Part shown: one piece after another, positions 1 through 64,000 of the stretch
Layout of the letters: each line of letters opens with the position of its first letter
How positions within the stretch are numbered: the stretch's first letter is position 1
Source: Gammaproteobacteria bacterium
GTDB lineage: Bacteria > Pseudomonadota > Gammaproteobacteria > Ga0077536
DNA length: 64,000 nucleotides
Reading direction: 5' to 3'
NCBI GenBank assembly: GCA_016209015.1
Contig: JACQWY010000027.1
Location: 1 to 64,000, forward strand
Program-made: the position numbers and the translations under genes
The notes under the pieces: model-generated
The model's input: the letters and a program-made list of their open reading frames with translations, nothing else
What the model was told of the DNA's origin: nothing
The model's database searches: none

Positions 1-2
1 AG

Positions 3-138
3 TTCAGAGCTTCCTGCGGCACAGGGATGTGCCGCCGTGAACAGTGGCGTAAGCCATTGTTCACGGGAGGCCGGCAAGAACCACGCTTCTTGCCGGCCGC
101 GCTCTGAAAAGTCCAGGATGGACTTATTCAGAGCTTCC
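3..138. repeat. Array of four hairpins flanked by a direct repeat
   Basis: Four near-perfect hairpins follow one another: 16-35 (GCGGCACA, loop GGGA), 37-64 (12-bp stem with one G/T wobble, loop GTAA), 69-98 (12-bp perfect stem, 6-base loop) and 109-125 (AAGTCCA, loop GGA). TTCAGAGCTTCC occurs at 3-14 and again at 127-138. Its first eight bases are the reverse complement of GCTCTGAA at 101-108, so an outer stem can enclose hairpins 1-3 or hairpin 4. A fifth weaker hairpin (AGGTCC 147-152 with GGACCT 168-173) lies beside it. No ORF is convincing here. The layout resembles a mobile or REP-type palindromic repeat, but I do not recognise the family. Confidence 0.7.
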
Positions 139-177
139 CTAAGACCAGGTCCCGGCAGCTCGGGGATGGACCTTTGC

Positions 178-597
178 TCAGACGCGCCTGAAGCGCGGCA
201 GCGCGATCTCCGCGCTCACTTCCTCGAACACGAGCTCGACCGCCATGTCGAACGTCACGTCCTCGACCGGCCCGCCGGTATACGTCGAGATCATGCGCGG
301 GCCTTCCGCGAGCTCGACGAGCAGCACGGCATAGGGCACGTCGTCCTTGAACGCCGGGCCCGGCGCGCGGTACACGACGCTGAAGGAATACACGGTCCCG
401 CGACCGCACGCCGCTTCGTGCACGAGATCCCCGCCGCCGCAATGCCGGCAGAGCTGCTGCTGGTAGTACTGGACGTGGCCGCAGCGACGGCAGTGCTGCA
501 GCAACAGTCTGCCCTCGCGCATGCCCTTCCAGAACGTCTGCGTGTCGCCGTCCGGTGCGGGCAGGGGCTTCTTCGCGGCTTCTTCGGGGGTGATCAC
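178..597 (-). CDS. DUF35 / OB-fold acyl-CoA-binding protein with zinc ribbon
   Basis: This 139-residue protein starts at GTG, which overlaps the TGA of the upstream thiolase-like gene (GTGA), so the two are translationally coupled. An N-terminal rubredoxin-like zinc ribbon has Cys36-x2-Cys39 and Cys50-x2-Cys53. Residues of about 65-135 form the OB-fold typical of DUF35 proteins. Members of this family bind acyl-CoA and work as partners of thiolase-like enzymes, for example ChsH2 with Ltp2 in steroid side-chain cleavage. The pairing here makes the same role likely. The acyl-CoA substrate cannot be told from sequence. Confidence 0.88.
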   Translation of the reverse strand: MITPEEAAKKPLPAPDGDTQTFWKGMREGRLLLQHCRRCGHVQYYQQQLCRHCGGGDLVHEAACGRGTVYSFSVVYRAPGPAFKDDVPYAVLLVELAEGPRMISTYTGGPVEDVTFDMAVELVFEEVSAEIALPRFRRV

Positions 598-1781
598 AGC
601 GCGTCCTCCGTACCGAGCACGATCGTCGCATTCGTCGCGAAGCCGGCGCCGAGCGCGTGCACGACGCCGAGGTGCGCATCCGGCACCTGCCGCGCACCGC
701 AGACCCCGCGCAACTGCTGGACGACTTCGTGGAAGTGGAACAGCGCACCGGGCATGCCGGAGTGCGCGAACGACAGCAATCCGCCGTGCGTGTTCACGGG
801 GATCTTCCCGCCGTAAGTGATCTCGCGATCCGCGACGAACGGCCCGCCTTCACCCTTCGCGCAGAAACCGAGATCCTCGAGCATCATCACGAGCGTGCCC
901 GTGAAGCAGTCGTAGACGCCGGCGACCTGCATGTCGTGGGCGCCGTATCCGGCCATCGCGTAGGCCTTGCGGCTCGATTCGACCGCGCCCGTCGTCGTCA
1001 GCGAGGGCATGAGGAAGAGGTGCTCGTGGGTATAGCACTCGCCGGCACCGAGGATATAGATCGGCGCCTCGATGCCGAGCGCTTTCGCGCGCTCCGCCGA
1101 CACGAGCACGAAGGCCGCCGCGCCGTCGGAGATGAGCGAGCAGTCGAGCTTGCGGTAGGGCGTCGTGACCATGGGCGAGGCGAGGACGTCGTCGACCGTG
1201 ATCGGCTTCGTCTGCTGCGCGCCGGGCGTGCGCGCGGCATGCTCGCGCATGATCACGGCCGCGGCCGCGAACTGTTCGGCGGTCGTGCCGTAGTCCTTCA
1301 TGTGGCGGTGCGCGGTCATCGCGAACGTGTTCGCGACCGGGATCCCGAACGGCATCTCGTATTGCTGATCGCGGCTCTCGGTCATCGAGCGCAGCGCGAG
1401 ATCAGGGGTGAGGCCGCTGAGCAGGCTGTCGCCGCCGACCACGAGCACGGCCTCCGCGAGACCGCCCGCGATCGCCGCCGCGCCCGTGCCGAACATCGTC
1501 GCGGCCGTCGCGCCCGAGACCTGCAGCGTGTTCGAGTACGTCGGGACGATACCCAGATACTCGCTCAGCGCGACGCTGAAGCGATGGAACGGCGAGGCGA
1601 AGGCATGGCTGCACAGTACGCCGTCGACGTCGCCCTTGCCGAGCCCGGCGTCGCGGATCGCCTGCAGGCTCGCGTCCGCGGCGAGCGCGAGCGGGCTCCG
1701 GCCCGGCACCCGGCCGACCGGCGAGAGGCCGATGCCGACGATGGCGACCTTGCCGCGGATGGAATCTTTGTGTGACGTCAT
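594..1781 (-). CDS. Thiolase-like protein (SCP-2/Ltp2 type), nucleophilic Cys not conserved
   Basis: The protein has 395 residues. I place the start at the ATG at 1781, preceded by GAGAGGG; the frame stays open upstream, but with no family similarity. It has the thiolase fold typical of the SCP-x/lipid-transfer branch: an N-terminal VAIVGIG strand, the GAAAIAGGLAEAVLVVGG block at about 100-117, and FAHSGMPGA near the C-terminus. Where true thiolases have CASG, this protein has QVSG (residues 87-90), so the acyl-accepting cysteine appears to be missing. Loss of this Cys plus a coupled DUF35 partner is the pattern of Ltp2-ChsH2 retro-aldolases, which release acetyl- or propionyl-CoA from beta-hydroxyacyl-CoA. 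Function as aldolase rather than thiolase is inferred. Confidence 0.85.
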   Translation of the reverse strand: MTSHKDSIRGKVAIVGIGLSPVGRVPGRSPLALAADASLQAIRDAGLGKGDVDGVLCSHAFASPFHRFSVALSEYLGIVPTYSNTLQVSGATAATMFGTGAAAIAGGLAEAVLVVGGDSLLSGLTPDLALRSMTESRDQQYEMPFGIPVANTFAMTAHRHMKDYGTTAEQFAAAAVIMREHAARTPGAQQTKPITVDDVLASPMVTTPYRKLDCSLISDGAAAFVLVSAERAKALGIEAPIYILGAGECYTHEHLFLMPSLTTTGAVESSRKAYAMAGYGAHDMQVAGVYDCFTGTLVMMLEDLGFCAKGEGGPFVADREITYGGKIPVNTHGGLLSFAHSGMPGALFHFHEVVQQLRGVCGARQVPDAHLGVVHALGAGFATNATIVLGTEDAL

Positions 1782-2127
1782 CGGAGTGGACCCTCTCGAC
1801 GGGAGCTCGCGTGCCTGCCCGCTGCCTGACGTGGCGAAGAATACCTCATGCGGCAGAGGCTCGTGGCCCGAGGCCGCGGCCCCATGCGGCGGATCAACGG
1901 GAAGGACCTCGATCATGACCGGGACGGCGACGCGCGACCGGCAGCCGACGGGCCGGCGACGATGAAACCCTACGGCGGGGTCAGCGGGCGCCGCGCCGGC
2001 ACGGACGGCGTCTTGACCTGAGCCCGATCCGCCCGCACCCTGACCGGGCCGTCTGCATACGGGTTACCCGCCGACGCTCGCCGCGTCCGGATCGGGGGTG
2101 CGTCCTTGCTCGTCTCGGGAGGAAACC
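1782..2127. promoter_or_regulatory. Divergent intergenic region, thiolase-like gene / hyuA
   Basis: About 350 bases separate the two divergently transcribed operons, so both promoters should lie here. A TTGACC hexamer at 2013-2018 could be a -35 box for the rightward operon, but I see no convincing -10 at the proper spacing. GGGAGGAAACC just before 2128 is a strong ribosome-binding site for hyuA. No protein-coding potential or clear operator was found. Confidence 0.4.
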
Positions 2128-4203
2128 ATGGCCTGGCGAATCGGCGTCGATACCGGCGGCACGTTCACGGATGTCGTGGCCGTCGACGAAACGACGGGGC
2201 GGCGCTACGTGCGCAAGACCTCGTCCACCCCGGACGATCCCGCGCGGGCGTTCACGCAGGGCATCGTCGAGCTGCTCGCCGAGGTCGGCGTCGGCGCCGG
2301 TAACGTGAGCTTCATCAGTCACGGCACGACGGTCGCGACGAATGCGATCCTCGAATCGCGCTACGCACGCCTGGGGCTCATCGTCACGCGCGGCTATCGC
2401 GAGATGCTCGAGGTCGGACGCCAGACCGTGCCCGGCGAGTTCGGCGACATCACGTGGTGGCTGAAGCCGCCGCGCGTCGTGCCGCTCGAGCTCGTGCGTG
2501 AAGTCGCAGGGCGTCTGAACTTCAAGGGCGAGGAATACGCGCCGCTCGACGAGGACGCGGTGCGCGCCGCCGCGCGCGAGTTCGAAGCGATGGGCATCGG
2601 CGCGATCGCGGTGTCCTTCCTGCATTCCTACCGCAATCCGGCGCACGAGCGGCGGGCGCGCGAGCTCATCCTCGAAGTCCATCCCGAGTGCTTCGTGTCG
2701 GTGTCCTCGGATCTGATCCGCGAATACCGCGAATACGAACGCACGCTCAGCACGTGTCTCAATTCGGGGCTCATGCCGCTCGTCACGCGTTATCTCGGGA
2801 GCCTGCAGGAGCGCGTCGGCCAGGCCGGGATCGAGGCCCGGCTCTACGTCATGAAATCGAGCGGCGGGATCATCCGCGCCTCGGAAATGGCGCCGCAGCC
2901 GATCGCGGCCGTGCTGTCCGGGCCGGCGGCGGGGATCGTCACGGCCTGCTATTACGGCAAGGCGGCGGGCCATCCGGATCTCATCACGATCGACATCGGC
3001 GGGACTTCGACGGACATCTGCCTCGTCGATCACGCCACACCGAACATGCTCACCGAGGGGCGCATCGACGTCTACGACATCAAGGCGCCGATGATCGACA
3101 TGCACACCGTCGGCGCGGGCGGCGGCTCGATCGCCTGGCTCGCGGCGGGACGCAGTCTGCGCGTCGGGCCGCAGAGCGCGGGCGCGCAACCGGGCCCGGT
3201 CTGCTACAGCCGCGGCGGCACGGCGCCCGCGCTCACGGATGCGCACATCGTGCTCGGCCGCATCTCGCCGTACCTGCTCGGCGGCTCGATAACGCTCGAC
3301 GCCGCCGCCGCGCGCCGCGCGATCGAGGAGCACATCGCGCGCCCGCTCGGCATCGGCGTCGAGGACGCGGCCATGGGCATCCTCGATCTCGCGACGAACA
3401 ACATCGCGCAGGGCATCAACGTCGTGTCCGTGAAGCGCGGCCGCGATCCGCGGGACTACGCGCTCATGGCGTTCGGCGGGGCGGGCGGACTCAATGCCTG
3501 TCTGGTCGCGGAGTCGCTCGGGATCGGAACCGTGATTGCGCCGCCTTCACCCGGCGTGACTTCGGCCGAGGGCCTGCTCGCGACGAACGTGCGCTCGGAT
3601 CGCGTCATCACCGACGTGCAGCGCGAGGACGCGCTCGACGTGCCGCGGCTCGTCCGCGAGTTCACGAGCGTGTACGCGCAGGTGCTCGACGATCTCGCGC
3701 GCGAAGGCTTCAGCGGCACGGAAACGGCGGTCGGCGGCTTCGCGGACATGCGCTACGCGGGCCAGGCCTACGAAGTGCGCGTGCCGATGCACGTCCGCGG
3801 CACGGCGCTCGACGAGGCTGCGATCCGCGAGGCGATGAAGGCCTTCCATCGCGCCCACGACGATCGCTTCGGCTACGAATACGAGGGCCGGCAGCCGGTC
3901 GAGATCGTGAACATCGGCGCCACCGGCTACGGCCTCTTCCCGCCGCTCGTCACGGCGCGCGAGGAACGGCGCGACTGTGCGTGGTCGACCGCACGCAAGG
4001 CGCTCCGGCGCGGCGTGTTCCGCGGCGCGGGTGAGGTGGAGCTTCCGATCTACGAGCGATCGCTCGCGCCGGTGGGCGTCGACGTCGACGGACCCTGTGT
4101 CATCGAGCAATACGACGCGACGCTCGTCGTCGAACCGGGCTGGCGGGCCGTCCTCGACGGCGGCGGCCAGATCATTCTCACTCATCGCCACCGGGAGGTC
4201 TGA
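2128..4203 (+). CDS. hyuA: Hydantoinase/oxoprolinase A-type subunit (HyuA)
   Basis: This 691-residue protein is the ATP-binding A subunit of the hydantoinase/oxoprolinase/acetone-carboxylase superfamily. Actin-like ATPase motifs are visible: GVDTGGTFTD at residues 6-15 and IDIGGTSTDI at about 288-297, along with GGAGG near residue 452. The ATG at 2128 is chosen because GGGAGGAAACC precedes it; the frame begins ten codons earlier without such a site. The partner B subunit starts 3 bases after the stop. Members hydrolyse N-methylhydantoin or 5-oxoproline, or carboxylate ketones, with ATP. The downstream amidase suggests a cyclic imide or amide substrate, but the specific reaction is unresolved. 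Confidence 0.88.
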   Translation: MAWRIGVDTGGTFTDVVAVDETTGRRYVRKTSSTPDDPARAFTQGIVELLAEVGVGAGNVSFISHGTTVATNAILESRYARLGLIVTRGYREMLEVGRQTVPGEFGDITWWLKPPRVVPLELVREVAGRLNFKGEEYAPLDEDAVRAAAREFEAMGIGAIAVSFLHSYRNPAHERRARELILEVHPECFVSVSSDLIREYREYERTLSTCLNSGLMPLVTRYLGSLQERVGQAGIEARLYVMKSSGGIIRASEMAPQPIAAVLSGPAAGIVTACYYGKAAGHPDLITIDIGGTSTDICLVDHATPNMLTEGRIDVYDIKAPMIDMHTVGAGGGSIAWLAAGRSLRVGPQSAGAQPGPVCYSRGGTAPALTDAHIVLGRISPYLLGGSITLDAAAARRAIEEHIARPLGIGVEDAAMGILDLATNNIAQGINVVSVKRGRDPRDYALMAFGGAGGLNACLVAESLGIGTVIAPPSPGVTSAEGLLATNVRSDRVITDVQREDALDVPRLVREFTSVYAQVLDDLAREGFSGTETAVGGFADMRYAGQAYEVRVPMHVRGTALDEAAIREAMKAFHRAHDDRFGYEYEGRQPVEIVNIGATGYGLFPPLVTAREERRDCAWSTARKALRRGVFRGAGEVELPIYERSLAPVGVDVDGPCVIEQYDATLVVEPGWRAVLDGGGQIILTHRHREV

Positions 4204-4206
4204 ACC

Positions 4207-6216
4207 ATGGCTGATGGCAATCGCCGCGAGCCGGCAGAGCGCGCGCAGATCTTCGACGAGGCGCCGTATCTGACGTCCGCTTATGCACCGTTCCGCAAGT
4301 CCTGTTTCGTGCGGGACGACGAGCACTGGCCGCGTATCGAGGCGCTGAAGGACACGATCGACGGCGTCACGCTCGACGTCCTCGAATGGGCGCTCGAGGC
4401 CGCGATCGACGAGGGCGAGGCCGCGGTCGAGCGCACGGCGGTCTCGACGATCGTCCGCGAGCAGCACGACTACCGCGCCTCGTTGAACACGATCGACTGC
4501 AACTCGGTCACGCGCGTGTCCTGGGCGGCGACGGCCGATCCGATCCGCAACTACTACGCGCTCGATGAAATCGAGGAGGGCGACGTCTTCCTCTACAACG
4601 ACATCCACGAATCGAGCGGCACGATCGGCCACCTGCCGGACTTCTGCGTCGTCGTGCCGATCTTCTCCGACGGCCGGCTGATCGCCTTCGCGCAATTGTT
4701 CGGCCACTGCAACGACGTCGGCGGCAAGATGTCCGGGAGCTGGTCGCTGACCGCGACGACGGTATTCGAGGAAGGCATCCAGGTGCCGCCGGTCAAGCTC
4801 TACGCGCGCGGCGTGCGCAATGCGGACGTCTGGAAGATCATCCTGCGCAACAGCCGCTATCCGGACGATCTCCGCGGCGACGTCGATGCCTTCGTCGGCG
4901 CGACGCGCATCATCCAGCGCCGCGTCGAGGAGCTCTGCCGGCGCTACGGCACGGACGTCGTCGAGGCCGGCTTCTACCGCATCATGGATCGCTGCGCGGA
5001 GATCGTGCGCGAGGACGCGCTGCCGCATTTCCCGGACGGCGAGTACGTCGGCGAGGACTTCCTGGAGACCGACGGCATCGATCTCGATCGGCCCGTGAAG
5101 CTGATGCTCACGATCCGCAAGGATCCGGAGAAGATCATCGTCGATTTCGCGGGCACGGATCCGCAGGTGCCGGGCCCGGTGAACTGGGTGATGGACGGCC
5201 GGCATTATTCGAAGTGGCTCGGCGGATTCGTGAAGGCGCAGGTGCCGGGCATGATCGTGAACGAGGGCATGACGCGCGTGTTCAAGGCCTATCTGCCGCC
5301 GCGCACGGTGCTGTCCGCGGAATATCCCGCAGCGGGTGCGGATCGCATGGACTGCATGCTGCGCATGCTCGGCGCCTATATGGCCGCGATGGCGAAGGCG
5401 ACGGGCGGGCAGATGGTCGGCGATTCGCAGTGCATCCAGCTCTACGGCTTCTTCGGCAAGGACCTCGACGGCAAGGACTTCCTCTACCGCGAGATCTTCG
5501 GCGCAGGCTCCGGGGCGCGGCCGTTCGCGGACGGCACGGACACGGTCGATCTCGTGCCGCATTCGAAGAACCTGCCGAGCGAATTCATCGAGCAGCGCTT
5601 CCCCGTCATCGTGCACCGCGTCGGCATGTTCCCGGACTCCGGCGGACCGGGCGCGTTCCGCGGCGGCCTCGGTTATCTGAAGGACGTCGAGATCCTCGTC
5701 GACGGTCATTTCCTCACCGTCTCCTATCGCACGATCTTCTCCTGCTTCGGCGTGAACGGCGGCATGGCGGGCCGCTCGGGCGGGGCGATCGTCAATCCCG
5801 GGACGCCGCAGGCGCAGCAGATCTTCTTCAAGCGCGAAGCCGTGCCGGTCAGAGCCGGCGACATCGTGCGCATCCTCACGCCGGGCGGCGGCGGCTGGGG
5901 CGACCCGCTCGCACGCGTGCCGGAGCGGGTGCGGCTCGACGTGCAGCGCGGCCTCGTCTCGCTCGCGAGCGCGCGCGAGGACTACGGCGTCGAGATCGTC
6001 GCGGTCGAGGATCCGGGCCGGCGCTACGAAGTCGACCTGCCCGCCACGCAGGCCCTGCGCGCGGCACGCAAGGCGACGCGGCCGGCGCTCAAGATGATCA
6101 ACCGCGGACCGCATGCCGAGAAGCTCATCCGCGAAGGGAAGATCACCGTCAGCGATTTCGACTATCCGGCGAACTTCGACGAGGCGGCGTATCTCGCGAC
6201 GGCGGGTGCGGCATGA
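4207..6216 (+). CDS. hyuB: Hydantoinase/oxoprolinase B-type subunit (HyuB)
   Basis: This 669-residue protein is the B subunit partner of HyuA and matches the HyuB family across its length. Recognisable blocks are the early NDIHESSGTIGHLPDF segment at about 130-150, HCNDVGGKMSG at about 170, VDFAGTDPQVPGPVN at about 315-330, and the glycine-rich TPGGGGWGDPL motif near residue 560. It is somewhat longer than the usual B subunit, with extra sequence at both ends. The stop overlaps the amidase start (ATGA), indicating one hyuA-hyuB-amidase transcript. With HyuA it probably forms the ATP-dependent hydrolase or carboxylase; the substrate is unknown. Confidence 0.87.
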   Translation: MADGNRREPAERAQIFDEAPYLTSAYAPFRKSCFVRDDEHWPRIEALKDTIDGVTLDVLEWALEAAIDEGEAAVERTAVSTIVREQHDYRASLNTIDCNSVTRVSWAATADPIRNYYALDEIEEGDVFLYNDIHESSGTIGHLPDFCVVVPIFSDGRLIAFAQLFGHCNDVGGKMSGSWSLTATTVFEEGIQVPPVKLYARGVRNADVWKIILRNSRYPDDLRGDVDAFVGATRIIQRRVEELCRRYGTDVVEAGFYRIMDRCAEIVREDALPHFPDGEYVGEDFLETDGIDLDRPVKLMLTIRKDPEKIIVDFAGTDPQVPGPVNWVMDGRHYSKWLGGFVKAQVPGMIVNEGMTRVFKAYLPPRTVLSAEYPAAGADRMDCMLRMLGAYMAAMAKATGGQMVGDSQCIQLYGFFGKDLDGKDFLYREIFGAGSGARPFADGTDTVDLVPHSKNLPSEFIEQRFPVIVHRVGMFPDSGGPGAFRGGLGYLKDVEILVDGHFLTVSYRTIFSCFGVNGGMAGRSGGAIVNPGTPQAQQIFFKREAVPVRAGDIVRILTPGGGGWGDPLARVPERVRLDVQRGLVSLASAREDYGVEIVAVEDPGRRYEVDLPATQALRAARKATRPALKMINRGPHAEKLIREGKITVSDFDYPANFDEAAYLATAGAA

Positions 6217-7637
6217 GCACGCTGATGGACCTGAGCGCCGTCGAGCAGGCGCGGCTGATCCGGAACGGCGAAGTATCCCCGCTCGAGATGGTGGAGGCGT
6301 CGATCCAGGCGATCGAAGCGCGCAATCCCGGGCTCAACGCCGTCGTGCTGAAGCGCTACGCGCGGGCACGGGACGAAGCCCGGCGTGTCGATCGCGCGGC
6401 GCCGTTCGCGGGCGTGCCGCTGCTCGTCAAGGATTTCCTCGCCGAGGTCGAGGGGACGCCGCTCACGGAAGGCTCGCGCTTCCTGCGCGGTTACGTCTCG
6501 CCCGCGGACAGCGAGCTCGTCGCGCGCTATCGCCGCGCCGGCTTCATCATCGTCGGCAAGACGAACACGCCGGAGTTCGCCTCGAAGCCGACGACGGAGC
6601 CCGAGCTCTTCGGCGCGACCGGCAATCCCTGGAATCCGGCGTACTCGGCCGGCGGTTCGTCCGGCGGCTCGGCCTCGGCCGTCGGCGCGCGCATGGCCGC
6701 GGCCGCGCATGCGAACGACGGCGGCGGCTCGATCCGCTGTCCGGCGGCGTGGTGCGGCGTCGTGGGGCTCAAACCGACGCGCGGCCGCAATCCGCTCGGC
6801 CCGGCCTACGGCGACATGGGCGCGGGCCTCATCTGCGAGCACGTCGTGACGCGCACGGTGCTCGACAGCGCGGCGATCCTCGATTGCACGGCGGGCCCGG
6901 ATGCGGGCGCACCGTACTACGCGCCGGCGCACGGCGGTCCGTTCGCGGCCGAGATCGGCGTCGATCCCGGGCGCCTGCGGATCGGCTTCGGCGCGGCACC
7001 GGTATTCCGTGCCGAGGTGCATCCGGAGTGCGTGCGCGCCGTGCAGACGGTCGCGCAGCGCTGTGCGGCGCTCGGTCATCACGTCGAGGAAGCTTCACCC
7101 ACGGCCGATGCCGGACGCTTCGGCGAAGTGTTCACGACGATCTGGCTCGCCATGGTGGCCTGGGCGATCCGCGACTGGGCGCGGCGCCTCGGCCGCACGC
7201 CGCGGCCGGAGGATTTCGAGCTCCACACCTGGAAGATGTTCACGCTCGACGAGACGCGGCGGCCCTCCGATCTGTTCCTCGCGATCCAGGACGTGCAGCG
7301 CATGGCGCGCGAGATCGCGCCGTTCTTCGCGACTTACGACGTCTGGCTCACGCCGACGACGACCCAGCCCCCGCAGCCGAACGGCTGGTTCGATTTCGAT
7401 CCGGCGCATCCGAAGCAGGCGACGCAGCGCATCGGCGACGTGCCGAAATTCACGGCGCTCGCGAACATTACGGGCCAGCCCGCGATCAGCCTGCCGCTGC
7501 ACTGGACGGCGGACGGTCTGCCCGTCGGCGTGCAGCTCACGGGACGCTATGGCGACGAGGCGACGATCCTGAAGCTCGCGGCGCAGCTCGAGGCGGAGAT
7601 GCCGTGGATCGGGAGCGTACCCGCGGTAGTGCGCTGA
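6213..7637 (+). CDS. Amidase-signature hydrolase
   Basis: This 474-residue amidase starts at the ATG overlapping the hyuB stop. The Ser-cisSer-Lys triad is complete: Lys73 (LLVKDF), cis-Ser149 in GGSSGGS, and nucleophile Ser173 in NDGGGSIR. Amidase-signature enzymes hydrolyse carboxamides to acid and ammonia or amine. Placement as third gene of the hyu operon suggests it acts on the ring-opened product of HyuAB, such as a carbamoyl or amide intermediate. It has no signal peptide, so it is probably cytoplasmic. It is distinct from the second amidase at 13.9-15.3 kb. Confidence 0.88.
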
Positions 7638-7745
7638 GGGCGCCAGGGCGCGATCGTCGGGCCCGTGCGGCGGAGGGCGACGAGCCGCCGCGCCGGTGCC
7701 TGCACGCGGCCGCTGCCCGTCGCCGTCCTGCCCGCGGGCTGACGC

Positions 7746-8630
7746 TCAGAGCGCGCCGAGCGAGCGCTGCCGCCGTTCCATCATGCGCCAGATGAACGGC
7801 GTGAAGATCAATTGCATCGCAATCTCCATCCGCCCCCCGGGCACGACGATCGTGTTCGCGCGCGACATGAAGGAGTTGTGGATCATGTTCAGCAGGTACT
7901 GGAAGTCGATGCCCTTCGGCTCGGCGAAGCGGATGACGACCATGCTCTCGTCGGCGGCCGGGATGTCGCGCGCGATGAAGGGATTCGAGGTGTCGACGCA
8001 GGGCACGCGCTGGAAGTTCACGTGCGTCTGCGTGAACTGGGGGCAGATGTAGTGCACGTAGTCCGGCATGCGGCGCAGGATCGTGTCGGTCACGGCCTCG
8101 GTCGAGTAGCCGCGCTTCGACTTGTCGCGCCAGAGCTTCTGGATCCATTCGAGATTGATGACGGGCACGACGCCGATGAGGAGATCGGGATGCCGGGCGA
8201 TGTTGATCTCCTCGGTCACGACCGCGCCGTGCAGCCCTTCGTAGAACATGAGATCACTGTCCTCCGGCACGCGCTCCCAGGGCGTGAACGTCCCCGGCTT
8301 CTGCCGGTGGGGCGCGGCCTCGTCGTCGTCGTGCAGGTATTTGCGGTAGCGCCCCGTGCCGGTCTCGCCGTAGGAGTGGAACAACTGCTCGAGCTCGGTG
8401 AATAGATTGTTCTCCGGCCCGAAATGACTGAAGTGGCGGTTGCCGTCGTGCTCGGCCTCGGCCTGCTTCAGCTTCATCTCCTCGCGATCGTAGCGGTGGA
8501 AGCTGTCGCCCTCGACGACGACGGCACGGACTTTCTCGCGGCGGAAGATCTGGTCGAAGGTGCGCGTGACGGACGTGGTTCCGGCCCCGGAGGAGCCGGT
8601 GATCGCGATGATCGGATGCTTGGCCGACAT
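7746..8630 (-). CDS. prk: Phosphoribulokinase
   Basis: This 294-residue enzyme phosphorylates ribulose 5-phosphate with ATP to ribulose 1,5-bisphosphate, the RuBisCO substrate. It has the proteobacterial (class I) P-loop near the N-terminus, GSSGAGTTS at about 12-20, followed by VVEGDSFHRYDR. The length is normal for this class. It is the last gene of a minus-strand run cbbL-cbbS-cbbX-fbp-prk, 42 bases behind fbp, and converges on the amidase gene. Together with RuBisCO it marks a working Calvin-Benson-Bassham cycle. Confidence 0.96.
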   Translation of the reverse strand: MSAKHPIIAITGSSGAGTTSVTRTFDQIFRREKVRAVVVEGDSFHRYDREEMKLKQAEAEHDGNRHFSHFGPENNLFTELEQLFHSYGETGTGRYRKYLHDDDEAAPHRQKPGTFTPWERVPEDSDLMFYEGLHGAVVTEEINIARHPDLLIGVVPVINLEWIQKLWRDKSKRGYSTEAVTDTILRRMPDYVHYICPQFTQTHVNFQRVPCVDTSNPFIARDIPAADESMVVIRFAEPKGIDFQYLLNMIHNSFMSRANTIVVPGGRMEIAMQLIFTPFIWRMMERRQRSLGAL

Positions 8631-8672
8631 GATGGCGTTTCCTCTCTCCGGGCGTGGTCGGTGCCGGGGTGC

Positions 8673-9746
8673 TCAGGCGCGGAACAGGCTGCGTTCCGCG
8701 AACAGCGGACTGCCCGGATCCTTGGTGAGCGGCTCGTGGTGATAGCGCTCGATGCGTTCGACTTCGTGGCGTGAACCGAACACGAAGCCGATGCGCTGGT
8801 GCAGGCTCGACGGCGCGACGTTCAGGATCGCCTGGCGCCCGGTGCTCGCGAGCCCGCCGGCCTGCACGATCAGCATGCCGACGGGATTCGCTTCGTAGAG
8901 CAGCCTGAGGCGTCCCGGTTTCGCGGGATCCTTCGTGTCGCGCGGATACAGGAACACGCCGCCGCGCACGAGGATGCGGTGCGCCTCGGCGACGAGCGAG
9001 GCGATCCAGCGCATGTTGAAGTCCTTGCCGCGCGGTCCGGTCTGGCCGGCGAGACATTCGTTCACGTAGCGCGTGACGGGCGGCTCCCAGAAGCGGCTGT
9101 TCGAGGTGTTGATGGCGAATTCCCGGGTGTCGGCGGGGATGCGGATGTCCGGGTGCGTCAGCACGAATTCGCCGAGCTTCGGATTCAGCGTGAAGCCCGC
9201 GACGCCGTTGCCGACGGTCAGGACGAACATCGTGGCCGGGCCGTAGATCGCGTAACCCGCTGCGACCTGGGTCGCGCCCGGCTGCAGGAAATCCGCTTCC
9301 GTCACGTCGCGGCCGCTGTCGAGCACGTCCTGCGGTGCGCGCAGGATGGAGAAGATGCTGCCGACCGAGACGTTGACGTCCATGTTCCCCGAGCCGTCGA
9401 GCGGATCGAAGATCAGCAGGTATTTGCCGCGCGGATAGGAGGCCGGGATCTGGCGCGGCTCGGCCATTTCCTCGGAGGCCAGGCCGGCGAGGTGGCCGTT
9501 CCACTCGTTCATGCGGATGAAGATCTCGTTGCTCAGCACGTCGAGCGGCTTCTGCACCTCGCCCTGCACGTTGAGCCCGCCGCCGAGCGCATCGCCGAGC
9601 TCGCCGAATGCGACGATGCCGGCGATCGCCTTGCAGGCGATCGAGACGTCGAGGATGAGCCCGTTCAGCTCGCCGCTCGCCGCGGGGAAGCGCCGGCGTT
9701 CCTCGATGAGGTAGCGCGTCAGGGTCGAACGGTTCGATAGTGGCAT
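8673..9746 (-). CDS. fbp: Fructose-1,6-bisphosphatase class 1
   Basis: This 357-residue enzyme hydrolyses fructose (and often sedoheptulose) bisphosphate in the regenerative part of the Calvin cycle and in gluconeogenesis. Class 1 features are clear: the metal-binding [19 protein letters not shown] block at about 111-129 and the later [11 protein letters not shown] and GGLAS segments. The gene lies 10 bases behind cbbX and 42 bases before prk, so it is a dedicated member of the cbb operon. Whether a separate housekeeping copy exists elsewhere cannot be seen. Confidence 0.96.
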
Positions 9747-9756
9747 GGCGGTTCCC

Positions 9757-10710
9757 TCAGGTCGGCCCGCCGCCGAACACGCGGCTGGCGCGGATGTCGG
9801 CGGCTTCGATGGTGCAGAGATCCTCTCGCGTCAGCGCGCGCTCGCGATCGGCGAACAGGCGGCTCGCCTGGCGCAGGCGCATGCGATCGAGCGCATTGCG
9901 CACGCTGCGGGCATTCGCGAAATGCGGGCGTTCGAGACGCCGCGTCAGGTATTCGCCGAACGTCGCGCGCGCGCCCTCGCCGAAGCGGTAGCTCATGTCC
10001 GCGAGCATCCTGTCGCCGATCGCGAGCAGTTCGCCGTGCGCGTAGTCCGGGAAATCGAGGTGGTGCGCGATGCGCGAGCTCAGGCCGGGATTCGAGGCGA
10101 AGAACGTGTCCATGCGGTCCTTGTAGCCGGCGAGGATGACGACGAGGTCGTCGCGCTGGTTCTCCATCACCTGCAGCAGGATTTCGATCGCCTCCTGGCC
10201 GTAGTCGCGCTCGTTTTCGGGGCGATAGAGATAATAGGCCTCGTCGATGAACAGCACGCCGCCCATCGCCTTGTTGAGCACTTCGCGGGTCTTCGGCGCG
10301 GTATGACCGATGTACTGGCCGACGAGATCGTCGCGCGTGACCGCGACGAGATGGCCTTTGCGAACGTAGCCGAGGCGATGGAGGATTTCCGCCATGCGCA
10401 TCGCGACCGTCGTCTTGCCGGTGCCGGGATTGCCCGTGAAGCACATGTGCAGCGACGGTGCCTGCGCGGCGAGACCCTGGTTCGCGCGCAGCTTGTCGAT
10501 GACGAGCAGCGCCGCGATGTCGCGGATGCGCTGCTTCACCGGCGCGAGGCCGATGAGCTCGCGATCGATGTCGTCGAGCACGGCTTCCACCATGCTCTCG
10601 GCGAGGACGTCCGCGACGCTGCGCGCGGGCGCGGCGGCGGCCGTCTCCGCAGCCGCATCCGGACCGCCCTTGCCCGCAGCCGCGATGAAGCCGGGGAGGG
10701 AATAGCTCAT
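9757..10710 (-). CDS. cbbX: CbbX, red-type RuBisCO activase (AAA+ ATPase)
   Basis: This AAA+ protein of 317 residues uses ATP to remodel red-type RuBisCO and release inhibitory sugar phosphates. The Walker A motif is [16 protein letters not shown], Walker B is [12 protein letters not shown], and the red-activase AAA core spans about 70-310. I place the start at 10710 (MSYSLPGF), 17 bases after the cbbS stop; a further in-frame ATG at 10770 lies inside cbbS. Its presence between cbbS and fbp agrees with the form IC large subunit next door, since CbbX acts only on red-type enzymes. Confidence 0.95.
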
Positions 10711-10726
10711 CGTCGCGTCCGCCCGC

Positions 10727-11170
10727 TCACGCCGCGCCGTAGCGTTCGCCTTCCGGCGCGTCGGACGCATAGCTGCGCGTCGTGTAGCGCATCGAGCGGC
10801 CGTCCGTCTCCTGGCGTTCGAGGTGGAAGCCCGGTTCCTTCGGCGGCCGGTTGACGATGAAGGACATCGCGATCGATTCCACGCCGCGCGTCGCGTCGAA
10901 GGCCAGCATGCGGATGTAGTGGGTCGGGAACACGCGGCGGCATTCCGCGAGCACCGCCATCACGCCGGCGGCATCGCGCAGATCGAACAGGGGCAGGCCG
11001 AACATCTCCCAGTAGGTGTTGCGCGGGTGAGGGTCGTCCGTGTACTCGACACTCCAGGCGTAGCCGCGCTCGAGCCCGTATTCGATCTGCAGCGAGATTT
11101 CCGCGTCCGTGAGATCGGGCAGGAAGCTGAACTGGCCCTGTGTGACGCGGCCGGTCGGGTTCGTCATCAT
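10727..11170 (-). CDS. cbbS: RuBisCO small subunit, red type
   Basis: This 147-residue small subunit begins [19 protein letters not shown], with tandem ATG codons at 11170 and 11167 behind the ribosome site GAGGAGA. The extended C-terminus after FIVNRPP is the red-type hallmark that forms the extra beta hairpin of form IC/ID holoenzymes. The gene starts 19 bases after the cbbL stop and precedes cbbX. It assembles with CbbL into the L8S8 enzyme. Confidence 0.96.
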
Positions 11171-11189
11171 GGTGTCGTCTCCTCTCGGT

Positions 11190-12799
<1,610 letters not shown>

Positions 12800-13783
12800 A
12801 TGAACATCACGTTCCGGCAGCTCAGGGTGTTCGAGGCGGTCGCCGAACGCGGCAGCATGAATCGCGCGGCGGCGGCCCTGCACCTCACGCCGCCCGCCGT
12901 CTCGATGCATATCAAGGAGATCGAGGCCCAGGTCGGACTGCCGCTGTTCGAGCGGCACGGCCGCCGGGTCTCGCTCTCGACGGCGGGCGAATACTTCCTC
13001 GTCCATGCCAAACGCCTGCTCGCGAATCTGAAGGAAGCGGACAACGCCATGGCGCGCTTCCGCAAGCTCGAGCGCGGCATGCTGACGATCGGCATGGTCT
13101 CGACCGCGAAATATTTCCTGCCCCATCTGCTCGCGCGCTTCCACGACGATCACCCGGGGATCGAGGTGCGGCTGCGTGTCGCGAACAATCGCGAGCAGCT
13201 CATCGAGCTCATGAAGCGGGGCGAGGCGGATCTCTCGGTCATGGGGCGGCCGCCGCGCGAGATGGACACGCGCGCCGAAGTGTTCGCGGCGCATCCGCTG
13301 CTCTTCGTCTGCGCGCCGCGCCATCCGCTGCTCGGCACCGGCCGGCTGCCGGTGACGGCGCTCGATCGGAGCTGGCCGCTGATCGCCCGCGAGCAGGGTT
13401 CCGGCACGCGCGCGGCGATGGAGAAGTTCTTCGACGAGCACCGCGCCGCGCCGCGCATCATCATGGAGATGCCGAGCAACGAGACGATCAAGCAGGCGGT
13501 GATCGCGGGCCTCGGGCTGAGCTTCCTGTCGTTGCACACGCTCGGCCTCGAGCTGCGCAGCGGAGCGCTCTCGATCCTGCCGATCGACGACACGCCCGTG
13601 ATGCGGACCTGGAACATCGTGAGCCTGTCCTCGAAGCTGCTCTCGCCGGCCGCGGAGGCGTTCCGCTACTTCGTGCTGGAACGCGGCGAAGCGTTCCTGC
13701 AGGCCCACGACGCGCCGCTGCTCGAAGGCGGTGCGAAGGCGGAGGGCGGCGCGCAGGGATGGGAAATGCCGCGCGGGGCGTAG
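12800..13783 (+). CDS. cbbR: LysR-type regulator of the cbb operon (CbbR)
   Basis: This 327-residue LysR-family regulator carries an N-terminal winged helix-turn-helix (residues 1-60; FRQLRVFEAVAERGSMNRAA) and a C-terminal periplasmic-binding-like effector domain (about 90-300). It is divergent from cbbL, the standard position of CbbR, which activates cbb genes in response to Calvin-cycle and energy metabolites. Start at ATG 12800 follows the AT-rich operator region. Assignment as CbbR rests on family plus position. Confidence 0.92.
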   Translation: MNITFRQLRVFEAVAERGSMNRAAAALHLTPPAVSMHIKEIEAQVGLPLFERHGRRVSLSTAGEYFLVHAKRLLANLKEADNAMARFRKLERGMLTIGMVSTAKYFLPHLLARFHDDHPGIEVRLRVANNREQLIELMKRGEADLSVMGRPPREMDTRAEVFAAHPLLFVCAPRHPLLGTGRLPVTALDRSWPLIAREQGSGTRAAMEKFFDEHRAAPRIIMEMPSNETIKQAVIAGLGLSFLSLHTLGLELRSGALSILPIDDTPVMRTWNIVSLSSKLLSPAAEAFRYFVLERGEAFLQAHDAPLLEGGAKAEGGAQGWEMPRGA

Positions 13784-13938
13784 CAGGGGTTTCCGCCCCC
13801 AATCAGTTCGAGACGGGCGCGCTGCCGCGGTTCGAGAGGGCTGCGGCGTTCATCGCGGCCTGCGACGCGTTCCTGGCGCGCACCGCGGCGCGGCGGTGAG
13901 CCGCGCCCCGGGTGAGGTGCCGTCGAACGCCGGCGGGT

Positions 13939-15339
13939 TCAGATCGCCGGATGCCGCCGATGCCAGTCCGTCGCGCGCTGGAACGCCCAGCCCGCACGCA
14001 CCAGCAGGTCTTCGCGGAAATGCGGCGCGACGAACTGGAACGCAACCGGCGCACCCGTGGGCGTCCGGCCGCCGGGCAGCGTGAGGGTCGGGCTGCCCGT
14101 GAGATCGAACGGGCAGGTGTAGCGGAGCATCGCCGAGAGCAGCGCCGTGTCCTCACCGAGCTTCGTCATCTGCTCGACCGTCACGCCGGCGACGGCCGTC
14201 GCCGGGACGAGCAGCAGATCCGTCGTCTCGAACACGCCGCGCACGCGGCCTGCGAAATCCGCGCGGCGCAGCGCGAGGCGCTGGTAGTCCAGCGCGCTGA
14301 GACTGCGGCCGAGATCGATGAGGGCTGCGAGACCCGGGCCGTAGTCGTCGCGTCGCGAAGGATACGTCGCGTCGTGCGCGACGGCGGTCTCGACCGCGCA
14401 GAGCGGCGTCCAGTCCTGCACGGCCTGCTCGGCGTCCGGAAAGCGGAGGTCGTGCACCCGAGCGCCCACGGACTCCAGCGTCTTCAGCACCTCGAGCAGC
14501 ACGGCTTGCGTCGGCGCATCGACGCGCTCGACGGTCCACGCGCGATCGATGCCGACCCGCAGGCCTTCGAGGCCGCGCGTCATCATCGCGAGATAGTCCG
14601 GCACGGGCTCGTGCGCCGCGGTCGGATCGCGCGGATCGGCGCCCGCGATCGCGCCGAGGATTGCACCGGCGTCGGCGGCGCTGCGCGCCATCGGGCCGAT
14701 GTGATCGAGCGAGGCCGCGAGCTCGAACGCGCCGTGACGGCTGACGCGGCCCCAGGTCGGCTTGAGGCCCGTGATGCCGTTCGCGGCCGAGGGGAAGCGG
14801 ATCGAGCCGCCGGTGTCCGTGCCGAGCGCGCCGAAGCACAGGCCCGAAGCCGTCGCGACGCCCGAGCCGCTCGACGAGGCGCCGGACCACAGTGCCGCAC
14901 CCCAGGGATTGAGCGGTGCCGGGATTTGCGGATGGTGATCCGCGAACGCGCCTTCCGTCTGCTTCAGCTTGCCGAGCAGCACCGCCCCCGCGGCGCGCAG
15001 CCGGCGTACCGTGGTCGCATCCTCGGCCGGCACGAAATCGCGGTGGATCGTCATGCCGTGCGAGGTCGGGACGCCCGCCGTCCACAGCAGATCCTTCACG
15101 GCGAGCGGCACGCCGTGCAGGGGGCCGCGCGCGCGGCCGGCGGCGATCTCCTCGTCCGCGCGGCGCGCGTCGGCGAGCGCCTGCCCGCTCATCACGGTCA
15201 CGTAACTGCCGAGCCGCGGCTCGACGGCGGCGATGCGTTCGAGCAGCGCCTGCGTGACCTCCAGCGACGAACGCTGCCGGCATTGGATCTGCCGGCCGAC
15301 CTCCAGCAATTCGAGATAATGAAGCTCGCACTCCGCCAT
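13939..15339 (-). CDS. Amidase-signature family hydrolase (GatA-like paralogue)
   Basis: This 466-residue amidase-signature protein has the Lys of VPLAVKDLLW, the cis-Ser motif as GASSSGSG and the nucleophile motif GTDTGGSIRFPS. The triad is therefore complete although the usual GGSSGGS is altered to SGASSSGSG. No gatB or gatC genes lie nearby, so a tRNA amidotransferase role is unlikely; a catabolic amidase is more probable. About 155 bases without a recognisable gene separate it from cbbR (tail to tail). Downstream partners are not obvious. Confidence 0.87.
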   Translation of the reverse strand: MAECELHYLELLEVGRQIQCRQRSSLEVTQALLERIAAVEPRLGSYVTVMSGQALADARRADEEIAAGRARGPLHGVPLAVKDLLWTAGVPTSHGMTIHRDFVPAEDATTVRRLRAAGAVLLGKLKQTEGAFADHHPQIPAPLNPWGAALWSGASSSGSGVATASGLCFGALGTDTGGSIRFPSAANGITGLKPTWGRVSRHGAFELAASLDHIGPMARSAADAGAILGAIAGADPRDPTAAHEPVPDYLAMMTRGLEGLRVGIDRAWTVERVDAPTQAVLLEVLKTLESVGARVHDLRFPDAEQAVQDWTPLCAVETAVAHDATYPSRRDDYGPGLAALIDLGRSLSALDYQRLALRRADFAGRVRGVFETTDLLLVPATAVAGVTVEQMTKLGEDTALLSAMLRYTCPFDLTGSPTLTLPGGRTPTGAPVAFQFVAPHFREDLLVRAGWAFQRATDWHRRHPAI

Positions 15340-15527
15340 GTCGTTTCCCCTCGCTGTCGTGATCCCGTCGAGCCGGTCGGGCCGGCCGCCCGCAAGGCTC
15401 CCGTCGACGGCTCATGGTCGACGAGCGTGACGTCGAGGTGGCGCGCTGCACCGCGATTCTGCCATTCGCGGTCGCGCGGAGCATCAGCGCCGACGCGCGA
15501 TTCGCCGGAAGGCTCGCGCCCTCGCGA

Positions 15528-16352
15528 TCAGAGTCGGCCGAGCTGCTCGACGAGCGTCACGAACGCACTCACGCCGTCGTAACGCGCCGCGTGCACGATC
15601 CCGGTGACGCCGGCCGCGGCGAGCGCGTCGAGCCGCTCGCGCGCCTGAGCCGAATCGGCGAGCGGCAGCGCGCCCAGCGGCACGATCCGCGGCGCCGGTC
15701 TGCCGGCGTCCGCCATGCGCGCCGTGAGCTCCGCGATCTGCGGCGCGAGGACGGCAGGCTCCGTGCTCATCGGCATCCAGCCGTCGCCGTGACGCACGAT
15801 GCGCGGGAAGGCGTGCGCCGCGGCGCCGCCGATGAGGAAGGGCGGACGCGCGGGGCGGGGCGCGAAGATGAACCGCTGGCCGTTCGATGCCGCGACCTCG
15901 TTCGCGAAGCATTCGTGCAGGAACGCGAGGAACTCGTCGGTGAGCTCACCGCGCCTGCGGCGGTCGACCCCGAGCGCACGGAACTCCGCATCCATCCAGC
16001 CGACGCCGACGCCGAGCTCGAACCGCCCGGCGCAGAGCTCCTGCAGGGTCGCAATCACTTTCGCCGTCGGCAGCGGCGGACGGTAGGGCGCGATCAGCAC
16101 CGCGATGCCGAGACCGAGGCGCGTCGTCGCGGCCGCGAGCCAGGCCAGGGTGGTGAGCGGATCGAGATAACGTCCGCCCGAACCCTCGGCCTCGTCCGGC
16201 GGGATCGCGAGATGATCGACGACCCACACGTGATCGAGCCCGGCCTGCTCCGCGAGGCGCGCGCATTCACGCAGCGTTCCGGCCGTCGCCTGGGGACCCA
16301 TGTTGCGCAGGAGGATGCCGCGTTCGAGACGTGGTGCGCTGCGAGCGTTCAC
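15528..16352 (-). CDS. Luciferase-like (LLM) flavin-dependent oxidoreductase
   Basis: The protein has 274 residues and starts at GTG 16352, overlapping the stop of the nitroreductase gene (GTGA). The open frame extends further upstream, but only as an antisense-type reading of that gene. TIM-barrel luciferase-family hallmarks are visible: WVVDHLAIP at about 43-51, LDPLTTLAWLAAATTRLGLG at about 64-83, and FELGVGVGWMDAEF. It resembles the F420/FMN-dependent TIGR03619-type group. Coupling to a nitroreductase suggests that gene supplies reduced flavin or shares a substrate. Substrate unknown. Confidence 0.82.
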   Translation of the reverse strand: MNARSAPRLERGILLRNMGPQATAGTLRECARLAEQAGLDHVWVVDHLAIPPDEAEGSGGRYLDPLTTLAWLAAATTRLGLGIAVLIAPYRPPLPTAKVIATLQELCAGRFELGVGVGWMDAEFRALGVDRRRRGELTDEFLAFLHECFANEVAASNGQRFIFAPRPARPPFLIGGAAAHAFPRIVRHGDGWMPMSTEPAVLAPQIAELTARMADAGRPAPRIVPLGALPLADSAQARERLDALAAAGVTGIVHAARYDGVSAFVTLVEQLGRL

Positions 16353-17023
16353 GAGGCATCCTCCGGTTCGGCGAGACCGGGCCGGCGCCCGCCCCAGCGG
16401 TCGAAATGCGTCTTGCGCGGCGCGGGTTCTCGCGTGATCGGTCCGAAGCGGCCGCGCGGCCAGCCGATCGGTATCACCGCGACGACTCCGTAGCTCTCCG
16501 GGATCCCGAAATGCGCGTGCAGCTCGGGTTCGAACATCTGGTGCATGGTCGTCAGGCTCGCGCCGAGGCCGAGCGCGCGACACGCGAGCAGCACGTTCTG
16601 CACCGCCGGATAGATCGAACCGTAGGACGGCGGCGCGAGACCCCGGCGATCCTCGGGCGCGACCGCGAATGGCCAGTCGCGCCGTCCGCAGCAGAACAGC
16701 AGCACCGGCGCCTCGTGCATGTGCTGGGCGAGATGGCGTGCCGAGCGCATCACGCGGCCCTGTGCCGTCGCGGGATCGATCTTCGCGAACTCCCCGGCGA
16801 AGCGGTTCTCCATCCACCAGGCGTATCTCTCGCCGAAGAAGCGCTTGTCTGCGTCGTCCGTCACGACCAGGAAGGCCCAGCGCTGCAGGTTCTGACCGCT
16901 CGGGGCGCACACCGCGGCGTCGAGAATCTTGCGGATGATCCCGTCGGGCACGGGATCGGGTTTCAGGCGGCGCATCGCGCGCATGGTGTGCATGAGCTCG
17001 AAGACATCCGGCGTGGTCGTCAT
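16349..17023 (-). CDS. Nitroreductase-family FMN oxidoreductase
   Basis: This 224-residue protein belongs to the nitroreductase fold, which binds FMN as a dimer and uses NAD(P)H. The N-terminal RAMRRLKPDPVPDGII segment and AAVCAPSGQNLQRW (FMN phosphate region, about 37-50) are typical, as is ALGLGASLTTMH. ATG at 17023 is chosen for the conserved N-terminus. Its stop overlaps the GTG of the LLM gene. Possible roles are reduction of nitroaromatics or enones, or supply of reduced flavin to the neighbouring LLM enzyme. Confidence 0.87.
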   Translation of the reverse strand: MTTTPDVFELMHTMRAMRRLKPDPVPDGIIRKILDAAVCAPSGQNLQRWAFLVVTDDADKRFFGERYAWWMENRFAGEFAKIDPATAQGRVMRSARHLAQHMHEAPVLLFCCGRRDWPFAVAPEDRRGLAPPSYGSIYPAVQNVLLACRALGLGASLTTMHQMFEPELHAHFGIPESYGVVAVIPIGWPRGRFGPITREPAPRKTHFDRWGGRRPGLAEPEDAS

Positions 17024-17197
17024 GAGATCTCTCCGGCTTGAACGGCTCGCAGGAGTCTGCCGCCGCGGCCCGGACCCTGGCAATCGATTCTCGTGATGTC
17101 GTCCATTCACAGCCTCAATCGGCCTGCCTTGACAGCGCGGTGCGGCTTCATCGAGAGTCGGGCGGCGGCGGCGCGCCGCACGACGAGGACCCGGCAG

Positions 17198-18538
17198 ATG
17201 ACGAGAGACTCCGCGCGCATGCTCAGGCTCGGTGCGTTCATGCGGCCCGCGAGCATCCATACCGGCGCCTGGCGCTGGCCCGGCGGTTTCGCGGACGCGA
17301 ATTTCAATTTCGCGCATCTCGAGCGCTTCGCGCAGACGCTCGAGCGCGGCTGCTTCGACGCATTTTTCATGGCCGATCATCTCGCCGTGCTCAACATGCC
17401 GATGGCGGCGCTGATGCGCAGCGCGACCGTGACGTCCTTCGATCCGCTCACGCTCCTGCCCGCGCTCGCGGTCTGCACGGAGCGGCTCGGCCTCATCGCG
17501 ACGGCCTCGACGAGCTACAACGAGCCGTATCACGTCGCGCGCAAGTTCGCCTCGCTCGATCACCTGAGCGGCGGGCGCGCAGGCTGGAATCTCGTGACCT
17601 CCGCGAATCCGATGGAGGCGCTGAACTTCAATCGCGACGCGCATCTCGAGCACGCGGATCGCTACCGCCGGGCGCGCGAGTTCTTCGACGTCGTCACCGG
17701 GCTCTGGGACAGTTGGGCGGACGACGCGTTCGTGCGCGACATGGCGAGCGGCATCTTCTTCGATCCGGAGAAGATGCACGTGCTCGACCATCGCGGCCCG
17801 GAGTTCCAGGTGCGCGGTCCGCTGAACGTGGCGCGGCCGATCCAGGGCTGGCCGGTGATCGTCCAGGCGGGCGCGTCAGAGGCCGGCCGCCAGATCGCCG
17901 CCGAGACCGCGGAGGCGGTGTTCGCCTCCGCGAACACGCTCGCCGAGGCCCAGGCCTTCTACGCCGATTTGAAGCGCCGCACGCGCGACGCCGGCCGCGA
18001 GCCCGAGCACCTGAAGATCCTGCCGGGCGCGTTCGTCGTGGTGGGCGACTCCGTCGCGGAAGCCCGCGCGCTGAAACGCAAGCTCGACGGCCTCGTCCAT
18101 CCCGAGAGCGCGATCTCATCGCTCTCCGTGCTCATCGGTCACGATCTCACGGGCCTGCCGCTCGACGCGCCGCTGCCGGACATCCCGGAGTCGAACGCGA
18201 GCAAGAGCGCGCGCGAGCGGCTCGTCGCGATGGCGCGCGAAGAGCAGCTCACGGTCGGCGAGCTCGCGCAGGTCGCCGGCGGCAGCTACGGCCTGCTCGA
18301 AATCGTCGGCACGCCGCAGAGCATCGCGGACACGATGGAGGAGTGGCTCGTGACGCGAGCCTGCGACGGCTTCAACGTCATGTTCCCGTATCTCCCGGAC
18401 GGGCTCGACGCCTTCGTCGATCGCGTCGTCCCGGAACTGCAACGCCGCGGCATCTTCCGCCGCGTCTACGAAGGCCGCACGCTGCGCGAGAACCTCGGCC
18501 TGCCACGCATCGAGAACCGCTGGTTCGCGTCGCGCTGA
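17198..18538 (+). CDS. FMNH2-dependent monooxygenase, NtaA/SnaA/DszA family
   Basis: From ATG 17198 the protein has 446 residues and begins MTRDSARMLRLGAFM. An alternative is ATG 17219 (MLRLGAFM), where family similarity begins. It shows the NtaA/DszA/SnaA pattern: GAWRWPGG, FDAFFMADHLA, TASTSYNEPYHVARKFASLDHLSGGRAGWNLVTS and WPVIVQAGASEAGR, taken here in pieces. These enzymes oxygenate nitrilotriacetate, dibenzothiophene sulfone, alkyl sulfides and related compounds with reduced flavin from a separate reductase. The divergent nitroreductase gene could be that reductase. Substrate unknown. Confidence 0.87.
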   Translation: MTRDSARMLRLGAFMRPASIHTGAWRWPGGFADANFNFAHLERFAQTLERGCFDAFFMADHLAVLNMPMAALMRSATVTSFDPLTLLPALAVCTERLGLIATASTSYNEPYHVARKFASLDHLSGGRAGWNLVTSANPMEALNFNRDAHLEHADRYRRAREFFDVVTGLWDSWADDAFVRDMASGIFFDPEKMHVLDHRGPEFQVRGPLNVARPIQGWPVIVQAGASEAGRQIAAETAEAVFASANTLAEAQAFYADLKRRTRDAGREPEHLKILPGAFVVVGDSVAEARALKRKLDGLVHPESAISSLSVLIGHDLTGLPLDAPLPDIPESNASKSARERLVAMAREEQLTVGELAQVAGGSYGLLEIVGTPQSIADTMEEWLVTRACDGFNVMFPYLPDGLDAFVDRVVPELQRRGIFRRVYEGRTLRENLGLPRIENRWFASR

Positions 18539-18607
18539 TTCCGCTCCGGTACAGGACGGCGACGCAGGCGGCGCATCGATCGCGTCTTCGCGCGGAGCAT
18601 GCCGCGC

Positions 18608-19363
18608 TCAGAACTCCATCGGATCCCGGAAATGCGCCGCGAAGATGCGATCGCGGTGCGCGACGAGCGCCGGCGTCAGCGCGGCGACGATTTCGGGATC
18701 GCGCGCGACGAAGCCGGGCCGCCAGTCCTCGGGCATCGGGCATTGCTCCTGCGGCAGCGGCAGCAGCAGGTTCATGAACGCCGCCCAGTAGACGTCGAGC
18801 GCGCTCAGGCGATCGCCGATGAAATACCGGCCGCCGCGCGCGAGCTGCGCATCGAGCGCGCGAATGCTCGCGGCGGTGCGTTGCGCCGCGGCCGCGGCAT
18901 CGGCGGTGTTGTAGCGGTACTTCGCCCCCATCCGCGCCACGCCTTCCGGCGGCGCGCCGCCGCCCATCAGCGGCGCGAAGAGCTGCAGGCGGCGGTTCCA
19001 GCCGATGCCGAGCTCGCCGCAGATCTCGTTCGAGAGCCCGATCATGAGCGCACGCTCCATCGCGTCCTCCGGGATGAGGGCGGGCGTCGGCGCGAGGCGC
19101 TCGGCGAGGTGGAGGATGTCGAGCCAGCGGTGGATCGGCTTCTCGTCCGCCCACGCGACGAGCGGACCGCTGTTCTCGCCGGCCCAGGCCACGAGCTCGT
19201 CATTCGTGCCGCCCGCGACGAGCGGGGCGGCGACGTAGTCGAGGCCCTTGATTTCGAAGATCGTCTTCGCGGCCTGGCCCCAGGGACTCGGCAGGCCTTG
19301 CACGAGCACGAGACGCAGGCCGGGATGATCGATGATCTCGCGCGGCGTGAGATAGTTCAGCAT
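18608..19363 (-). CDS. Glutathione S-transferase-like protein
   Basis: This 251-residue protein has a divergent thioredoxin-like N-terminal half (VQGLPSPWGQAAKTIFEIKGLDY at about 21-43, cited in part) and an all-helical GST C-terminal domain with YFIGDRLSALDVYWAAF. It lies 12 bases downstream of a second GST gene, in the same direction, and both sit behind the operator at 20083-20100. The usual N-terminal catalytic Ser/Tyr/Cys is not obvious, so catalytic class is uncertain. It is probably a detoxification enzyme or a glutathione-linked reductase. Confidence 0.8.
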   Translation of the reverse strand: MLNYLTPREIIDHPGLRLVLVQGLPSPWGQAAKTIFEIKGLDYVAAPLVAGGTNDELVAWAGENSGPLVAWADEKPIHRWLDILHLAERLAPTPALIPEDAMERALMIGLSNEICGELGIGWNRRLQLFAPLMGGGAPPEGVARMGAKYRYNTADAAAAAQRTAASIRALDAQLARGGRYFIGDRLSALDVYWAAFMNLLLPLPQEQCPMPEDWRPGFVARDPEIVAALTPALVAHRDRIFAAHFRDPMEF

Positions 19364-19375
19364 GCGGGCATTCCT

Positions 19376-20035
19376 CTATTTCTGCAGGATCTGTTTCGCC
19401 ATGTCGAGCACGCCTTCCAGCACGAGCGGCTCGGGCACGACGATGCCGCGCTGGCAGGCGGGCCGGGCTTCGAGGCGCGCGAGCCAGGCCTGCAGATTCC
19501 CGAGGCCCGTGACGTCGATGCCGCTCCACTCGTGAATGCGCACCCAGCACCAATTCGCGATGTCGGCGATGCTGTATTCGTCGCAGAGGTACTCGCGTCC
19601 GTCGAGCTGACGCTCGAGGACCTCGAACAGCCGCCGGCCCTCGTTCTGATAGCGGGCGATGGCCGCCGGGATCTTCTCCGGGAAATAGCGGTAGAACACG
19701 TTCGCCTGGCCCATCATCGGACCGATGCCGGCCATCTGGAACATGAGCCATTGCGTGACGCGCGATTCCCCCTTCGCGTCCTTCGGCATGAGCTGCCCGC
19801 TCTTCTTCGCGAGGTGGAGCATGATCGCGCCGCTCTCGAAGACCGCGAAGTCGTCGTTGTCGCGATCGACGATTGCCGGGATGCGGCCGTTCGGATTCAG
19901 ACGCAGGAACTCCGGCGTCTTCTGTTCGCCCTTCGAGAGGCTGATCGGATGCACGGTGTACGGCATGCCGATTTCCTCCAGCATCACGGAGGCCTTCCAG
20001 CCGTTCGGTGTGGACGCGGTATAGAGATCGATCAT
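19376..20035 (-). CDS. Glutathione S-transferase, nu-class (YfcG/YghU-like)
   Basis: This 219-residue GST has the nu-class active-site segment [17 protein letters not shown] at about 5-21, as in YfcG and YghU, which reduce disulfides and organic peroxides with glutathione. The glutathione-binding [13 protein letters not shown] block at about 66-78 and the C-terminal helical domain with [17 protein letters not shown] are present. It is first in a two-gene run with another GST. The start lies 48 bases from a perfect inverted repeat, so control by the divergent TetR regulator is likely. Confidence 0.88.
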
Positions 20036-20082
20036 GAGGCACCTCGCTCGGGAATGGGAACCGGCCGGCGGAACCGGAGTAA

Positions 20083-20100
20083 CTGGACCAATCGGTCCAG
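20083..20100. promoter_or_regulatory. TetR/NemR-type operator between gst and tetR
   Basis: CTGGACCAATCGGTCCAG is a perfect 7-bp inverted repeat around AATC. It is centred between divergent genes for a GST (start 20035) and a TetR regulator (start 20185). The core GACC-N4-GGTC matches the form I remember for NemR boxes, which control electrophile-detoxification genes. It is the likely binding site of the neighbouring TetR protein, repressing both directions. Confidence 0.78.
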
Positions 20101-20184
20101 AATGGCAGGATAGACGGGCGCCGCGCCTGCTGTCCAGATGCGCGGCGGCTTCTAAGCGGCGGCGCGCGGGCCCATAATCGCGCC

Positions 20185-20772
20185 ATGACCGCAGGACGAC
20201 CGATCGCCTACGAGCCCGACGCGGCGCTGGCCGCCGTCATGCACGCGTTCTGGCAGCGCGGCTACGAGGGCACCTCGCTCGCCGACCTGCTCGCCGCGAC
20301 AGGCCTCTCGAAGAGCAGCTTCTATCAGGCCTTCGGCAGCAAGCAGGCGGCGTTCGAGCAGGCGCTCGCGCATTACTGCGACACGCTCATCGCCGAGCTC
20401 CGCGTGAAGCTGCGGACCGCGGATTCCGGGCTCGCGTTCATCGAGGCCGTGCTGCGCGGCGCGGCGGCGGAGGCGGTGCGCTGCGCCGAGCCGCGCGGCT
20501 GCATGATCGTGAACGTCGCGACGGAGTTCTCGGCGCGCGACCCGCGGATCCGGACGGCGATCGCCCAGAACGTCAGACGCGTCACGCAGGTGTTCGTCGC
20601 GGCGGTGAAACGGGCGCAGGCCGAAGGCGCGATCCCGGCCGGCCGCGAGCCGCGCGTGCTCGGCCGCTACGTCCTCTCCTGCCTCGCCGGGCTGCGCACG
20701 CTGGTCAAGGCCGGCACCGGGCACCGCGCGCTGGGCGAGCTGATCGCGGTACAGATGGCCGGCCTGAATTGA
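20185..20772 (+). CDS. TetR/AcrR-family repressor, probable regulator of the gst genes
   Basis: This 195-residue regulator has a TetR helix-turn-helix at about 10-55 ([19 protein letters not shown] then [12 protein letters not shown]) and a helical ligand-binding domain. Two cysteines in [11 protein letters not shown] (about 95-105) could sense electrophiles, as cysteines do in NemR, but that is inference. It is divergent from two GST genes across a 149-base spacer carrying a perfect operator-like palindrome. The usual role would be repression until a reactive electrophile appears. Confidence 0.88.
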
Positions 20773-21144
20773 ACGTGGCGTGATCGTACCGGGCGCCCGG
20801 CGCGGCGCCTCGTCGGATTCTGCCGGAGACGTCCAGTGCATTTCACCCGGGCGTCCCGCGGCAAGCGTCGACTCGGTCCCGCACTTCACGCACGTGCGCG
20901 ACTGGCCGCGACGACGGGCACAGCCCGGCGATGCGAGCTGGCCGCGCATCTCGTACAGTCCCGAAGACGGCCTGCCGTAATACGCGTCCGCTTGCTTCGC
21001 CTCGTCATGGGACTCCGGACCGAGGCCGGGTTACTGCATACGCTCGTGCGCGGAGATGGAAACCGTGCTCGTCGACTTCTCGAGCGCGGTGGAGCGGCTG
21101 CCGGCAGAGCGGCAAGCCGCGACCGGCTCATCCGCGCGTGCCGA
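20773..21144. other. Gene-free interval between tetR and the PsiF-like gene
   Basis: About 370 bases separate tetR from the convergent PsiF-repeat gene. Short open frames occur (for example from 21056), but they lack ribosome sites and family features. I see no tRNA, strong hairpin or repeat. It may hold terminators of the two convergent genes. Confidence 0.4.
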
Positions 21145-21438
21145 CTATTGCACCACTGCGTCTTTCTCGCATTTCTTCATGAACGACGCCTTCGCCGCGC
21201 CGGCGAGCGGCCTACCATCCTTGCCGATCGCTTTCGCGGCGCAGGCTTCGGCGGCAGGATTCGCCTGCGCCTGACCCGAAAGACATTTCTTGATGAACGC
21301 CTTGCGTTCGTTCCCCTTGAGATCCTTCGCTTCGGCGTTGCAGGTCTTCATCTTCTCCTGTTGCGGCGTCGCGTGCGCGGCCGGCAAGGCGGTGGCGACG
21401 AACGCGGCGACGACGAGTCTGGCGATGAAGCGTGACAT
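21145..21438 (-). CDS. PsiF-repeat secreted small protein
   Basis: This 97-residue protein begins with a clear Sec signal peptide (MSRFIARLVVAAFVATALPAAHA), so it should be periplasmic. The mature part holds two PsiF-type repeats, each with paired cysteines: KMKTCNAEAKDLKG...KKCLSG and EACAAKAIGKDG...KKCEKD. PsiF is induced by phosphate starvation in E. coli but has no known biochemical role. The gene is single, just outside the left boundary of the genomic island, with GC-rich host composition. Confidence 0.82.
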   Translation of the reverse strand: MSRFIARLVVAAFVATALPAAHATPQQEKMKTCNAEAKDLKGNERKAFIKKCLSGQAQANPAAEACAAKAIGKDGRPLAGAAKASFMKKCEKDAVVQ

Positions 21439-21572
21439 GGCGTTCTCCTTCTGCAGTAGGTTCGGGACGGCTCTGTCCGATGGATGCGTGATGAAGTCCG
21501 GGTCGTGACCGGCCGGGCTCGGGGCTCAGACGGCGGATTACTCGTGGGGTTCCCGGGAGGGGCTGCGGAAAC

Positions 21573-21594
21573 GGCGCTGTGGTACCGGGGCCGG
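21573..21594. repeat. Left attachment site (copy of tRNA-Leu 3' end)
   Basis: GGCGCTGTGGTACC followed by GGGGCCGG repeats the right-hand sequence at 34267-34289, which has one extra C after GGTACC. The repeat covers the CCA end and T-stem side of tRNA-Leu(UAA). It is the expected scar of integration into the 3' end of the tRNA gene. The single-base difference suggests drift since insertion. Confidence 0.7.
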
Positions 21595-21656
21595 TGCCGC
21601 AAGTTTGATGCAAGTTGATGATAACTGAGAATGGAGCATAGCTATCAGCGAGGCAC

Positions 21657-21676
21657 TACCCCCACTTATACCCCCA
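21657..21676. repeat. Paired TACCCCCA repeats, left island end
   Basis: TACCCCCA occurs at 21657-21664 and 21669-21676, a 12-bp period. The same pair with the same 12-bp period and orientation occurs at 34151-34170 near the other end. Position and phasing suggest arm-type sites for the integrase or its excisionase. Confidence 0.6.
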
Positions 21677-21787
21677 CTGGGCTACCCATGCGCATCGCTT
21701 TGCCGTGGCGGTCGGCAGTATCGCCCAAACGGGCCTACCTTCCTCCAACGGCAACTGGACACGACTCAGCTAATACGAAAGGAGATC

Positions 21788-21804
21788 CCCCGGCTCTGCC
21801 GGGG
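21788..21804. other. GC-rich hairpin CCCCGGC-TCT-GCCGGGG
   Basis: A perfect 7-bp stem with a TCT loop lies in the gene-free left end of the island. No T-run follows directly. It is similar in sequence to the hairpin at 21973-21991, so both may be copies of one structural element. Confidence 0.5.
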
Positions 21805-21930
21805 AGGCAGTAGCAGTTTGACGTTTCCAGAAGTATGCGTAGCGCGCGACGCGCTCGGCGGAGACGTTGAAAGGCACAGAGCGTGGATACTTGCTACTTC
21901 ATCTACGCGGGGCACTTTTTTCTTCTTAAA

Positions 21931-21991
21931 GTCGCGGTGAAGGCCCCTTTGAGGGGCCCCGCGACGCGAAAGCCCCCGGCTTTGCCGGGGG
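21931..21991 (-). terminator. Tandem hairpins downstream of the defence operon
   Basis: Two hairpins follow the methyltransferase stop. The first, at 21973-21991, is CCCCCGGC-TTT-GCCGGGGG. The second, at 21931-21965, has an outer stem GTCGCGG/CCGCGAC and an inner stem GGCCCC/GGGGCC around TTTGA, with a four-base bulge. Read on the minus strand, the first is followed by CTTTCGCG and the second by TTTAAG, then an A-rich run. They probably end transcription of the seven-gene operon, although neither has a long U-tract. Confidence 0.6.
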
Positions 21992-21995
21992 ATGG

Positions 21996-22946
21996 TTACT
22001 CTGCCGTCAATGTTCTAAGTATTGTTTCCATAACGGGCGGGCAAACCCCGTTTCCGAGCAAATGTACGCGTTCTCGTCTCGTGCCGCAGGGCAAAACAAA
22101 ACTCTCGTCTAATCCCATAGCGCGCATCAGTTCGGGCACCTGCAGCATCCGCATGGTCCAGCTCCTTCCCGAATGCTCCACAAGTGCAAAACGATCCACG
22201 GTGGTAATCGTACGCAGTGGTCGGTCGAGCGTCTGCCAACCTCCAGATCCGTCCGTTCCGTAGTAGACGAGGAGAAAGCTGGATTTGGCTCCTAAGGTTT
22301 CCATCGCGCGACGCGCCCGTTTCAGCGTTTCGGCTGCACGATTCGGCTTGAAGAGTAAGGACGTAGGCCACGAACCTGGCGAATCGAGAATGGATTTGAC
22401 AGTTGGCTTTCGCCTGCAGGGCCGATGATGCACCTGCCGTGGGGGTCGCCTGAGATCACCGACAACGAATAGTCGTCGGCGCGATTGTGGTACTCCGAAG
22501 TCGGATGCTTCGAGAACTTGTTCAGCTAGGTGATACCCGAGCTCTCGCAGTTTACCAATTAAAGTTTGATATCCGGGCCAGGGGCGCATGTGGACCACAT
22601 TCTCTAGAACAAGCCAACGCGGCCTAAATGCCTCGGCGTAAGCTACGACGTGCAGAGCTGTTGCACGACTTGCCTCACTCCGTGGAGCGGATCCCTTCGC
22701 ACACGTATGGCTCGTGCATTCCGGTGAAGCCAGCAAGAGATCAATTTCGCCGATCCGCCTTCGTAACGTCCTAACGGGGATACGTTCCAAACGTTCAGTG
22801 ACAACGTGCGCTTGTGGGAAATTGAACCGGAATGTTTCCGTCGCGATTGGCCACATGTCGACGGCGCCAGCGATTTCAAATCCAGCAGCGCGCGCGCCGG
22901 CGCTACTACCACCTGCGCCGCAAAATAGGTCTAGAGCTCTATGCAT
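21996..22946 (-). CDS. DNA cytosine-5 methyltransferase (DrmMII-like)
   Basis: This 316-residue C5-cytosine methyltransferase has motif I DLFCGAGGSSAG (6-17), motif VI ENVVHM, motif VIII FGVPQSRRRLF, motif IX RPLRTITTVD and motif X GNGVCPPV. The catalytic loop reads LASPECTSHT instead of the usual PCQ; the cysteine is kept. It is last in the DISARM-like cluster. In DISARM the DrmMII enzyme marks self DNA by 5-methylcytosine. The adjacent Vsr gene supports 5mC methylation. The recognition site cannot be read from sequence. Confidence 0.88.
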   Translation of the reverse strand: MHRALDLFCGAGGSSAGARAAGFEIAGAVDMWPIATETFRFNFPQAHVVTERLERIPVRTLRRRIGEIDLLLASPECTSHTCAKGSAPRSEASRATALHVVAYAEAFRPRWLVLENVVHMRPWPGYQTLIGKLRELGYHLAEQVLEASDFGVPQSRRRLFVVGDLRRPPRQVHHRPCRRKPTVKSILDSPGSWPTSLLFKPNRAAETLKRARRAMETLGAKSSFLLVYYGTDGSGGWQTLDRPLRTITTVDRFALVEHSGRSWTMRMLQVPELMRAMGLDESFVLPCGTRRERVHLLGNGVCPPVMETILRTLTAE

Positions 22947-23043
22947 GAATGATTTGGAATCTATTTGAGTTTTCGCGGAACGTGAATTTGGAACGAATTC
23001 CGCTCGGAACTCGTGCCGACAACTTCTCAGACCATAAAGGATC

Positions 23044-23451
23044 TCAATGGAAAAATGCGTCCATTAGACGCCCTTCTATTTTCTCAGCATCTCCAGTTTC
23101 ACACTCCCAGATGATCATCGTACGCCAACCTAGGGCTTCTAATGCGGCTACCGCGCGTGCGTCTCTCGATATGTTCTGTTGAAATTTCGACGTCCAAAAC
23201 TCCGTTCGCGTTTTTGGCGTCGCTGCATTTGCGCAATCCTTATGACGATGCCAAAAGCAGCCGTGCACAAAAATAACGGTGCGGTGGCGCGGCAAAACCA
23301 TGTCCGGACAGCCGGGCAGATTGCGCACATGAATTCGATACCGCAAGCCCATCCGATGGGCTATACGCCTGACAATTAGTTCTGGCTGCGTGTTTCGGTG
23401 ACCTATGGCAGCCATCATTTTGCTTCGCCGCCCCGAGTCTACGATGTCCAT
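23044..23451 (-). CDS. vsr: Very short patch repair endonuclease (Vsr)
   Basis: This 135-residue Vsr endonuclease nicks beside T:G mismatches that arise when 5-methylcytosine deaminates. It has the family N-terminus MDIVDSGRRSKMMAAIG, then RNTQPE, the catalytic Asp in LPGCPDMVLPRHR (about 45-57), and the VHGCFWHRHKDC block with zinc-ligand cysteines and histidines. It sits between drmB and the methyltransferase, as Vsr genes usually sit beside their cognate C5 methylase. Presence here implies that the methylase is active enough to need mutation control. Confidence 0.93.
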   Translation of the reverse strand: MDIVDSGRRSKMMAAIGHRNTQPELIVRRIAHRMGLRYRIHVRNLPGCPDMVLPRHRTVIFVHGCFWHRHKDCANAATPKTRTEFWTSKFQQNISRDARAVAALEALGWRTMIIWECETGDAEKIEGRLMDAFFH

Positions 23452-23584
23452 TTACCCATTCGGCGTCGAGTTAGTTTTCGGTTCATCTTTCCTTCTAAAC
23501 GCGCAACTCCTTTTAGTGTCCATCTGAGACGAAAATCGCGCATTTATTGGCGGTTCGAAGTCAGCTGCGAGTTTGTTTGCCCTC

Positions 23585-25540
23585 TCATTCCTTCAGGTAG
23601 ACCTCGTCGAGGAGATCGGCCATCCAACCGGGCCGTGAATTCTCGGCCGTGCCGACAATCATCGCCCGATCGAGGCCCTGGTTTACAGTCTCGCATGAAG
23701 TCTCAGGAAGGAGTATGCAAGCATGGCAAGCGGCCAGATTGGCAAGGCGAGAACCCTGTCCACCGAGATTTTCGGAACATACTGGATCGGCGGAACACCA
23801 CGAGGCGCGGGTCAGCGCACTTCGCACGACGGACCCGAGCCGTTCCGGTCCTCCGAGGCGCACTAATCCCCCGAGCGTCCCTTCGGAGTCACCGGCCGCG
23901 GTGTAAATTAGGATGCCGGCCATGGGCGCACTTTTATCTGCAGATACGTAGAGGCGCTCTCTCAGTGACGCAGTACTATATCCACACGCGAAGACAAGCT
24001 GATTGATTAGTATGTGCGCGAGGCTGTGAATGAGCAGGTAACGCGAAGCCCACGCCCGGTCCGCCGCGGCAAGTGGAGGCAATGTTTGAAATACCCCCTG
24101 AAGCCGAAGTAGAAACTGATCACTCAAGCGTTCTTGCAACCAGTCTCGGTTGTCTTCCTGCCACTGCTCGATTCGCTCCTCCCTTAGTTCGAAAAAGAGG
24201 CCTTCTCCGAAAACTTCGACCGCAGGAAGCCAGCGTTCTTGCACTTGGTTTGGAGGGGTGCGGAAAAGCTGAGACATGGCGGAATCGGGCATGCCCGCCA
24301 GAGGCGCTGGGTTCGGCTCGAGCCGGTCGAAACCGTAAAAGACGCGGGTTTCGCGTAAGCGTTCAACGAGATTGACTTTATTAAACCAAGCGACGAGATC
24401 CGGGGGGGGGCGCGATGGAATTACCCGCAAATTCGGAATTTTCTCAGGGTCGTTCACTTCGTTACGCAAAACGTTAAATTCCGCGCGCCGGAACTTGAGT
24501 AAATCGGATTCGGCGGTAGCCGGTTGCGGGCCGCTTGCTACGAGGCTGGCGGTTGGTGCAAGAAGGCTCTCTAGTGCTCTGGTAACTTCCTTCAGTGGGC
24601 GGACTATCCCACGCTCCTGGAGGGATGCCTGCACAAGCGCAACTGCGCCGGCTCGGTTATTCATGTTCCAGACCGTTCGTGCAACTCCGCACGTGCCAGG
24701 GTCCCCCTCTATCTCGTTGCGAATCTGGGTAACAAGATCATCTCGCTCCTGCAGATCCGGCAGAAGGATTGCCGATATCGTCCTGGGGAAGTAGATATTC
24801 GTCTGGTTGATAAGTGCGCCGACAAGAGGGCGATTACAGACTTCGCCGGCTCCGTCACCCAACCATGGTCGATCCCCGGGACAATTTATTCCGGCATTTT
24901 GAAAGGCGCTGCGTTCACCAGCCGCTTCGTCTGGTTTGATTGTTGTATTGGCAAGCGTCCGTCCCGTGCGACCCGGCGATCCTTTGGGGCAGGTGCGGCA
25001 CTGAATGCGGATGCTGCTAAGTTCGGATCCGCCTTTATCGATAAGATTGAGCCCACTATCGTCTAGGCATGTACACCCGATCCATTCTTTCCACGGGAAC
25101 TCGCATAAATGGCCAGCGGGACAAACGGCGATAAATCTCACGGGTATCCATCGCCCGCCCCCGGGGGCAGGATCGATCCTCTGCGTGCTCAGATTGAAGC
25201 GACGCATCTCGCCGGATCGCGTGTTACGGTACCAACGCGGAAATCTAAGCGCCGGAGTGTAGAGTTGAGCGTTCGGGGGCGGCGTCTGCCCGAAGCGTAC
25301 CGAGCGGAAATCGGGAGGAGAGCATAATCGGTCGACACGTAGAAGGGCAGCGAGACGGGGCTCAAACCGTTCGAATTCGCGAGGGTCCTGGCATGGCCGA
25401 AGCCCTTGTGACGGATCCGATCGTTTAAACCAGTGATCCAGTCCGCAGACTACATGAGGAGTCCCGCGTCGGTCTGTGTAAATGCTTCCGGGGCCGAAGG
25501 GCGCTATGATTTGCCCGAGTCTGATCTGCTTGTGCGCCAT
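23585..25540 (-). CDS. drmB: DrmB-like DUF1998 protein
   Basis: This 651-residue protein matches the DUF1998 partner of DISARM helicases. The N-terminus has QIRLGQIIAPFGPGSIY. A first cysteine cluster (CPAGHLCEF, then CTC and CRTC, about 145-190) looks like a zinc site. The C-terminal DUF1998 region includes YLLIHSLAHILINQLVFACG, then LYTAAG-like and CSADPVC / ACHACILLPETSC cysteines near 585-625. It follows the DrmA-like helicase by 12 bases. In DISARM, DrmA and DrmB form a complex that loads on DNA and blocks phage. Low GC and rare codons agree with transfer. Confidence 0.82.
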   Translation of the reverse strand: MAHKQIRLGQIIAPFGPGSIYTDRRGTPHVVCGLDHWFKRSDPSQGLRPCQDPREFERFEPRLAALLRVDRLCSPPDFRSVRFGQTPPPNAQLYTPALRFPRWYRNTRSGEMRRFNLSTQRIDPAPGGGRWIPVRFIAVCPAGHLCEFPWKEWIGCTCLDDSGLNLIDKGGSELSSIRIQCRTCPKGSPGRTGRTLANTTIKPDEAAGERSAFQNAGINCPGDRPWLGDGAGEVCNRPLVGALINQTNIYFPRTISAILLPDLQERDDLVTQIRNEIEGDPGTCGVARTVWNMNNRAGAVALVQASLQERGIVRPLKEVTRALESLLAPTASLVASGPQPATAESDLLKFRRAEFNVLRNEVNDPEKIPNLRVIPSRPPPDLVAWFNKVNLVERLRETRVFYGFDRLEPNPAPLAGMPDSAMSQLFRTPPNQVQERWLPAVEVFGEGLFFELREERIEQWQEDNRDWLQERLSDQFLLRLQGVFQTLPPLAAADRAWASRYLLIHSLAHILINQLVFACGYSTASLRERLYVSADKSAPMAGILIYTAAGDSEGTLGGLVRLGGPERLGSVVRSALTRASWCSADPVCSENLGGQGSRLANLAACHACILLPETSCETVNQGLDRAMIVGTAENSRPGWMADLLDEVYLKE

Positions 25541-25552
25541 TGGTTTTTCCGT

Positions 25553-28500
25553 CTAATTTTGCTGGTTTGGTGCGGGAACGACGTAGCCTTGCGTTATATT
25601 CAGCTCAGCACTGCCGTCGACTTGGCGCATGCTGCTCGGAACGATTACACCGCGTTGCCGTTGAACTTGTGTTGCAAACTGGCCTGGCCATAGCATCAGA
25701 TATTCCCCATCCGGCGAGGGGGGAAAATCTTCCCACTGAAGCGGGTTTTGCGCCCATTTCCGCTCCAGTTCTTGTCGTATGCGGTCTAATTCAAGTAAGG
25801 AGCGTGCTTGATCTTCAAGAGCCTGCACGTTGGTGCATCGTTCGCGCAAAAGCTCATAGCAGTCGTCGACGTGGGGCGCGTAAGCCGTAAAAGTTTGCAC
25901 GGGAGCATTACAGTGCTGCCGGGCCCAAGCGATAAGTGCGCCTGGCATCGCGCGCTGAATTGCGGCTAGGGCGAAGGGTGTCGCAGATGTCGGTTCGACA
26001 CGTTCGTACAAGCGTCGATGATAACTATGGAACTGCTCAAAGTGTGAGCGATCGCGGCTCTTCGAGGGATTGTAGATCGTCAGAATTAAACCTGGTCGCT
26101 CCCACCAGCGGCGGCCGACGCGTCCCGTGACCTGAATGTATTGAGCCGTGGTTTTTGGCTGACCGACAACGCCCATCAGCGAGAGCCGATCAATATCGAC
26201 GCCGACTTCGATAATGCTTGAAGCAAGGCATACGTCTATCGTCTTGTTCTCGGCGTCTGAATACACGGCGGAAAGGTGATCCATCATCGCCACGATCTCA
26301 GGTTGAGAAAGGCGGCTGGTCAGCTCTTCGACAATATGCAGGTTTCGCCGGTTCTCCGATGTAAAGTTCTCGCGATTGAATAAGAATTTCAGCCTTGACC
26401 GTATATCCGAATCGAAGAGGGTCTTGGCGCCGCCGAGCTCCCGGATGCTGTTGTAGAAGACCAGCAGGGACCACCAAGGGTCCCGACGCGTGGACCCAAA
26501 AGCGTGAGGGCGAAAAAGCGCCGAAGAGAAGGCCCTAACCTGGGTGGTCAATACCGACCCGTAATCACTGGCGTGTATGCCAACATAAATGCGGCCTGGC
26601 GATAGTCTGCCGTCTTCTTCTCGAGAGTACGTGCCAAAAAATGAATCACCCATTAAAAGGCCTGGACTCGGGAATAGCTGCAACCGCGGTCTGGCATAAA
26701 GCGCGCGAATTTGTTCTTCTGCGCCTCGGATTGTCGCTGTAGAGGCTATCAATTTGGGCTTTATCCAAACATCGCCAATTCGCTGAGAACAGAGGCGTTC
26801 GAACATGCCTTCGTAAAGCCCATACATTGTTCCGAGCGGGCCCGAGATTAGATGAAGCTCATCCTGCACAATCATTCCCGGAGGAACGGACACGTCGCGA
26901 ACAACTTGCGCTTCAGCGCGGCGGCCGAACAAAGCACCGGCTTCCGGTCTGAATGCAATCATTGCAAATTTGTCAGCGGTGGCGATCACAAGTGAGGTGG
27001 GATTGTTGTATATCCGCTCGTCGATCACCTCGATTGGGAGCCAGTCGGCCCATTGCTCTGAACCGAATGCGCATGCGGCGTCGGGGCAATGCAAAAGTGG
27101 GCCTTCAGTCGGGTGATCGGAAATTCCTCGCACGCGCTGCAATTTCCACTGACCTTGAGAAAGCCCCGGGGGCTTGTGGCCGTCAAACCGGCCAATTTCA
27201 GAGCGACACCATGGGCATTCGGTCAGGATCAGTGGATTGCCCTTACCGCGCTCCGCACGATAGTCATTTAGTTCCGATCGCGCCTGGGACACGCGGTTCG
27301 GTGAGGCGCTGCCACCGATCCAGAGACCGAGCGAAAAGCGACGTCCAGGGACCGAAGCTATGCCGTGGAGCGCAGGGTTGCGGCGTAAAAACTCCATCGC
27401 GCAGATTAGGCTGGCCGCACGCTGAAACTGTTGAGTGGTAAGCATGCGAAGCGTGTATCGCATTAGTACGTTCGTACCGTCGCGAGCGAGGCCATCAGAA
27501 CCTTCCGTCATGAGTAGGCGCTGATGAAACATGTAGAGGGCCATGACGGCGAGGTAGGCTTCAGTCTTGCCGCCGCCAGTCGGAAACCAGATCAAGTCGA
27601 CGATCTCCCGGTCTGACGAATCTTCCCGGCTTGTGCCATCGATGGACATCAGCAGAAATGCTAATTGAAACGCCCGCCACGCGCCCAGACGACCCTTTTC
27701 TTCTCGGTTCTGATGGTAGACGGCCCACGGGGCCTCGTGATTTCCTTCGGGAATGACAAGTCTCGACGCTTGATTCCATTGCAATGGCCGTCGAGCCGTT
27801 TGCTTTGTAGCTATCTGCTGCAGGAGCATGGCCAGGTTCGCAAGTCGAAAAGCGTTCCTTACGCGAGAGTCCGTTCTCAATATTTCGATCCCCGTCGAAA
27901 TCCGCTTGTGGCAGCTTGCGGCAGCGGCAATGTGACGCTGCGAGACGGGCCGAAGGTGCAGCGGCATCTCGGCAATCTCAGCCGCTCTTGCTTGGATCCA
28001 ATTCGAATACTCTACAGCCAAGTTGTTCAGCATCTGCCAAGCGCCAGTACGTCCGTCTTCAGGAAGGCAGGCGAGCTCTCGCATTGAGAGCTGGATAGGG
28101 CGGCCTTGCGAGTCCTTGATGTCGGGCGTCATGCTTGGAACTTGGACAGTAGGCATAACGTCGGCATAAAGCACGGTAGGCGCGCAATTCGGACTCGCGT
28201 CCCAACCAGCGGCACATCCGTGCCCAATTGCCCATGTGGCAGACTCGCGATAGAGAAGAGCTAACGACTGTTCCTCTTCTTCGAGTTGATCAAATGGGGC
28301 TTGACTCTCGGGGTACCGCTGTAGCTGGCCGGCTTCAGCCTGAATTTCGAAATATGTCTGATAAAGAGTCGCTTCGCGGGGGTTGGTGTTAGGAGTAGCT
28401 TGGCTCGTATTACGCAGTACTAACGTCAGTAGCCATACGCCGTCGTGACCTCGGACCCTACGTGGCCGTACATCGAGACGAAGCGAGAGCGGCGAGCCTT

Positions 28501-29224
28501 CCGGCATCACTACCGGGTAATGTAGGACTTGGCCTGAAACCAAATCATGTCCCTTAATTGCGATAGATGTATTAGGACCCACAGCAGGAACTCGCCGCCA
28601 AACGGGAGCCTCCAGCGCCGTGCCCGTTTCGTCTAACCAGCGCCTCGCGCATAGTTCGTAACGACCGTTGACAGGAAATTCCGGATCTGACTGCTCCTGC
28701 CAGAAAAAGCGCCGGCTCTGTGGCAGGCAAACGATGATGCGTTCATCCCGCACCAAGCGAACACAAAAGGACATTCCGATCGTGGATGGATGGCGAATGT
28801 CGGGGCTGGTGACGTCAAGGTCATCTGAGACATCCGCATCGTCATTCTCCATACGCCCCAGATCTCGCTCATCGGCCGCGGCTTCTTGTTCCTCATCGCC
28901 GTCTCGTTCTACTCCCAGCGTATCACCAGCGTCTGCCGCAACTTGGGCTTCCTCCGCGAACGCTACGGGAGGAAGGCCTAGTTGCGGATTGGGATGCAAG
29001 ATGCCGGCTCCGTACTTCCGGTGCGGGGTTTCGCGCTGGTAGTAAAGTACCTCTTGGGCAGGTTCCTCATCATTTTGCCGCCAAGCCAGGGGGCCGCTTC
29101 GCATTGCTATCGGGTCATTGAACGTTTTTGCGTGAAACGTTACCGTTGCAACATCGGTTATGGGGCGTGATGGACCTACTATCTCGCCACGAAGCCAATC
29201 GATGAGTTGAGACCGCTCGCGCAT
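25553..29224 (-). CDS. drmA: DrmA-like DISARM helicase
   Basis: This 1223-residue protein has a superfamily 2 helicase core in its C-terminal half. Walker A is WFPTGGGKTEAYLA at about 545-558, the DEAH-like box is IVQDELHLISGP at about 783-794, STATIRGAEEQ is motif III, and the second RecA domain has ASSIIEVGVDID and IQVTGRVGRR at about 1030-1040. The N-terminal half is family-specific and holds an acidic stretch at about 105-140. Length, motif set and the downstream DUF1998 gene match DrmA rather than Druantia DruE, which is longer. It should be the motor of the defence complex. Confidence 0.82.
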   Translation of the reverse strand: MRERSQLIDWLRGEIVGPSRPITDVATVTFHAKTFNDPIAMRSGPLAWRQNDEEPAQEVLYYQRETPHRKYGAGILHPNPQLGLPPVAFAEEAQVAADAGDTLGVERDGDEEQEAAADERDLGRMENDDADVSDDLDVTSPDIRHPSTIGMSFCVRLVRDERIIVCLPQSRRFFWQEQSDPEFPVNGRYELCARRWLDETGTALEAPVWRRVPAVGPNTSIAIKGHDLVSGQVLHYPVVMPEGSPLSLRLDVRPRRVRGHDGVWLLTLVLRNTSQATPNTNPREATLYQTYFEIQAEAGQLQRYPESQAPFDQLEEEEQSLALLYRESATWAIGHGCAAGWDASPNCAPTVLYADVMPTVQVPSMTPDIKDSQGRPIQLSMRELACLPEDGRTGAWQMLNNLAVEYSNWIQARAAEIAEMPLHLRPVSQRHIAAAASCHKRISTGIEILRTDSRVRNAFRLANLAMLLQQIATKQTARRPLQWNQASRLVIPEGNHEAPWAVYHQNREEKGRLGAWRAFQLAFLLMSIDGTSREDSSDREIVDLIWFPTGGGKTEAYLAVMALYMFHQRLLMTEGSDGLARDGTNVLMRYTLRMLTTQQFQRAASLICAMEFLRRNPALHGIASVPGRRFSLGLWIGGSASPNRVSQARSELNDYRAERGKGNPLILTECPWCRSEIGRFDGHKPPGLSQGQWKLQRVRGISDHPTEGPLLHCPDAACAFGSEQWADWLPIEVIDERIYNNPTSLVIATADKFAMIAFRPEAGALFGRRAEAQVVRDVSVPPGMIVQDELHLISGPLGTMYGLYEGMFERLCSQRIGDVWIKPKLIASTATIRGAEEQIRALYARPRLQLFPSPGLLMGDSFFGTYSREEDGRLSPGRIYVGIHASDYGSVLTTQVRAFSSALFRPHAFGSTRRDPWWSLLVFYNSIRELGGAKTLFDSDIRSRLKFLFNRENFTSENRRNLHIVEELTSRLSQPEIVAMMDHLSAVYSDAENKTIDVCLASSIIEVGVDIDRLSLMGVVGQPKTTAQYIQVTGRVGRRWWERPGLILTIYNPSKSRDRSHFEQFHSYHRRLYERVEPTSATPFALAAIQRAMPGALIAWARQHCNAPVQTFTAYAPHVDDCYELLRERCTNVQALEDQARSLLELDRIRQELERKWAQNPLQWEDFPPSPDGEYLMLWPGQFATQVQRQRGVIVPSSMRQVDGSAELNITQGYVVPAPNQQN

Positions 29225-29233
29225 ATGAAGCTC

Positions 29234-30952
29234 CTATTGTGTCAGCCATGTCGCAAGCGTCTGCTGTGACCGCTGATCACAACATACGCGGACAGATTCA
29301 CTTGCCCGGGTCATTCCCGTGTAGAACAGGTGACGATGAAAGTGGGGCTCGCCCAGAACGATGTCGGTGAGGATGATCACCTTGTTTTCGAGGCCCTTGA
29401 AAGCTTGCACCGACGTGTAGAGAACGGAATTCTTTGCATGTTGCCAAGCCGGTCGTAGCTTTAGACCTTTAGCGGCAAGATTCGCAGCAGCGGAGTGCTC
29501 AGGGGAACAGAAAGAAAGAATCGTAATTTCTTCGGGCCTGTAACCTTGAGAGCGGAATTCCTTAATCCATTGTGCAACTTGCGATTCCTGTTCGCGGCCG
29601 TCAGCATAAAAAAAGATGTCGTAATTCTGTAATCCACCGCCGGTCCGCATGTACCCGGAATAAACGCTTTTTCCAAATCCGCTTAGGCGGATCGCCGATT
29701 CGCCAACAATTTTGTAATTCCGACAGTTCTCCGAAAGTTGATACGTTGCAGGTCTGCCTGCGTCGAGGATGCTCGCGAGTACGGTATTCATAACTGCTCG
29801 CTCACCCAGAACTTGATTCTCAAAGTCGCCGAGAAGGCAGTACGAGCCGCTGGACATCCCTCCGTTGAGGAACTGCATTAAACAGCCCCACAAATTCGGC
29901 CTTGCAATCAGATCCTGCGCTTCGTCAACAACGAGAAAATCAAATTGCGCGGCTATGCGAAGCTCTGGGTCAGTAAGGCGCTCCTCGAGCTGTTCAGGCA
30001 ATACCTGATCCCAGTACTGTGTTGATGGTGCACCCGGAATTGCCAAGCCCGTCATCTCTGCCATTACTCTAATTGCCCGGCCAACTACGAGGTTGGGAGG
30101 CGCCAGCACATCCTTCTGGATGCTCTCACGAATCGAATCCGCGACCAGTTGATTGAAGAAAATCAGTCCTGTACGGCGGCCGCGTTCTGCTGCGCGACGA
30201 GCAATCTCAACGGCGATTAGAGTTTTGCCAGTGCCGGCCGCACCTTCAATCAGGACCCGGGCGTTCGACATCGAAAGTTGCAGAATGGGTTTCTGTTGAA
30301 TGCGCAATATCCGCTCGATGTCATGTTCGCGTCGTTCGATCTGCTCTCGCGCATGAGGTCGGTTCCTTTGCACTGGTAGGCAAAGATTGATTATGGATTC
30401 AATTTGATCTCGATCGAGCGGTCGCATGAGGGGCTTCAGCGTGTCTTCCGCATCGATGCAACTGCGCATGCGGCGTCTCAAATCGGCGCAGAAGGACTCT
30501 CCGTCGACAAAGGTGCGAAACGCTCGGGCGTCCATGAATTCACGAGGCGGCACCGAGAGATTGGGTGATAAATCGAAGTATGAATGGGTAAAGATGCAGC
30601 AGTGGACTACAGGTATTTTATGAAAATGTGGCGCGATTTCGCGAAGGTGCCGGAAAAGCGCATGCCTGCCATCGGCCGCCTGCTTGAATGGAGAGCGTTT
30701 TATCGTTCGGGGAATCCATTGATCATCTTCGAAGGAAATGAACTCATGAGATTTGATTTCAAGGCAAAGCACTCCGGAATCCGGCACAAGAACTACGAAA
30801 TCGATTTCGGTACGCAATCCGCGGTTCCACGGGGTCAAATCGAGCGAATGCAGAGCGGTCCAGCCGTCCGGCCCGGAAGCAAGCATGGCGAACACGTCAC
30901 GCTCGCCTGGCGGGGCGCGTTCGTCAATAAACGAAGGTATCAGACGCGCCAT
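29234..30952 (-). CDS. NERD nuclease-UvrD-type helicase fusion
   Basis: This 572-residue protein joins an N-terminal NERD nuclease-like domain (about 15-130; Glu49, Asp51 and E65-x-K67 in CLEIKSH form the PD-(D/E)xK-like site) to a superfamily 1 ATPase. Walker A is EGAAGTGKTLIA (236-247), Walker B is FLVVDEAQD (339-347), and the C-terminus has SVQAFKGLENKVIILTD and FYTGMTRASESV as in UvrD/REP proteins. It overlaps the previous gene by 13 bases and precedes drmA by 9 bases. I do not know this architecture as a DISARM member. It may supply the nuclease function absent with DrmC. Confidence 0.83.
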   Translation of the reverse strand: MARLIPSFIDERAPPGERDVFAMLASGPDGWTALHSLDLTPWNRGLRTEIDFVVLVPDSGVLCLEIKSHEFISFEDDQWIPRTIKRSPFKQAADGRHALFRHLREIAPHFHKIPVVHCCIFTHSYFDLSPNLSVPPREFMDARAFRTFVDGESFCADLRRRMRSCIDAEDTLKPLMRPLDRDQIESIINLCLPVQRNRPHAREQIERREHDIERILRIQQKPILQLSMSNARVLIEGAAGTGKTLIAVEIARRAAERGRRTGLIFFNQLVADSIRESIQKDVLAPPNLVVGRAIRVMAEMTGLAIPGAPSTQYWDQVLPEQLEERLTDPELRIAAQFDFLVVDEAQDLIARPNLWGCLMQFLNGGMSSGSYCLLGDFENQVLGERAVMNTVLASILDAGRPATYQLSENCRNYKIVGESAIRLSGFGKSVYSGYMRTGGGLQNYDIFFYADGREQESQVAQWIKEFRSQGYRPEEITILSFCSPEHSAAANLAAKGLKLRPAWQHAKNSVLYTSVQAFKGLENKVIILTDIVLGEPHFHRHLFYTGMTRASESVRVCCDQRSQQTLATWLTQ

Positions 30953-32544
30953 TGCTCTACTGTGGTTAAGTCGTAGATGGTTCGAAGCATCGTGTCAGGG
31001 ACGAAGAAGCCTTCTTCAATAGCGCGAATCTTGAAAAAGCGAACAGCTCCCTGCAGTCCACGCGCGGTAGGCATTGAGACTTCAAAAATGGAACACTCGG
31101 AAGCGCGGCGACTAATTTCGGGCAAGAGGTCGGTCAATATTGCGAAGAGCTGTTCGTCTACGATCTCATGCTCCTGCATGCCCGTTTGGATAGCTTCTCC
31201 GCGCGCATGTCCGATCTCGGACCAAGCAAGTTGCCACCATGGTCGGCGGCGGGGGGCGGTGCTTGTTGTGACATCGTGGTCGATGCCCAGTGCCTTCACC
31301 AGGATCTCAAAGTGGAGCCTTTGCTGAGGAGCGTGGATTACTGTGGTTGGCGGTCGGCACCACTGCGTAAGGCACGAATGAAGGTTGCGGAGGTCAATGC
31401 CTGCAGTCCGCAGTCGTCGCGCGAAGTCTATGGCATCTCGCCGCATCTCTTCTCGGAGCCGACCCTTCCAGATAGGACTGTAACGTCCCTCGCCGGCGTG
31501 CAGCGTTCCCAAGTCGGTTGTGCCAAGCAGAGGCCAGATCAGGTACATGCCTTCGAATAGGGCTTCGCTTATTTGGCGGTGGCCGATGGGTGCCTCGGAA
31601 TTTGGCGTGGGATCAAAAGTTGGAACTTGCGCGTTTCGTGGATATAGCACGCCGTCGCTATCGTCGAGTTCAAGAAGCGTAGCGTGCCTAGCGTGAGTGG
31701 GCTTTTCTAGGGTTCGGAATAGCTTTAGATCATCAATATCGTCGGTGATCGTGTCAGAACTCTTTGTGTCGCCCACCTTTATCAGAATTCGATTCCACTG
31801 GATCCCGGCGGATTTTGCACCGCGATTTGAGCTTCCAGAGGCTGATACGTGAGCTCCGATTGCTGCTACGGGGTCATACCCGAAGTCATCGTCATCGCCG
31901 CACCCCGACCAAACAAATTGGATTATTCGCGCGGAGCGTGGGGCACTAAGGACCGAGTCCGGGGTTGAACTCCATCCTCTGGACCGGAACGGACCGACCT
32001 TGACCAGAACCGCAAAGGGTTCCGCATCGCGATAATCGGTAACTGAATGGAGAAATACGTTGTCAGTCGTTGGCTCGTGTTCAAGGATCGATTCGAAGTA
32101 ATGCCGTGATCGGCGGTGGCAATATATTTTCCATGTGACCCCCGTCGCGCGAAGGCGCAAGACGGCATTTCGAACTTCTGCGATCAAAGGGTTCTCGATG
32201 GTATGCAGAATGCTCGCGGCATTTCGGGCTTGGTCATAGACTACGCGGACCTCGTGCCCCCATCGGGCCTCGACGGCGTCGGACTCGCCGAGAGCGCACA
32301 CTGAATTCAAGAAAATTTCGTCGAATGGTACGGGGTCCGTCAGCAATGCCGAAAGCTTGGCGCGAAGACTTTCGGCGATTTCCTGAGCATCATCGCCGTC
32401 ACCTTGATCGTGAACTTTGAGGACGATGCTTCGAATGCATTTTCGAAGTGTACTAAATGGCCCTGAGTAGATTTCGCGCCTCTCAATGGAAGGTGTTATA
32501 TGCTGCTCGAGGAATGAGAACACTTGAGAAGCGGTTACGGTCAT
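30940..32544 (-). CDS. Unrecognised 534-residue protein of the DISARM-like cluster
   Basis: I do not recognise this protein. It begins MTVTASQVFSFLEQHITPS, has no signal peptide or membrane segment, and no P-loop. A basic motif WKIYCHRRSRHYFESIL occurs at about 134-150, a GCGDDDDFGYDP acidic patch at about 213-224, and a Trp/Arg-rich RRRPWWQLAW near 440. It begins 2 bases after the upstream gene's stop and overlaps the NERD-helicase gene by 13 bases, so it is an integral operon member. It occupies the position of drmE in class 2 DISARM and could be part of a split DrmE equivalent; that is only inference. Confidence 0.75.
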   Translation of the reverse strand: MTVTASQVFSFLEQHITPSIERREIYSGPFSTLRKCIRSIVLKVHDQGDGDDAQEIAESLRAKLSALLTDPVPFDEIFLNSVCALGESDAVEARWGHEVRVVYDQARNAASILHTIENPLIAEVRNAVLRLRATGVTWKIYCHRRSRHYFESILEHEPTTDNVFLHSVTDYRDAEPFAVLVKVGPFRSRGWSSTPDSVLSAPRSARIIQFVWSGCGDDDDFGYDPVAAIGAHVSASGSSNRGAKSAGIQWNRILIKVGDTKSSDTITDDIDDLKLFRTLEKPTHARHATLLELDDSDGVLYPRNAQVPTFDPTPNSEAPIGHRQISEALFEGMYLIWPLLGTTDLGTLHAGEGRYSPIWKGRLREEMRRDAIDFARRLRTAGIDLRNLHSCLTQWCRPPTTVIHAPQQRLHFEILVKALGIDHDVTTSTAPRRRPWWQLAWSEIGHARGEAIQTGMQEHEIVDEQLFAILTDLLPEISRRASECSIFEVSMPTARGLQGAVRFFKIRAIEEGFFVPDTMLRTIYDLTTVEQWRV

Positions 32545-32546
32545 GC

Positions 32547-33521
32547 CTATCTCCTATTAATGACCGCAACAGTTATCCCCGTCGGAATCGGCTGCAGGCA
32601 GTCCAGCGCCGGTTGGTCCGCTGCGTACCATTGCGCGAGGCCGGCGAGCTTCGTTCCTATTGATTCAAGGCTATCTCGATCGATGTTGCGATGTATCACG
32701 CCTACAACGTCGGTATCTTTGAATCGTGGAAATTCGAGTGCCTGTAGAAACGCGGCGTGACCATCTGCGACTAAGAGACTGGTAAATCCCGTGTCTCTAT
32801 CTAATTGACGAATTCGGGAGTTGTAGAACGCGATGCGGGACACGGTGGCCGGCGACCAAGCGTGAACGGTCAGAAGTTCGGACAAGTCAACAACGCACTC
32901 GTTACGCCGGAATCGCACATTGGCGAATTTCTCTCGAGAGGTGGATTGACCGCTTACGTGTCCTGCGAGACAGATCGCAGAGTCCGAACGCGTGAGATTA
33001 ATTAAGAGCGGTGAGTTCGCGTCGGCCGCTATTTCCTCGTAAATTTCGCGATGCCGAAGTTCTGTGCCACGCACCGTTTCAATGGGGGGCTCGTGCTCTA
33101 GTCGCCATTCACCAGCTTTGTTTTCGAGCACCGCAATTCGAACAGGGCCGGCCTTTGTGTCATCTTTACCTCGGCTCGGCTTCTCCTGGCGGACCCAAAC
33201 AATGCCATTTTCGTCCCGCCCTTCCAACAAGAAGCGCCCCCTATTTTTTTTGTGGCGCAAATAGATACCGCAGTCGCGCTTTGAGGCAAGTCGCTGGATT
33301 CGTTCAAAATGAGTTAGGGCGTCGTTCGCGTCTGCTAGCGTTAGCCGGAATCGAAGCGCACCAAGCGCGAGCAGTCCTGCGCCAGCTGATTCACAAGGCA
33401 TAGAAATGATGCCGATTCGGCGCTTCGCGCTGCCTTGGGCGAAAGCGGAACCACAACGAATCAGAAATCTTACCCACGAAGGAATAGGTTCCCAAGGTAA
33501 GCGAGCCTCAGAGAACTGCAT
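32547..33521 (-). CDS. Unrecognised 324-residue first gene of the DISARM-like cluster
   Basis: I do not recognise this protein. From ATG 33521 (preceded by AAGGGCAGG) it has 324 residues, starting MQFSEARLPWEPIPSWV. An in-frame ATG at 33551 would add ten. It has a hydrophobic SAGAGLLALGALRFRL segment at about 45-60 followed by HFERIQRLAS, and a C-terminal SLLVADGHAAFLQAL with DTDVVGVIHRNIDRDSLESIG, which resembles a Rossmann-like strand/helix pattern. No catalytic motif is clear. As the first operon gene it may be the sensor or DrmE-like part of the defence system. Confidence 0.7.
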   Translation of the reverse strand: MQFSEARLPWEPIPSWVRFLIRCGSAFAQGSAKRRIGIISMPCESAGAGLLALGALRFRLTLADANDALTHFERIQRLASKRDCGIYLRHKKNRGRFLLEGRDENGIVWVRQEKPSRGKDDTKAGPVRIAVLENKAGEWRLEHEPPIETVRGTELRHREIYEEIAADANSPLLINLTRSDSAICLAGHVSGQSTSREKFANVRFRRNECVVDLSELLTVHAWSPATVSRIAFYNSRIRQLDRDTGFTSLLVADGHAAFLQALEFPRFKDTDVVGVIHRNIDRDSLESIGTKLAGLAQWYAADQPALDCLQPIPTGITVAVINRR

Positions 33522-33783
33522 TGTCAGCCTGCCCTTGCTTTGGCGAGCCATCCGCCCGACGCCACCCCCCGGATCTCGCGTCAGGCCATCATGTCTTCTG
33601 TCCGCCCGGCACCAGCCCTCCTAGACTGCGACGTTCGGTTCCACGGATGTTATGGGATCAGTTTGGTTGGCGACAGATCGGAATATTCCTAGTTGCTAAC
33701 GGTTAGTCTTCACACCGAACTCACCGAGGCGATTTGCATCTGGGTGGGAGAGCGGGGCGGTTTGCAATCGCCTTCATTGCGGT

Positions 33784-34110
33784 TCAATCCTTCCAAAAGT
33801 GCCTGAAGCGAGCCGTGGCGAGTTCCGTATAGCGGGACGTATTATGGATATTCCTGTGGCCAATGTAATGCTGGATGGCCCGGGTATCCTGACCGTCGTT
33901 CGCCAACTTGAAGCCACATGCGTGGCGGAGCATGTGCGGATGGACTGGGAAATCGAATTCGGCGAGTTGCCCGGCGCGGGTGACGAGCTTTCTGACACAA
34001 CCGCGACTGCCGGCAGGCGTGACGAGCAGGAAGAGGCCACCCCCATCGAAGAGCTTCAACGTCTTGTCCTTGGCTTTGGCACTGCGTATTTCAGCGTCGG
34101 TGAGTAGCAT
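33784..34110 (-). pseudogene. Fused remnant of two tyrosine recombinases (integrase)
   Basis: The 108-codon frame joins the first ~35 residues of a P4-type integrase (MLLTDAEIRSAKAKDKTLK, then LFDGGGLFLLVTPAGSR) to the last ~60 of a different, FimB-like recombinase (HPHMLRHACGFKLANDG, HYIGHRN, SRYTELATARF). The whole core-binding domain and the first catalytic Arg and Lys are missing. Only HxxR, the second His and the Tyr nucleophile remain. The frame is open, so the deletion is in frame, but the product cannot recombine alone. It sits where the island integrase should be, beside the tRNA. Confidence 0.82.
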
Positions 34111-34150
34111 GTTGGATGTACTCCCCAAATAGGCCCGACTAGCGGGCAAG

Positions 34151-34170
34151 TACCCCCAATAGTACCCCCA
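34151..34170. repeat. Paired TACCCCCA repeats, right island end
   Basis: TACCCCCA at 34151-34158 and 34163-34170, 12-bp period, in the same orientation as the pair at 21657-21676. They lie between the integrase remnant and attR. Candidate integrase arm sites. Confidence 0.6.
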
Positions 34171-34240
34171 GGTGCCAGCGAACGGCGGCGAAAGCCCGCG
34201 AAAGGAAATTTGAGCTATTTGGCTGAAAAAGCGGGGATTT

Positions 34241-34267
34241 GCGAAGGCTGGCGAAGGTCGGCGAAAG
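34241..34267. repeat. Three 10-bp phased repeats GCGAAGG next to attR
   Basis: GCGAAGG starts at 34241 and 34251, and GCGAAAG at 34261, each exactly 10 bases apart. They abut the attachment core at 34267. One-turn helical spacing is what cooperative binding of an excisionase or other architectural protein would need. Confidence 0.6.
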
Positions 34268-34289
34268 GCGCTGTGGTACCCGGGGCCGG
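34267..34289. repeat. Right attachment site in tRNA-Leu
   Basis: GGCGCTGTGGTACC, C, GGGGCCGG overlaps the 3' end of tRNA-Leu(UAA), including the encoded CCA (read as TGG at 34274-34276). It matches 21573-21594 apart from one base. Confidence 0.7.
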
Positions 34290-34358
34290 ACTCGAACCGG
34301 CACGCCTTGCGGCTCTGGATTTTAAGTCCAGTATGTCTACCTGTTCCATCACCCGGGC
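34274..34358 (-). tRNA. tRNA-Leu(UAA)
   Basis: On the minus strand an 85-base class II tRNA folds fully. The acceptor stem GCCCGGG pairs with CCCGGGT, followed by ACCA with CCA encoded. The D-arm contains GGAACAGGTAGAC. The anticodon stem-loop has CTGGA, loop CTTAAAA, TCCAG, giving anticodon UAA. A long variable arm contains GAGCCGCAAGGCGT, and the T-arm is GCCGG-TTCGAGT-CCGGC. The sequence is close to the enterobacterial leucine UAA tRNA. Its 3' end served as the integration site for the island to the left, and the gene remains intact. Confidence 0.95.
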
Positions 34359-34368
34359 AGGCGCCGCG

Positions 34369-34374
34369 ATTATA
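34369..34374 (-). promoter_or_regulatory. -10 box of tRNA-Leu promoter
   Basis: The minus strand reads TATAAT, a perfect -10 hexamer, about 10 bases upstream of the tRNA 5' end and followed by GC-rich discriminator bases. The -35 region (TACTGG at about 34392-34397) is weak. It lies on the host side, outside the island. Confidence 0.65.
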
Positions 34375-34520
34375 CGGGCCCGGGGCCGCGGCCAGTAGCG
34401 TGCGCCGACACGTGGCCTGGCCGCGAGGCCTTATACTGCGTGAGCCGAAGCGGCGCCCGGCCCATGCCCGTGGTCCGGCGGAAGTATTCCACGACGACGA
34501 TCAGATCAGGAGTTCGACGA

Positions 34521-35474
34521 ATGCTCGAGAGGACAGGCGACGCCGGTGCGGCGTCGGCGGCGGACTGCGACGTCCTGGTGGTGGGGGCGGGTTTCGCCGG
34601 ACTCTACATGCTGCACGCGCTGCGCGGCATGGGCTTCAGGGTGCGCGTGCTCGAGGCCGGCAGCGGCATCGGCGGCACCTGGTTCTGGAATCGCTATCCC
34701 GGGGCACGCTGTGACGTCGAGAGCATGGAGTACTCCTACCAGTTCTCCCCGGAGCTGCAGCAGGACTGGGCGTGGAGCGAACGCTACGCGACCCAGCCCG
34801 AGATCCTGCGTTACATCGAGCATGTCGCGGCGCGTTTCGATCTCATGCGCGACATCGCGCTCGACACGCCGGTCCGCGCCGCGCATTTCGACGAAGCCGC
34901 GGCGCTCTGGCGTCTCGAGACCGCGACGGGCAGGCAGCTCTCCGCGCGCTTCTGCGTCATGGCGACGGGCTGCCTGTCCTCTCCGAACACGCCGCAGCTC
35001 GCGACCGGCTTCGATGCGATGACCGGCGCGCTCTCGAAGATCGACGTCCGCGGCCGCGGGGGGCTCACGCTCGCCGCGAAGTGGGTGGAGGGTCCGCGCA
35101 CTTATCTCGGTCTGCAGATCGCGGGCTTCCCGAATCTCTTCACGGTCACGGGTCCGGGCAGCCCCTCGGTGTTGACGAACATGCTGCCCTCGATCGAGCA
35201 GCACGTGGCGTGGATCGCGGCCTGCATCGACCATCTGCGCGAGCGTGCGCTCAAGACGATCGAGGCCGCGCCCGCGGCGGAAGCGGCCTGGGTCGAGCAC
35301 GTGAACGCGGTGGCCGGCGGCACGCTCTATCCGCACTGCAGCTCCTGGTATCTCGGCGCGAACGTGCCCGGCAAGCCGCGCGTGTTCATGCCCTATATCG
35401 GCTTTCCGCCCTACGTCGCAAAATGCGAGGAAGTCGTGGCGCGGGGCTACGAGGGTTTCGTGCTCGCGGCGTGA
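34521..35474 (+). pseudogene. Internally deleted Baeyer-Villiger monooxygenase
   Basis: The 317-codon frame starts at ATG 34521 behind AGGAG. Residues 1-157 match the FAD-binding N-terminus of Baeyer-Villiger monooxygenases (DVLVVGAGFAGLYMLHALR, then GGTWFWNRYPGARCDVES). Residues from ~160 match the C-terminus (DVRGRGGLTLAAKWVEGPRT then GFPNLFTVTGPGSPSVLTN). About 200 residues of the middle are absent. These include the FxGxxxHxxxW fingerprint and the NADPH Rossmann domain. The junction near 34995 is in frame, so a shortened protein may be made, but it cannot be a normal NADPH-dependent oxygenase. Confidence 0.8.
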
Positions 35475-35670
35475 GCACGCGACCGCGCGACGGTCGAGGC
35501 CGCCGCCGCGCGTTTCGGCCCGAGGCCTATGATGCGTGTCAAGGATGGCGCGCGATCGTCTGCTAGGCTGCGCCATAATGAGCCGGCCGGCCGGGGAGAA
35601 CGGTCGGTGCGGCCGCGAACCGCGGCGCGACGCGTGTCCGCCGCGATAACCAGAAGAAGGGGAGTCCAGC

Positions 35671-37722
35671 ATGCCCGCATACGCGACGAACGACATCCGC
35701 AACATCGCCCTGGTCGGCAACACCGGCGTCGGCAAGACCTCGCTCATCGAAGCCTTGTTCCTCGAGGCCGGGGTCCTGCGCCAGAAGGGAAGCATCGCGA
35801 GGGGCACGACGCTCTGTGATTACCTGCCGCAGGAGAAACAGCATCAGCACTCGCTGCATCCGAAGGTCGTGAGCCTCGATCATCGCGGCCGGCACATCAA
35901 TCTCCTCGACACCCCCGGCGCGCCGGATCTCTTCGGCCGCGCGCTCGCGATGCTGCCGGCCGTCGAGACGGTCGCGATCGTGATCGACGCGCGCACCGGG
36001 CCGGACGTCACGGCACGCCGCATGATGGAGCAGGCCGCCGCACGCAGCCTCGATCGCATCGTCGTCGTCAGCCACATCGATGCCGAGGACGTCGATCTCG
36101 AGCGCTGCCTCGCGACGATCCAGGACGTGTTCGGCGCGTATTGTCTGCCGCTCAATCTGCCGGCTTCGAAAGGCGCCGCGGTCGTCGACTGCTATTTCGC
36201 GCCGGCCGGAGGCGCCACGGATTTCTCCACCGTCGCCGCGGCGCACACGCGGCTCGTCGATCAGGTCGTCGAGGTCGACGAGGCCCTGATGCAGGTCTAT
36301 CTCGAGCAGGGCGAGGAGCTGAAACCCGAGCAGTTGCACGACGCATTCGAGGCGGCGCTCCGCGAGAGTCACCTGATCCCCGTGTGCTTCGTCTCCGCGC
36401 AGACCGGGGCCGGCGTCGCGGAGCTGCTCCGCGTCGTCACGGACCTCATGCCGAATCCGACCGAAGGCGTGCCGCCCGTCTTCTACGACGGCGACGGCAG
36501 CGATGCGAGGCCCGTCCACTTCACCGCGGACCCGTCGAAGCACGTGCTCGCGCACGTCTTCAAGGTCGCGATCGACCCCTTCGTCGGGCGCACCGCGCAT
36601 TTCCGCGTCCACCAGGGCACGATCACGAAGGACGGCCAGCTCTTCATCGGCACCGCGCGCAAGGCGCTGCGCGTCGCGCATCTCTTCAAACCGCAGGGCA
36701 AGGACCTGCAGGAAGTCGACGCCGCGATCCCGGGCGACATCTGCGCGCTCGCGAAGATCGACGATCTCGTCTTCGACTCCGTGCTCCATGATTCACACGA
36801 CGAGGATCACATCCATCTGCAGTCCGTCGCGTTCCCGCCGCCCATGCACGGCGTGGCGGTGACGACGAAGAGCCGGGGCGACGAGCAGAAGATTTCGGAT
36901 GCGCTGCACAAGCTGCACGCCGAGGATCCGAGCCTCGTCATCGATTACAACCCGACGCTGAACGAGACCGTGCTGCGTGCGATGGGCGAGCTGCACCTGC
37001 GCGTGCTCCTCGAGGATCTGCGCGAGCGCTTCCACGTCGACGTGAGCACGAGTCCGCCGAAGGTGCCTTACCGCGAGACGATCACGGCGAGCGGCGAGGG
37101 GCACTACCGTCACAAGAAGCAGACGGGCGGCGCGGGCCAGTTCGCGGAGGTGTATCTGCGCGTGCAGCCGCTGGCGCGCGGCGAGGGCTTCCGCTTCGTC
37201 GATCAGGTCGTCGGCGGCGCGATCCCGCGCCAGTTCATCCCGGCCGTGGAGAAGGGCGTGCGCCAGGCGCTGCGCGACGGCGCGTTCGCGGGCTACGAGC
37301 TCCACGATCTCGAGGTCCAGCTCTACGACGGCAAGTTCCATCCCGTCGACTCGAAGGAAGTCGCGTTCGTCACCGCCGGGCGCAAGGCCTTCGTCGAAGC
37401 CGTCCAGGCTGCGCAGCCCGTCCTGCTCGAGCCCATCGTGCGCCTCGACGTCGTCGCACCGAGCGGCTCGGTCGGCGACGTGACGCGCGATCTCACCGGC
37501 AAGCGGGCGCGCATCAACAGCACGGATGCGGCGGGCGGTGGTTTCGCGACGGTCTCGGCCCAGGTACCCTTGAGCGAGCTCGAGGGCTATCAGGCGCAGT
37601 TGAAGTCGATGACCGCGGGGGCCGGCAGCTACACGATCGAGTTCAGCCACTATGATCGCGCCCCGGCGAAGCTCCAGTCCGAGCTCGTCGCCGCCTACCG
37701 TCCGGCGGCCTCGGACGACTGA
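35671..37722 (+). CDS. EF-G-like translational GTPase with atypical G motifs
   Basis: This 683-residue protein has the EF-G domain order: G domain (1-~260), domain II (~290-370), domain III, domain IV (YRETITASGEGHYRHKKQTGGAGQF) and a C-terminal domain V. The P-loop GNTGVGKTS (16-24) is intact. The G3 motif reads DTPGAPD (80-86), so the catalytic His of DTPGH is Ala. The G4 motif is SHID (134-137) where NKxD is expected. It is thus an EF-G paralogue of the fusA2 type, not the housekeeping factor, and no rpsL, rpsG or tuf genes are nearby. Its role, perhaps in recycling or stress, is not known. Confidence 0.82.
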   Translation: MPAYATNDIRNIALVGNTGVGKTSLIEALFLEAGVLRQKGSIARGTTLCDYLPQEKQHQHSLHPKVVSLDHRGRHINLLDTPGAPDLFGRALAMLPAVETVAIVIDARTGPDVTARRMMEQAAARSLDRIVVVSHIDAEDVDLERCLATIQDVFGAYCLPLNLPASKGAAVVDCYFAPAGGATDFSTVAAAHTRLVDQVVEVDEALMQVYLEQGEELKPEQLHDAFEAALRESHLIPVCFVSAQTGAGVAELLRVVTDLMPNPTEGVPPVFYDGDGSDARPVHFTADPSKHVLAHVFKVAIDPFVGRTAHFRVHQGTITKDGQLFIGTARKALRVAHLFKPQGKDLQEVDAAIPGDICALAKIDDLVFDSVLHDSHDEDHIHLQSVAFPPPMHGVAVTTKSRGDEQKISDALHKLHAEDPSLVIDYNPTLNETVLRAMGELHLRVLLEDLRERFHVDVSTSPPKVPYRETITASGEGHYRHKKQTGGAGQFAEVYLRVQPLARGEGFRFVDQVVGGAIPRQFIPAVEKGVRQALRDGAFAGYELHDLEVQLYDGKFHPVDSKEVAFVTAGRKAFVEAVQAAQPVLLEPIVRLDVVAPSGSVGDVTRDLTGKRARINSTDAAGGGFATVSAQVPLSELEGYQAQLKSMTAGAGSYTIEFSHYDRAPAKLQSELVAAYRPAASDD

Positions 37723-37819
37723 GGCCCGCGCCCGACGCTCCGGCGCGGATCGCCCGGCCGATCCGCGCCTCCACCAATTCGAACGATGTGCGGTTCCGGA
37801 TGCCGCGAGGGGAGAGAAC

Positions 37820-38602
37820 GTGCAGTACGAAACGATCCACTACGAAGTCGCGAACGGCGTCGGCCTGCTGCGCCTCGCGCGGCCGGAGCGCTTGAATGCG
37901 CTGAACCTCACGCTCGTCGCCGAGCTCGCGAGCGTCGCCGCCGCGGCGTCGCGCGATCCGGCGCTGCGTGCTCTGATCATCACCGGCACCGGCCGCGCGT
38001 TCTGCGCCGGCGCGGACATCAACGTGCTCGACACGCTGCGGGGGCCTGCCGACTGTTTCCGCTTCATCGAAAATCTGCAGACCGTGTTCAACGCCGTCGA
38101 GGACATCCCGGTGCCGACGATCGCCGCGATCAACGGTGTGGCGTTCGGCGGCGGCTGCGAGCTCGCGCTGTGCTGCGATTTCAGGCTCATGGCGGAGCCG
38201 GCGAAGATCGGCGTGCCCGAGATCAAGATCGGCGTGCTGCCCGGCGCGGGCGGCTCGCAGCGCCTGCCGCGGCTGCTGCCGCCGGCGCTCGCGAAGCAGA
38301 TGATCTACTTCGGCGATCCCATCGACGCGGCGACGGCCGTACACCACGGCCTCGCGAATGCGCTGTTCCCCGTCGACACGCTGCTCGACAGCGCCTGGGA
38401 ATGGGCCGAGCGCCTCGCGAAGCTCCCGCCGCTCGCGCTGCGCTCGGCGAAGCTCCTCGTCAACGGCGCTTCGCTCCACGGCCTCGACAACGGCATCGAG
38501 CACGAGCGACAGTCGCTCGCGCTCCTGTTCGGCACGCGCGACGCGAAGGAGGGCATCCGCGCTTTCCTCGAGAAGCGGGCTGCGGATTTCAAGGGCGAGT
38601 GA
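37820..38602 (+). CDS. Enoyl-CoA hydratase/isomerase
   Basis: This 260-residue crotonase-family protein starts at GTG 37820 behind GAGGGGAGAG. The oxyanion-hole segments GRAFCAGADI and INGVAFGGGCELALCCD are present, and both acidic residues of hydratases can be placed: Glu in GGGCELAL and Glu in GVPEIKIGVLPGAGG. It should hydrate trans-2-enoyl-CoA in fatty-acid or related acyl-CoA degradation. Acyl-CoA dehydrogenase and SDR genes follow with 7 bases and then an overlap, forming a small beta-oxidation-type operon. Confidence 0.92.
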   Translation: MQYETIHYEVANGVGLLRLARPERLNALNLTLVAELASVAAAASRDPALRALIITGTGRAFCAGADINVLDTLRGPADCFRFIENLQTVFNAVEDIPVPTIAAINGVAFGGGCELALCCDFRLMAEPAKIGVPEIKIGVLPGAGGSQRLPRLLPPALAKQMIYFGDPIDAATAVHHGLANALFPVDTLLDSAWEWAERLAKLPPLALRSAKLLVNGASLHGLDNGIEHERQSLALLFGTRDAKEGIRAFLEKRAADFKGE

Positions 38603-38609
38603 GGTCGGC

Positions 38610-39761
38610 ATGGAATTCGATTTCGACGACACGGAGCGGACTTTCCAGGACGTCGTGCAGCGCTATGCCCGCGAGCGCCTGCTGCCCGATTACCAGCGCT
38701 GGGATGCCGGTGAACGTTTTCCGCGCGAGCGCGTGAGCGAGCTCGGCGCGTTGGGGCTGATGGGCCTGCGCGTGCCCGTGGAATACGGCGGCAGTGCCGG
38801 CAGCTATGTGCTCGCCGGCATCGCGAGCGAGGAGCTCGGGCGCGGCGATCACACGGTCACGCTGCTCGTGCAGCTCGCGGCGATCGCGGCGGACCTCATC
38901 GGCGGCTACGGCAGCGCGCGCGTCAAGCGCGAGCTCCTGCCGCAGCTCGCGGCCGGCGATCGCCTGATCGCCTTCGGTCTTTCCGAGCCCGGCGCGGGCT
39001 CGGACGCCGCTGCGCTGCGCACGCTCGCGAAACGCGAGGACGACTGCTGGGTGATCGACGGCGAGAAGGCCTCGATCTCGCTCGCCGGCTGCGCCGACGA
39101 CTGCATCGTCTTCGCGCGCATGGCGGGCGGCGGCGCGCGCGGCATCGGCGCCGTCGTCGTGCCGCTCGACGCGCCCGGCGTGACGCGCCGGCCGTATCAC
39201 AGTGTGGGCGGGCGCCTGAGCGAGCGCGGGGCATTGATATTCGACCAGGTGCGCGTGCCGCTCGACCACCAGCTCGGCGCGGAGGGCAGCGGCTTCGTGC
39301 AGGCGATGGAAGCGTTCGACTACAACCGCGCGCTGATCGCGCTCGCCTGCATAGGCGCGGCGATGCAGTCGATCGACGAGACGATCGCGTATGCGAAGCA
39401 GCGCGAGACGTTCGGCAAGCCGCTCGCGCGTCACGAGGGCTATGCGTTCCAGATCGCCGAGCACGTCACCCAGCTCGAGGCCGCGCGGCTGCTCGCCTAC
39501 CGCACGCTCTGGCTGCGTGACCAGGGCCGGCCGCACACGCGCGAGGCGGCGATGGTGAAATGGCTCGGGCCGAAGGTCGCGGCCGAGGCCTGTCACGCGG
39601 CGATCACGCTGCACGGCTGGCTCGGTTACGACGAATCCCTGCCGCTCGGTCAGCGGCTGCGCGACGTGATCGGCCTCGAGATCGGCGACGGCACGGCGGA
39701 GATCATGAAGGGCATCGTCGCCCGCGAGATCTTCGGCCGCGAATACACGGCCTACCGATGA
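38610..39761 (+). CDS. Acyl-CoA dehydrogenase
   Basis: This 383-residue flavoprotein oxidises acyl-CoA to enoyl-CoA and passes electrons to ETF. Start ATG 38610 lies 7 bases after the hydratase stop. Family signatures are FGLSEPGAGSDAAALRT (about 126-142), the RETFGKPLARHEGYAFQIAEH segment and GDGTAEIMKGIVAREIFG at the C-terminus, where the catalytic Glu region of many members lies. Its TGA overlaps the SDR start (ATGA). The chain length or branched substrate is not predictable. Confidence 0.92.
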   Translation: MEFDFDDTERTFQDVVQRYARERLLPDYQRWDAGERFPRERVSELGALGLMGLRVPVEYGGSAGSYVLAGIASEELGRGDHTVTLLVQLAAIAADLIGGYGSARVKRELLPQLAAGDRLIAFGLSEPGAGSDAAALRTLAKREDDCWVIDGEKASISLAGCADDCIVFARMAGGGARGIGAVVVPLDAPGVTRRPYHSVGGRLSERGALIFDQVRVPLDHQLGAEGSGFVQAMEAFDYNRALIALACIGAAMQSIDETIAYAKQRETFGKPLARHEGYAFQIAEHVTQLEAARLLAYRTLWLRDQGRPHTREAAMVKWLGPKVAAEACHAAITLHGWLGYDESLPLGQRLRDVIGLEIGDGTAEIMKGIVAREIFGREYTAYR

Positions 39762-40543
39762 GCAGGGGCGGGAAAGTGGCACAGCCGCAGCGTTACGCCG
39801 GCCGCGTCGCGCTCGTCACGGGCGCTTCGCGCGGCATCGGCCGTGCGAGCGCCGAGATGCTCGCCCGCGAGGGCGCGCGCGTCGTCGTGAACTACCGGCG
39901 CGACGAAGCTGCCGCGGCCGCCACGGTCGCGGCCATCGAGTCCGCGGGCGGCACGGCCTGGGCCTGCGCGGCGGATCTGTCGGTCGAATCCGACCTCGTC
40001 GCGATGTTCGGCGCGATCGCCGAGCGCGAGGGGCGTCTCGACGTGCTCGTCGCGAACGCCGCGGCGACGGCATTCAAGCCGCTCGCCGCGACGCGCCGGC
40101 ACAATCTCGAGAAGACGTTCGGCATCACCGTCCTCGGCTTCGTCTCGGCAGTGCAGCTCGCGCTGCCGCTGATGCCGAAGGGCGGCACGATCTGCGCGGT
40201 GTCCGGGTTCGACTCCATCCGCGTCCTCGCCGATCACGGCGCGCTCGGCGCCGCGAAGGCCGCGCTCGAGACGCTCGTGCGCTACCTCGCCGTCGAGCTC
40301 GCGCCACGCGGTCTGCGCGTGAACGGCGTGAATCCGGGCTTCATCGAGACCGACTCGGCGCGGCTCTACGGCGGCGCCGAGTACGACAGCCGCGTGCGCG
40401 GCGACTGGATCGCCCGCACGCCGCTCGGGCGGCTCGGCGATCCGACGGAAATCGCCGCCGTGATCGCCTTCCTGTGCTCCGCTGACGCGTCGTTCGTCAC
40501 CGGGCAGACGCTCGTCGCCGACGGCGGACTCACCTTGGGTTGA
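39758..40543 (+). CDS. SDR family oxidoreductase, FabL-like, catalytic Tyr replaced
   Basis: This 261-residue short-chain dehydrogenase has the NAD(P) motif VTGASRGIG (20-28) and NAAATAF. The C-terminal half closely follows FabL-type enoyl reductases (GFDSIRVLADHGALGAAKAALE, then RYLAVELAPRGLRVNGV, cited in pieces). In FabL the catalytic Tyr lies seven residues before Lys; here that place holds His (in ADHGALGAAK) and no Tyr sits at the classic YxxxK position. Catalysis may therefore differ. It overlaps the acyl-CoA dehydrogenase gene and probably serves the same pathway. Confidence 0.85.
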   Translation: MSRGGKVAQPQRYAGRVALVTGASRGIGRASAEMLAREGARVVVNYRRDEAAAAATVAAIESAGGTAWACAADLSVESDLVAMFGAIAEREGRLDVLVANAAATAFKPLAATRRHNLEKTFGITVLGFVSAVQLALPLMPKGGTICAVSGFDSIRVLADHGALGAAKAALETLVRYLAVELAPRGLRVNGVNPGFIETDSARLYGGAEYDSRVRGDWIARTPLGRLGDPTEIAAVIAFLCSADASFVTGQTLVADGGLTLG

Positions 40544-40889
40544 TTGCCCTACACCAGCGTATGGGCCGCGGCGATGCGGTCCCGTATTCCGCTCCGACGG
40601 CGGGGAACTTTGCATATACCGCCCGGAATCTCCAGTTTACCGATCGGTAGAAAATTCGCGGGCGCGATGCGCGCGCACGACAAAATCATCACTTGGCGTG
40701 GCGCGAATGATCGCAATCAACTTTCGGACATTACGTAGTGTGGCGCGAGGCACGAATGACTACACTTCGTAATCAGTGACACCCGAAGGCGGGGAGCCCC
40801 CAGGACTCCTCGGCAGATTGGACAGCGCCGTCGGGGGCAGGAGGCCGGAAGGTCTACCGAAGTACGATAAGAAGTTGGGGGACGTCGAC
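40544..40889. promoter_or_regulatory. Upstream region of the extracellular electron-transfer cluster, with 12-bp palindrome
   Basis: This 346-base interval lies between the SDR gene and the monohaem cytochrome gene. TACCGATCGGTA at 40638-40649 is a perfect 12-bp palindrome set in TTTACCGATCGGTAGAAA, a typical TetR-family operator shape. AT-rich stretches around 40680-40770 (ATTACGTAGTG, CTACACTTCGTAATC) may hold the promoter. A GC-rich paired segment at about 40783-40860 could form a structured leader. No coding frame is convincing. Confidence 0.5.
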
Positions 40890-41255
40890 ATGAGCTATCC
40901 CGGTAACCGCTGGTTACTCGCATCCATTTCCGCCGCGGCACTCGTGTTCGGAATCGTCGCGACGGCGCAGGCCGTCGACGAGGAAGCCGCGCGCGCGCTC
41001 GCCAAGCAGAGCAGCTGCTTCAAGTGCCATTCGGTGGAGAAGAAGAAGGAAGGCCCGCCGTGGAACACCATATCCGAGAAGCACAAGGACATGGCGCCCG
41101 CCGATCTGGAGGCGAAGCTGACTCACCACATCACTTCGGGTGAGAAGGTGAAGTTCGAGGACGGCCACGAGGAAGAGCACAAGATCATCAAGTCCGACGA
41201 TCCTGCCGCGATCAAGAATCTCGTGCAGTGGATCATGTCGCTCAAGGCGAAATAA
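40890..41255 (+). CDS. Periplasmic monohaem cytochrome c (MtoD-like)
   Basis: This 121-residue protein has a signal peptide (residues 1-28, ending ATAQA) and one haem site CFKCH (43-47), with a class I cytochrome c fold ending IKNLVQWIMSL. It precedes decaheme, porin and NapC-type genes. The same kind of small cytochrome, MtoD, accompanies mtoAB in Fe(II)-oxidising Sideroxydans. Its likely role is to carry electrons across the periplasm between the outer-membrane conduit and the inner membrane. The acidic, Lys-rich surface stretch DGHEEEHKIIK is unusual for a c551-type protein. Confidence 0.85.
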   Translation: MSYPGNRWLLASISAAALVFGIVATAQAVDEEAARALAKQSSCFKCHSVEKKKEGPPWNTISEKHKDMAPADLEAKLTHHITSGEKVKFEDGHEEEHKIIKSDDPAAIKNLVQWIMSLKAK

Positions 41256-41420
41256 GGAAACGCCGCACCGGCTGCACAGGTCGGGCGACGGCGCATTGCA
41301 GAGTCCGAGAAGAGGCGCCGGCCGACGGTAATCGGCAGAGGCGTCAACAACAACCGAAACGAATCCGGGCGACGGATCGCCTGTGGGGCCGCACTTGCCC
41401 GGATTCCGGGGGATGACGAT

Positions 41421-42404
41421 ATGAGACGGGTGCAACGGGTATTTTTGTTGGGGACGCTGCTCTTCCTCGGAAGTGCGGCGTGGGGTGGGGAGATGGCGCC
41501 GGGTGATTCCGATCGCACCATCGAACCGGGGCGCTCGCTCGAGCGCGACAAAGTCTGCACACACTGCCACGACGAGAACGATCCGACGCCGATGCTCGTG
41601 ATCTACCAGACGAAGCACGGTGTGCGCGGCGATCCTCGCACCCCTTCGTGCCAGTCCTGCCACGGCGAGAGCACGGACCACGTCAAGAACAAGGCCGGGA
41701 CGTCGACCCGTTCCAAGCCCGACGTGCGCTTCTCGGGCACGAACAAGTCGGACGCCGAAGCGCAGGTCGGCAAGTGCGTGCAGTGCCACGAATCCGGCAA
41801 GCGCATGAACTGGACGGGCAGCCAGCACCAGTCGCGCGACGTCGCCTGCTCGTCCTGCCACACGATTCATGCGCCGAGGGATCGCGTACTCACGAAGAGC
41901 ACGCAGCCCGAGGTCTGCTACACCTGCCACAAGACGCAGCGCGCCGAGACGCACCTCATCTCCACGCACCCGCTCGCCGCCGGCAAGATGGGCTGCACGG
42001 ACTGCCACAACGCGCACGGCTCGACGGGTCCGAAGCTGCTCGTGAAGAACTCGGTCAACGAGACCTGCTACACCTGTCACGCCGAGAAGCGCGGCCCGTT
42101 CCTGTGGGAGCATGCGCCGGTCGTCGACGACTGCTCGACCTGCCATACGCCGCACGGTTCGGCGAAGACGCCGCTGCTGAAGGCGCGTGTGCCGTATCTC
42201 TGCCAGGAATGCCACAGCGGCGATCACGGCGCGCAGGTCGACAGTGCCGCGAATCTCGCCGGCGGCAACGTCACGACGGTCAACGGGATCAACCCGCTCG
42301 CCAACGCCGCAGCCCGCGCGCAGCTCGCTGCCCGCGCCTGTCTGAACTGCCACGTGCTGGTCCACGGGTCGAACCACCCGGCCGGCGCGAAGTTCCAGCG
42401 TTGA
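41421..42404 (+). CDS. mtoA: Decaheme c-type cytochrome, MtrA/MtoA/DmsE family
   Basis: This 327-residue protein has an N-terminal signal peptide (about 1-22) and exactly ten CXXCH haem sites, starting at residues 46, 77, 119, 143, 166, 192, 216, 238, 261 and 307. Length, spacing and haem number match MtrA, MtoA and DmsE. The MtrB/PioB-type porin gene follows by 25 bases. In these systems the decaheme wire sits inside the porin and carries electrons across the outer membrane. With no MtrC/OmcA gene beside it, electron uptake (Fe(II) oxidation, MtoA-like) is more likely than metal reduction, but direction cannot be proven. Confidence 0.93.
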   Translation: MRRVQRVFLLGTLLFLGSAAWGGEMAPGDSDRTIEPGRSLERDKVCTHCHDENDPTPMLVIYQTKHGVRGDPRTPSCQSCHGESTDHVKNKAGTSTRSKPDVRFSGTNKSDAEAQVGKCVQCHESGKRMNWTGSQHQSRDVACSSCHTIHAPRDRVLTKSTQPEVCYTCHKTQRAETHLISTHPLAAGKMGCTDCHNAHGSTGPKLLVKNSVNETCYTCHAEKRGPFLWEHAPVVDDCSTCHTPHGSAKTPLLKARVPYLCQECHSGDHGAQVDSAANLAGGNVTTVNGINPLANAAARAQLAARACLNCHVLVHGSNHPAGAKFQR

Positions 42405-42429
42405 TTGAACCAGGAATCGGGGAATTGCC

Positions 42430-45210
42430 ATGAAAGAGAAATCAGAGATGTTCACTCCGCAGGCGATGGCGTTTGCGGTGCGTGCCGCAATCGTCGCCAT
42501 GAGCCTGGTCCCGGTCGCGCAGGCCGCGGACTCCGAAGAGGATCCGGCTGTCACCGCGATGGTCCGTCCCACCAGCACGATCGAAGCCGGCGTCGGTTAC
42601 AACAGTGACAAGTCATACAAGTTCGGCGAGTACAACGGTCTGCAGGACCGCGGCGTCACGGGCATCGCGAACTTCGACATCCGGGGCGGCGGCCGCTACG
42701 ACAACGGCGACACCACGCGCTGGAGCGTGCAGGGCTCGAATCTCGGTCTCGAGGATCGCAACCTCCAAGCCGAGTACGGGATGCAGGGCCTGTTCCGATT
42801 GAAATTCGAATACGACGAGTTGCTGCGCAACCGTTCGGACAGCTACCAGACCCCTTACCTCGGCGCTGGTAGCAACAACCTGACCCTCCAGCCCGACTGG
42901 CAGGTTCCCAGCGTTCAGACGAACCGGGCGACGATCAATTCACCGAATGCCCGCGGCCTCAGCGCCGCGGTCCAGGCCGGCCAGTATCTGCCGACGACGA
43001 GCGGCGCCAGCGTCACCGGCGGGCCGGCCGTGGTCGCCGGCATTCCCGCGAGTCCCGGCCCGCTGCGTGCGGCGCAGGCCGCGCTCATCATCGGTAACGA
43101 TCTGCCGGATTTCCACGGCTACGATCTCGACACGAAGCGCACGCGCTACGAAGGCGGCTTCCTGGTCAATTTCGGCAGCGAATGGGACTTCCAGGCGAGT
43201 GCGCGCCACGAGGACAAGGACGGCGCGAAGCCGATGGGCACGGTGTCGCGCGCCACCGGCGGCGACATTTCCATGATCATCGCCGATCCGATCAAACAGA
43301 CGACGGACCAGTTCAACGCGAGCGCGAACTGGACCGGCAAGCGCGGCTTCGCCCAGGCCGCCTACTACGGCTCGGTGTTCTACAACGACGTGAAGTCCCT
43401 GACCTGGCAGAACTGGGCCATGGCGACGAATGCGGCCGGCAACACGAACACGATGAGTAGTGCGCCGGACAACCAGTTCCATCAGATCAACTTCACGGGC
43501 GGCTGGAGCTTCACGCCGACGACGAAACTCGTCGCCAGCGGCAGCTACGGGCGGGGCACGCAGAACGAGCGCTTCCTGCAGGATGCGTTCACGCCCTACG
43601 TCTCGCGCAGCTCGCTCGAGGGCCTGGTGGAAACCTCGTCGGTCAACGTCAAATTCTCGTTCCGGCCGCTGCGCAACCTGAACTCGAACCTCGGTTACAA
43701 GTACGACAACCGCGACAACCAGACGCCGGTCGGCATCTTCGCGTTCTACGACACGAACGAAACGCCCGCCGCCGCGCCGGCGGTCCCGGCCACCAACAAC
43801 CAGGCGGCATTCCAGGCGTTCTCCCAGGCGCTCGGCCTCAGCAAGACGGCGATCGCCTCGAACGGAACGATCAATGCGAACCGGCCGTACAGCCGCAAGC
43901 TCAACCAGGTCACGTTCGACAACGATTACCGGGTGTGGCATTCGCAATACGTGAAGCTCGGCTACGAGTTCGAGCAGATCGATCGCGAATGTCCCGGCTC
44001 CTGGATCGATTGCAGCGACGCGAAGCAGACCCGCGAGCATTCCGGGATGTTCGAGTGGCACGGCAATCTGTTCCTCGACAGCCTGAACGGCAGGGCGGGC
44101 TATACGTACGCGTCGAAGAAGGTGGATTACAACGAGAACGCATTCCTCGCGCTCGTGCCGATGGCGAACGTCGTGCCGAACATCGCGCCGGCGAGCGCGA
44201 CGATGAGCGCCTATCAGTTCATGAAGTCGATGGGCTGGACGGGCTACGGCCCGGTGGCCGGCTACGTCAATACGGCCACGCTCGTGCCGGCGAACGTCAA
44301 TTACAACCTGTTCTTCAACAACAACAACGCCCTGACGCAGCAGTTGTACGGTAACGCGAACCGCATCAGCGAGCTCGTCGGCATGCGCCGCTACAACCTG
44401 GCGGACCGGGATCGCCACAAAGTGCGCGGCAATCTGAACTGGCAGGCGACGGACAGTCTCTCGTTCCAGGGCGGGCTCGACTTCAACAAGGACGAGTACG
44501 ACAACTCCGTGTACGGCCTGAAGGACGCCGAGAAGTGGGCGTTCAACTTCGATGCGGATTACGTGTTCAGCGAGAAGTTCAAGGCGAACGTGTTCTATAC
44601 GCATGAAATCGACCGCCAGAACGCGGCAGGCAATACGTATACGGCGAACTCGGCCACCGCGGCCCAGAACGGCGTGACTGCCCTGTCGAGCACCTGCGGC
44701 AGCTACGCGAACCTGCTGGCACGCAATCTCGTCAACAAGATCGATCCCTGCACGAACTGGGGCCAGGAGACGACGGACGACATCGATACCGTCGGCCTCG
44801 ACGTGAACCACAAGGGATTCTTCGGCGGCAAACTCGAGTTGAACGGCAATTTCATCTACAGCATGGCGCGTACGAACACCGACATGACGGGCGGCAATTG
44901 GGCGAACAACCCGGCGGCGGGTCTGGCGAGTGCGCCGACGAGGACCATCGCAGCGTTCTGGATCCCGGCGGCGGATCTGCCTGAGGTGAAGACAGAGACC
45001 TACCAGATCGCGCTCACCGGTCAGTACAAGCTCGACGTGCGCTCGTCGCTGCGCGGCATGTATTCGTACGCTCACATGAGCTCCAACGACTACATGTACG
45101 ACGGCATGCAGGCGGGCGGCCTCTCCGGCGTGTTGCCGTCGTTCGAGAAGGCGCCGAGCTACTCGGACCACTTCGTCGGCCTGTCCTACATCTACAGCTT
45201 CAACCTGTAG
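42430..45210 (+). CDS. mtoB: MtrB/PioB-family outer-membrane porin for the decaheme cytochrome
   Basis: This 926-residue protein has a signal peptide (cleavage near VAQA-AD, residue ~33) and alternating amphipathic strands through its length, ending in YIYSFNL with a terminal aromatic-rich strand as in outer-membrane beta-barrels. It follows the MtrB/PioB plan of paired strands with repeated R/D/N-rich loops. The N-terminal CXXC seen in MtrB of metal-reducing Shewanella is absent. It is longer than typical MtrB. Its role is to sheath the decaheme protein in the outer membrane. A strong terminator follows it. Confidence 0.9.
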   Translation: MKEKSEMFTPQAMAFAVRAAIVAMSLVPVAQAADSEEDPAVTAMVRPTSTIEAGVGYNSDKSYKFGEYNGLQDRGVTGIANFDIRGGGRYDNGDTTRWSVQGSNLGLEDRNLQAEYGMQGLFRLKFEYDELLRNRSDSYQTPYLGAGSNNLTLQPDWQVPSVQTNRATINSPNARGLSAAVQAGQYLPTTSGASVTGGPAVVAGIPASPGPLRAAQAALIIGNDLPDFHGYDLDTKRTRYEGGFLVNFGSEWDFQASARHEDKDGAKPMGTVSRATGGDISMIIADPIKQTTDQFNASANWTGKRGFAQAAYYGSVFYNDVKSLTWQNWAMATNAAGNTNTMSSAPDNQFHQINFTGGWSFTPTTKLVASGSYGRGTQNERFLQDAFTPYVSRSSLEGLVETSSVNVKFSFRPLRNLNSNLGYKYDNRDNQTPVGIFAFYDTNETPAAAPAVPATNNQAAFQAFSQALGLSKTAIASNGTINANRPYSRKLNQVTFDNDYRVWHSQYVKLGYEFEQIDRECPGSWIDCSDAKQTREHSGMFEWHGNLFLDSLNGRAGYTYASKKVDYNENAFLALVPMANVVPNIAPASATMSAYQFMKSMGWTGYGPVAGYVNTATLVPANVNYNLFFNNNNALTQQLYGNANRISELVGMRRYNLADRDRHKVRGNLNWQATDSLSFQGGLDFNKDEYDNSVYGLKDAEKWAFNFDADYVFSEKFKANVFYTHEIDRQNAAGNTYTANSATAAQNGVTALSSTCGSYANLLARNLVNKIDPCTNWGQETTDDIDTVGLDVNHKGFFGGKLELNGNFIYSMARTNTDMTGGNWANNPAAGLASAPTRTIAAFWIPAADLPEVKTETYQIALTGQYKLDVRSSLRGMYSYAHMSSNDYMYDGMQAGGLSGVLPSFEKAPSYSDHFVGLSYIYSFNL

Positions 45211-45236
45211 GGGGCAGCGACGCAGCAGGGGCTCGA

Positions 45237-45268
45237 GACGGGGGTTGGCGACAACCCCCGTCGTTTTT
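45237..45268 (+). terminator. Rho-independent terminator after the porin gene
   Basis: GACGGGGGTTG (45237-45247), loop GCGA, CAACCCCCGTC (45252-45262), then G and TTTTT. An 11-bp perfect GC-rich stem with a T-run makes this the clearest terminator in the window. It ends the decaheme-porin transcript and separates it from the NapC-type gene. Confidence 0.9.
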
Positions 45269-45318
45269 GAGTGCCGCGAAGGCGCATTCACAACGACAAC
45301 AAAGAGTGGGGTGAAGAG

Positions 45319-45921
45319 ATGGCGGACAAATCACCGGGCGTGATCGCCCGCACCTGGCGCAGCTTGCGCAAACCGAGCGTCAAGTACTCGATGCTCACGC
45401 TGCTCGTCGTCGGCTTCTTCGGCGGGATCATTTTCTGGGGCGGTTTCCATACCGGCCTCGAGGCGACGAACCAGCTCGAGTTCTGCATCGGCTGCCACGA
45501 GATGCGCGACACGGTCTATCAGGAATACAAGAAATCGATTCACTATCAGAACCGGGTCGGCGTGCGCGCCATCTGTTCCGACTGCCACGTGCCGAGGGAC
45601 TGGACGCACAAGATGATCCGCAAGGCGAGGGCGAGCCTGGAGGTCTGGGGCAAGATCACGGGCGACATCGACACGAAGGAAAAATTCGAGAAGAAGCGCA
45701 TCGTGCTCGCCACGCACGAATGGGATCGGATGAAGGCGTCCGGTTCGCGCGAATGCCGCAACTGTCACGACTTCACGGCCATGGTCACCTCCAAGCAGAA
45801 GCCGCTCGCGCAGAAGAAGCATGCGGAGGCGCAGGAGCAGGGCAAGACCTGCATCGACTGCCACAAGGGCATCGCGCACCTGCTGCCGAAGGAGTACGAG
45901 GACCCGGAGGAGTCGGAATAG
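45319..45921 (+). CDS. NapC/NirT-type tetrahaem quinol-linked cytochrome (CymA-like)
   Basis: This 200-residue protein has one N-terminal membrane anchor (about 24-46) and four CXXCH sites at 56, 86, 146 and 178, the architecture of NapC, NirT and CymA. These inner-membrane cytochromes exchange electrons with the quinone pool. ATG 45319 is preferred to the upstream in-frame ATG because of the following short basic N-terminus before the anchor. It completes a path outer membrane (MtoAB-like), periplasm (monohaem), inner membrane. It lies behind a terminator, so it needs its own promoter or readthrough. Confidence 0.92.
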   Translation: MADKSPGVIARTWRSLRKPSVKYSMLTLLVVGFFGGIIFWGGFHTGLEATNQLEFCIGCHEMRDTVYQEYKKSIHYQNRVGVRAICSDCHVPRDWTHKMIRKARASLEVWGKITGDIDTKEKFEKKRIVLATHEWDRMKASGSRECRNCHDFTAMVTSKQKPLAQKKHAEAQEQGKTCIDCHKGIAHLLPKEYEDPEESE

Positions 45922-45922
45922 C

Positions 45923-45941
45923 GCGCGCCGCCGCGGCGCGC
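45923..45941. terminator. Possible bidirectional hairpin between convergent genes
   Basis: GCGCGCC (45923-45929) pairs with GGCGCGC (45935-45941) in the 22-base gap between the convergent NapC-type and EamA genes. There is no T-run, so it is only a weak terminator candidate. Confidence 0.35.
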
Positions 45942-45943
45942 CG

Positions 45944-46846
45944 CTACTCGACGACGACCGGCGCCACGGTCTCGCGGTGCGCGATGACGCCGCGCATCGC
46001 GAGGACGAGCAGCGCCACGCCGATCAGCACGATGCCCGCGATCTCGTCGCGATGCAGGCGCTCGCCGAGCTGGAGCGTCGAGGACACGATCGCGACCACG
46101 GGAATGGCCAGCGTGCCGAGACCCGCCAGGCCGGCGGGCAGGTGTTTCAGCACGTAGATCCAGATGAGCCAGCCGAGCGCGGTCGACGCGACAGCGCTCA
46201 GCACCAGGATCACGATGAAGCGATCGGACCACACGATCGCGTGCTCCGGCGAGAGCCAGTGGACGAGCAGCAGCGGTACGGCGCCGAACAGCATCTGCCA
46301 GGTCGTGAGCCCGAGGAGATCCATCGGTGCGCGGTACTGGATGCGTTTCACCATGACCGAGCCGAGCGCCCAGGCCGCACCGGAAACGACAGCCAGCACT
46401 TTGCTGAAGACGGAACCGCTCATGTGCCAGGGCTGGAGTATGACGAGCAGGCCGGCGGCAGCGAGCGCGACGCCGATCCACTGCGCGCCGCGCGGACGCT
46501 CGCCGAGCATCGGCCAGGCGAACAGCAGCATCCAGAACGGCATCGTGAACACGAGGATCGCGGTGCGCCCGACACCGCCTTCGACGAGGGCCCACATGCT
46601 CAGGCCGACGAACCCGCTGGTCTGCACGAGGCCGAGGACTATGAGCTCGCGCGGGCGCGGTGGTTTCACGCTGCGGCCCGTCAGCGGCAGGCAGAGGAGA
46701 AGACACAGACCGCCGAGCAGGACACGCGCCGCGGCGAATCCGAAGGGCCCGGCGTCGAGCAGTGCGAGCTTGTTCAGGATCCAGCTATAGCCCCAGACGA
46801 ACGAAAGGACGATCAAAGCCAGCAGCGGCAAGCCTTTCAGCTTCAC
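45944..46846 (-). CDS. EamA/DMT-family transporter
   Basis: This 300-residue inner-membrane protein shows ten hydrophobic segments in two EamA repeats, beginning MKLKGLPLLALIVLSFVWG and with the second repeat from about residue 155 (GAAWALGSVMVKR). Family members export metabolites such as amino acids or move sugars and purines. Nothing nearby defines a substrate. It converges on the cytochrome gene and is divergent from kup. Confidence 0.88.
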   Translation of the reverse strand: MKLKGLPLLALIVLSFVWGYSWILNKLALLDAGPFGFAAARVLLGGLCLLLCLPLTGRSVKPPRPRELIVLGLVQTSGFVGLSMWALVEGGVGRTAILVFTMPFWMLLFAWPMLGERPRGAQWIGVALAAAGLLVILQPWHMSGSVFSKVLAVVSGAAWALGSVMVKRIQYRAPMDLLGLTTWQMLFGAVPLLLVHWLSPEHAIVWSDRFIVILVLSAVASTALGWLIWIYVLKHLPAGLAGLGTLAIPVVAIVSSTLQLGERLHRDEIAGIVLIGVALLVLAMRGVIAHRETVAPVVVE

Positions 46847-47198
46847 AGACGGGGTCCCGGGTTCGATGGTGGAAAGGGTGGGAGGACGCCACGCGGCGGC
46901 GTCGGCCTACTCTAGGGTGGGGCCCCGGCAATTGCAATTGCCCTGCCGCGCGGCCGCGCGCGGTCACCGGATACCGGCCCGACCATTCCCTCGGGCATGC
47001 GCATTGCTTCGTCTGCGAGACGGAATGCGGCTTCCGGCAGCGCCTGACCCCGGTCGGTGTTCCGCCCTATAGGAACTTGCCGCCGCTGTCGGTAAACTGC
47101 GCCGCTCTGCGCAGATGGGACCCTCTGGTGGATGAGACGGCGAGAGTGCTTGCAGGGCCGCACGCGGGCCCTCGCTCGGAACTGAGAGTGACGGCGTC
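46847..47198. promoter_or_regulatory. Divergent intergenic region eamA / kup
   Basis: These 352 bases should hold the promoters for both divergent genes. A self-complementary GCAATTGCAATTGC lies at 46927-46940, a possible operator. No convincing gene was seen; several short frames lack ribosome sites. A GTGACGG near 47188 precedes the kup start. Confidence 0.35.
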
Positions 47199-49100
47199 AT
47201 GAACACGGACGACACTGATTTCCGTCACGGCCATCGCGGCAAGATGTCGGTGCTCATGCTGGGCGCGCTCGGCGTGGTCTTCGGCGACATCGGCACGAGT
47301 CCGCTGTACGCGCTGCGCGAGTGTTTCGCTTCGCCGCATCACCCGGTCGTCCTGACCGAGCCGAACATCCTCGGCATCCTCTCGATCATCGTCTGGGTCC
47401 TCATCCTCGTCATCTCCGTCGAATACGTGCTGTTCATCCTGCGCGCGGACAACCGGGGCGAAGGCGGCATCCTCGCGTTGATGGCGCTCGTGATCCGCAA
47501 GTCGCCGAGCACGATGACGCTCAGGCCGGTATTCGCGCTGCTCGGTCTCGTCGGCGCGGCCCTGCTGTTCGCCGACGCGATGATCACGCCGGCGATTTCG
47601 GTGCTGAGCGCGGTCGAAGGTCTGCAGATGGAGACGACGCTCGTCCAGCCGTACATCGTGCCGCTCGCGATGACGATCCTCATAGCGCTCTATGCCTCCC
47701 AGCGCTTCGGCACGGCGCGCATCGGCGCCGTCTTCGGCCCGGTGATGCTGCTCTGGTTCACGCTGCTCGGACTCATCGGGCTCGTCTCCGTGGTCCAGAC
47801 CCCGGGCGTGCTCCGCGCGGTAAACCCGTACTATGCGGTGAGCTTCTTCATCGACAACGGTCACCTGGCGTTCCGCGTCATCGGCTCCGTGTTCCTGGTC
47901 GTGACCGGCGGCGAAGCGCTCTACGCCGACATGGGACATTTCGGACGCTCGCCCATCCAGCGCGCCTGGTTCTTCGTCGTGCTGCCCGGCCTCGCGCTCA
48001 ACTACTTCGGCCAGGGTGCGCTGCTCATGCGCTCGCCGGAGACGTTGCCGCAGCTCTTCTTCTCGACCGTGCCGCCGTGGTCCGTGGTGCCGATGGTCGG
48101 GCTCGCGACGTTCGCGACCGTGATCGCTTCGCAAGCGGTGATCTCGGGGGCATTCTCGGTCGCGAACTCCGCGGTCCAGCTCGGCTACATCCCGCGCATC
48201 GACATCCGACAGACCTCGGCGAGTTCGATGGGGCAAATCTACGTTCCGTCCCTGAACTGGCTGTTCATGATCGGCACCATCGCGCTCGTCGTCGGCTTCA
48301 AGGAATCCGGCAAGCTCGCCGCGGCCTACGGCGTGGCGGTCTCGACCACGATGCTCGCGACGACGCTGTTCCTGTTCTTCGTCGCCCGTCGCGTCTGGCA
48401 CTGGCCGCGGCCGGCAGCCATTGCGCTCGCCATTCCATTCCTCTGCATCGACTCCACGTTCTTCTCCTCGAACCTGCTCAAGATCCCCGCCGGCGGCTGG
48501 CTGCCGCTGACGGTCGGCGCGATCCTCTACGCGATGATGGATACCTGGAAGAAGGGCAGGGCAGTGCTGCAGGACGCGCTCGCCGCGGAGAACATGAGCC
48601 TCGATCTGTTCATGGACTCGCTCGCGATCGACGGCCCGGTCCGCGTGCCGGGCAGCGCGGTGTTCCTCACGCCGCACAAGTTCGGCGTGCCGCGCGCGCT
48701 CCTCCACAACCTCAAGCACAACAAGGTGCTGCACGAAGAGGTTCTGCTGCTCACCATCGAAACCCTGCGCGTCCCCTACGTGGCGGACGAGGAACGGCTC
48801 ACGGTCGAGGACCTCGGGCAGGGCATGGCGCGTGCGACACTGACGTTCGGCTTCCTCGAACAACCTGATCTGACGCGTGAGCTCGCGCGCATGGATTCGC
48901 CGTACTTCCGCTACGACGGCATGACGACGACGTTTTTCCTGGGCCGCGAGACGATCCTCGTCGGCCGCGGCCAGAGCACGCTGTGGCGCTGGCGCCGCCA
49001 GCTCTTCGCGTTCATGACGCGCAACGCGCTCAGTGCCGCGAATTTCTTCCGGCTGCCCGCGAACCGCGTCGTGGAGATCGGCTCGCAGGTCGAAATTTGA
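47199..49100 (+). CDS. kup: Low-affinity potassium uptake protein Kup
   Basis: This 633-residue protein matches Kup (TrkD). The N-terminal signature VVFGDIGTSPLYALRECF (about 26-43) and HFGRSPIQRAWFFVVLP are diagnostic. About twelve membrane segments precede a soluble C-terminal domain from ~residue 460. Kup is a K+/H+ symporter of the inner membrane, most useful at low pH. The length is standard, and the gene appears monocistronic. Confidence 0.95.
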   Translation: MNTDDTDFRHGHRGKMSVLMLGALGVVFGDIGTSPLYALRECFASPHHPVVLTEPNILGILSIIVWVLILVISVEYVLFILRADNRGEGGILALMALVIRKSPSTMTLRPVFALLGLVGAALLFADAMITPAISVLSAVEGLQMETTLVQPYIVPLAMTILIALYASQRFGTARIGAVFGPVMLLWFTLLGLIGLVSVVQTPGVLRAVNPYYAVSFFIDNGHLAFRVIGSVFLVVTGGEALYADMGHFGRSPIQRAWFFVVLPGLALNYFGQGALLMRSPETLPQLFFSTVPPWSVVPMVGLATFATVIASQAVISGAFSVANSAVQLGYIPRIDIRQTSASSMGQIYVPSLNWLFMIGTIALVVGFKESGKLAAAYGVAVSTTMLATTLFLFFVARRVWHWPRPAAIALAIPFLCIDSTFFSSNLLKIPAGGWLPLTVGAILYAMMDTWKKGRAVLQDALAAENMSLDLFMDSLAIDGPVRVPGSAVFLTPHKFGVPRALLHNLKHNKVLHEEVLLLTIETLRVPYVADEERLTVEDLGQGMARATLTFGFLEQPDLTRELARMDSPYFRYDGMTTTFFLGRETILVGRGQSTLWRWRRQLFAFMTRNALSAANFFRLPANRVVEIGSQVEI

Positions 49101-49129
49101 TGAGACTCCGAATAACCTGACGGCCGGCT

Positions 49130-50215
49130 TCAGTTCTCGAGCGTCTGTTTCGCGGGCTCGGGCGGCGCGGCCGGGTCGGTTGCGGGCGGTGTCGCAGCCG
49201 GCGGTGCTGCCGGTGCAGGCGGCGCGGCGGGTTGAGCCGCGTCGGCCGGTGCGGTGGGCTGAGCCGTGTCGGCGGGTGCGGCGGGCTGAGCCGCCGAAGC
49301 GCCGACGGCTTCGCCCACTTTCACGGCCTCGTTGCGCTCGCCCTGCGTGATCGACGCCTCGGTCGCCTTGTTCATGACGATGATGCTGATGCGCCGGTTC
49401 TGCGGCGAGAAGGGATGCTCCTTGTCGTAGAGCACCGAAGAGCTCAGGCCGACGACGCGGCCGATTTTCTGCTCGGGCATGCCACCGCCGAGCAGCTCGC
49501 GACGCGCCGCGTTCGCGCGGTCGGCGGAGAGCTCCCAGTTGCTGTAGCCGTTCGTGCTCGCGTACGGCGTCTGGTCGGTATGGCCGGACAGGCTGATGTG
49601 GTTCGGCACCTGGTTGATGACCTTCGCGATGTCGCGGAGGATGGCGCGCGCATAATTCTCCATCACCGGGCTGCCCTGCGCGAACATGGCCCGGTTCTCC
49701 TTGTCGATGATCTGGATGCGCAGGCCCTCGCTCGTGATGTCGAGCAGGAGCTGATCCTTGTAGTCCTTCAACGCGGGTGTCGCCTCGATCGCCGACTTCA
49801 GATCGTCGAGCAGTTCCTGCATCTGCTGGCGTTCCTTCTCCTTGGCGAGCTCCTCGGCCTGTTCGGGGGTGAGCGTCTCGCTCGGCGCGGTGCCGGGATT
49901 CGGCTGGGACTCGGGACGCTCGCTGCTCGTGCTCTGATCGAAGGGCTTGGCGCCCTGACCGTCCAGGATGCCTGTTCCGCCCTCCGTGTGCTGATTCGCG
50001 CCGCTGCCGCCCGGACCGCTCGAGGCAATCGGATCCTTCATGTATTCAGAAATCGCCGCGCGCTGCTCGGGCGTCGTGCTGCCCATGAGCCACATGAGCA
50101 TGAAGAACGCCATCATGGCAGTGACGAAGTCGGCGAACGCGACTTTCCAGGCGCCGCCATGATGACCATGGCCGCCCTTCTTGACGCGTTTGACGATGAT
50201 GGTGCCGTCGGCCAT
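49130..50215 (-). CDS. motB: Flagellar stator protein MotB
   Basis: This 361-residue protein has the MotB plug-and-anchor N-terminus: a basic KRVKKGGHGHHGG stretch and one transmembrane helix FADFVTAMMAFFMLMWLMG (about 26-44) holding the proton-binding Asp. The periplasmic OmpA-like peptidoglycan-binding domain follows (about 160-290; SGHTDQTPYA, NWELSADRANAARR). An unusual Ala/Pro-rich tail of about 60 residues ends the protein, made of 9-residue repeats. motA lies 6 bases upstream. Together they form the proton-driven stator. Confidence 0.95.
   Translation of the reverse strand: MADGTIIVKRVKKGGHGHHGGAWKVAFADFVTAMMAFFMLMWLMGSTTPEQRAAISEYMKDPIASSGPGGSGANQHTEGGTGILDGQGAKPFDQSTSSERPESQPNPGTAPSETLTPEQAEELAKEKERQQMQELLDDLKSAIEATPALKDYKDQLLLDITSEGLRIQIIDKENRAMFAQGSPVMENYARAILRDIAKVINQVPNHISLSGHTDQTPYASTNGYSNWELSADRANAARRELLGGGMPEQKIGRVVGLSSSVLYDKEHPFSPQNRRISIIVMNKATEASITQGERNEAVKVGEAVGASAAQPAAPADTAQPTAPADAAQPAAPPAPAAPPAATPPATDPAAPPEPAKQTLEN
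49214..49294. repeat. 27-bp tandem repeat in the 3' part of motB
   Basis: Two near-identical 27-bp units at 49241-49267 and 49268-49294, plus a partial third at 49214-49240, encode AAQPAAPAD, TAQPTAPAD and AAQPAAPPA. In-frame copy-number change would alter only the length of the tail. Confidence 0.75.
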
Positions 50216-50221
50216 GGCTCA

Positions 50222-51091
50222 TCAGCCCGCGGCGGCGGGTTTGCGCTTGACGTGCTCCTCGAGCTCGATGAACGTCGGCCGCTCCGTGGAGAAGATGGCC
50301 TTGCGTCCGAACTCGACGGCGATCTGCGGCGCGTAGCCCTGTTGAGAAGCGACGAGGGTCGTCTTCAGGCACTTGAAGTATTGCGCCTCGTCCCGCGCGA
50401 GGTGCTCGATCGCGATCGACATCGGCCCGATGAAGCCGTATGCGAGCAGGATGCCGAGGAACGTGCCGACGAGGGCCGCCGCCACGTGGTGGCCGATTTC
50501 CTCCGGCGGTCCGCCGAGGGCCGCCATGGTGATCACGATACCGAGCACGGCGGCCACGATACCGAAGCCGGGCAAGGCGTCGGCGACGCGGGTCAATGCC
50601 GCGGACGGCTGCGTGCCTTCTTCGTGATGAGTGTCGAGCTCGATGTCCATCAGACTGTCGAGCTCGAAGGCGTTCTTGATGCTGCCGCCCACGATCAGAC
50701 GCAGATAGTCGGTGAGGAACTCGACGGCATGGTGGTTCGAGAGGACGTTCGGGTACTTGCTGAAGATGGGGCTCGACTCCGGGTTCTCGACGTCGTTCTC
50801 GAGTGACATCAGGCCTTCTTTGCGCGCCTTGGTCAGCAGGTCGTAGAGCAGGGCGAGCGAATCGAGATAGTAGTCCTTCTTGTACATCGAACCCTTAATC
50901 ATGCGCGGCAGGTTCGAGGCGACCGCCTTCATCACCTTGCCGGGGTTCGATATCACGAAGGCGCCGGCCGCGGCGCCGCCGATGATCAGGAGCTCGTTGG
51001 GCTGGAAGAGGGCCAGCGGATTGCCCTTTCCGAGCATGAAGCCGCCGATGACGCAGCCGATCACCATCACGATACCGATGATCAGGTTCAC
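50222..51091 (-). CDS. motA: Flagellar stator protein MotA
   Basis: This 289-residue protein has four membrane segments: GIVMVIGCVIGGFMLG at the N-terminus, LLIIGGAAAGAFVI, and two in the second half (VADALPGFGIVAAVLGIVITM and VGTFLGILLAYGFIGPM, given in part). It carries the cytoplasmic loop that contacts FliG. It is the E. coli-like proton-type MotA. The gene is first in the motAB pair and divergent from the histidine kinase gene. Confidence 0.95.
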   Translation of the reverse strand: MNLIIGIVMVIGCVIGGFMLGKGNPLALFQPNELLIIGGAAAGAFVISNPGKVMKAVASNLPRMIKGSMYKKDYYLDSLALLYDLLTKARKEGLMSLENDVENPESSPIFSKYPNVLSNHHAVEFLTDYLRLIVGGSIKNAFELDSLMDIELDTHHEEGTQPSAALTRVADALPGFGIVAAVLGIVITMAALGGPPEEIGHHVAAALVGTFLGILLAYGFIGPMSIAIEHLARDEAQYFKCLKTTLVASQQGYAPQIAVEFGRKAIFSTERPTFIELEEHVKRKPAAAG

Positions 51092-51304
51092 GATTTCTCC
51101 CGGTTGTCATTGACTGGTTGGATGCAGTTTCATATCGGCGCCTGGGGTGCGATTCTGTAGGCTGCGGCAGCGGCTTTTCGGCGGGTGAGAGGATTCCCGG
51201 CAGCACTTGAGAAAGCCGGGCGACTGCCGCTAGAACGGCCTCGGGCGGACCAGGGGATCCCCGGTCCGGCCGCAGCGTCCCCGAGCGTCGCGAGAGGTCT
51301 CCCC

Positions 51305-54004
51305 TTGTTCATCCCCAGGCAGAGTGCCGAAGGCTCCCCGGATCGCATCCCGCGTGCGATCGACACGGCGATGCGCCATCTCGGCGCCCATGCGCCGGTG
51401 CTGGTGCTCGACGGAAGCCTGCGGGTGCGGTCCGTTTCGCCGGACGCGGCGCGCGTTTTCGGCCGCGATCCGGCGGCGCTGATCGACCGACATCCCGAAG
51501 CGGCGGGGTTGGTCTGTGCGGTGGCCTGGGCGGCGTTCCGCGCGCGCCTCGGTGAACTCGCGGACGGCCCGGCCTGCCTCGAGCTCGAACTCGAGCGTCC
51601 GCGCGACGCCGGTGCGCTGCGATGGCGCGTGTCAGGCTGGCTCGAGGACGGCGGCGAGCGCTTCCTCTTGTGTACCGTGGCGCAGACGGATGCCGCAACG
51701 GCGCCGGAAGAGCGGCCGGCCGCCGCGGCGCAGCGGTTGACGTCCGCGGCGACGATTTCCGCGATCGGAGCTCTCGACGAACGCAGTCATCTGCTCGATT
51801 TCGCCCTGCGCGCCTCGCGCGACGGCCTCATGTACTGGGACATTCGAGAGGACAAGGTGTGGTGGTCCGATCGATACGCGGAAATCCTCGGCATGCGTCC
51901 CGGCGAAGTGCGCTGCCGCGCCGAATGGCTCGCGCTGCTTCATCCGGACGAGCGCGACGGAATCATCGAGGAGCGCCTCGAGTGCGCGCGCGCCGGCCGG
52001 CACTTCCTGCAGGAATATCGCATGCGTCACGTCGACGGCCACTACGTCTGGGTGTCGGTACGCGGGCAGACCGAGCTCGACGCGGAGGGCGATCCGGTCC
52101 GGCAGGTGGCCTTGATCACGGACGTCTCGGAGCGGCGGGGGCTGCTCGAGGAACTGCGGCTGGCCAACGAGCTGGCCCAACTGCACCTCGTGAATACCCC
52201 GCTCATCTACATCAAGCACGACGACGCATTCGTCATCGAGGAGTGGTCGCCCCGCACCGAGCAGGTCCTGGGCTGGCGCGCCGACGAGGCGGTCGGGCGC
52301 ACCGTCGGCCAGCTCGGCATGCTGGCGCCCTCGCGCCTGCAGTACGTGAAGGCCCGGTATGCACGCGCGCTCGCCGACGGCGAACCCGTCGTCAGCGCGA
52401 TCGGGCCCTGCTATACGAAGGACGGTCGTCTGCTGAGCATCGAGTGGCATTGCCGGGTTCTGCCCGATGAGCGCGGTGGCTTCGCCAAACTGCTCGCCTT
52501 CGGTCTCGACCGCTCCGAGCAGGTCGCGGCGGAACGCGCGCTCAAGCGCAGCGAGGAGCGTCTCAATCTCGCGATGCGGGCGACGAACGACGGCATTTTC
52601 GACTGGAACCTCGAGACCGGCCGTTTCTGGGGGTCGCCGCGCTACGCGGCGATCCTGGGTTTCCCGGCCGAGGAGATCGAGCTTTCGATAGGCGAGATCC
52701 GCCAGCGCGTGCATCCGGAGGACGCGACGATCGTGAACGACGCGTTGCTGCGGCACTTTACGGGCGGCCAGCCGTTCACGGCCGAGTACCGGGTCCGGAC
52801 GCGGGATGGGACCTACATCTGGCACTACGCCCGCGGCGAATCCGTCTTCGACGCGGACGGCAAAGCCAAGCGTGTCGTGGGCGTCGTCACGGATGTCACA
52901 CAGCGAAAAATATGGGAGCACGAGCTCGCGGAGAGCGAACGGCGTTTCCGCGATATCGCCGACTCGACGCCCGTCATCATCTGGCTGCTGTCGGCGCGTG
53001 GCGAATGCGTGTATGCGAACCGCGCATTCAGGGAGTTCACCGGCCGGCCGGTCGGTGACGAGCTCGGGCTCGGCTGGATGGCGTGCGTAGCGCCGCAGGA
53101 TCGCGAGCGTATCACCTCGACCCTGCACGATGCGTTCGAGATGCGCGAGGAGTTCACGGCCGAATGGCGCCACCGGCACTACTCCGGCGAGTTCCGTTGG
53201 GTCCGCTCTTGCGGTGTGCCCCGGTTCGGCGACAACGGCGAGTTCTCCGGCTACATCGGGACGACCGAGGACATCGATGCCCAGCGCCAGGCCTGGTCGG
53301 CACTCGAGACCGCGAATCAGGAGCTCATGCGCTCCAATGCCGAGCTCGAGCAGTTCGCCTACGTGGCGTCGCACGATCTGCAGGAGCCGCTCCGGATGGT
53401 AGCGAGCTTCACGCAGTTGCTCGCCAAGAAGTATCGGGGCCGGATGGATGCCGAGGCCGACGAGTACATCCATTTCGCGGTCGACGGGGCGAAACGGATG
53501 CAGAAGCTCATCCAGGATCTGCTCACGTTCTCGCGGGTCGGTCGCGGCGAGTTGCACTTCACGACGGTCGACACGAACGCGCTCGTCGGCGAGGTCGTGC
53601 AGACGCTCAAGACGGCGGTCGCGGAGGCGGGTGCCGTCGTCACCTGCGCGGATCTTCCCACCGTCCGCGCCGACGAGAGCCAGCTCGCGATGGTGTTCCA
53701 GAACCTCATCGGCAATTCCCTCAAGTACCGCGCGCCGGACCGCCCGCCGCAAATCACCATCTCGGCTGCGCCCGGCGAAGACGGCATCGAATTCACGGTG
53801 GAAGACAACGGGATCGGCTTCGAGCCGCGATATGCCGACCGGATCTTCGTCATCTTCCAGCGCCTCCACACGCGAGAGACCTACCCAGGGACCGGCATCG
53901 GCTTGTCGATCGTCAAGAAGGTGATCGAACGGCTCGGCGGCCGCATCCGTGCGGAAGGTCGGCCGGGCGAAGGCGCGCGATTCGTGTTCGTCCTGCCGGT
54001 TTGA
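51305..54004 (+). CDS. Multi-PAS sensor histidine kinase
   Basis: The start is uncertain. I chose TTG 51305 (after GAGAGG, about 899 residues); GTG 51185 and ATG 51371 are alternatives. After a short N-terminal PAS-like region come at least four PAS/PAC domains (from DGLMYWDIREDKVWW, FVIEEWSPRTEQVLGW, DGIFDWNLETGRFWG and DSTPVIIWLL onward). The kinase core follows, with phospho-His in FAYVASHDLQEPLRM and the ATPase boxes VEDNGIGFEP and YPGTGIGLSIVKK. No transmembrane helix is seen, so it is cytoplasmic. The REC-GGDEF-EAL gene behind it is the likely partner. Confidence 0.87.
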   Translation: MFIPRQSAEGSPDRIPRAIDTAMRHLGAHAPVLVLDGSLRVRSVSPDAARVFGRDPAALIDRHPEAAGLVCAVAWAAFRARLGELADGPACLELELERPRDAGALRWRVSGWLEDGGERFLLCTVAQTDAATAPEERPAAAAQRLTSAATISAIGALDERSHLLDFALRASRDGLMYWDIREDKVWWSDRYAEILGMRPGEVRCRAEWLALLHPDERDGIIEERLECARAGRHFLQEYRMRHVDGHYVWVSVRGQTELDAEGDPVRQVALITDVSERRGLLEELRLANELAQLHLVNTPLIYIKHDDAFVIEEWSPRTEQVLGWRADEAVGRTVGQLGMLAPSRLQYVKARYARALADGEPVVSAIGPCYTKDGRLLSIEWHCRVLPDERGGFAKLLAFGLDRSEQVAAERALKRSEERLNLAMRATNDGIFDWNLETGRFWGSPRYAAILGFPAEEIELSIGEIRQRVHPEDATIVNDALLRHFTGGQPFTAEYRVRTRDGTYIWHYARGESVFDADGKAKRVVGVVTDVTQRKIWEHELAESERRFRDIADSTPVIIWLLSARGECVYANRAFREFTGRPVGDELGLGWMACVAPQDRERITSTLHDAFEMREEFTAEWRHRHYSGEFRWVRSCGVPRFGDNGEFSGYIGTTEDIDAQRQAWSALETANQELMRSNAELEQFAYVASHDLQEPLRMVASFTQLLAKKYRGRMDAEADEYIHFAVDGAKRMQKLIQDLLTFSRVGRGELHFTTVDTNALVGEVVQTLKTAVAEAGAVVTCADLPTVRADESQLAMVFQNLIGNSLKYRAPDRPPQITISAAPGEDGIEFTVEDNGIGFEPRYADRIFVIFQRLHTRETYPGTGIGLSIVKKVIERLGGRIRAEGRPGEGARFVFVLPV

Positions 54005-54262
54005 CGGCTCCGTCGGGCGGCTCACGGCGGTCTCCTGCATTTGGTGGATGCCCGGGGCTCGGGGTCCGCTGTCGCCTAAAGTTCCCGATCCCGGCTGTCG
54101 TTAATGGCAGGAGTTCGTCTTCACGGTTGCGCTACCGGCGACGAGCAGTGATTCGTCCGGCATCTGCGCCGGGCGCTGCCACGCCGCTGCTGGTGTCGCG
54201 GGGCGCCCGCGCGCAGCGTCGATTCCTCGAGACGGAGAGGTCCCAGGCGAGGTGCCAGCGTA

Positions 54263-56032
54263 ATGCCAGATCAGGGAACGAGCTTCGGACTCCCAGTGGT
54301 GCTCCGACAGGAGCTCCTGGTGCTGTTGATCGAGGACAACCTCGGCGACGCGTTGCTGATCAAGGCACTGCTCGACGAAGTCGCGGGCAATCCGGTTTGC
54401 ATCGAGCACGTCACGTCGCTCGAAGCGGGGCTCGCACGCGTCGTCGAAACGGGCTTCGATGCCGTAATCACCGATCTGCACCTGCCCGATTCCGAGGGCG
54501 TGGACACCCTGCGCCAGCTCTTCACCGTCGCGGAATCCGTTCCAATCGTGGTGATGACGCACTGTGAGAACAATCCGTTCGCACTCGATCTGCTGAAGCA
54601 CGGCGCACAGGACTATCTCGTGAAAGGCCAGAGCGACGGACCGCTCATCATCAAGACGATCCGCTATGCCATCGAGCGCAAGGAAGCGGATCAGCATTTC
54701 GCCTACCTCTCGCATTACGACAAACTCACGGGGCTCGCGAATCGCGAGCTGTTCCGGGATCGGCTGCAGCAGGCGATGGCCCGCGCCGAGCGCAATCACC
54801 GGCTCGTCGCGCTGTTGTTCCTCGATCTCGATCGCTTCAAGTCGGTGAACGACACGCTCGGTCATCTCGCCGGCGACGAATTGCTCGTACAGGTCGCCGG
54901 TCGTCTGAAAACCTGCGTTCGGAAAGCCGACACCATCGCACGGCTCGGCGGTGACGAGTTCACGGTCATACTCGAAGGTCTGGAGGATCCGGGCGACGCG
55001 GAAGTCGTCTGCCGCAAGATCATCGACACTCTGGCCGATCCGCTCGTCGTCCAGAGCCACGAAATCTATGTCACGACGAGCATCGGCGTGACGTTCTTCC
55101 CATCGGACGACCAGGAGCTCGTCGGTCTCCTGCGCAATGCCGATGCCGCGATGTATCGGGCGAAGGAAGAGGGCCGGAACAAGTACCACCTGTTCACCGC
55201 GGACTTGAGCGCACGCGCCGTGAACCGGATGGGCATCGAATCAGCGCTGCGTCACGCCGTCGAGCGTGACGAGCTCTACCTCTGTTATCAGCCCAAGGTG
55301 CACGTCGAAACCGGACAGATTCTCGGCGCCGAGGCGCTGCTGCGCTGGAACAATCCCCAGCGCGGTCTCGTTTCGCCGGCCGAGTTCATCCCCGTCGCGG
55401 AAGAGACCGGACTCATCGTGCCGATCGGCGAGTGGGTGCTGCGTCGCGCCTGCGTGGACGCGCTGCGCTGGCAGCAGCTCGGCTTCGGCGAAATCAGCGT
55501 CGCCGTGAATCTCTCACCGCGCCAGTTTCGCCACGGCGACCTACCCACCATGGTGCGCAGCGTTCTCGACGAAGTCGGCATGGCCCCGGATCTGCTCGAT
55601 CTCGAAATCACCGAGAGCCTTCTGATGGACGACACCGAGGCGAGCCAGATTTCGCTGAACGAACTCAAGCAGCTCGGGCTGCGGATCTATCTGGACGATT
55701 TCGGGACCGGCTATTCCTCGCTCGCCTACCTGAAGAAGTTCCCGATCGACGGCCTGAAGATCGATCGCTCGTTCATTCGCGACCTGCCCGGGGACAGCGA
55801 CGACGAAGCGATCACCCGCGCCATACTCGCGCTCAGTCAGGCGCTGCGGCTCAGGGTAGTCGCCGAGGGCGTCGAAAACGAGTTCCAGCTCGAATTCCTG
55901 CGCCAGGCGAGCTGCGACGTGGTGCAAGGCTTTTATTTTGCGCAGCCGCTCGCATTCGAGCACTTCGTGGGATGGTTGCGGTGCAATACGAAACATGCTT
56001 CGTCAGTGGTACGATGGCCTCTCGCTGGGTGA
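54263..56032 (+). CDS. Response regulator with GGDEF and EAL domains
   Basis: This 589-residue protein has an N-terminal receiver domain (about 15-140; phospho-Asp in [11 protein letters not shown]), a GGDEF domain (about 155-315) with an intact RLGGDEF active site, and an EAL domain (about 335-575) with GAEALLRW, the [13 protein letters not shown] loop and ITESLL. Both synthesis and breakdown of cyclic di-GMP are therefore possible. It follows the multi-PAS kinase in the same direction by 258 bases. The closeness of motAB, divergent from the kinase, fits a role in motility or attachment decisions. Confidence 0.92.
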
Positions 56033-56641
56033 CTCCAGTCGTTTCCGTACCTCCAGTCTCCGTCCTTCCTCCGCTTACGCGCCCTGCGCAGGGACCGCGA
56101 ATGGCGCGCTGCAAACCGATTCTGCCGATGCGCTTCCATCCTGTGGAAAATTTGCAACATTTATCATCCTGTTTGTAGCTAACGTCGCAGCAGAGTCTTG
56201 CATTTGACCGGGCATCCAATAGAATGTTGTTGCATTTTTTTCAATTTCGGGGCTGCAGCCGCGGTCCAGGAAGCGCTAAATGCACCAATGCGGCCGCAGT
56301 CGGGAAGAGCCCAGCACACATGCTTCCCGGGAGCGGTCCGCACTGCAGCGGCGGGCGTACCAACTTGGCGTCCACGCTACAGGCGGGCTCGTGAAGTTGC
56401 GGGCAACTTATTGACAGGGAAGCGCTCTTACAAAGTCTCGGCGGCACCCGCGGGTGCCAGGATGAATAAGAAACGAGGGGACGTGCACGAGTGAGCCGGT
56501 GCGGGCGTCCCGGGAAGGATGACACTGATACGTTGACGAATGACAACTGGCGATGCGCAAGCAACGCCCACGGCGAATGAATCACACCCTCACCGGCGGG
56601 CCGTCCCGGCCCCGGCGAAGGTGATAACAAAGAGCGAAAGC
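56033..56641. promoter_or_regulatory. Long AT-rich leader before shc
   Basis: About 600 bases lack a convincing gene. Around 56140-56260 the sequence is much richer in A and T than its surroundings (TGCATTTTTTTCAATTTC, AATTTGCAACATTTATC), which suggests the main promoter for squalene-hopene cyclase. From 56540 an open frame joins shc, but its third codon positions are AT-rich, so I treat it as leader. No operator or riboswitch is assigned. Confidence 0.45.
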
Positions 56642-58702
56642 ATGAACGAAAGACACGACGCAATTGCGCAGGTGCTGGCTGGGCAACGGGGGGACGTCCG
56701 AGCCGATCTCTTCCACACCCACTCCGTCCATCCACTGGAACCGGCTTCGGATCCAGTTCAGGTCACGATGACGCGGGCGGCGCAGGCGCTGCTGTCGCGG
56801 CAGTCGCATGACGGTCACTGGCGCTTCGACCTCGAAGCGGACGTGACCATTCCCGCGGAATACCAGTTCCTGCAGTACTTCTTCGGTACCGTCGACAAGG
56901 GGCGCGAGGCGCGGATGGCGAAGTACATCCGCGAGCGCCAGCACACGAACGGGAGCTGGCCGCTGTATCACGGCGGGCCGGGCGATCTGAGCGCCACGGT
57001 GAAGGCCTATTTCGCGCTCAAGCTCGCCGGCGATTCACCGGATGCGCCGCACATGGCGGAGGCGCGCCATTGGGTGCGTGCGAACGGCGGCGCCGAGAAG
57101 GTCAACGTCTTCACCCGGATCACGCTCGCGATGTTCGGGCAGTTGCCGTGGTGCACGGTGCCTGCGATGCCGGCCGAAATCATGTTTCTGCCGAAGTGGT
57201 GGGTGTTCTCGCTCAGCAAGGTGTCTTACTGGTCGCGCTGCGTGATCGTGCCGCTGCTGATCATTTTCGCGAAGCGCCCGGTCATCAAGGTGCCCGCGGA
57301 ACAGGGTGTTGCGGAGTTGTTCTTCACGCCCCCCGATCAGATCCGTCATCTCGACGAGTTCAAGCCCGGCAAGCCGATCGCGAACGCATTCCTGCTCGTG
57401 GACCGCGTGCTGAAGGCGATCGATCCGCTCGTCCCGAAGTTCATCCGCGAGGGCGCCTTGCGCCGTGCCGAGAAGTGGACGCGCGACCACGCGAAGGGCA
57501 AGGGTGGCATCGGCGCGATCTTCCCGGCCATTGCGAATGCCGCGATGGCGCTGCGCCTGCTCGGTGCTGCCCCGGACGACCCGGATTTCGTGCGCTCCGT
57601 ACAGGCCATCGAAGACCTCGTGCTCGACGGCGACGACGACGCCTACTGCCAGCCGTGCGTGTCGCCGATCTGGGATACCTGTCTGTCGCTCTCGGCGATT
57701 ACCGAGGCCGGCGCGCATCCCGAGCATCCGGCCGTACAGCAGGCGATGGAGTGGCTATTCGACCAGCAGGTGTTCGTGCCGGGCGACTGGTGCGATCAGA
57801 CGCCGAAGCTGATTCCGGGCGGCTGGGCGTTCCAGTACGAGAACGATCTCTATCCGGACGTCGACGACACGGGCATGGTGCTGATGGGTCTCCTGCGCGC
57901 GGGCGCACTCGACAACGAGCACAAGGTCAAGCGCGTCGCACAGGCCGTGAACTGGCTCCTCGGGATGCAGAATCCGGATGGCAGTTGGGCCGCGTTCGAC
58001 GTCGGCAACAATTACACCTATCTGAACAACATCCCGTTCGCCGATCACGGTGCGCTCGTGGATCCCGGCACGTCCGACCTCACCGCGCGCTGCGTCGAAT
58101 TGCTCGCGATGCTCGGCTACGACCAGCATTTCCCGCCGGTCGCCCGTGCGCTCGAATTCCTGCGCAAGGAGCAGGAAGAGTGCGGCGCGTGGTACGGCCG
58201 GTGGGGCGTCAACTACATCTACGGCACGTGGAGTGTGCTGTGCGGTCTCGGCGCGCTCGGCGAAGACGTCGCGAAGCCGTACATCCGCAAGGCGGCGCAA
58301 TGGCTGAAAGACGTGCAGAACGACGATGGTGGCTGGGGTGAGAGCTGCAATACCTACGACGACCCGATGCTGAAGGGCAAGGGTGAGTCGACGGCGTCGC
58401 AGACGGCCTGGGCGCTGCTCGGCCTCATGGCGGCCGGCGAAACGCGTTCGCCGGAGGTCAAGCAGGGCATCGAGTACCTGATCAAGACGCAGAACGAAGC
58501 CGGTGAGTGGGACGAGGACGCGTATACGGGGACGGGCTTCCCGCGCGTGTTCTATCTCCGCTACCACGGTTACAGCCGGTTCTTCCCGCTGTGGGCGCTC
58601 GCGACCTATGCGCGGATGCGCCGCGGTCTGCCGACGCGCCAGCACGAAGTAACCGCGCAGGGCCCCTACGACCTCGGCTACCTGCCCGCGCTCGACGCCT
58701 GA
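56642..58702 (+). CDS. shc: Squalene-hopene cyclase
   Basis: From ATG 56642 this is 686 residues. An in-frame ATG at 56540 would add 34 residues with weak coding character. The catalytic acid motif YPDVDDTG is present (DxDD), as are several QW repeats such as QNPDGSWAAFD and QNDDGGWGESC, and EADVTIPAEYQFL near the start. It cyclises squalene to hopene or diplopterol at the inner membrane, the core of hopanoid synthesis. Other hopanoid genes (hpnC-E) are not in the window, so squalene must be made elsewhere. Confidence 0.95.
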   Translation: MNERHDAIAQVLAGQRGDVRADLFHTHSVHPLEPASDPVQVTMTRAAQALLSRQSHDGHWRFDLEADVTIPAEYQFLQYFFGTVDKGREARMAKYIRERQHTNGSWPLYHGGPGDLSATVKAYFALKLAGDSPDAPHMAEARHWVRANGGAEKVNVFTRITLAMFGQLPWCTVPAMPAEIMFLPKWWVFSLSKVSYWSRCVIVPLLIIFAKRPVIKVPAEQGVAELFFTPPDQIRHLDEFKPGKPIANAFLLVDRVLKAIDPLVPKFIREGALRRAEKWTRDHAKGKGGIGAIFPAIANAAMALRLLGAAPDDPDFVRSVQAIEDLVLDGDDDAYCQPCVSPIWDTCLSLSAITEAGAHPEHPAVQQAMEWLFDQQVFVPGDWCDQTPKLIPGGWAFQYENDLYPDVDDTGMVLMGLLRAGALDNEHKVKRVAQAVNWLLGMQNPDGSWAAFDVGNNYTYLNNIPFADHGALVDPGTSDLTARCVELLAMLGYDQHFPPVARALEFLRKEQEECGAWYGRWGVNYIYGTWSVLCGLGALGEDVAKPYIRKAAQWLKDVQNDDGGWGESCNTYDDPMLKGKGESTASQTAWALLGLMAAGETRSPEVKQGIEYLIKTQNEAGEWDEDAYTGTGFPRVFYLRYHGYSRFFPLWALATYARMRRGLPTRQHEVTAQGPYDLGYLPALDA

Positions 58703-58710
58703 CCGCAGAT

Positions 58711-58741
58711 TCTCCGCCGGGCCCGTGCGGCCGGGCGGAGA
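58711..58741 (+). terminator. Hairpin after shc
   Basis: TCTCCGCC (58711-58718) pairs with GGCGGAGA (58734-58741); the loop is GC-rich and GCGTTCTT follows. It is probably the shc terminator, but the T-run is poor. Confidence 0.5.
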
Positions 58742-58985
58742 GCGTTCTTCCGGTCAGAATCCGCGCTTCGCGCCGCTACGTAGAAACGTTGCGGTGTGAG
58801 GCGCGGCGGGACAGCCTTCCGGTCGTCCCGCGTCCTTGGCCGCTATCCCGCCGTCCGTCCTGCGGCCGACAATAGGCCCCGGACCCGGTCGGGTCGTCCA
58901 TTATTTCGGTGCTGCGCGTGGGCCGGATGGCAGTGCCGCCTCCGCGCTGCGCGGCAGGTCTCTCAACCATCGATGGAGTTTGCGG

Positions 58986-60776
58986 ATGTCCGATTACGTC
59001 GCGCCCCTGAAGGAAATGCGCTTCGTCGTGGAGCGCCTCTGTGGCCTGGAAGCGTTTGCCGCGATCCCCGAGTTCGCCGATACGACGAGCGATCTCGTCG
59101 AAGCCGTGCTCAGCGAAGCTGCGCGTCTCGCGAACGAAGTGATCGCGCCGCTCAATCGCCTCGGCGATACGCACGGTGTGCGTCTCGAGGGCGACGTCGC
59201 GCATACCGCGCCGGGCTGGCGCGAAGCCTACCGCGCGTTCGTCGACGGCGGCTGGAATGGTCTCTCCTGCGATCCCGAATTCGGGGGGCAGGGATTGCCG
59301 AAGCTCGTCGCAACCGCGGTGAGCGAGATGTGGAACTCCGCGAATCTGTCCTTCGCGCTCGGGCCGATGCTGACGCAGGGTGCGGTCGACGCGATCGAGA
59401 ATCATGCGGCCGACGAACTCAAGGCGCGCTATCTGCCGAACATGATTTCCGGTGAATGGACGGGCACGATGAACCTCACCGAGCCGCAGGCGGGTTCCGA
59501 TCTCAGCGCCGTCCGCACGCGCGCCGTGCCCGAGGGCGACCACTTCCGCATCACGGGCCAGAAGATCTTCATCACTTACGGCGAACACGACCTCACGGCC
59601 AACATCATCCATCTCGTGCTCGCGCGACTCCCCGACGCGCCCGCCGGGACGCGCGGTATCTCGCTGTTCGTCGTGCCGAAGTTCCTGCTGAAGGACGACG
59701 GCACACCCGGCGAACGCAACGACGTCCGCTGCGTCTCGCTGGAGCACAAGCTCGGCATCCACGGCAGTCCGACGGCGGTCATGTCATTTGGCGAGAAGGG
59801 CGGGGCCATCGGTTATCTCGTCGGTGAGCCGAACCGCGGCCTCGAATACATGTTCACGATGATGAACGCGGCGCGCCACGGCGTCGGCGTAGAAGGCATG
59901 GCGCTCGGCGAACGCGCGTATCAGCGTGCGGTGAAATTCGCCCGGGAGCGCGTGCAGGGCAAACCGGTCGGCTATGCGGGCAAAGCGGGCGCGATCATCG
60001 AGCACCCCGACGTCCGGCGCATGCTCATGACGATGCGTGCGTACAACGAGGCGATGCGCGTCCTGACCTATGCCTGCGGTATGGCCTTCGATCTCGGCGC
60101 GAAACATCCCGACGCGGTCGTGCGCGATGCCGCGCGTCGGCGCGGCGATCTGCTCACGCCGATCGTGAAGGGCTGGTGCACGGAAACCGGCAATCTCGTC
60201 ACCTCTCTCGGCGTGCAAGTCCACGGCGGCATGGGCTTCATCGAGGAGACGGGGGCGGCCCAGCATTTCCGCGATGCGCGCATTACGACGATCTACGAGG
60301 GCACGACCGGCATCCAGGCCGCGGACCTCGTGGGTCGCAAGACGCTGCGCGACGGCGGTCATGCGGCGCGCGAGCTCCTGGCCGAGATGAGGGCGGATGT
60401 CACCGGCCTTGCGGCGAACGCCGAGCCGCGCGTGGCGCAGATCGCTGCGTCGCTCGAGGCAGGTATCGCGGCAATCGAGCGCGTGCTGCGCTGGCTGCTG
60501 TCGGCACAGAGCGAAGATCCGCGGCTGCCGCTCGCGGCGAGCGCGCAGTATCTCGAGTTGTGGGGCGTGGTCGCCGGGGGCTGGCTGCTGGCGCGCGGCG
60601 CCGCAATCGCCGCGGACGAGCTCGCCGCGGGCAGCGCCGACCCGACATTCTTCGAGGGCAAGCTCGCGACGGCGCACTACTACGCGCTGCAGATCCTGCC
60701 GCAGGCGCGCGCACTGGAGCCGATGATCACGGCAGGCGCGGCGGCGACGTACAGCCTCGAGGCGGACGCGCTCTGA
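58986..60776 (+). CDS. Acyl-CoA dehydrogenase, large (DmdC/AcdA-like) type
   Basis: This 596-residue protein is longer than ordinary acyl-CoA dehydrogenases because of a C-terminal extension (about 460-596), as in the FadE12/DmdC-like group. ATG 58986 follows GGAGTTTG. The FAD/substrate signatures are TGTMNLTEPQAGSDLSAVRT (split here), GVHGGMGF-like VQVHGGMGFIEETG, and YEGTTGIQAADLVGR. It oxidises acyl-CoA or methylthioalkyl-type thioesters and delivers electrons to ETF. Substrate is not predictable. The gene appears to start a new transcript after shc. Confidence 0.9.
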   Translation: MSDYVAPLKEMRFVVERLCGLEAFAAIPEFADTTSDLVEAVLSEAARLANEVIAPLNRLGDTHGVRLEGDVAHTAPGWREAYRAFVDGGWNGLSCDPEFGGQGLPKLVATAVSEMWNSANLSFALGPMLTQGAVDAIENHAADELKARYLPNMISGEWTGTMNLTEPQAGSDLSAVRTRAVPEGDHFRITGQKIFITYGEHDLTANIIHLVLARLPDAPAGTRGISLFVVPKFLLKDDGTPGERNDVRCVSLEHKLGIHGSPTAVMSFGEKGGAIGYLVGEPNRGLEYMFTMMNAARHGVGVEGMALGERAYQRAVKFARERVQGKPVGYAGKAGAIIEHPDVRRMLMTMRAYNEAMRVLTYACGMAFDLGAKHPDAVVRDAARRRGDLLTPIVKGWCTETGNLVTSLGVQVHGGMGFIEETGAAQHFRDARITTIYEGTTGIQAADLVGRKTLRDGGHAARELLAEMRADVTGLAANAEPRVAQIAASLEAGIAAIERVLRWLLSAQSEDPRLPLAASAQYLELWGVVAGGWLLARGAAIAADELAAGSADPTFFEGKLATAHYYALQILPQARALEPMITAGAAATYSLEADAL

Positions 60777-60885
60777 TCCCGGGGCGGCGCGGGTGTCTCG
60801 CGCCGCCGCCCCCGCTCCTGTTCACTCGCGCGCGGCCGGCCTCATCTGCTATCTTTCGGTCCCCCGCAAAACACGCGAGGCATGT

Positions 60886-62088
60886 ATGCCCCGGCCCTGG
60901 CTCGAACGAATCGATACCGCTCTCGCCGACTGGCAGCTCAAGCGCAGTCACAACGTCGCGGATCTGCGCCGCGCCGCGCGCCTGCGCGTGCCTTCGCCGA
61001 TGTTCCACTACATGGACGGCGGTGCCGATGACGAGATAACCATGCGTCGCAACAGTCGTGATTTCGATCATCACGAGCTGATGCCGCGCTACCTCGTCGA
61101 CGTGAGCAGTATCGACACCTCGACGACCGTCATGGGCCAGCCCGTGTCCATGCCGCTGATCCTCGCGCCGACCGGCATGTCGCGGCTCTTCCATCACGAG
61201 GGTGAGCTCGCCGTCGCACGCGCGGCGGCCCGCGCCGGTACGATATATTCGCTCTCGACGGTCGCGACGCACACGATCGAGCAGGTCGCCGCTGCAGCCG
61301 CGGGCCCCAAGTGGTTCCAGATCTACGTCTTCAAGGATCGCGGCCTCATCACGGAATTCATCGCGCGCTGCCGTGATGCGCAGTATCACGCGCTTTGTCT
61401 GACCATCGATCTGCCGCTGACCGGCAACCGCGAGCGCGACCTGCGCACCGGCATGGTGATCCCGCCGCGCTTCTCGCTCGCGGGCTGGCTCGACTTCGCA
61501 CTGCATCCGCTGTGGTCGTCGAACTATCTCGGCTCGCCGCCGTTCACGCTCGCGAACGTCGCGCACCGCGTGAGCGGTCCGGCCGGCGACATGTCGACCC
61601 TCGTCTCCTACATCGCGAGCCAGTTCGACCGGACCATCCGGTGGAACGACGCGGCGAAGATGATCGAGGAATGGAACGGACCGTTCGCGATCAAGGGCAT
61701 CATGACGGCACACGATGCGCGTCGCGCGGTCGAGATCGGCGCGAACTGCATCATCGTCTCGAACCACGGCGGCCGGCAGCTCGATCACGCGCCGTCGCCG
61801 ATCGACGTGCTGCCGGAGATCGTGGACGCGGTCGGCGGTCGCGCTGAGGTCGTGCTCGACGGCGGCGTGAGACGGGGTACCGACGTGCTGAAGGCGCTCG
61901 CTTACGGCGCGCGCGCCTGCATGACGGGCCGCTGTTATCTGTATGGCCTCGGCGCCGGAGGCGAACCCGGTGTCGATCGCGCGTTGTCGCTGCTCAAGTC
62001 GGAGCTCGAACGCGACATGGCGCTGCTCGGTGTTCGCCGTGTGGAGGAGATTACGCGTGAGTACGTCCGCGCCCGAACTCGAATTTGA
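60886..62088 (+). CDS. FMN-dependent alpha-hydroxy-acid dehydrogenase
   Basis: This 400-residue TIM-barrel flavoprotein belongs to the glycolate oxidase / L-lactate dehydrogenase (LldD) family. The FMN-site tyrosine lies in FHYMDGGADDE (about 41-51), and the catalytic His-Arg pair in IVSNHGGRQLDHAPS (about 287-301). GGVRRGTDVLKALAYGA is the second phosphate-binding region. It oxidises L-lactate, glycolate, mandelate or similar. A downstream partial FAD-linked oxidase could handle the other enantiomer. Its 3' end overlaps the next gene by 32 bases. Confidence 0.91.
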   Translation: MPRPWLERIDTALADWQLKRSHNVADLRRAARLRVPSPMFHYMDGGADDEITMRRNSRDFDHHELMPRYLVDVSSIDTSTTVMGQPVSMPLILAPTGMSRLFHHEGELAVARAAARAGTIYSLSTVATHTIEQVAAAAAGPKWFQIYVFKDRGLITEFIARCRDAQYHALCLTIDLPLTGNRERDLRTGMVIPPRFSLAGWLDFALHPLWSSNYLGSPPFTLANVAHRVSGPAGDMSTLVSYIASQFDRTIRWNDAAKMIEEWNGPFAIKGIMTAHDARRAVEIGANCIIVSNHGGRQLDHAPSPIDVLPEIVDAVGGRAEVVLDGGVRRGTDVLKALAYGARACMTGRCYLYGLGAGGEPGVDRALSLLKSELERDMALLGVRRVEEITREYVRARTRI

Positions 62089-62557
62089 CAGCGACATCCC
62101 GCTGCTCCGGCGCATTCTCGCCGAGTGCCGCACGATCGCCGTCGTCGGCCTCTCGCAGAACTGGAGTCGGCCCAGCAATTTCGCCGCGAAATACATGCAG
62201 GAGCACGGCTACCGCGTCATCCCGGTGAATCCGATGTACGAGGAAGTGCTGGGCGAGCGCTGCTATCCGAACTTGCGCGCCATCCCCGGGCCCGTCGACA
62301 TCGTGGACTGCTTCAGGGCTGCCTCCGAGATCCCGGCGATTGCCGACGACGCGATCGCGATCGGCGCGAAAGTGCTGTGGCTGCAGCTCGGCATCGTCAA
62401 TGTCGAAGCGGCACGCAAGGCGCGCGCCGCGGGGCTCGAAATCGTCATGGACCGCTGCGTGAAGATCGAGCACGCAAGGCTCTTCGGCGGCCTGAATTTC
62501 GTCGGCGTCAACACCAAGGTCATCTCGGCGAAGCGGCCGAAGTACATCGCGAACTGA
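62057..62557 (+). CDS. CoA-binding domain protein (YccU-like)
   Basis: This 166-residue Rossmann-fold protein starts at GTG 62057, inside the end of the previous gene, with GGAGGAG eight bases upstream. It has TIAVVGLSQNWSRPSNF (about 25-41), typical of the CoA-binding fold found alone or in succinyl-CoA synthetase alpha. Single-domain members are common just before metY in proteobacteria, as here (3-base gap). The biochemical role is unknown; a link to sulfur-amino-acid synthesis is inferred from context. Confidence 0.9.
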   Translation: MSTSAPELEFDSDIPLLRRILAECRTIAVVGLSQNWSRPSNFAAKYMQEHGYRVIPVNPMYEEVLGERCYPNLRAIPGPVDIVDCFRAASEIPAIADDAIAIGAKVLWLQLGIVNVEAARKARAAGLEIVMDRCVKIEHARLFGGLNFVGVNTKVISAKRPKYIAN

Positions 62558-63847
<1,290 letters not shown>

Positions 63848-63854
63848 GCCCCGG

Positions 63855-63887
63855 GTGCTCGGGCGGTCCGCCGGCTGCCCCGAGCAC
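63855..63887 (+). terminator. Hairpin after metY
   Basis: GTGCTCGGG (63855-63863) pairs with CCCGAGCAC (63879-63887), a perfect 9-bp stem with a 15-base loop just after the metY stop. GTATAATTCCC follows rather than a T-run. Confidence 0.55.
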
Positions 63888-63888
63888 G

Positions 63889-63894
63889 TATAAT
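63889..63894 (+). promoter_or_regulatory. Candidate -10 box for the last gene
   Basis: A perfect TATAAT lies 38 bases before ATG 63932, right after the metY hairpin. No good -35 hexamer is seen at 17 bp. It is a plausible start of a new transcript. Confidence 0.5.
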
Positions 63895-63931
63895 TCCCGC
63901 ACATCCCACTTCCACCTCGGGCAGGCCCACC

Positions 63932-64000
63932 ATGAGCGAGTTGATTGCAGAGTTCCGCGCCATCGTCGGCGCAGCCGGCGTCCTCACGGGTGACGACGTC
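63932..64000 (+). CDS. Start of a probable FAD-linked oxidase (partial)
   Basis: Only 23 codons fit in the window, reading MSELIAEFRAIVGAAGVLTG and then DDV. This N-terminus is typical of FAD-binding (BBE/GlcD-type) oxidases, such as D-lactate, D-2-hydroxyglutarate or glycolate dehydrogenases, where I(V)G..GVLTG..D precedes the FAD domain. It lies close to an alpha-hydroxy-acid dehydrogenase, which fits. The identity is tentative because the gene runs off the end. Confidence 0.5.
   Translation, partial: MSELIAEFRAIVGAAGVLTGDDV

Follow-up and report, generated by a model that had tools for sequence, protein, structure and literature searches.

A DISARM-type operon with a probable two-gene DrmE and a NERD-helicase in a gammaproteobacterial genome

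Introduction

Class 2 DISARM operons have the gene order drmE-drmA-drmB-drmC-drmMII. The PADLOC rule for this class, as given in an excerpt of PMC9252829, lists DrmA, DrmB, DrmC, DrmE, and DrmMII. As for the mechanism, excerpts of a study on another DISARM (PMC9142583) report that DrmAB favors 5′-overhang DNA, that a trigger loop of DrmA (residues 176-232) otherwise blocks it, that cytosine methylation lowers the DrmAB ATPase rate, and that DrmC seems to be non-essential. A DISARM variant with ShdA/RmuC is described in an excerpt of PMC10270631. ARMADA, BRIGADE, and TALON are reported in PMC12458937; TALON is the only NERD system in the excerpts of that paper, and the paper as a whole has neither the word DrmE nor the word DrmMII.

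The operon considered here lies in a window of 64,000 nucleotides, the whole stretch of DNA that was analyzed, from a gammaproteobacterial contig (JACQWY010000027.1). With class 2 DISARM it shares DrmA, DrmB, DrmMII, and, most likely as two genes, DrmE, and its DrmA belongs to the DrmE clade; it differs in having no DrmC, a NERD-helicase directly upstream of drmA, a probable split of DrmE, and an added Vsr. Set against the PADLOC rule, DrmA, DrmB, and DrmMII are present, and DrmC is not; as for DrmE, no library model matched, profiles of split DrmEs gave 93% for each half with controls under 0.5%, and the comparison with one-piece DrmE was negative.

Other systems resemble the operon in part. 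Class 1 DISARM was rejected, there being no DrmD or DrmMI match among the seven genes and a DrmA outside the class 1 group. ARMADA has a YprA-family helicase, a Vsr nuclease, and a methylase too; however, according to the excerpts of PMC12458937, its genes include a BrxHII-like helicase, a PglX-like methylase, and a helicase-fused Vsr, none of which occurs among the seven genes, where Vsr has a gene of its own and the methylase is of the C5 type, and it was rejected as well. TALON, in the same excerpts, likewise unites a YprA-family helicase and a NERD nuclease in one operon; it was rejected because its helicase is ARMADA-like and accompanied by TPR-CSD and TBP genes, whereas the helicase here is a DISARM DrmA and the seven genes hold no TPR, CSD, or TBP. 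Lastly, the RTasNERD-Hel protein of DRT systems, known from a PADLOC model, has the same domain pair as the NERD-helicase, but the copy in the window sits inside a DISARM operon with no reverse transcriptase among the seven genes.

The reading favored here, with a probability of about 60%, takes the operon to be a complete anti-phage system of the DISARM kind that belongs to the DrmE (class 2) lineage; DrmE would be made as two proteins, and a NERD-helicase would stand where DrmC is missing. It is based on the gene identities, the profile links of the first two genes, the gene orders of two relatives (L038 and L037 in the numbering of the loci collected), the DrmA clade, the absence of loci with both NERD-helicase and DrmC from the sample, and the conserved catalytic residues of the NERD domain. 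No description of this gene set was found in the literature searched, the founding DISARM paper (PMC5739279) and its supplements being outside its coverage; hence the operon may be a variant of DISARM that is apparently undescribed in that literature, and the supplements of the founding paper could list such loci. To this extent the suggestion of an undescribed subtype, made in the first-pass annotation of the sequence, is partly supported; a separate class is improbable, since the first two genes are most likely DrmE.

The operon and its genomic setting

Seven open reading frames without internal stops follow each other on the minus strand from 21996 to 33521 (or 33551), intact, co-directional, and at the place where they had been annotated. 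In the order of transcription they are drmE-N and drmE-C (both probable assignments), the NERD-helicase gene, drmA, drmB, vsr, and drmMII. Gaps of 2, -13, 9, and 12 nt make the first five near-contiguous; Vsr follows after 133 nt, and the methylase after 97 nt. The longest frame of the first gene starts at 33551; its homologues start near the second Met, 33521, which is probably the true start. That further genomes have the same five-gene core shows this to be no chance cluster.

Upstream of the operon, a truncated tyrosine integrase (33784..34149, minus strand; 121 aa), in which an Arm-DNA-bind_3 start is joined to a Phage_integrase end and the middle of the family is missing, adjoins a tRNA-Leu(TAA) gene (34274..34358, minus strand). 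The 3′ end of this tRNA gene recurs at 21570 as a direct repeat of 21 nt (90% over 21 nt); extended by reading, the att-like copies span 34264..34288 at the tRNA and, with one indel, 21570..21593 at the far end. The GC content, taken in 2-kb steps, is 0.54-0.57 between 22001 and 34000 and 0.62-0.73 elsewhere in the window. Taken together, the tRNA, the repeats, the integrase remnant, and the low GC lead to the operon being read as the cargo of an island, about 12.7 kb long, that is targeted to a tRNA gene.

DrmA and DrmB

The SF2 helicase DrmA (25553..29224, minus strand; 1223 aa) is matched by PADLOC at 1.7e-191 and obtains 806 bits with NCBIfam NF038325, under the cut-off of 950. DrmB (23585..25540, minus strand; 651 aa), a DUF1998/MZB protein, obtains 379 bits with NF038324, for which the cut-off is 240. 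The solved proteins 7s9v_A (DrmA) and 7s9v_B (DrmB) match at 3e-128 and 6.8e-62, respectively. These results, with those for the methylase given below, confirm the drmA/drmB/drmMII core that had been recognized from the sequence. An acidic stretch in the window DrmA (residues 100-142) has D or E at 18 of its 43 positions; at its end the alignment with the 7s9v DrmA sets in, at residue 215 of the latter and thus at the end of the trigger loop, so that a similar loop is likely to exist here.

In a tree of DrmA from 41 loci, nine loci including the window form one 100/100 clade: six have DrmE and a NERD-helicase, two have DrmE only, and one (L018) ends upstream at a contig end. Both the class 1-like loci and two other architectures with NERD or SF1 helicases fall outside this clade. 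Of the seven NERD-helicases from the DrmE lineage, five form a starred group in a tree of 14 such proteins, and the positions of L037 (on a long branch) and L038 are weakly supported; L074 branches first in both trees.

The loci were drawn from several samples. In one genome set, seven of the nine other genomes with DrmA were taken (G159 and G206, with the weakest matches, were left out), and in two further sets all of them; as for plasmids, 9 of 85 records were taken, some by rank and four for an adjoining NERD-helicase match, which biases the sample, and one further genome was added. Counts over 43 loci leave out L072 (no DrmA called), L024 (a duplicate), and L025, and the 41-row tree further leaves out L039 and L089, with DrmA cut or split. 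Genes were called by a crude longest-ORF choice; the DrmE-C gene of L074 was restored, and the gene lists lack a Vsr-like ORF in L017, a methylase in L026, and a second helicase in L020, all missed by this procedure.

NERD-helicase present, DrmC absent

The third gene (29234..30952, minus strand; 572 aa) encodes a NERD nuclease domain of the PD-(D/E)xK type (PF08378, 1.3e-12) fused to an SF1 helicase (UvrD_C_2), and is matched by the PADLOC model RTasNERD-Hel at 2.2e-22 over residues 1-551. Residues E49, D51, E65, and K67 of the nuclease are kept in 13 of the 13 sequences that reach them, and the Walker A lysine in all 14 NERD-helicases.

No DrmC model matched any of the seven genes; across the whole genome, DrmC_I gave four matches, all on other contigs and under the cut-off (best 49.5 bits, versus 133). 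The lack of a phospholipase-D-type DrmC, already reported in the first-pass annotation, is therefore upheld. Among 43 DrmA loci, a NERD-helicase occurs in 14, DrmC in 11, and both in none (Fisher p 0.008, with kinship ignored), and a relaxed DrmC search added no NERD locus. Built from four proteins of the class 1 type, the DrmC profile could miss other PLD families; with it, DrmC was found in 0 of 9 DrmE loci, in a sample that has no textbook class 2 locus for comparison. Since L027, L028, and L039 have DrmE and no NERD-helicase beside DrmA, DrmE does not need the NERD-helicase.

The departure from class 2 DISARM is the NERD-helicase just upstream of drmA together with the absence of a phospholipase-D DrmC, and this is the part of the gene set that truly deserves the name non-standard. 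A nuclease of another kind, joined to a DNA motor, seems to have taken the place of the usual one, and the NERD-helicase is proposed to be the degradative effector. If so, a point mutant would make it possible to test which component of DISARM degrades the DNA. There is about an even chance that the effector slot of DISARM is exchangeable, with a DrmC form and a NERD-helicase form, that the latter is spread over at least three architectures (one with DrmE, one with a protein of ~500 aa and a second SF1 helicase, one with a UvrD-like helicase), and that in the DrmE lineage it replaced DrmC.

Does the NERD-helicase have to be the effector? It might instead be an accessory, such as a repair or loading helicase, with defence exerted by DrmAB translocation alone or with Vsr as the nuclease; we consider this possible but doubtful. 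The apparent dispensability of DrmC in the DISARM of PMC9142583 suggests that a nuclease may not be needed, and excerpts of PMC12458937 describe active Vsr domains, fused to ARMADA YprA helicases, that are proposed to act in this way. However, an accessory role fits less well with nuclease residues conserved in 13/13 NERD-helicases and with DrmC in 0/14 NERD loci. As for Vsr, the window protein keeps the stretches of the mismatch-specific enzymes and is encoded apart from the helicase; some relatives have Vsr detached or not at all.

A probable DrmE in two genes

The first two genes, U334 (32547..33551, likely start 33521, minus strand; 334 aa) and U534 (30940..32544, minus strand; 534 aa), most likely encode DrmE in two halves, N-terminal and C-terminal, although neither matched anything in three profile libraries, DrmE models included. 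What connects them with DrmE is a set of related loci and of intermediate sequences.

Among the relatives, L038 has DrmE (the end of a 1792-aa protein), NERD-helicase, DrmA, DrmB, Vsr, and methylase, that is, the same order as the window with DrmE in one piece; the collection of such loci had been proposed in the first-pass annotation. The order in L037 is methylase, one-piece DrmE, NERD-helicase, DrmA, DrmB, and the DrmEs of both loci are over the NCBIfam cut-off. In L017 (genome G364 of the same class; SCUJ01000007.1, MAG FW602_bin.35) a methylase, U334, U534, NERD-helicase, DrmA, DrmB, and a Vsr-like ORF are found, the five core proteins being 35 to 67% identical to those of the window. Plasmid pROB02 of Rhodococcus opacus B4 (L026) encodes proteins of 304 and 507 aa, NERD-helicase, DrmA, and DrmB, followed beyond DrmB by Vsr, NaeI, and HNH on the opposite strand, plus a cytosine methylase. 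Finally, L074 (G1073, from a phylum sample around L025) has a methylase, proteins of 328 and 537 aa, NERD-helicase, DrmA, and DrmB. The series DrmE (split or one-piece), NERD-helicase, DrmA, DrmB, with a cytosine methylase nearby, is thus common to the window and to L026, L017/L024, L074, L037, and L038.

In profile comparison, U534 with its L017 homologue versus four split C-halves gave 93.3% (E 2.8e-7, 416 columns); controls gave 0.12% for the reversed C set and 0.06-0.27% for the NERD-helicase, DrmB, and ~500-aa sets. The U334 profile versus four split N-halves gave 92.6% (E 4.6e-7, 78 columns; reversed 0.43%), and the U334-family HMM matches the N-half gene of both Nostoc split pairs (1e-8, 8e-7). 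Direct comparison with one-piece DrmE alone was negative (U534 0.08%; U334, with N-termini, 0.18%, and 0.02-0.2% across all hhalign comparisons), and with L074 alone it gave 0.83% for U534 and 4.8% for U334. Before L074 was included, hhalign of U534 with five sets of DrmE C-halves or whole DrmEs gave 0.04-0.17%, its C-terminal part 20% (E 0.0011), and U334 with the Nostoc N-halves 93%. Adding one-piece DrmEs to the split set (with L074) lowered the values to 81% for U534 and 63% for U334. The joined C set versus one-piece DrmE reached 95.7%, owing mostly to rows other than the window's.

The step from split to one-piece DrmE is carried by other C-halves: L074 alone gave 70%, and R. opacus versus a DrmE set 90.5%. 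The C-halves of L027, L039, and L074 match the NCBIfam DrmE model in its second half at 3.6e-18, 3e-19, and 2.8e-12, all below its cut-off of 80 bits; that of R. opacus, one of the four in the C set, has no match to this model and resembles the C-half of L027 (blastp 9e-19). The N-half is linked to one-piece DrmE by pairing and place only. Most likely, the split DrmE here has diverged beyond the reach of the NCBIfam and PADLOC models and is joined to the family via intermediate split pairs; even the one-piece DrmE of L037 has no PADLOC match. Detection with these models would class systems of this kind as incomplete or "other" DISARM.

An improbable alternative is that the two genes are new components and the operon a separate DISARM class. 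It draws on the missing DrmE model matches and on the direct comparisons without significance; it is countered by the significant links to split pairs with clean controls, by the HMM matches of U334, by the position and similar summed size that the two proteins share with DrmE, by the orders in L038 and L037, and by the DrmA clade. Split DrmE therefore stays the most likely reading, and the claim that three other ORFs occupy the drmE position is probably wrong. As for strong matches of these ORFs to DrmE or DrmC, which the first-pass annotation had named as decisive against a new subtype, none was obtained directly; DrmE was reached only through remote homology, DrmC not at all.

Further searches add detail. 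Neither profile found anything in the PDB, nor did the DrmE of L037; AlphaFold gave mean pLDDT values of 38 for U534 (2 sequences) and 39 for U334 (3 sequences). U534 found no relatives in viral contigs or plasmids and only its own genome among 96 relatives and among 398 phylum genomes; U334 found none in plasmids. A profile search of genome contigs gave L024 (on the same contig as L017) and L025. A 114-aa ORF in L068 matched by the U334 HMM (3e-4) was taken as chance.

Some irregular loci were also seen. L025 (8943-10174; Acidobacteria MAG) has U334 and only the start of U534, followed by ORFs that resemble a transposase by eye, and no DrmA was found in its genome. In L027 (6303-9966; Nostoc plasmid 1) a transposase gene lies between the two drmE genes, and in L028 (7485-9956; Priestia plasmid) three ORFs precede drmA, the last one matching DrmE. 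For the N-half of R. opacus (L026, 5487-6401), the start given in the annotation (5778) looks too late, the frame being open from a Met at 5487 and including a conserved stretch. The 1792-aa protein of L038 (3613-8991) has, by eye, a Walker A-like motif near its start.

Vsr and the methylase

The earlier calls for Vsr, the cytosine-5 methylase, and the NERD-helicase all proved correct. The Vsr mismatch endonuclease (23044..23451, minus strand; 135 aa) is over the TIGR00632 cut-off and is matched by the E. coli-type Vsr 1cw0 at 1.6e-32, with PD and HGCFWH stretches in common. The C5-cytosine methylase (21996..22946, minus strand; 316 aa) is over the TIGR00675 cut-off, and its best PADLOC model is DrmMII PDLC02654 (3.1e-96); the methylase of L038 is 47% identical to it and fits the same model best. 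Among the relatives with DrmE and a NERD-helicase, Vsr is seen in L017, L026, and L038 only, and the methylase varies in family and place: it is first in L017, L037, and L074 and last in the window and L038, while that of Rhodococcus adjoins NaeI and Vsr and fits the DruM2/MTase_II models best.

This variability, the Rhodococcus arrangement, and the gaps of 133 and 97 nt could point to Vsr and the methylase as a passenger restriction-modification remnant outside the DISARM unit, an idea made quite improbable by the model and place that the window and L038 methylases share, by a C5 methylase near DrmE and NERD-helicase in 6/6 loci, and by a type II restriction endonuclease in 0/7 window genes.

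Proposed mode of action

How might a DISARM operon of this composition work? DrmMII would methylate host cytosines as a mark of self. DrmA and DrmB would load onto entering DNA that lacks methylation and has single-stranded 5′ ends, and would then translocate; both loading and methylation sensing are proposed for this operon by analogy, carried over from the published work on another DISARM. DrmE would assist as two chains, which we infer to act as one unit. The NERD-helicase would unwind and cut the captured DNA, and Vsr may repair the T:G mismatches that arise by deamination of DrmMII-made methylcytosines.

Other layouts

Two further layouts with DrmA and DrmB were observed. In the second, these proteins come with an SF1 helicase of ~400-500 aa (L019, L020, L021, L030, L067, L076, L087, and L089); a protein of ~470-550 aa is present in all but L067, weakly in L030, and a NERD-helicase in L019, L020, L021, and L030. 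The ~500-aa proteins tested matched no NCBIfam or PADLOC model. The third layout (L029, L033, and L071) consists of a UvrD-like helicase (787-929 aa), DrmA, DrmB, and a NERD-helicase, and its DrmAs form one 100/100 group. In L034, a Sphingomonas plasmid, a class 1 DISARM lies between cas3 and the remaining genes of a type I-E CRISPR system.
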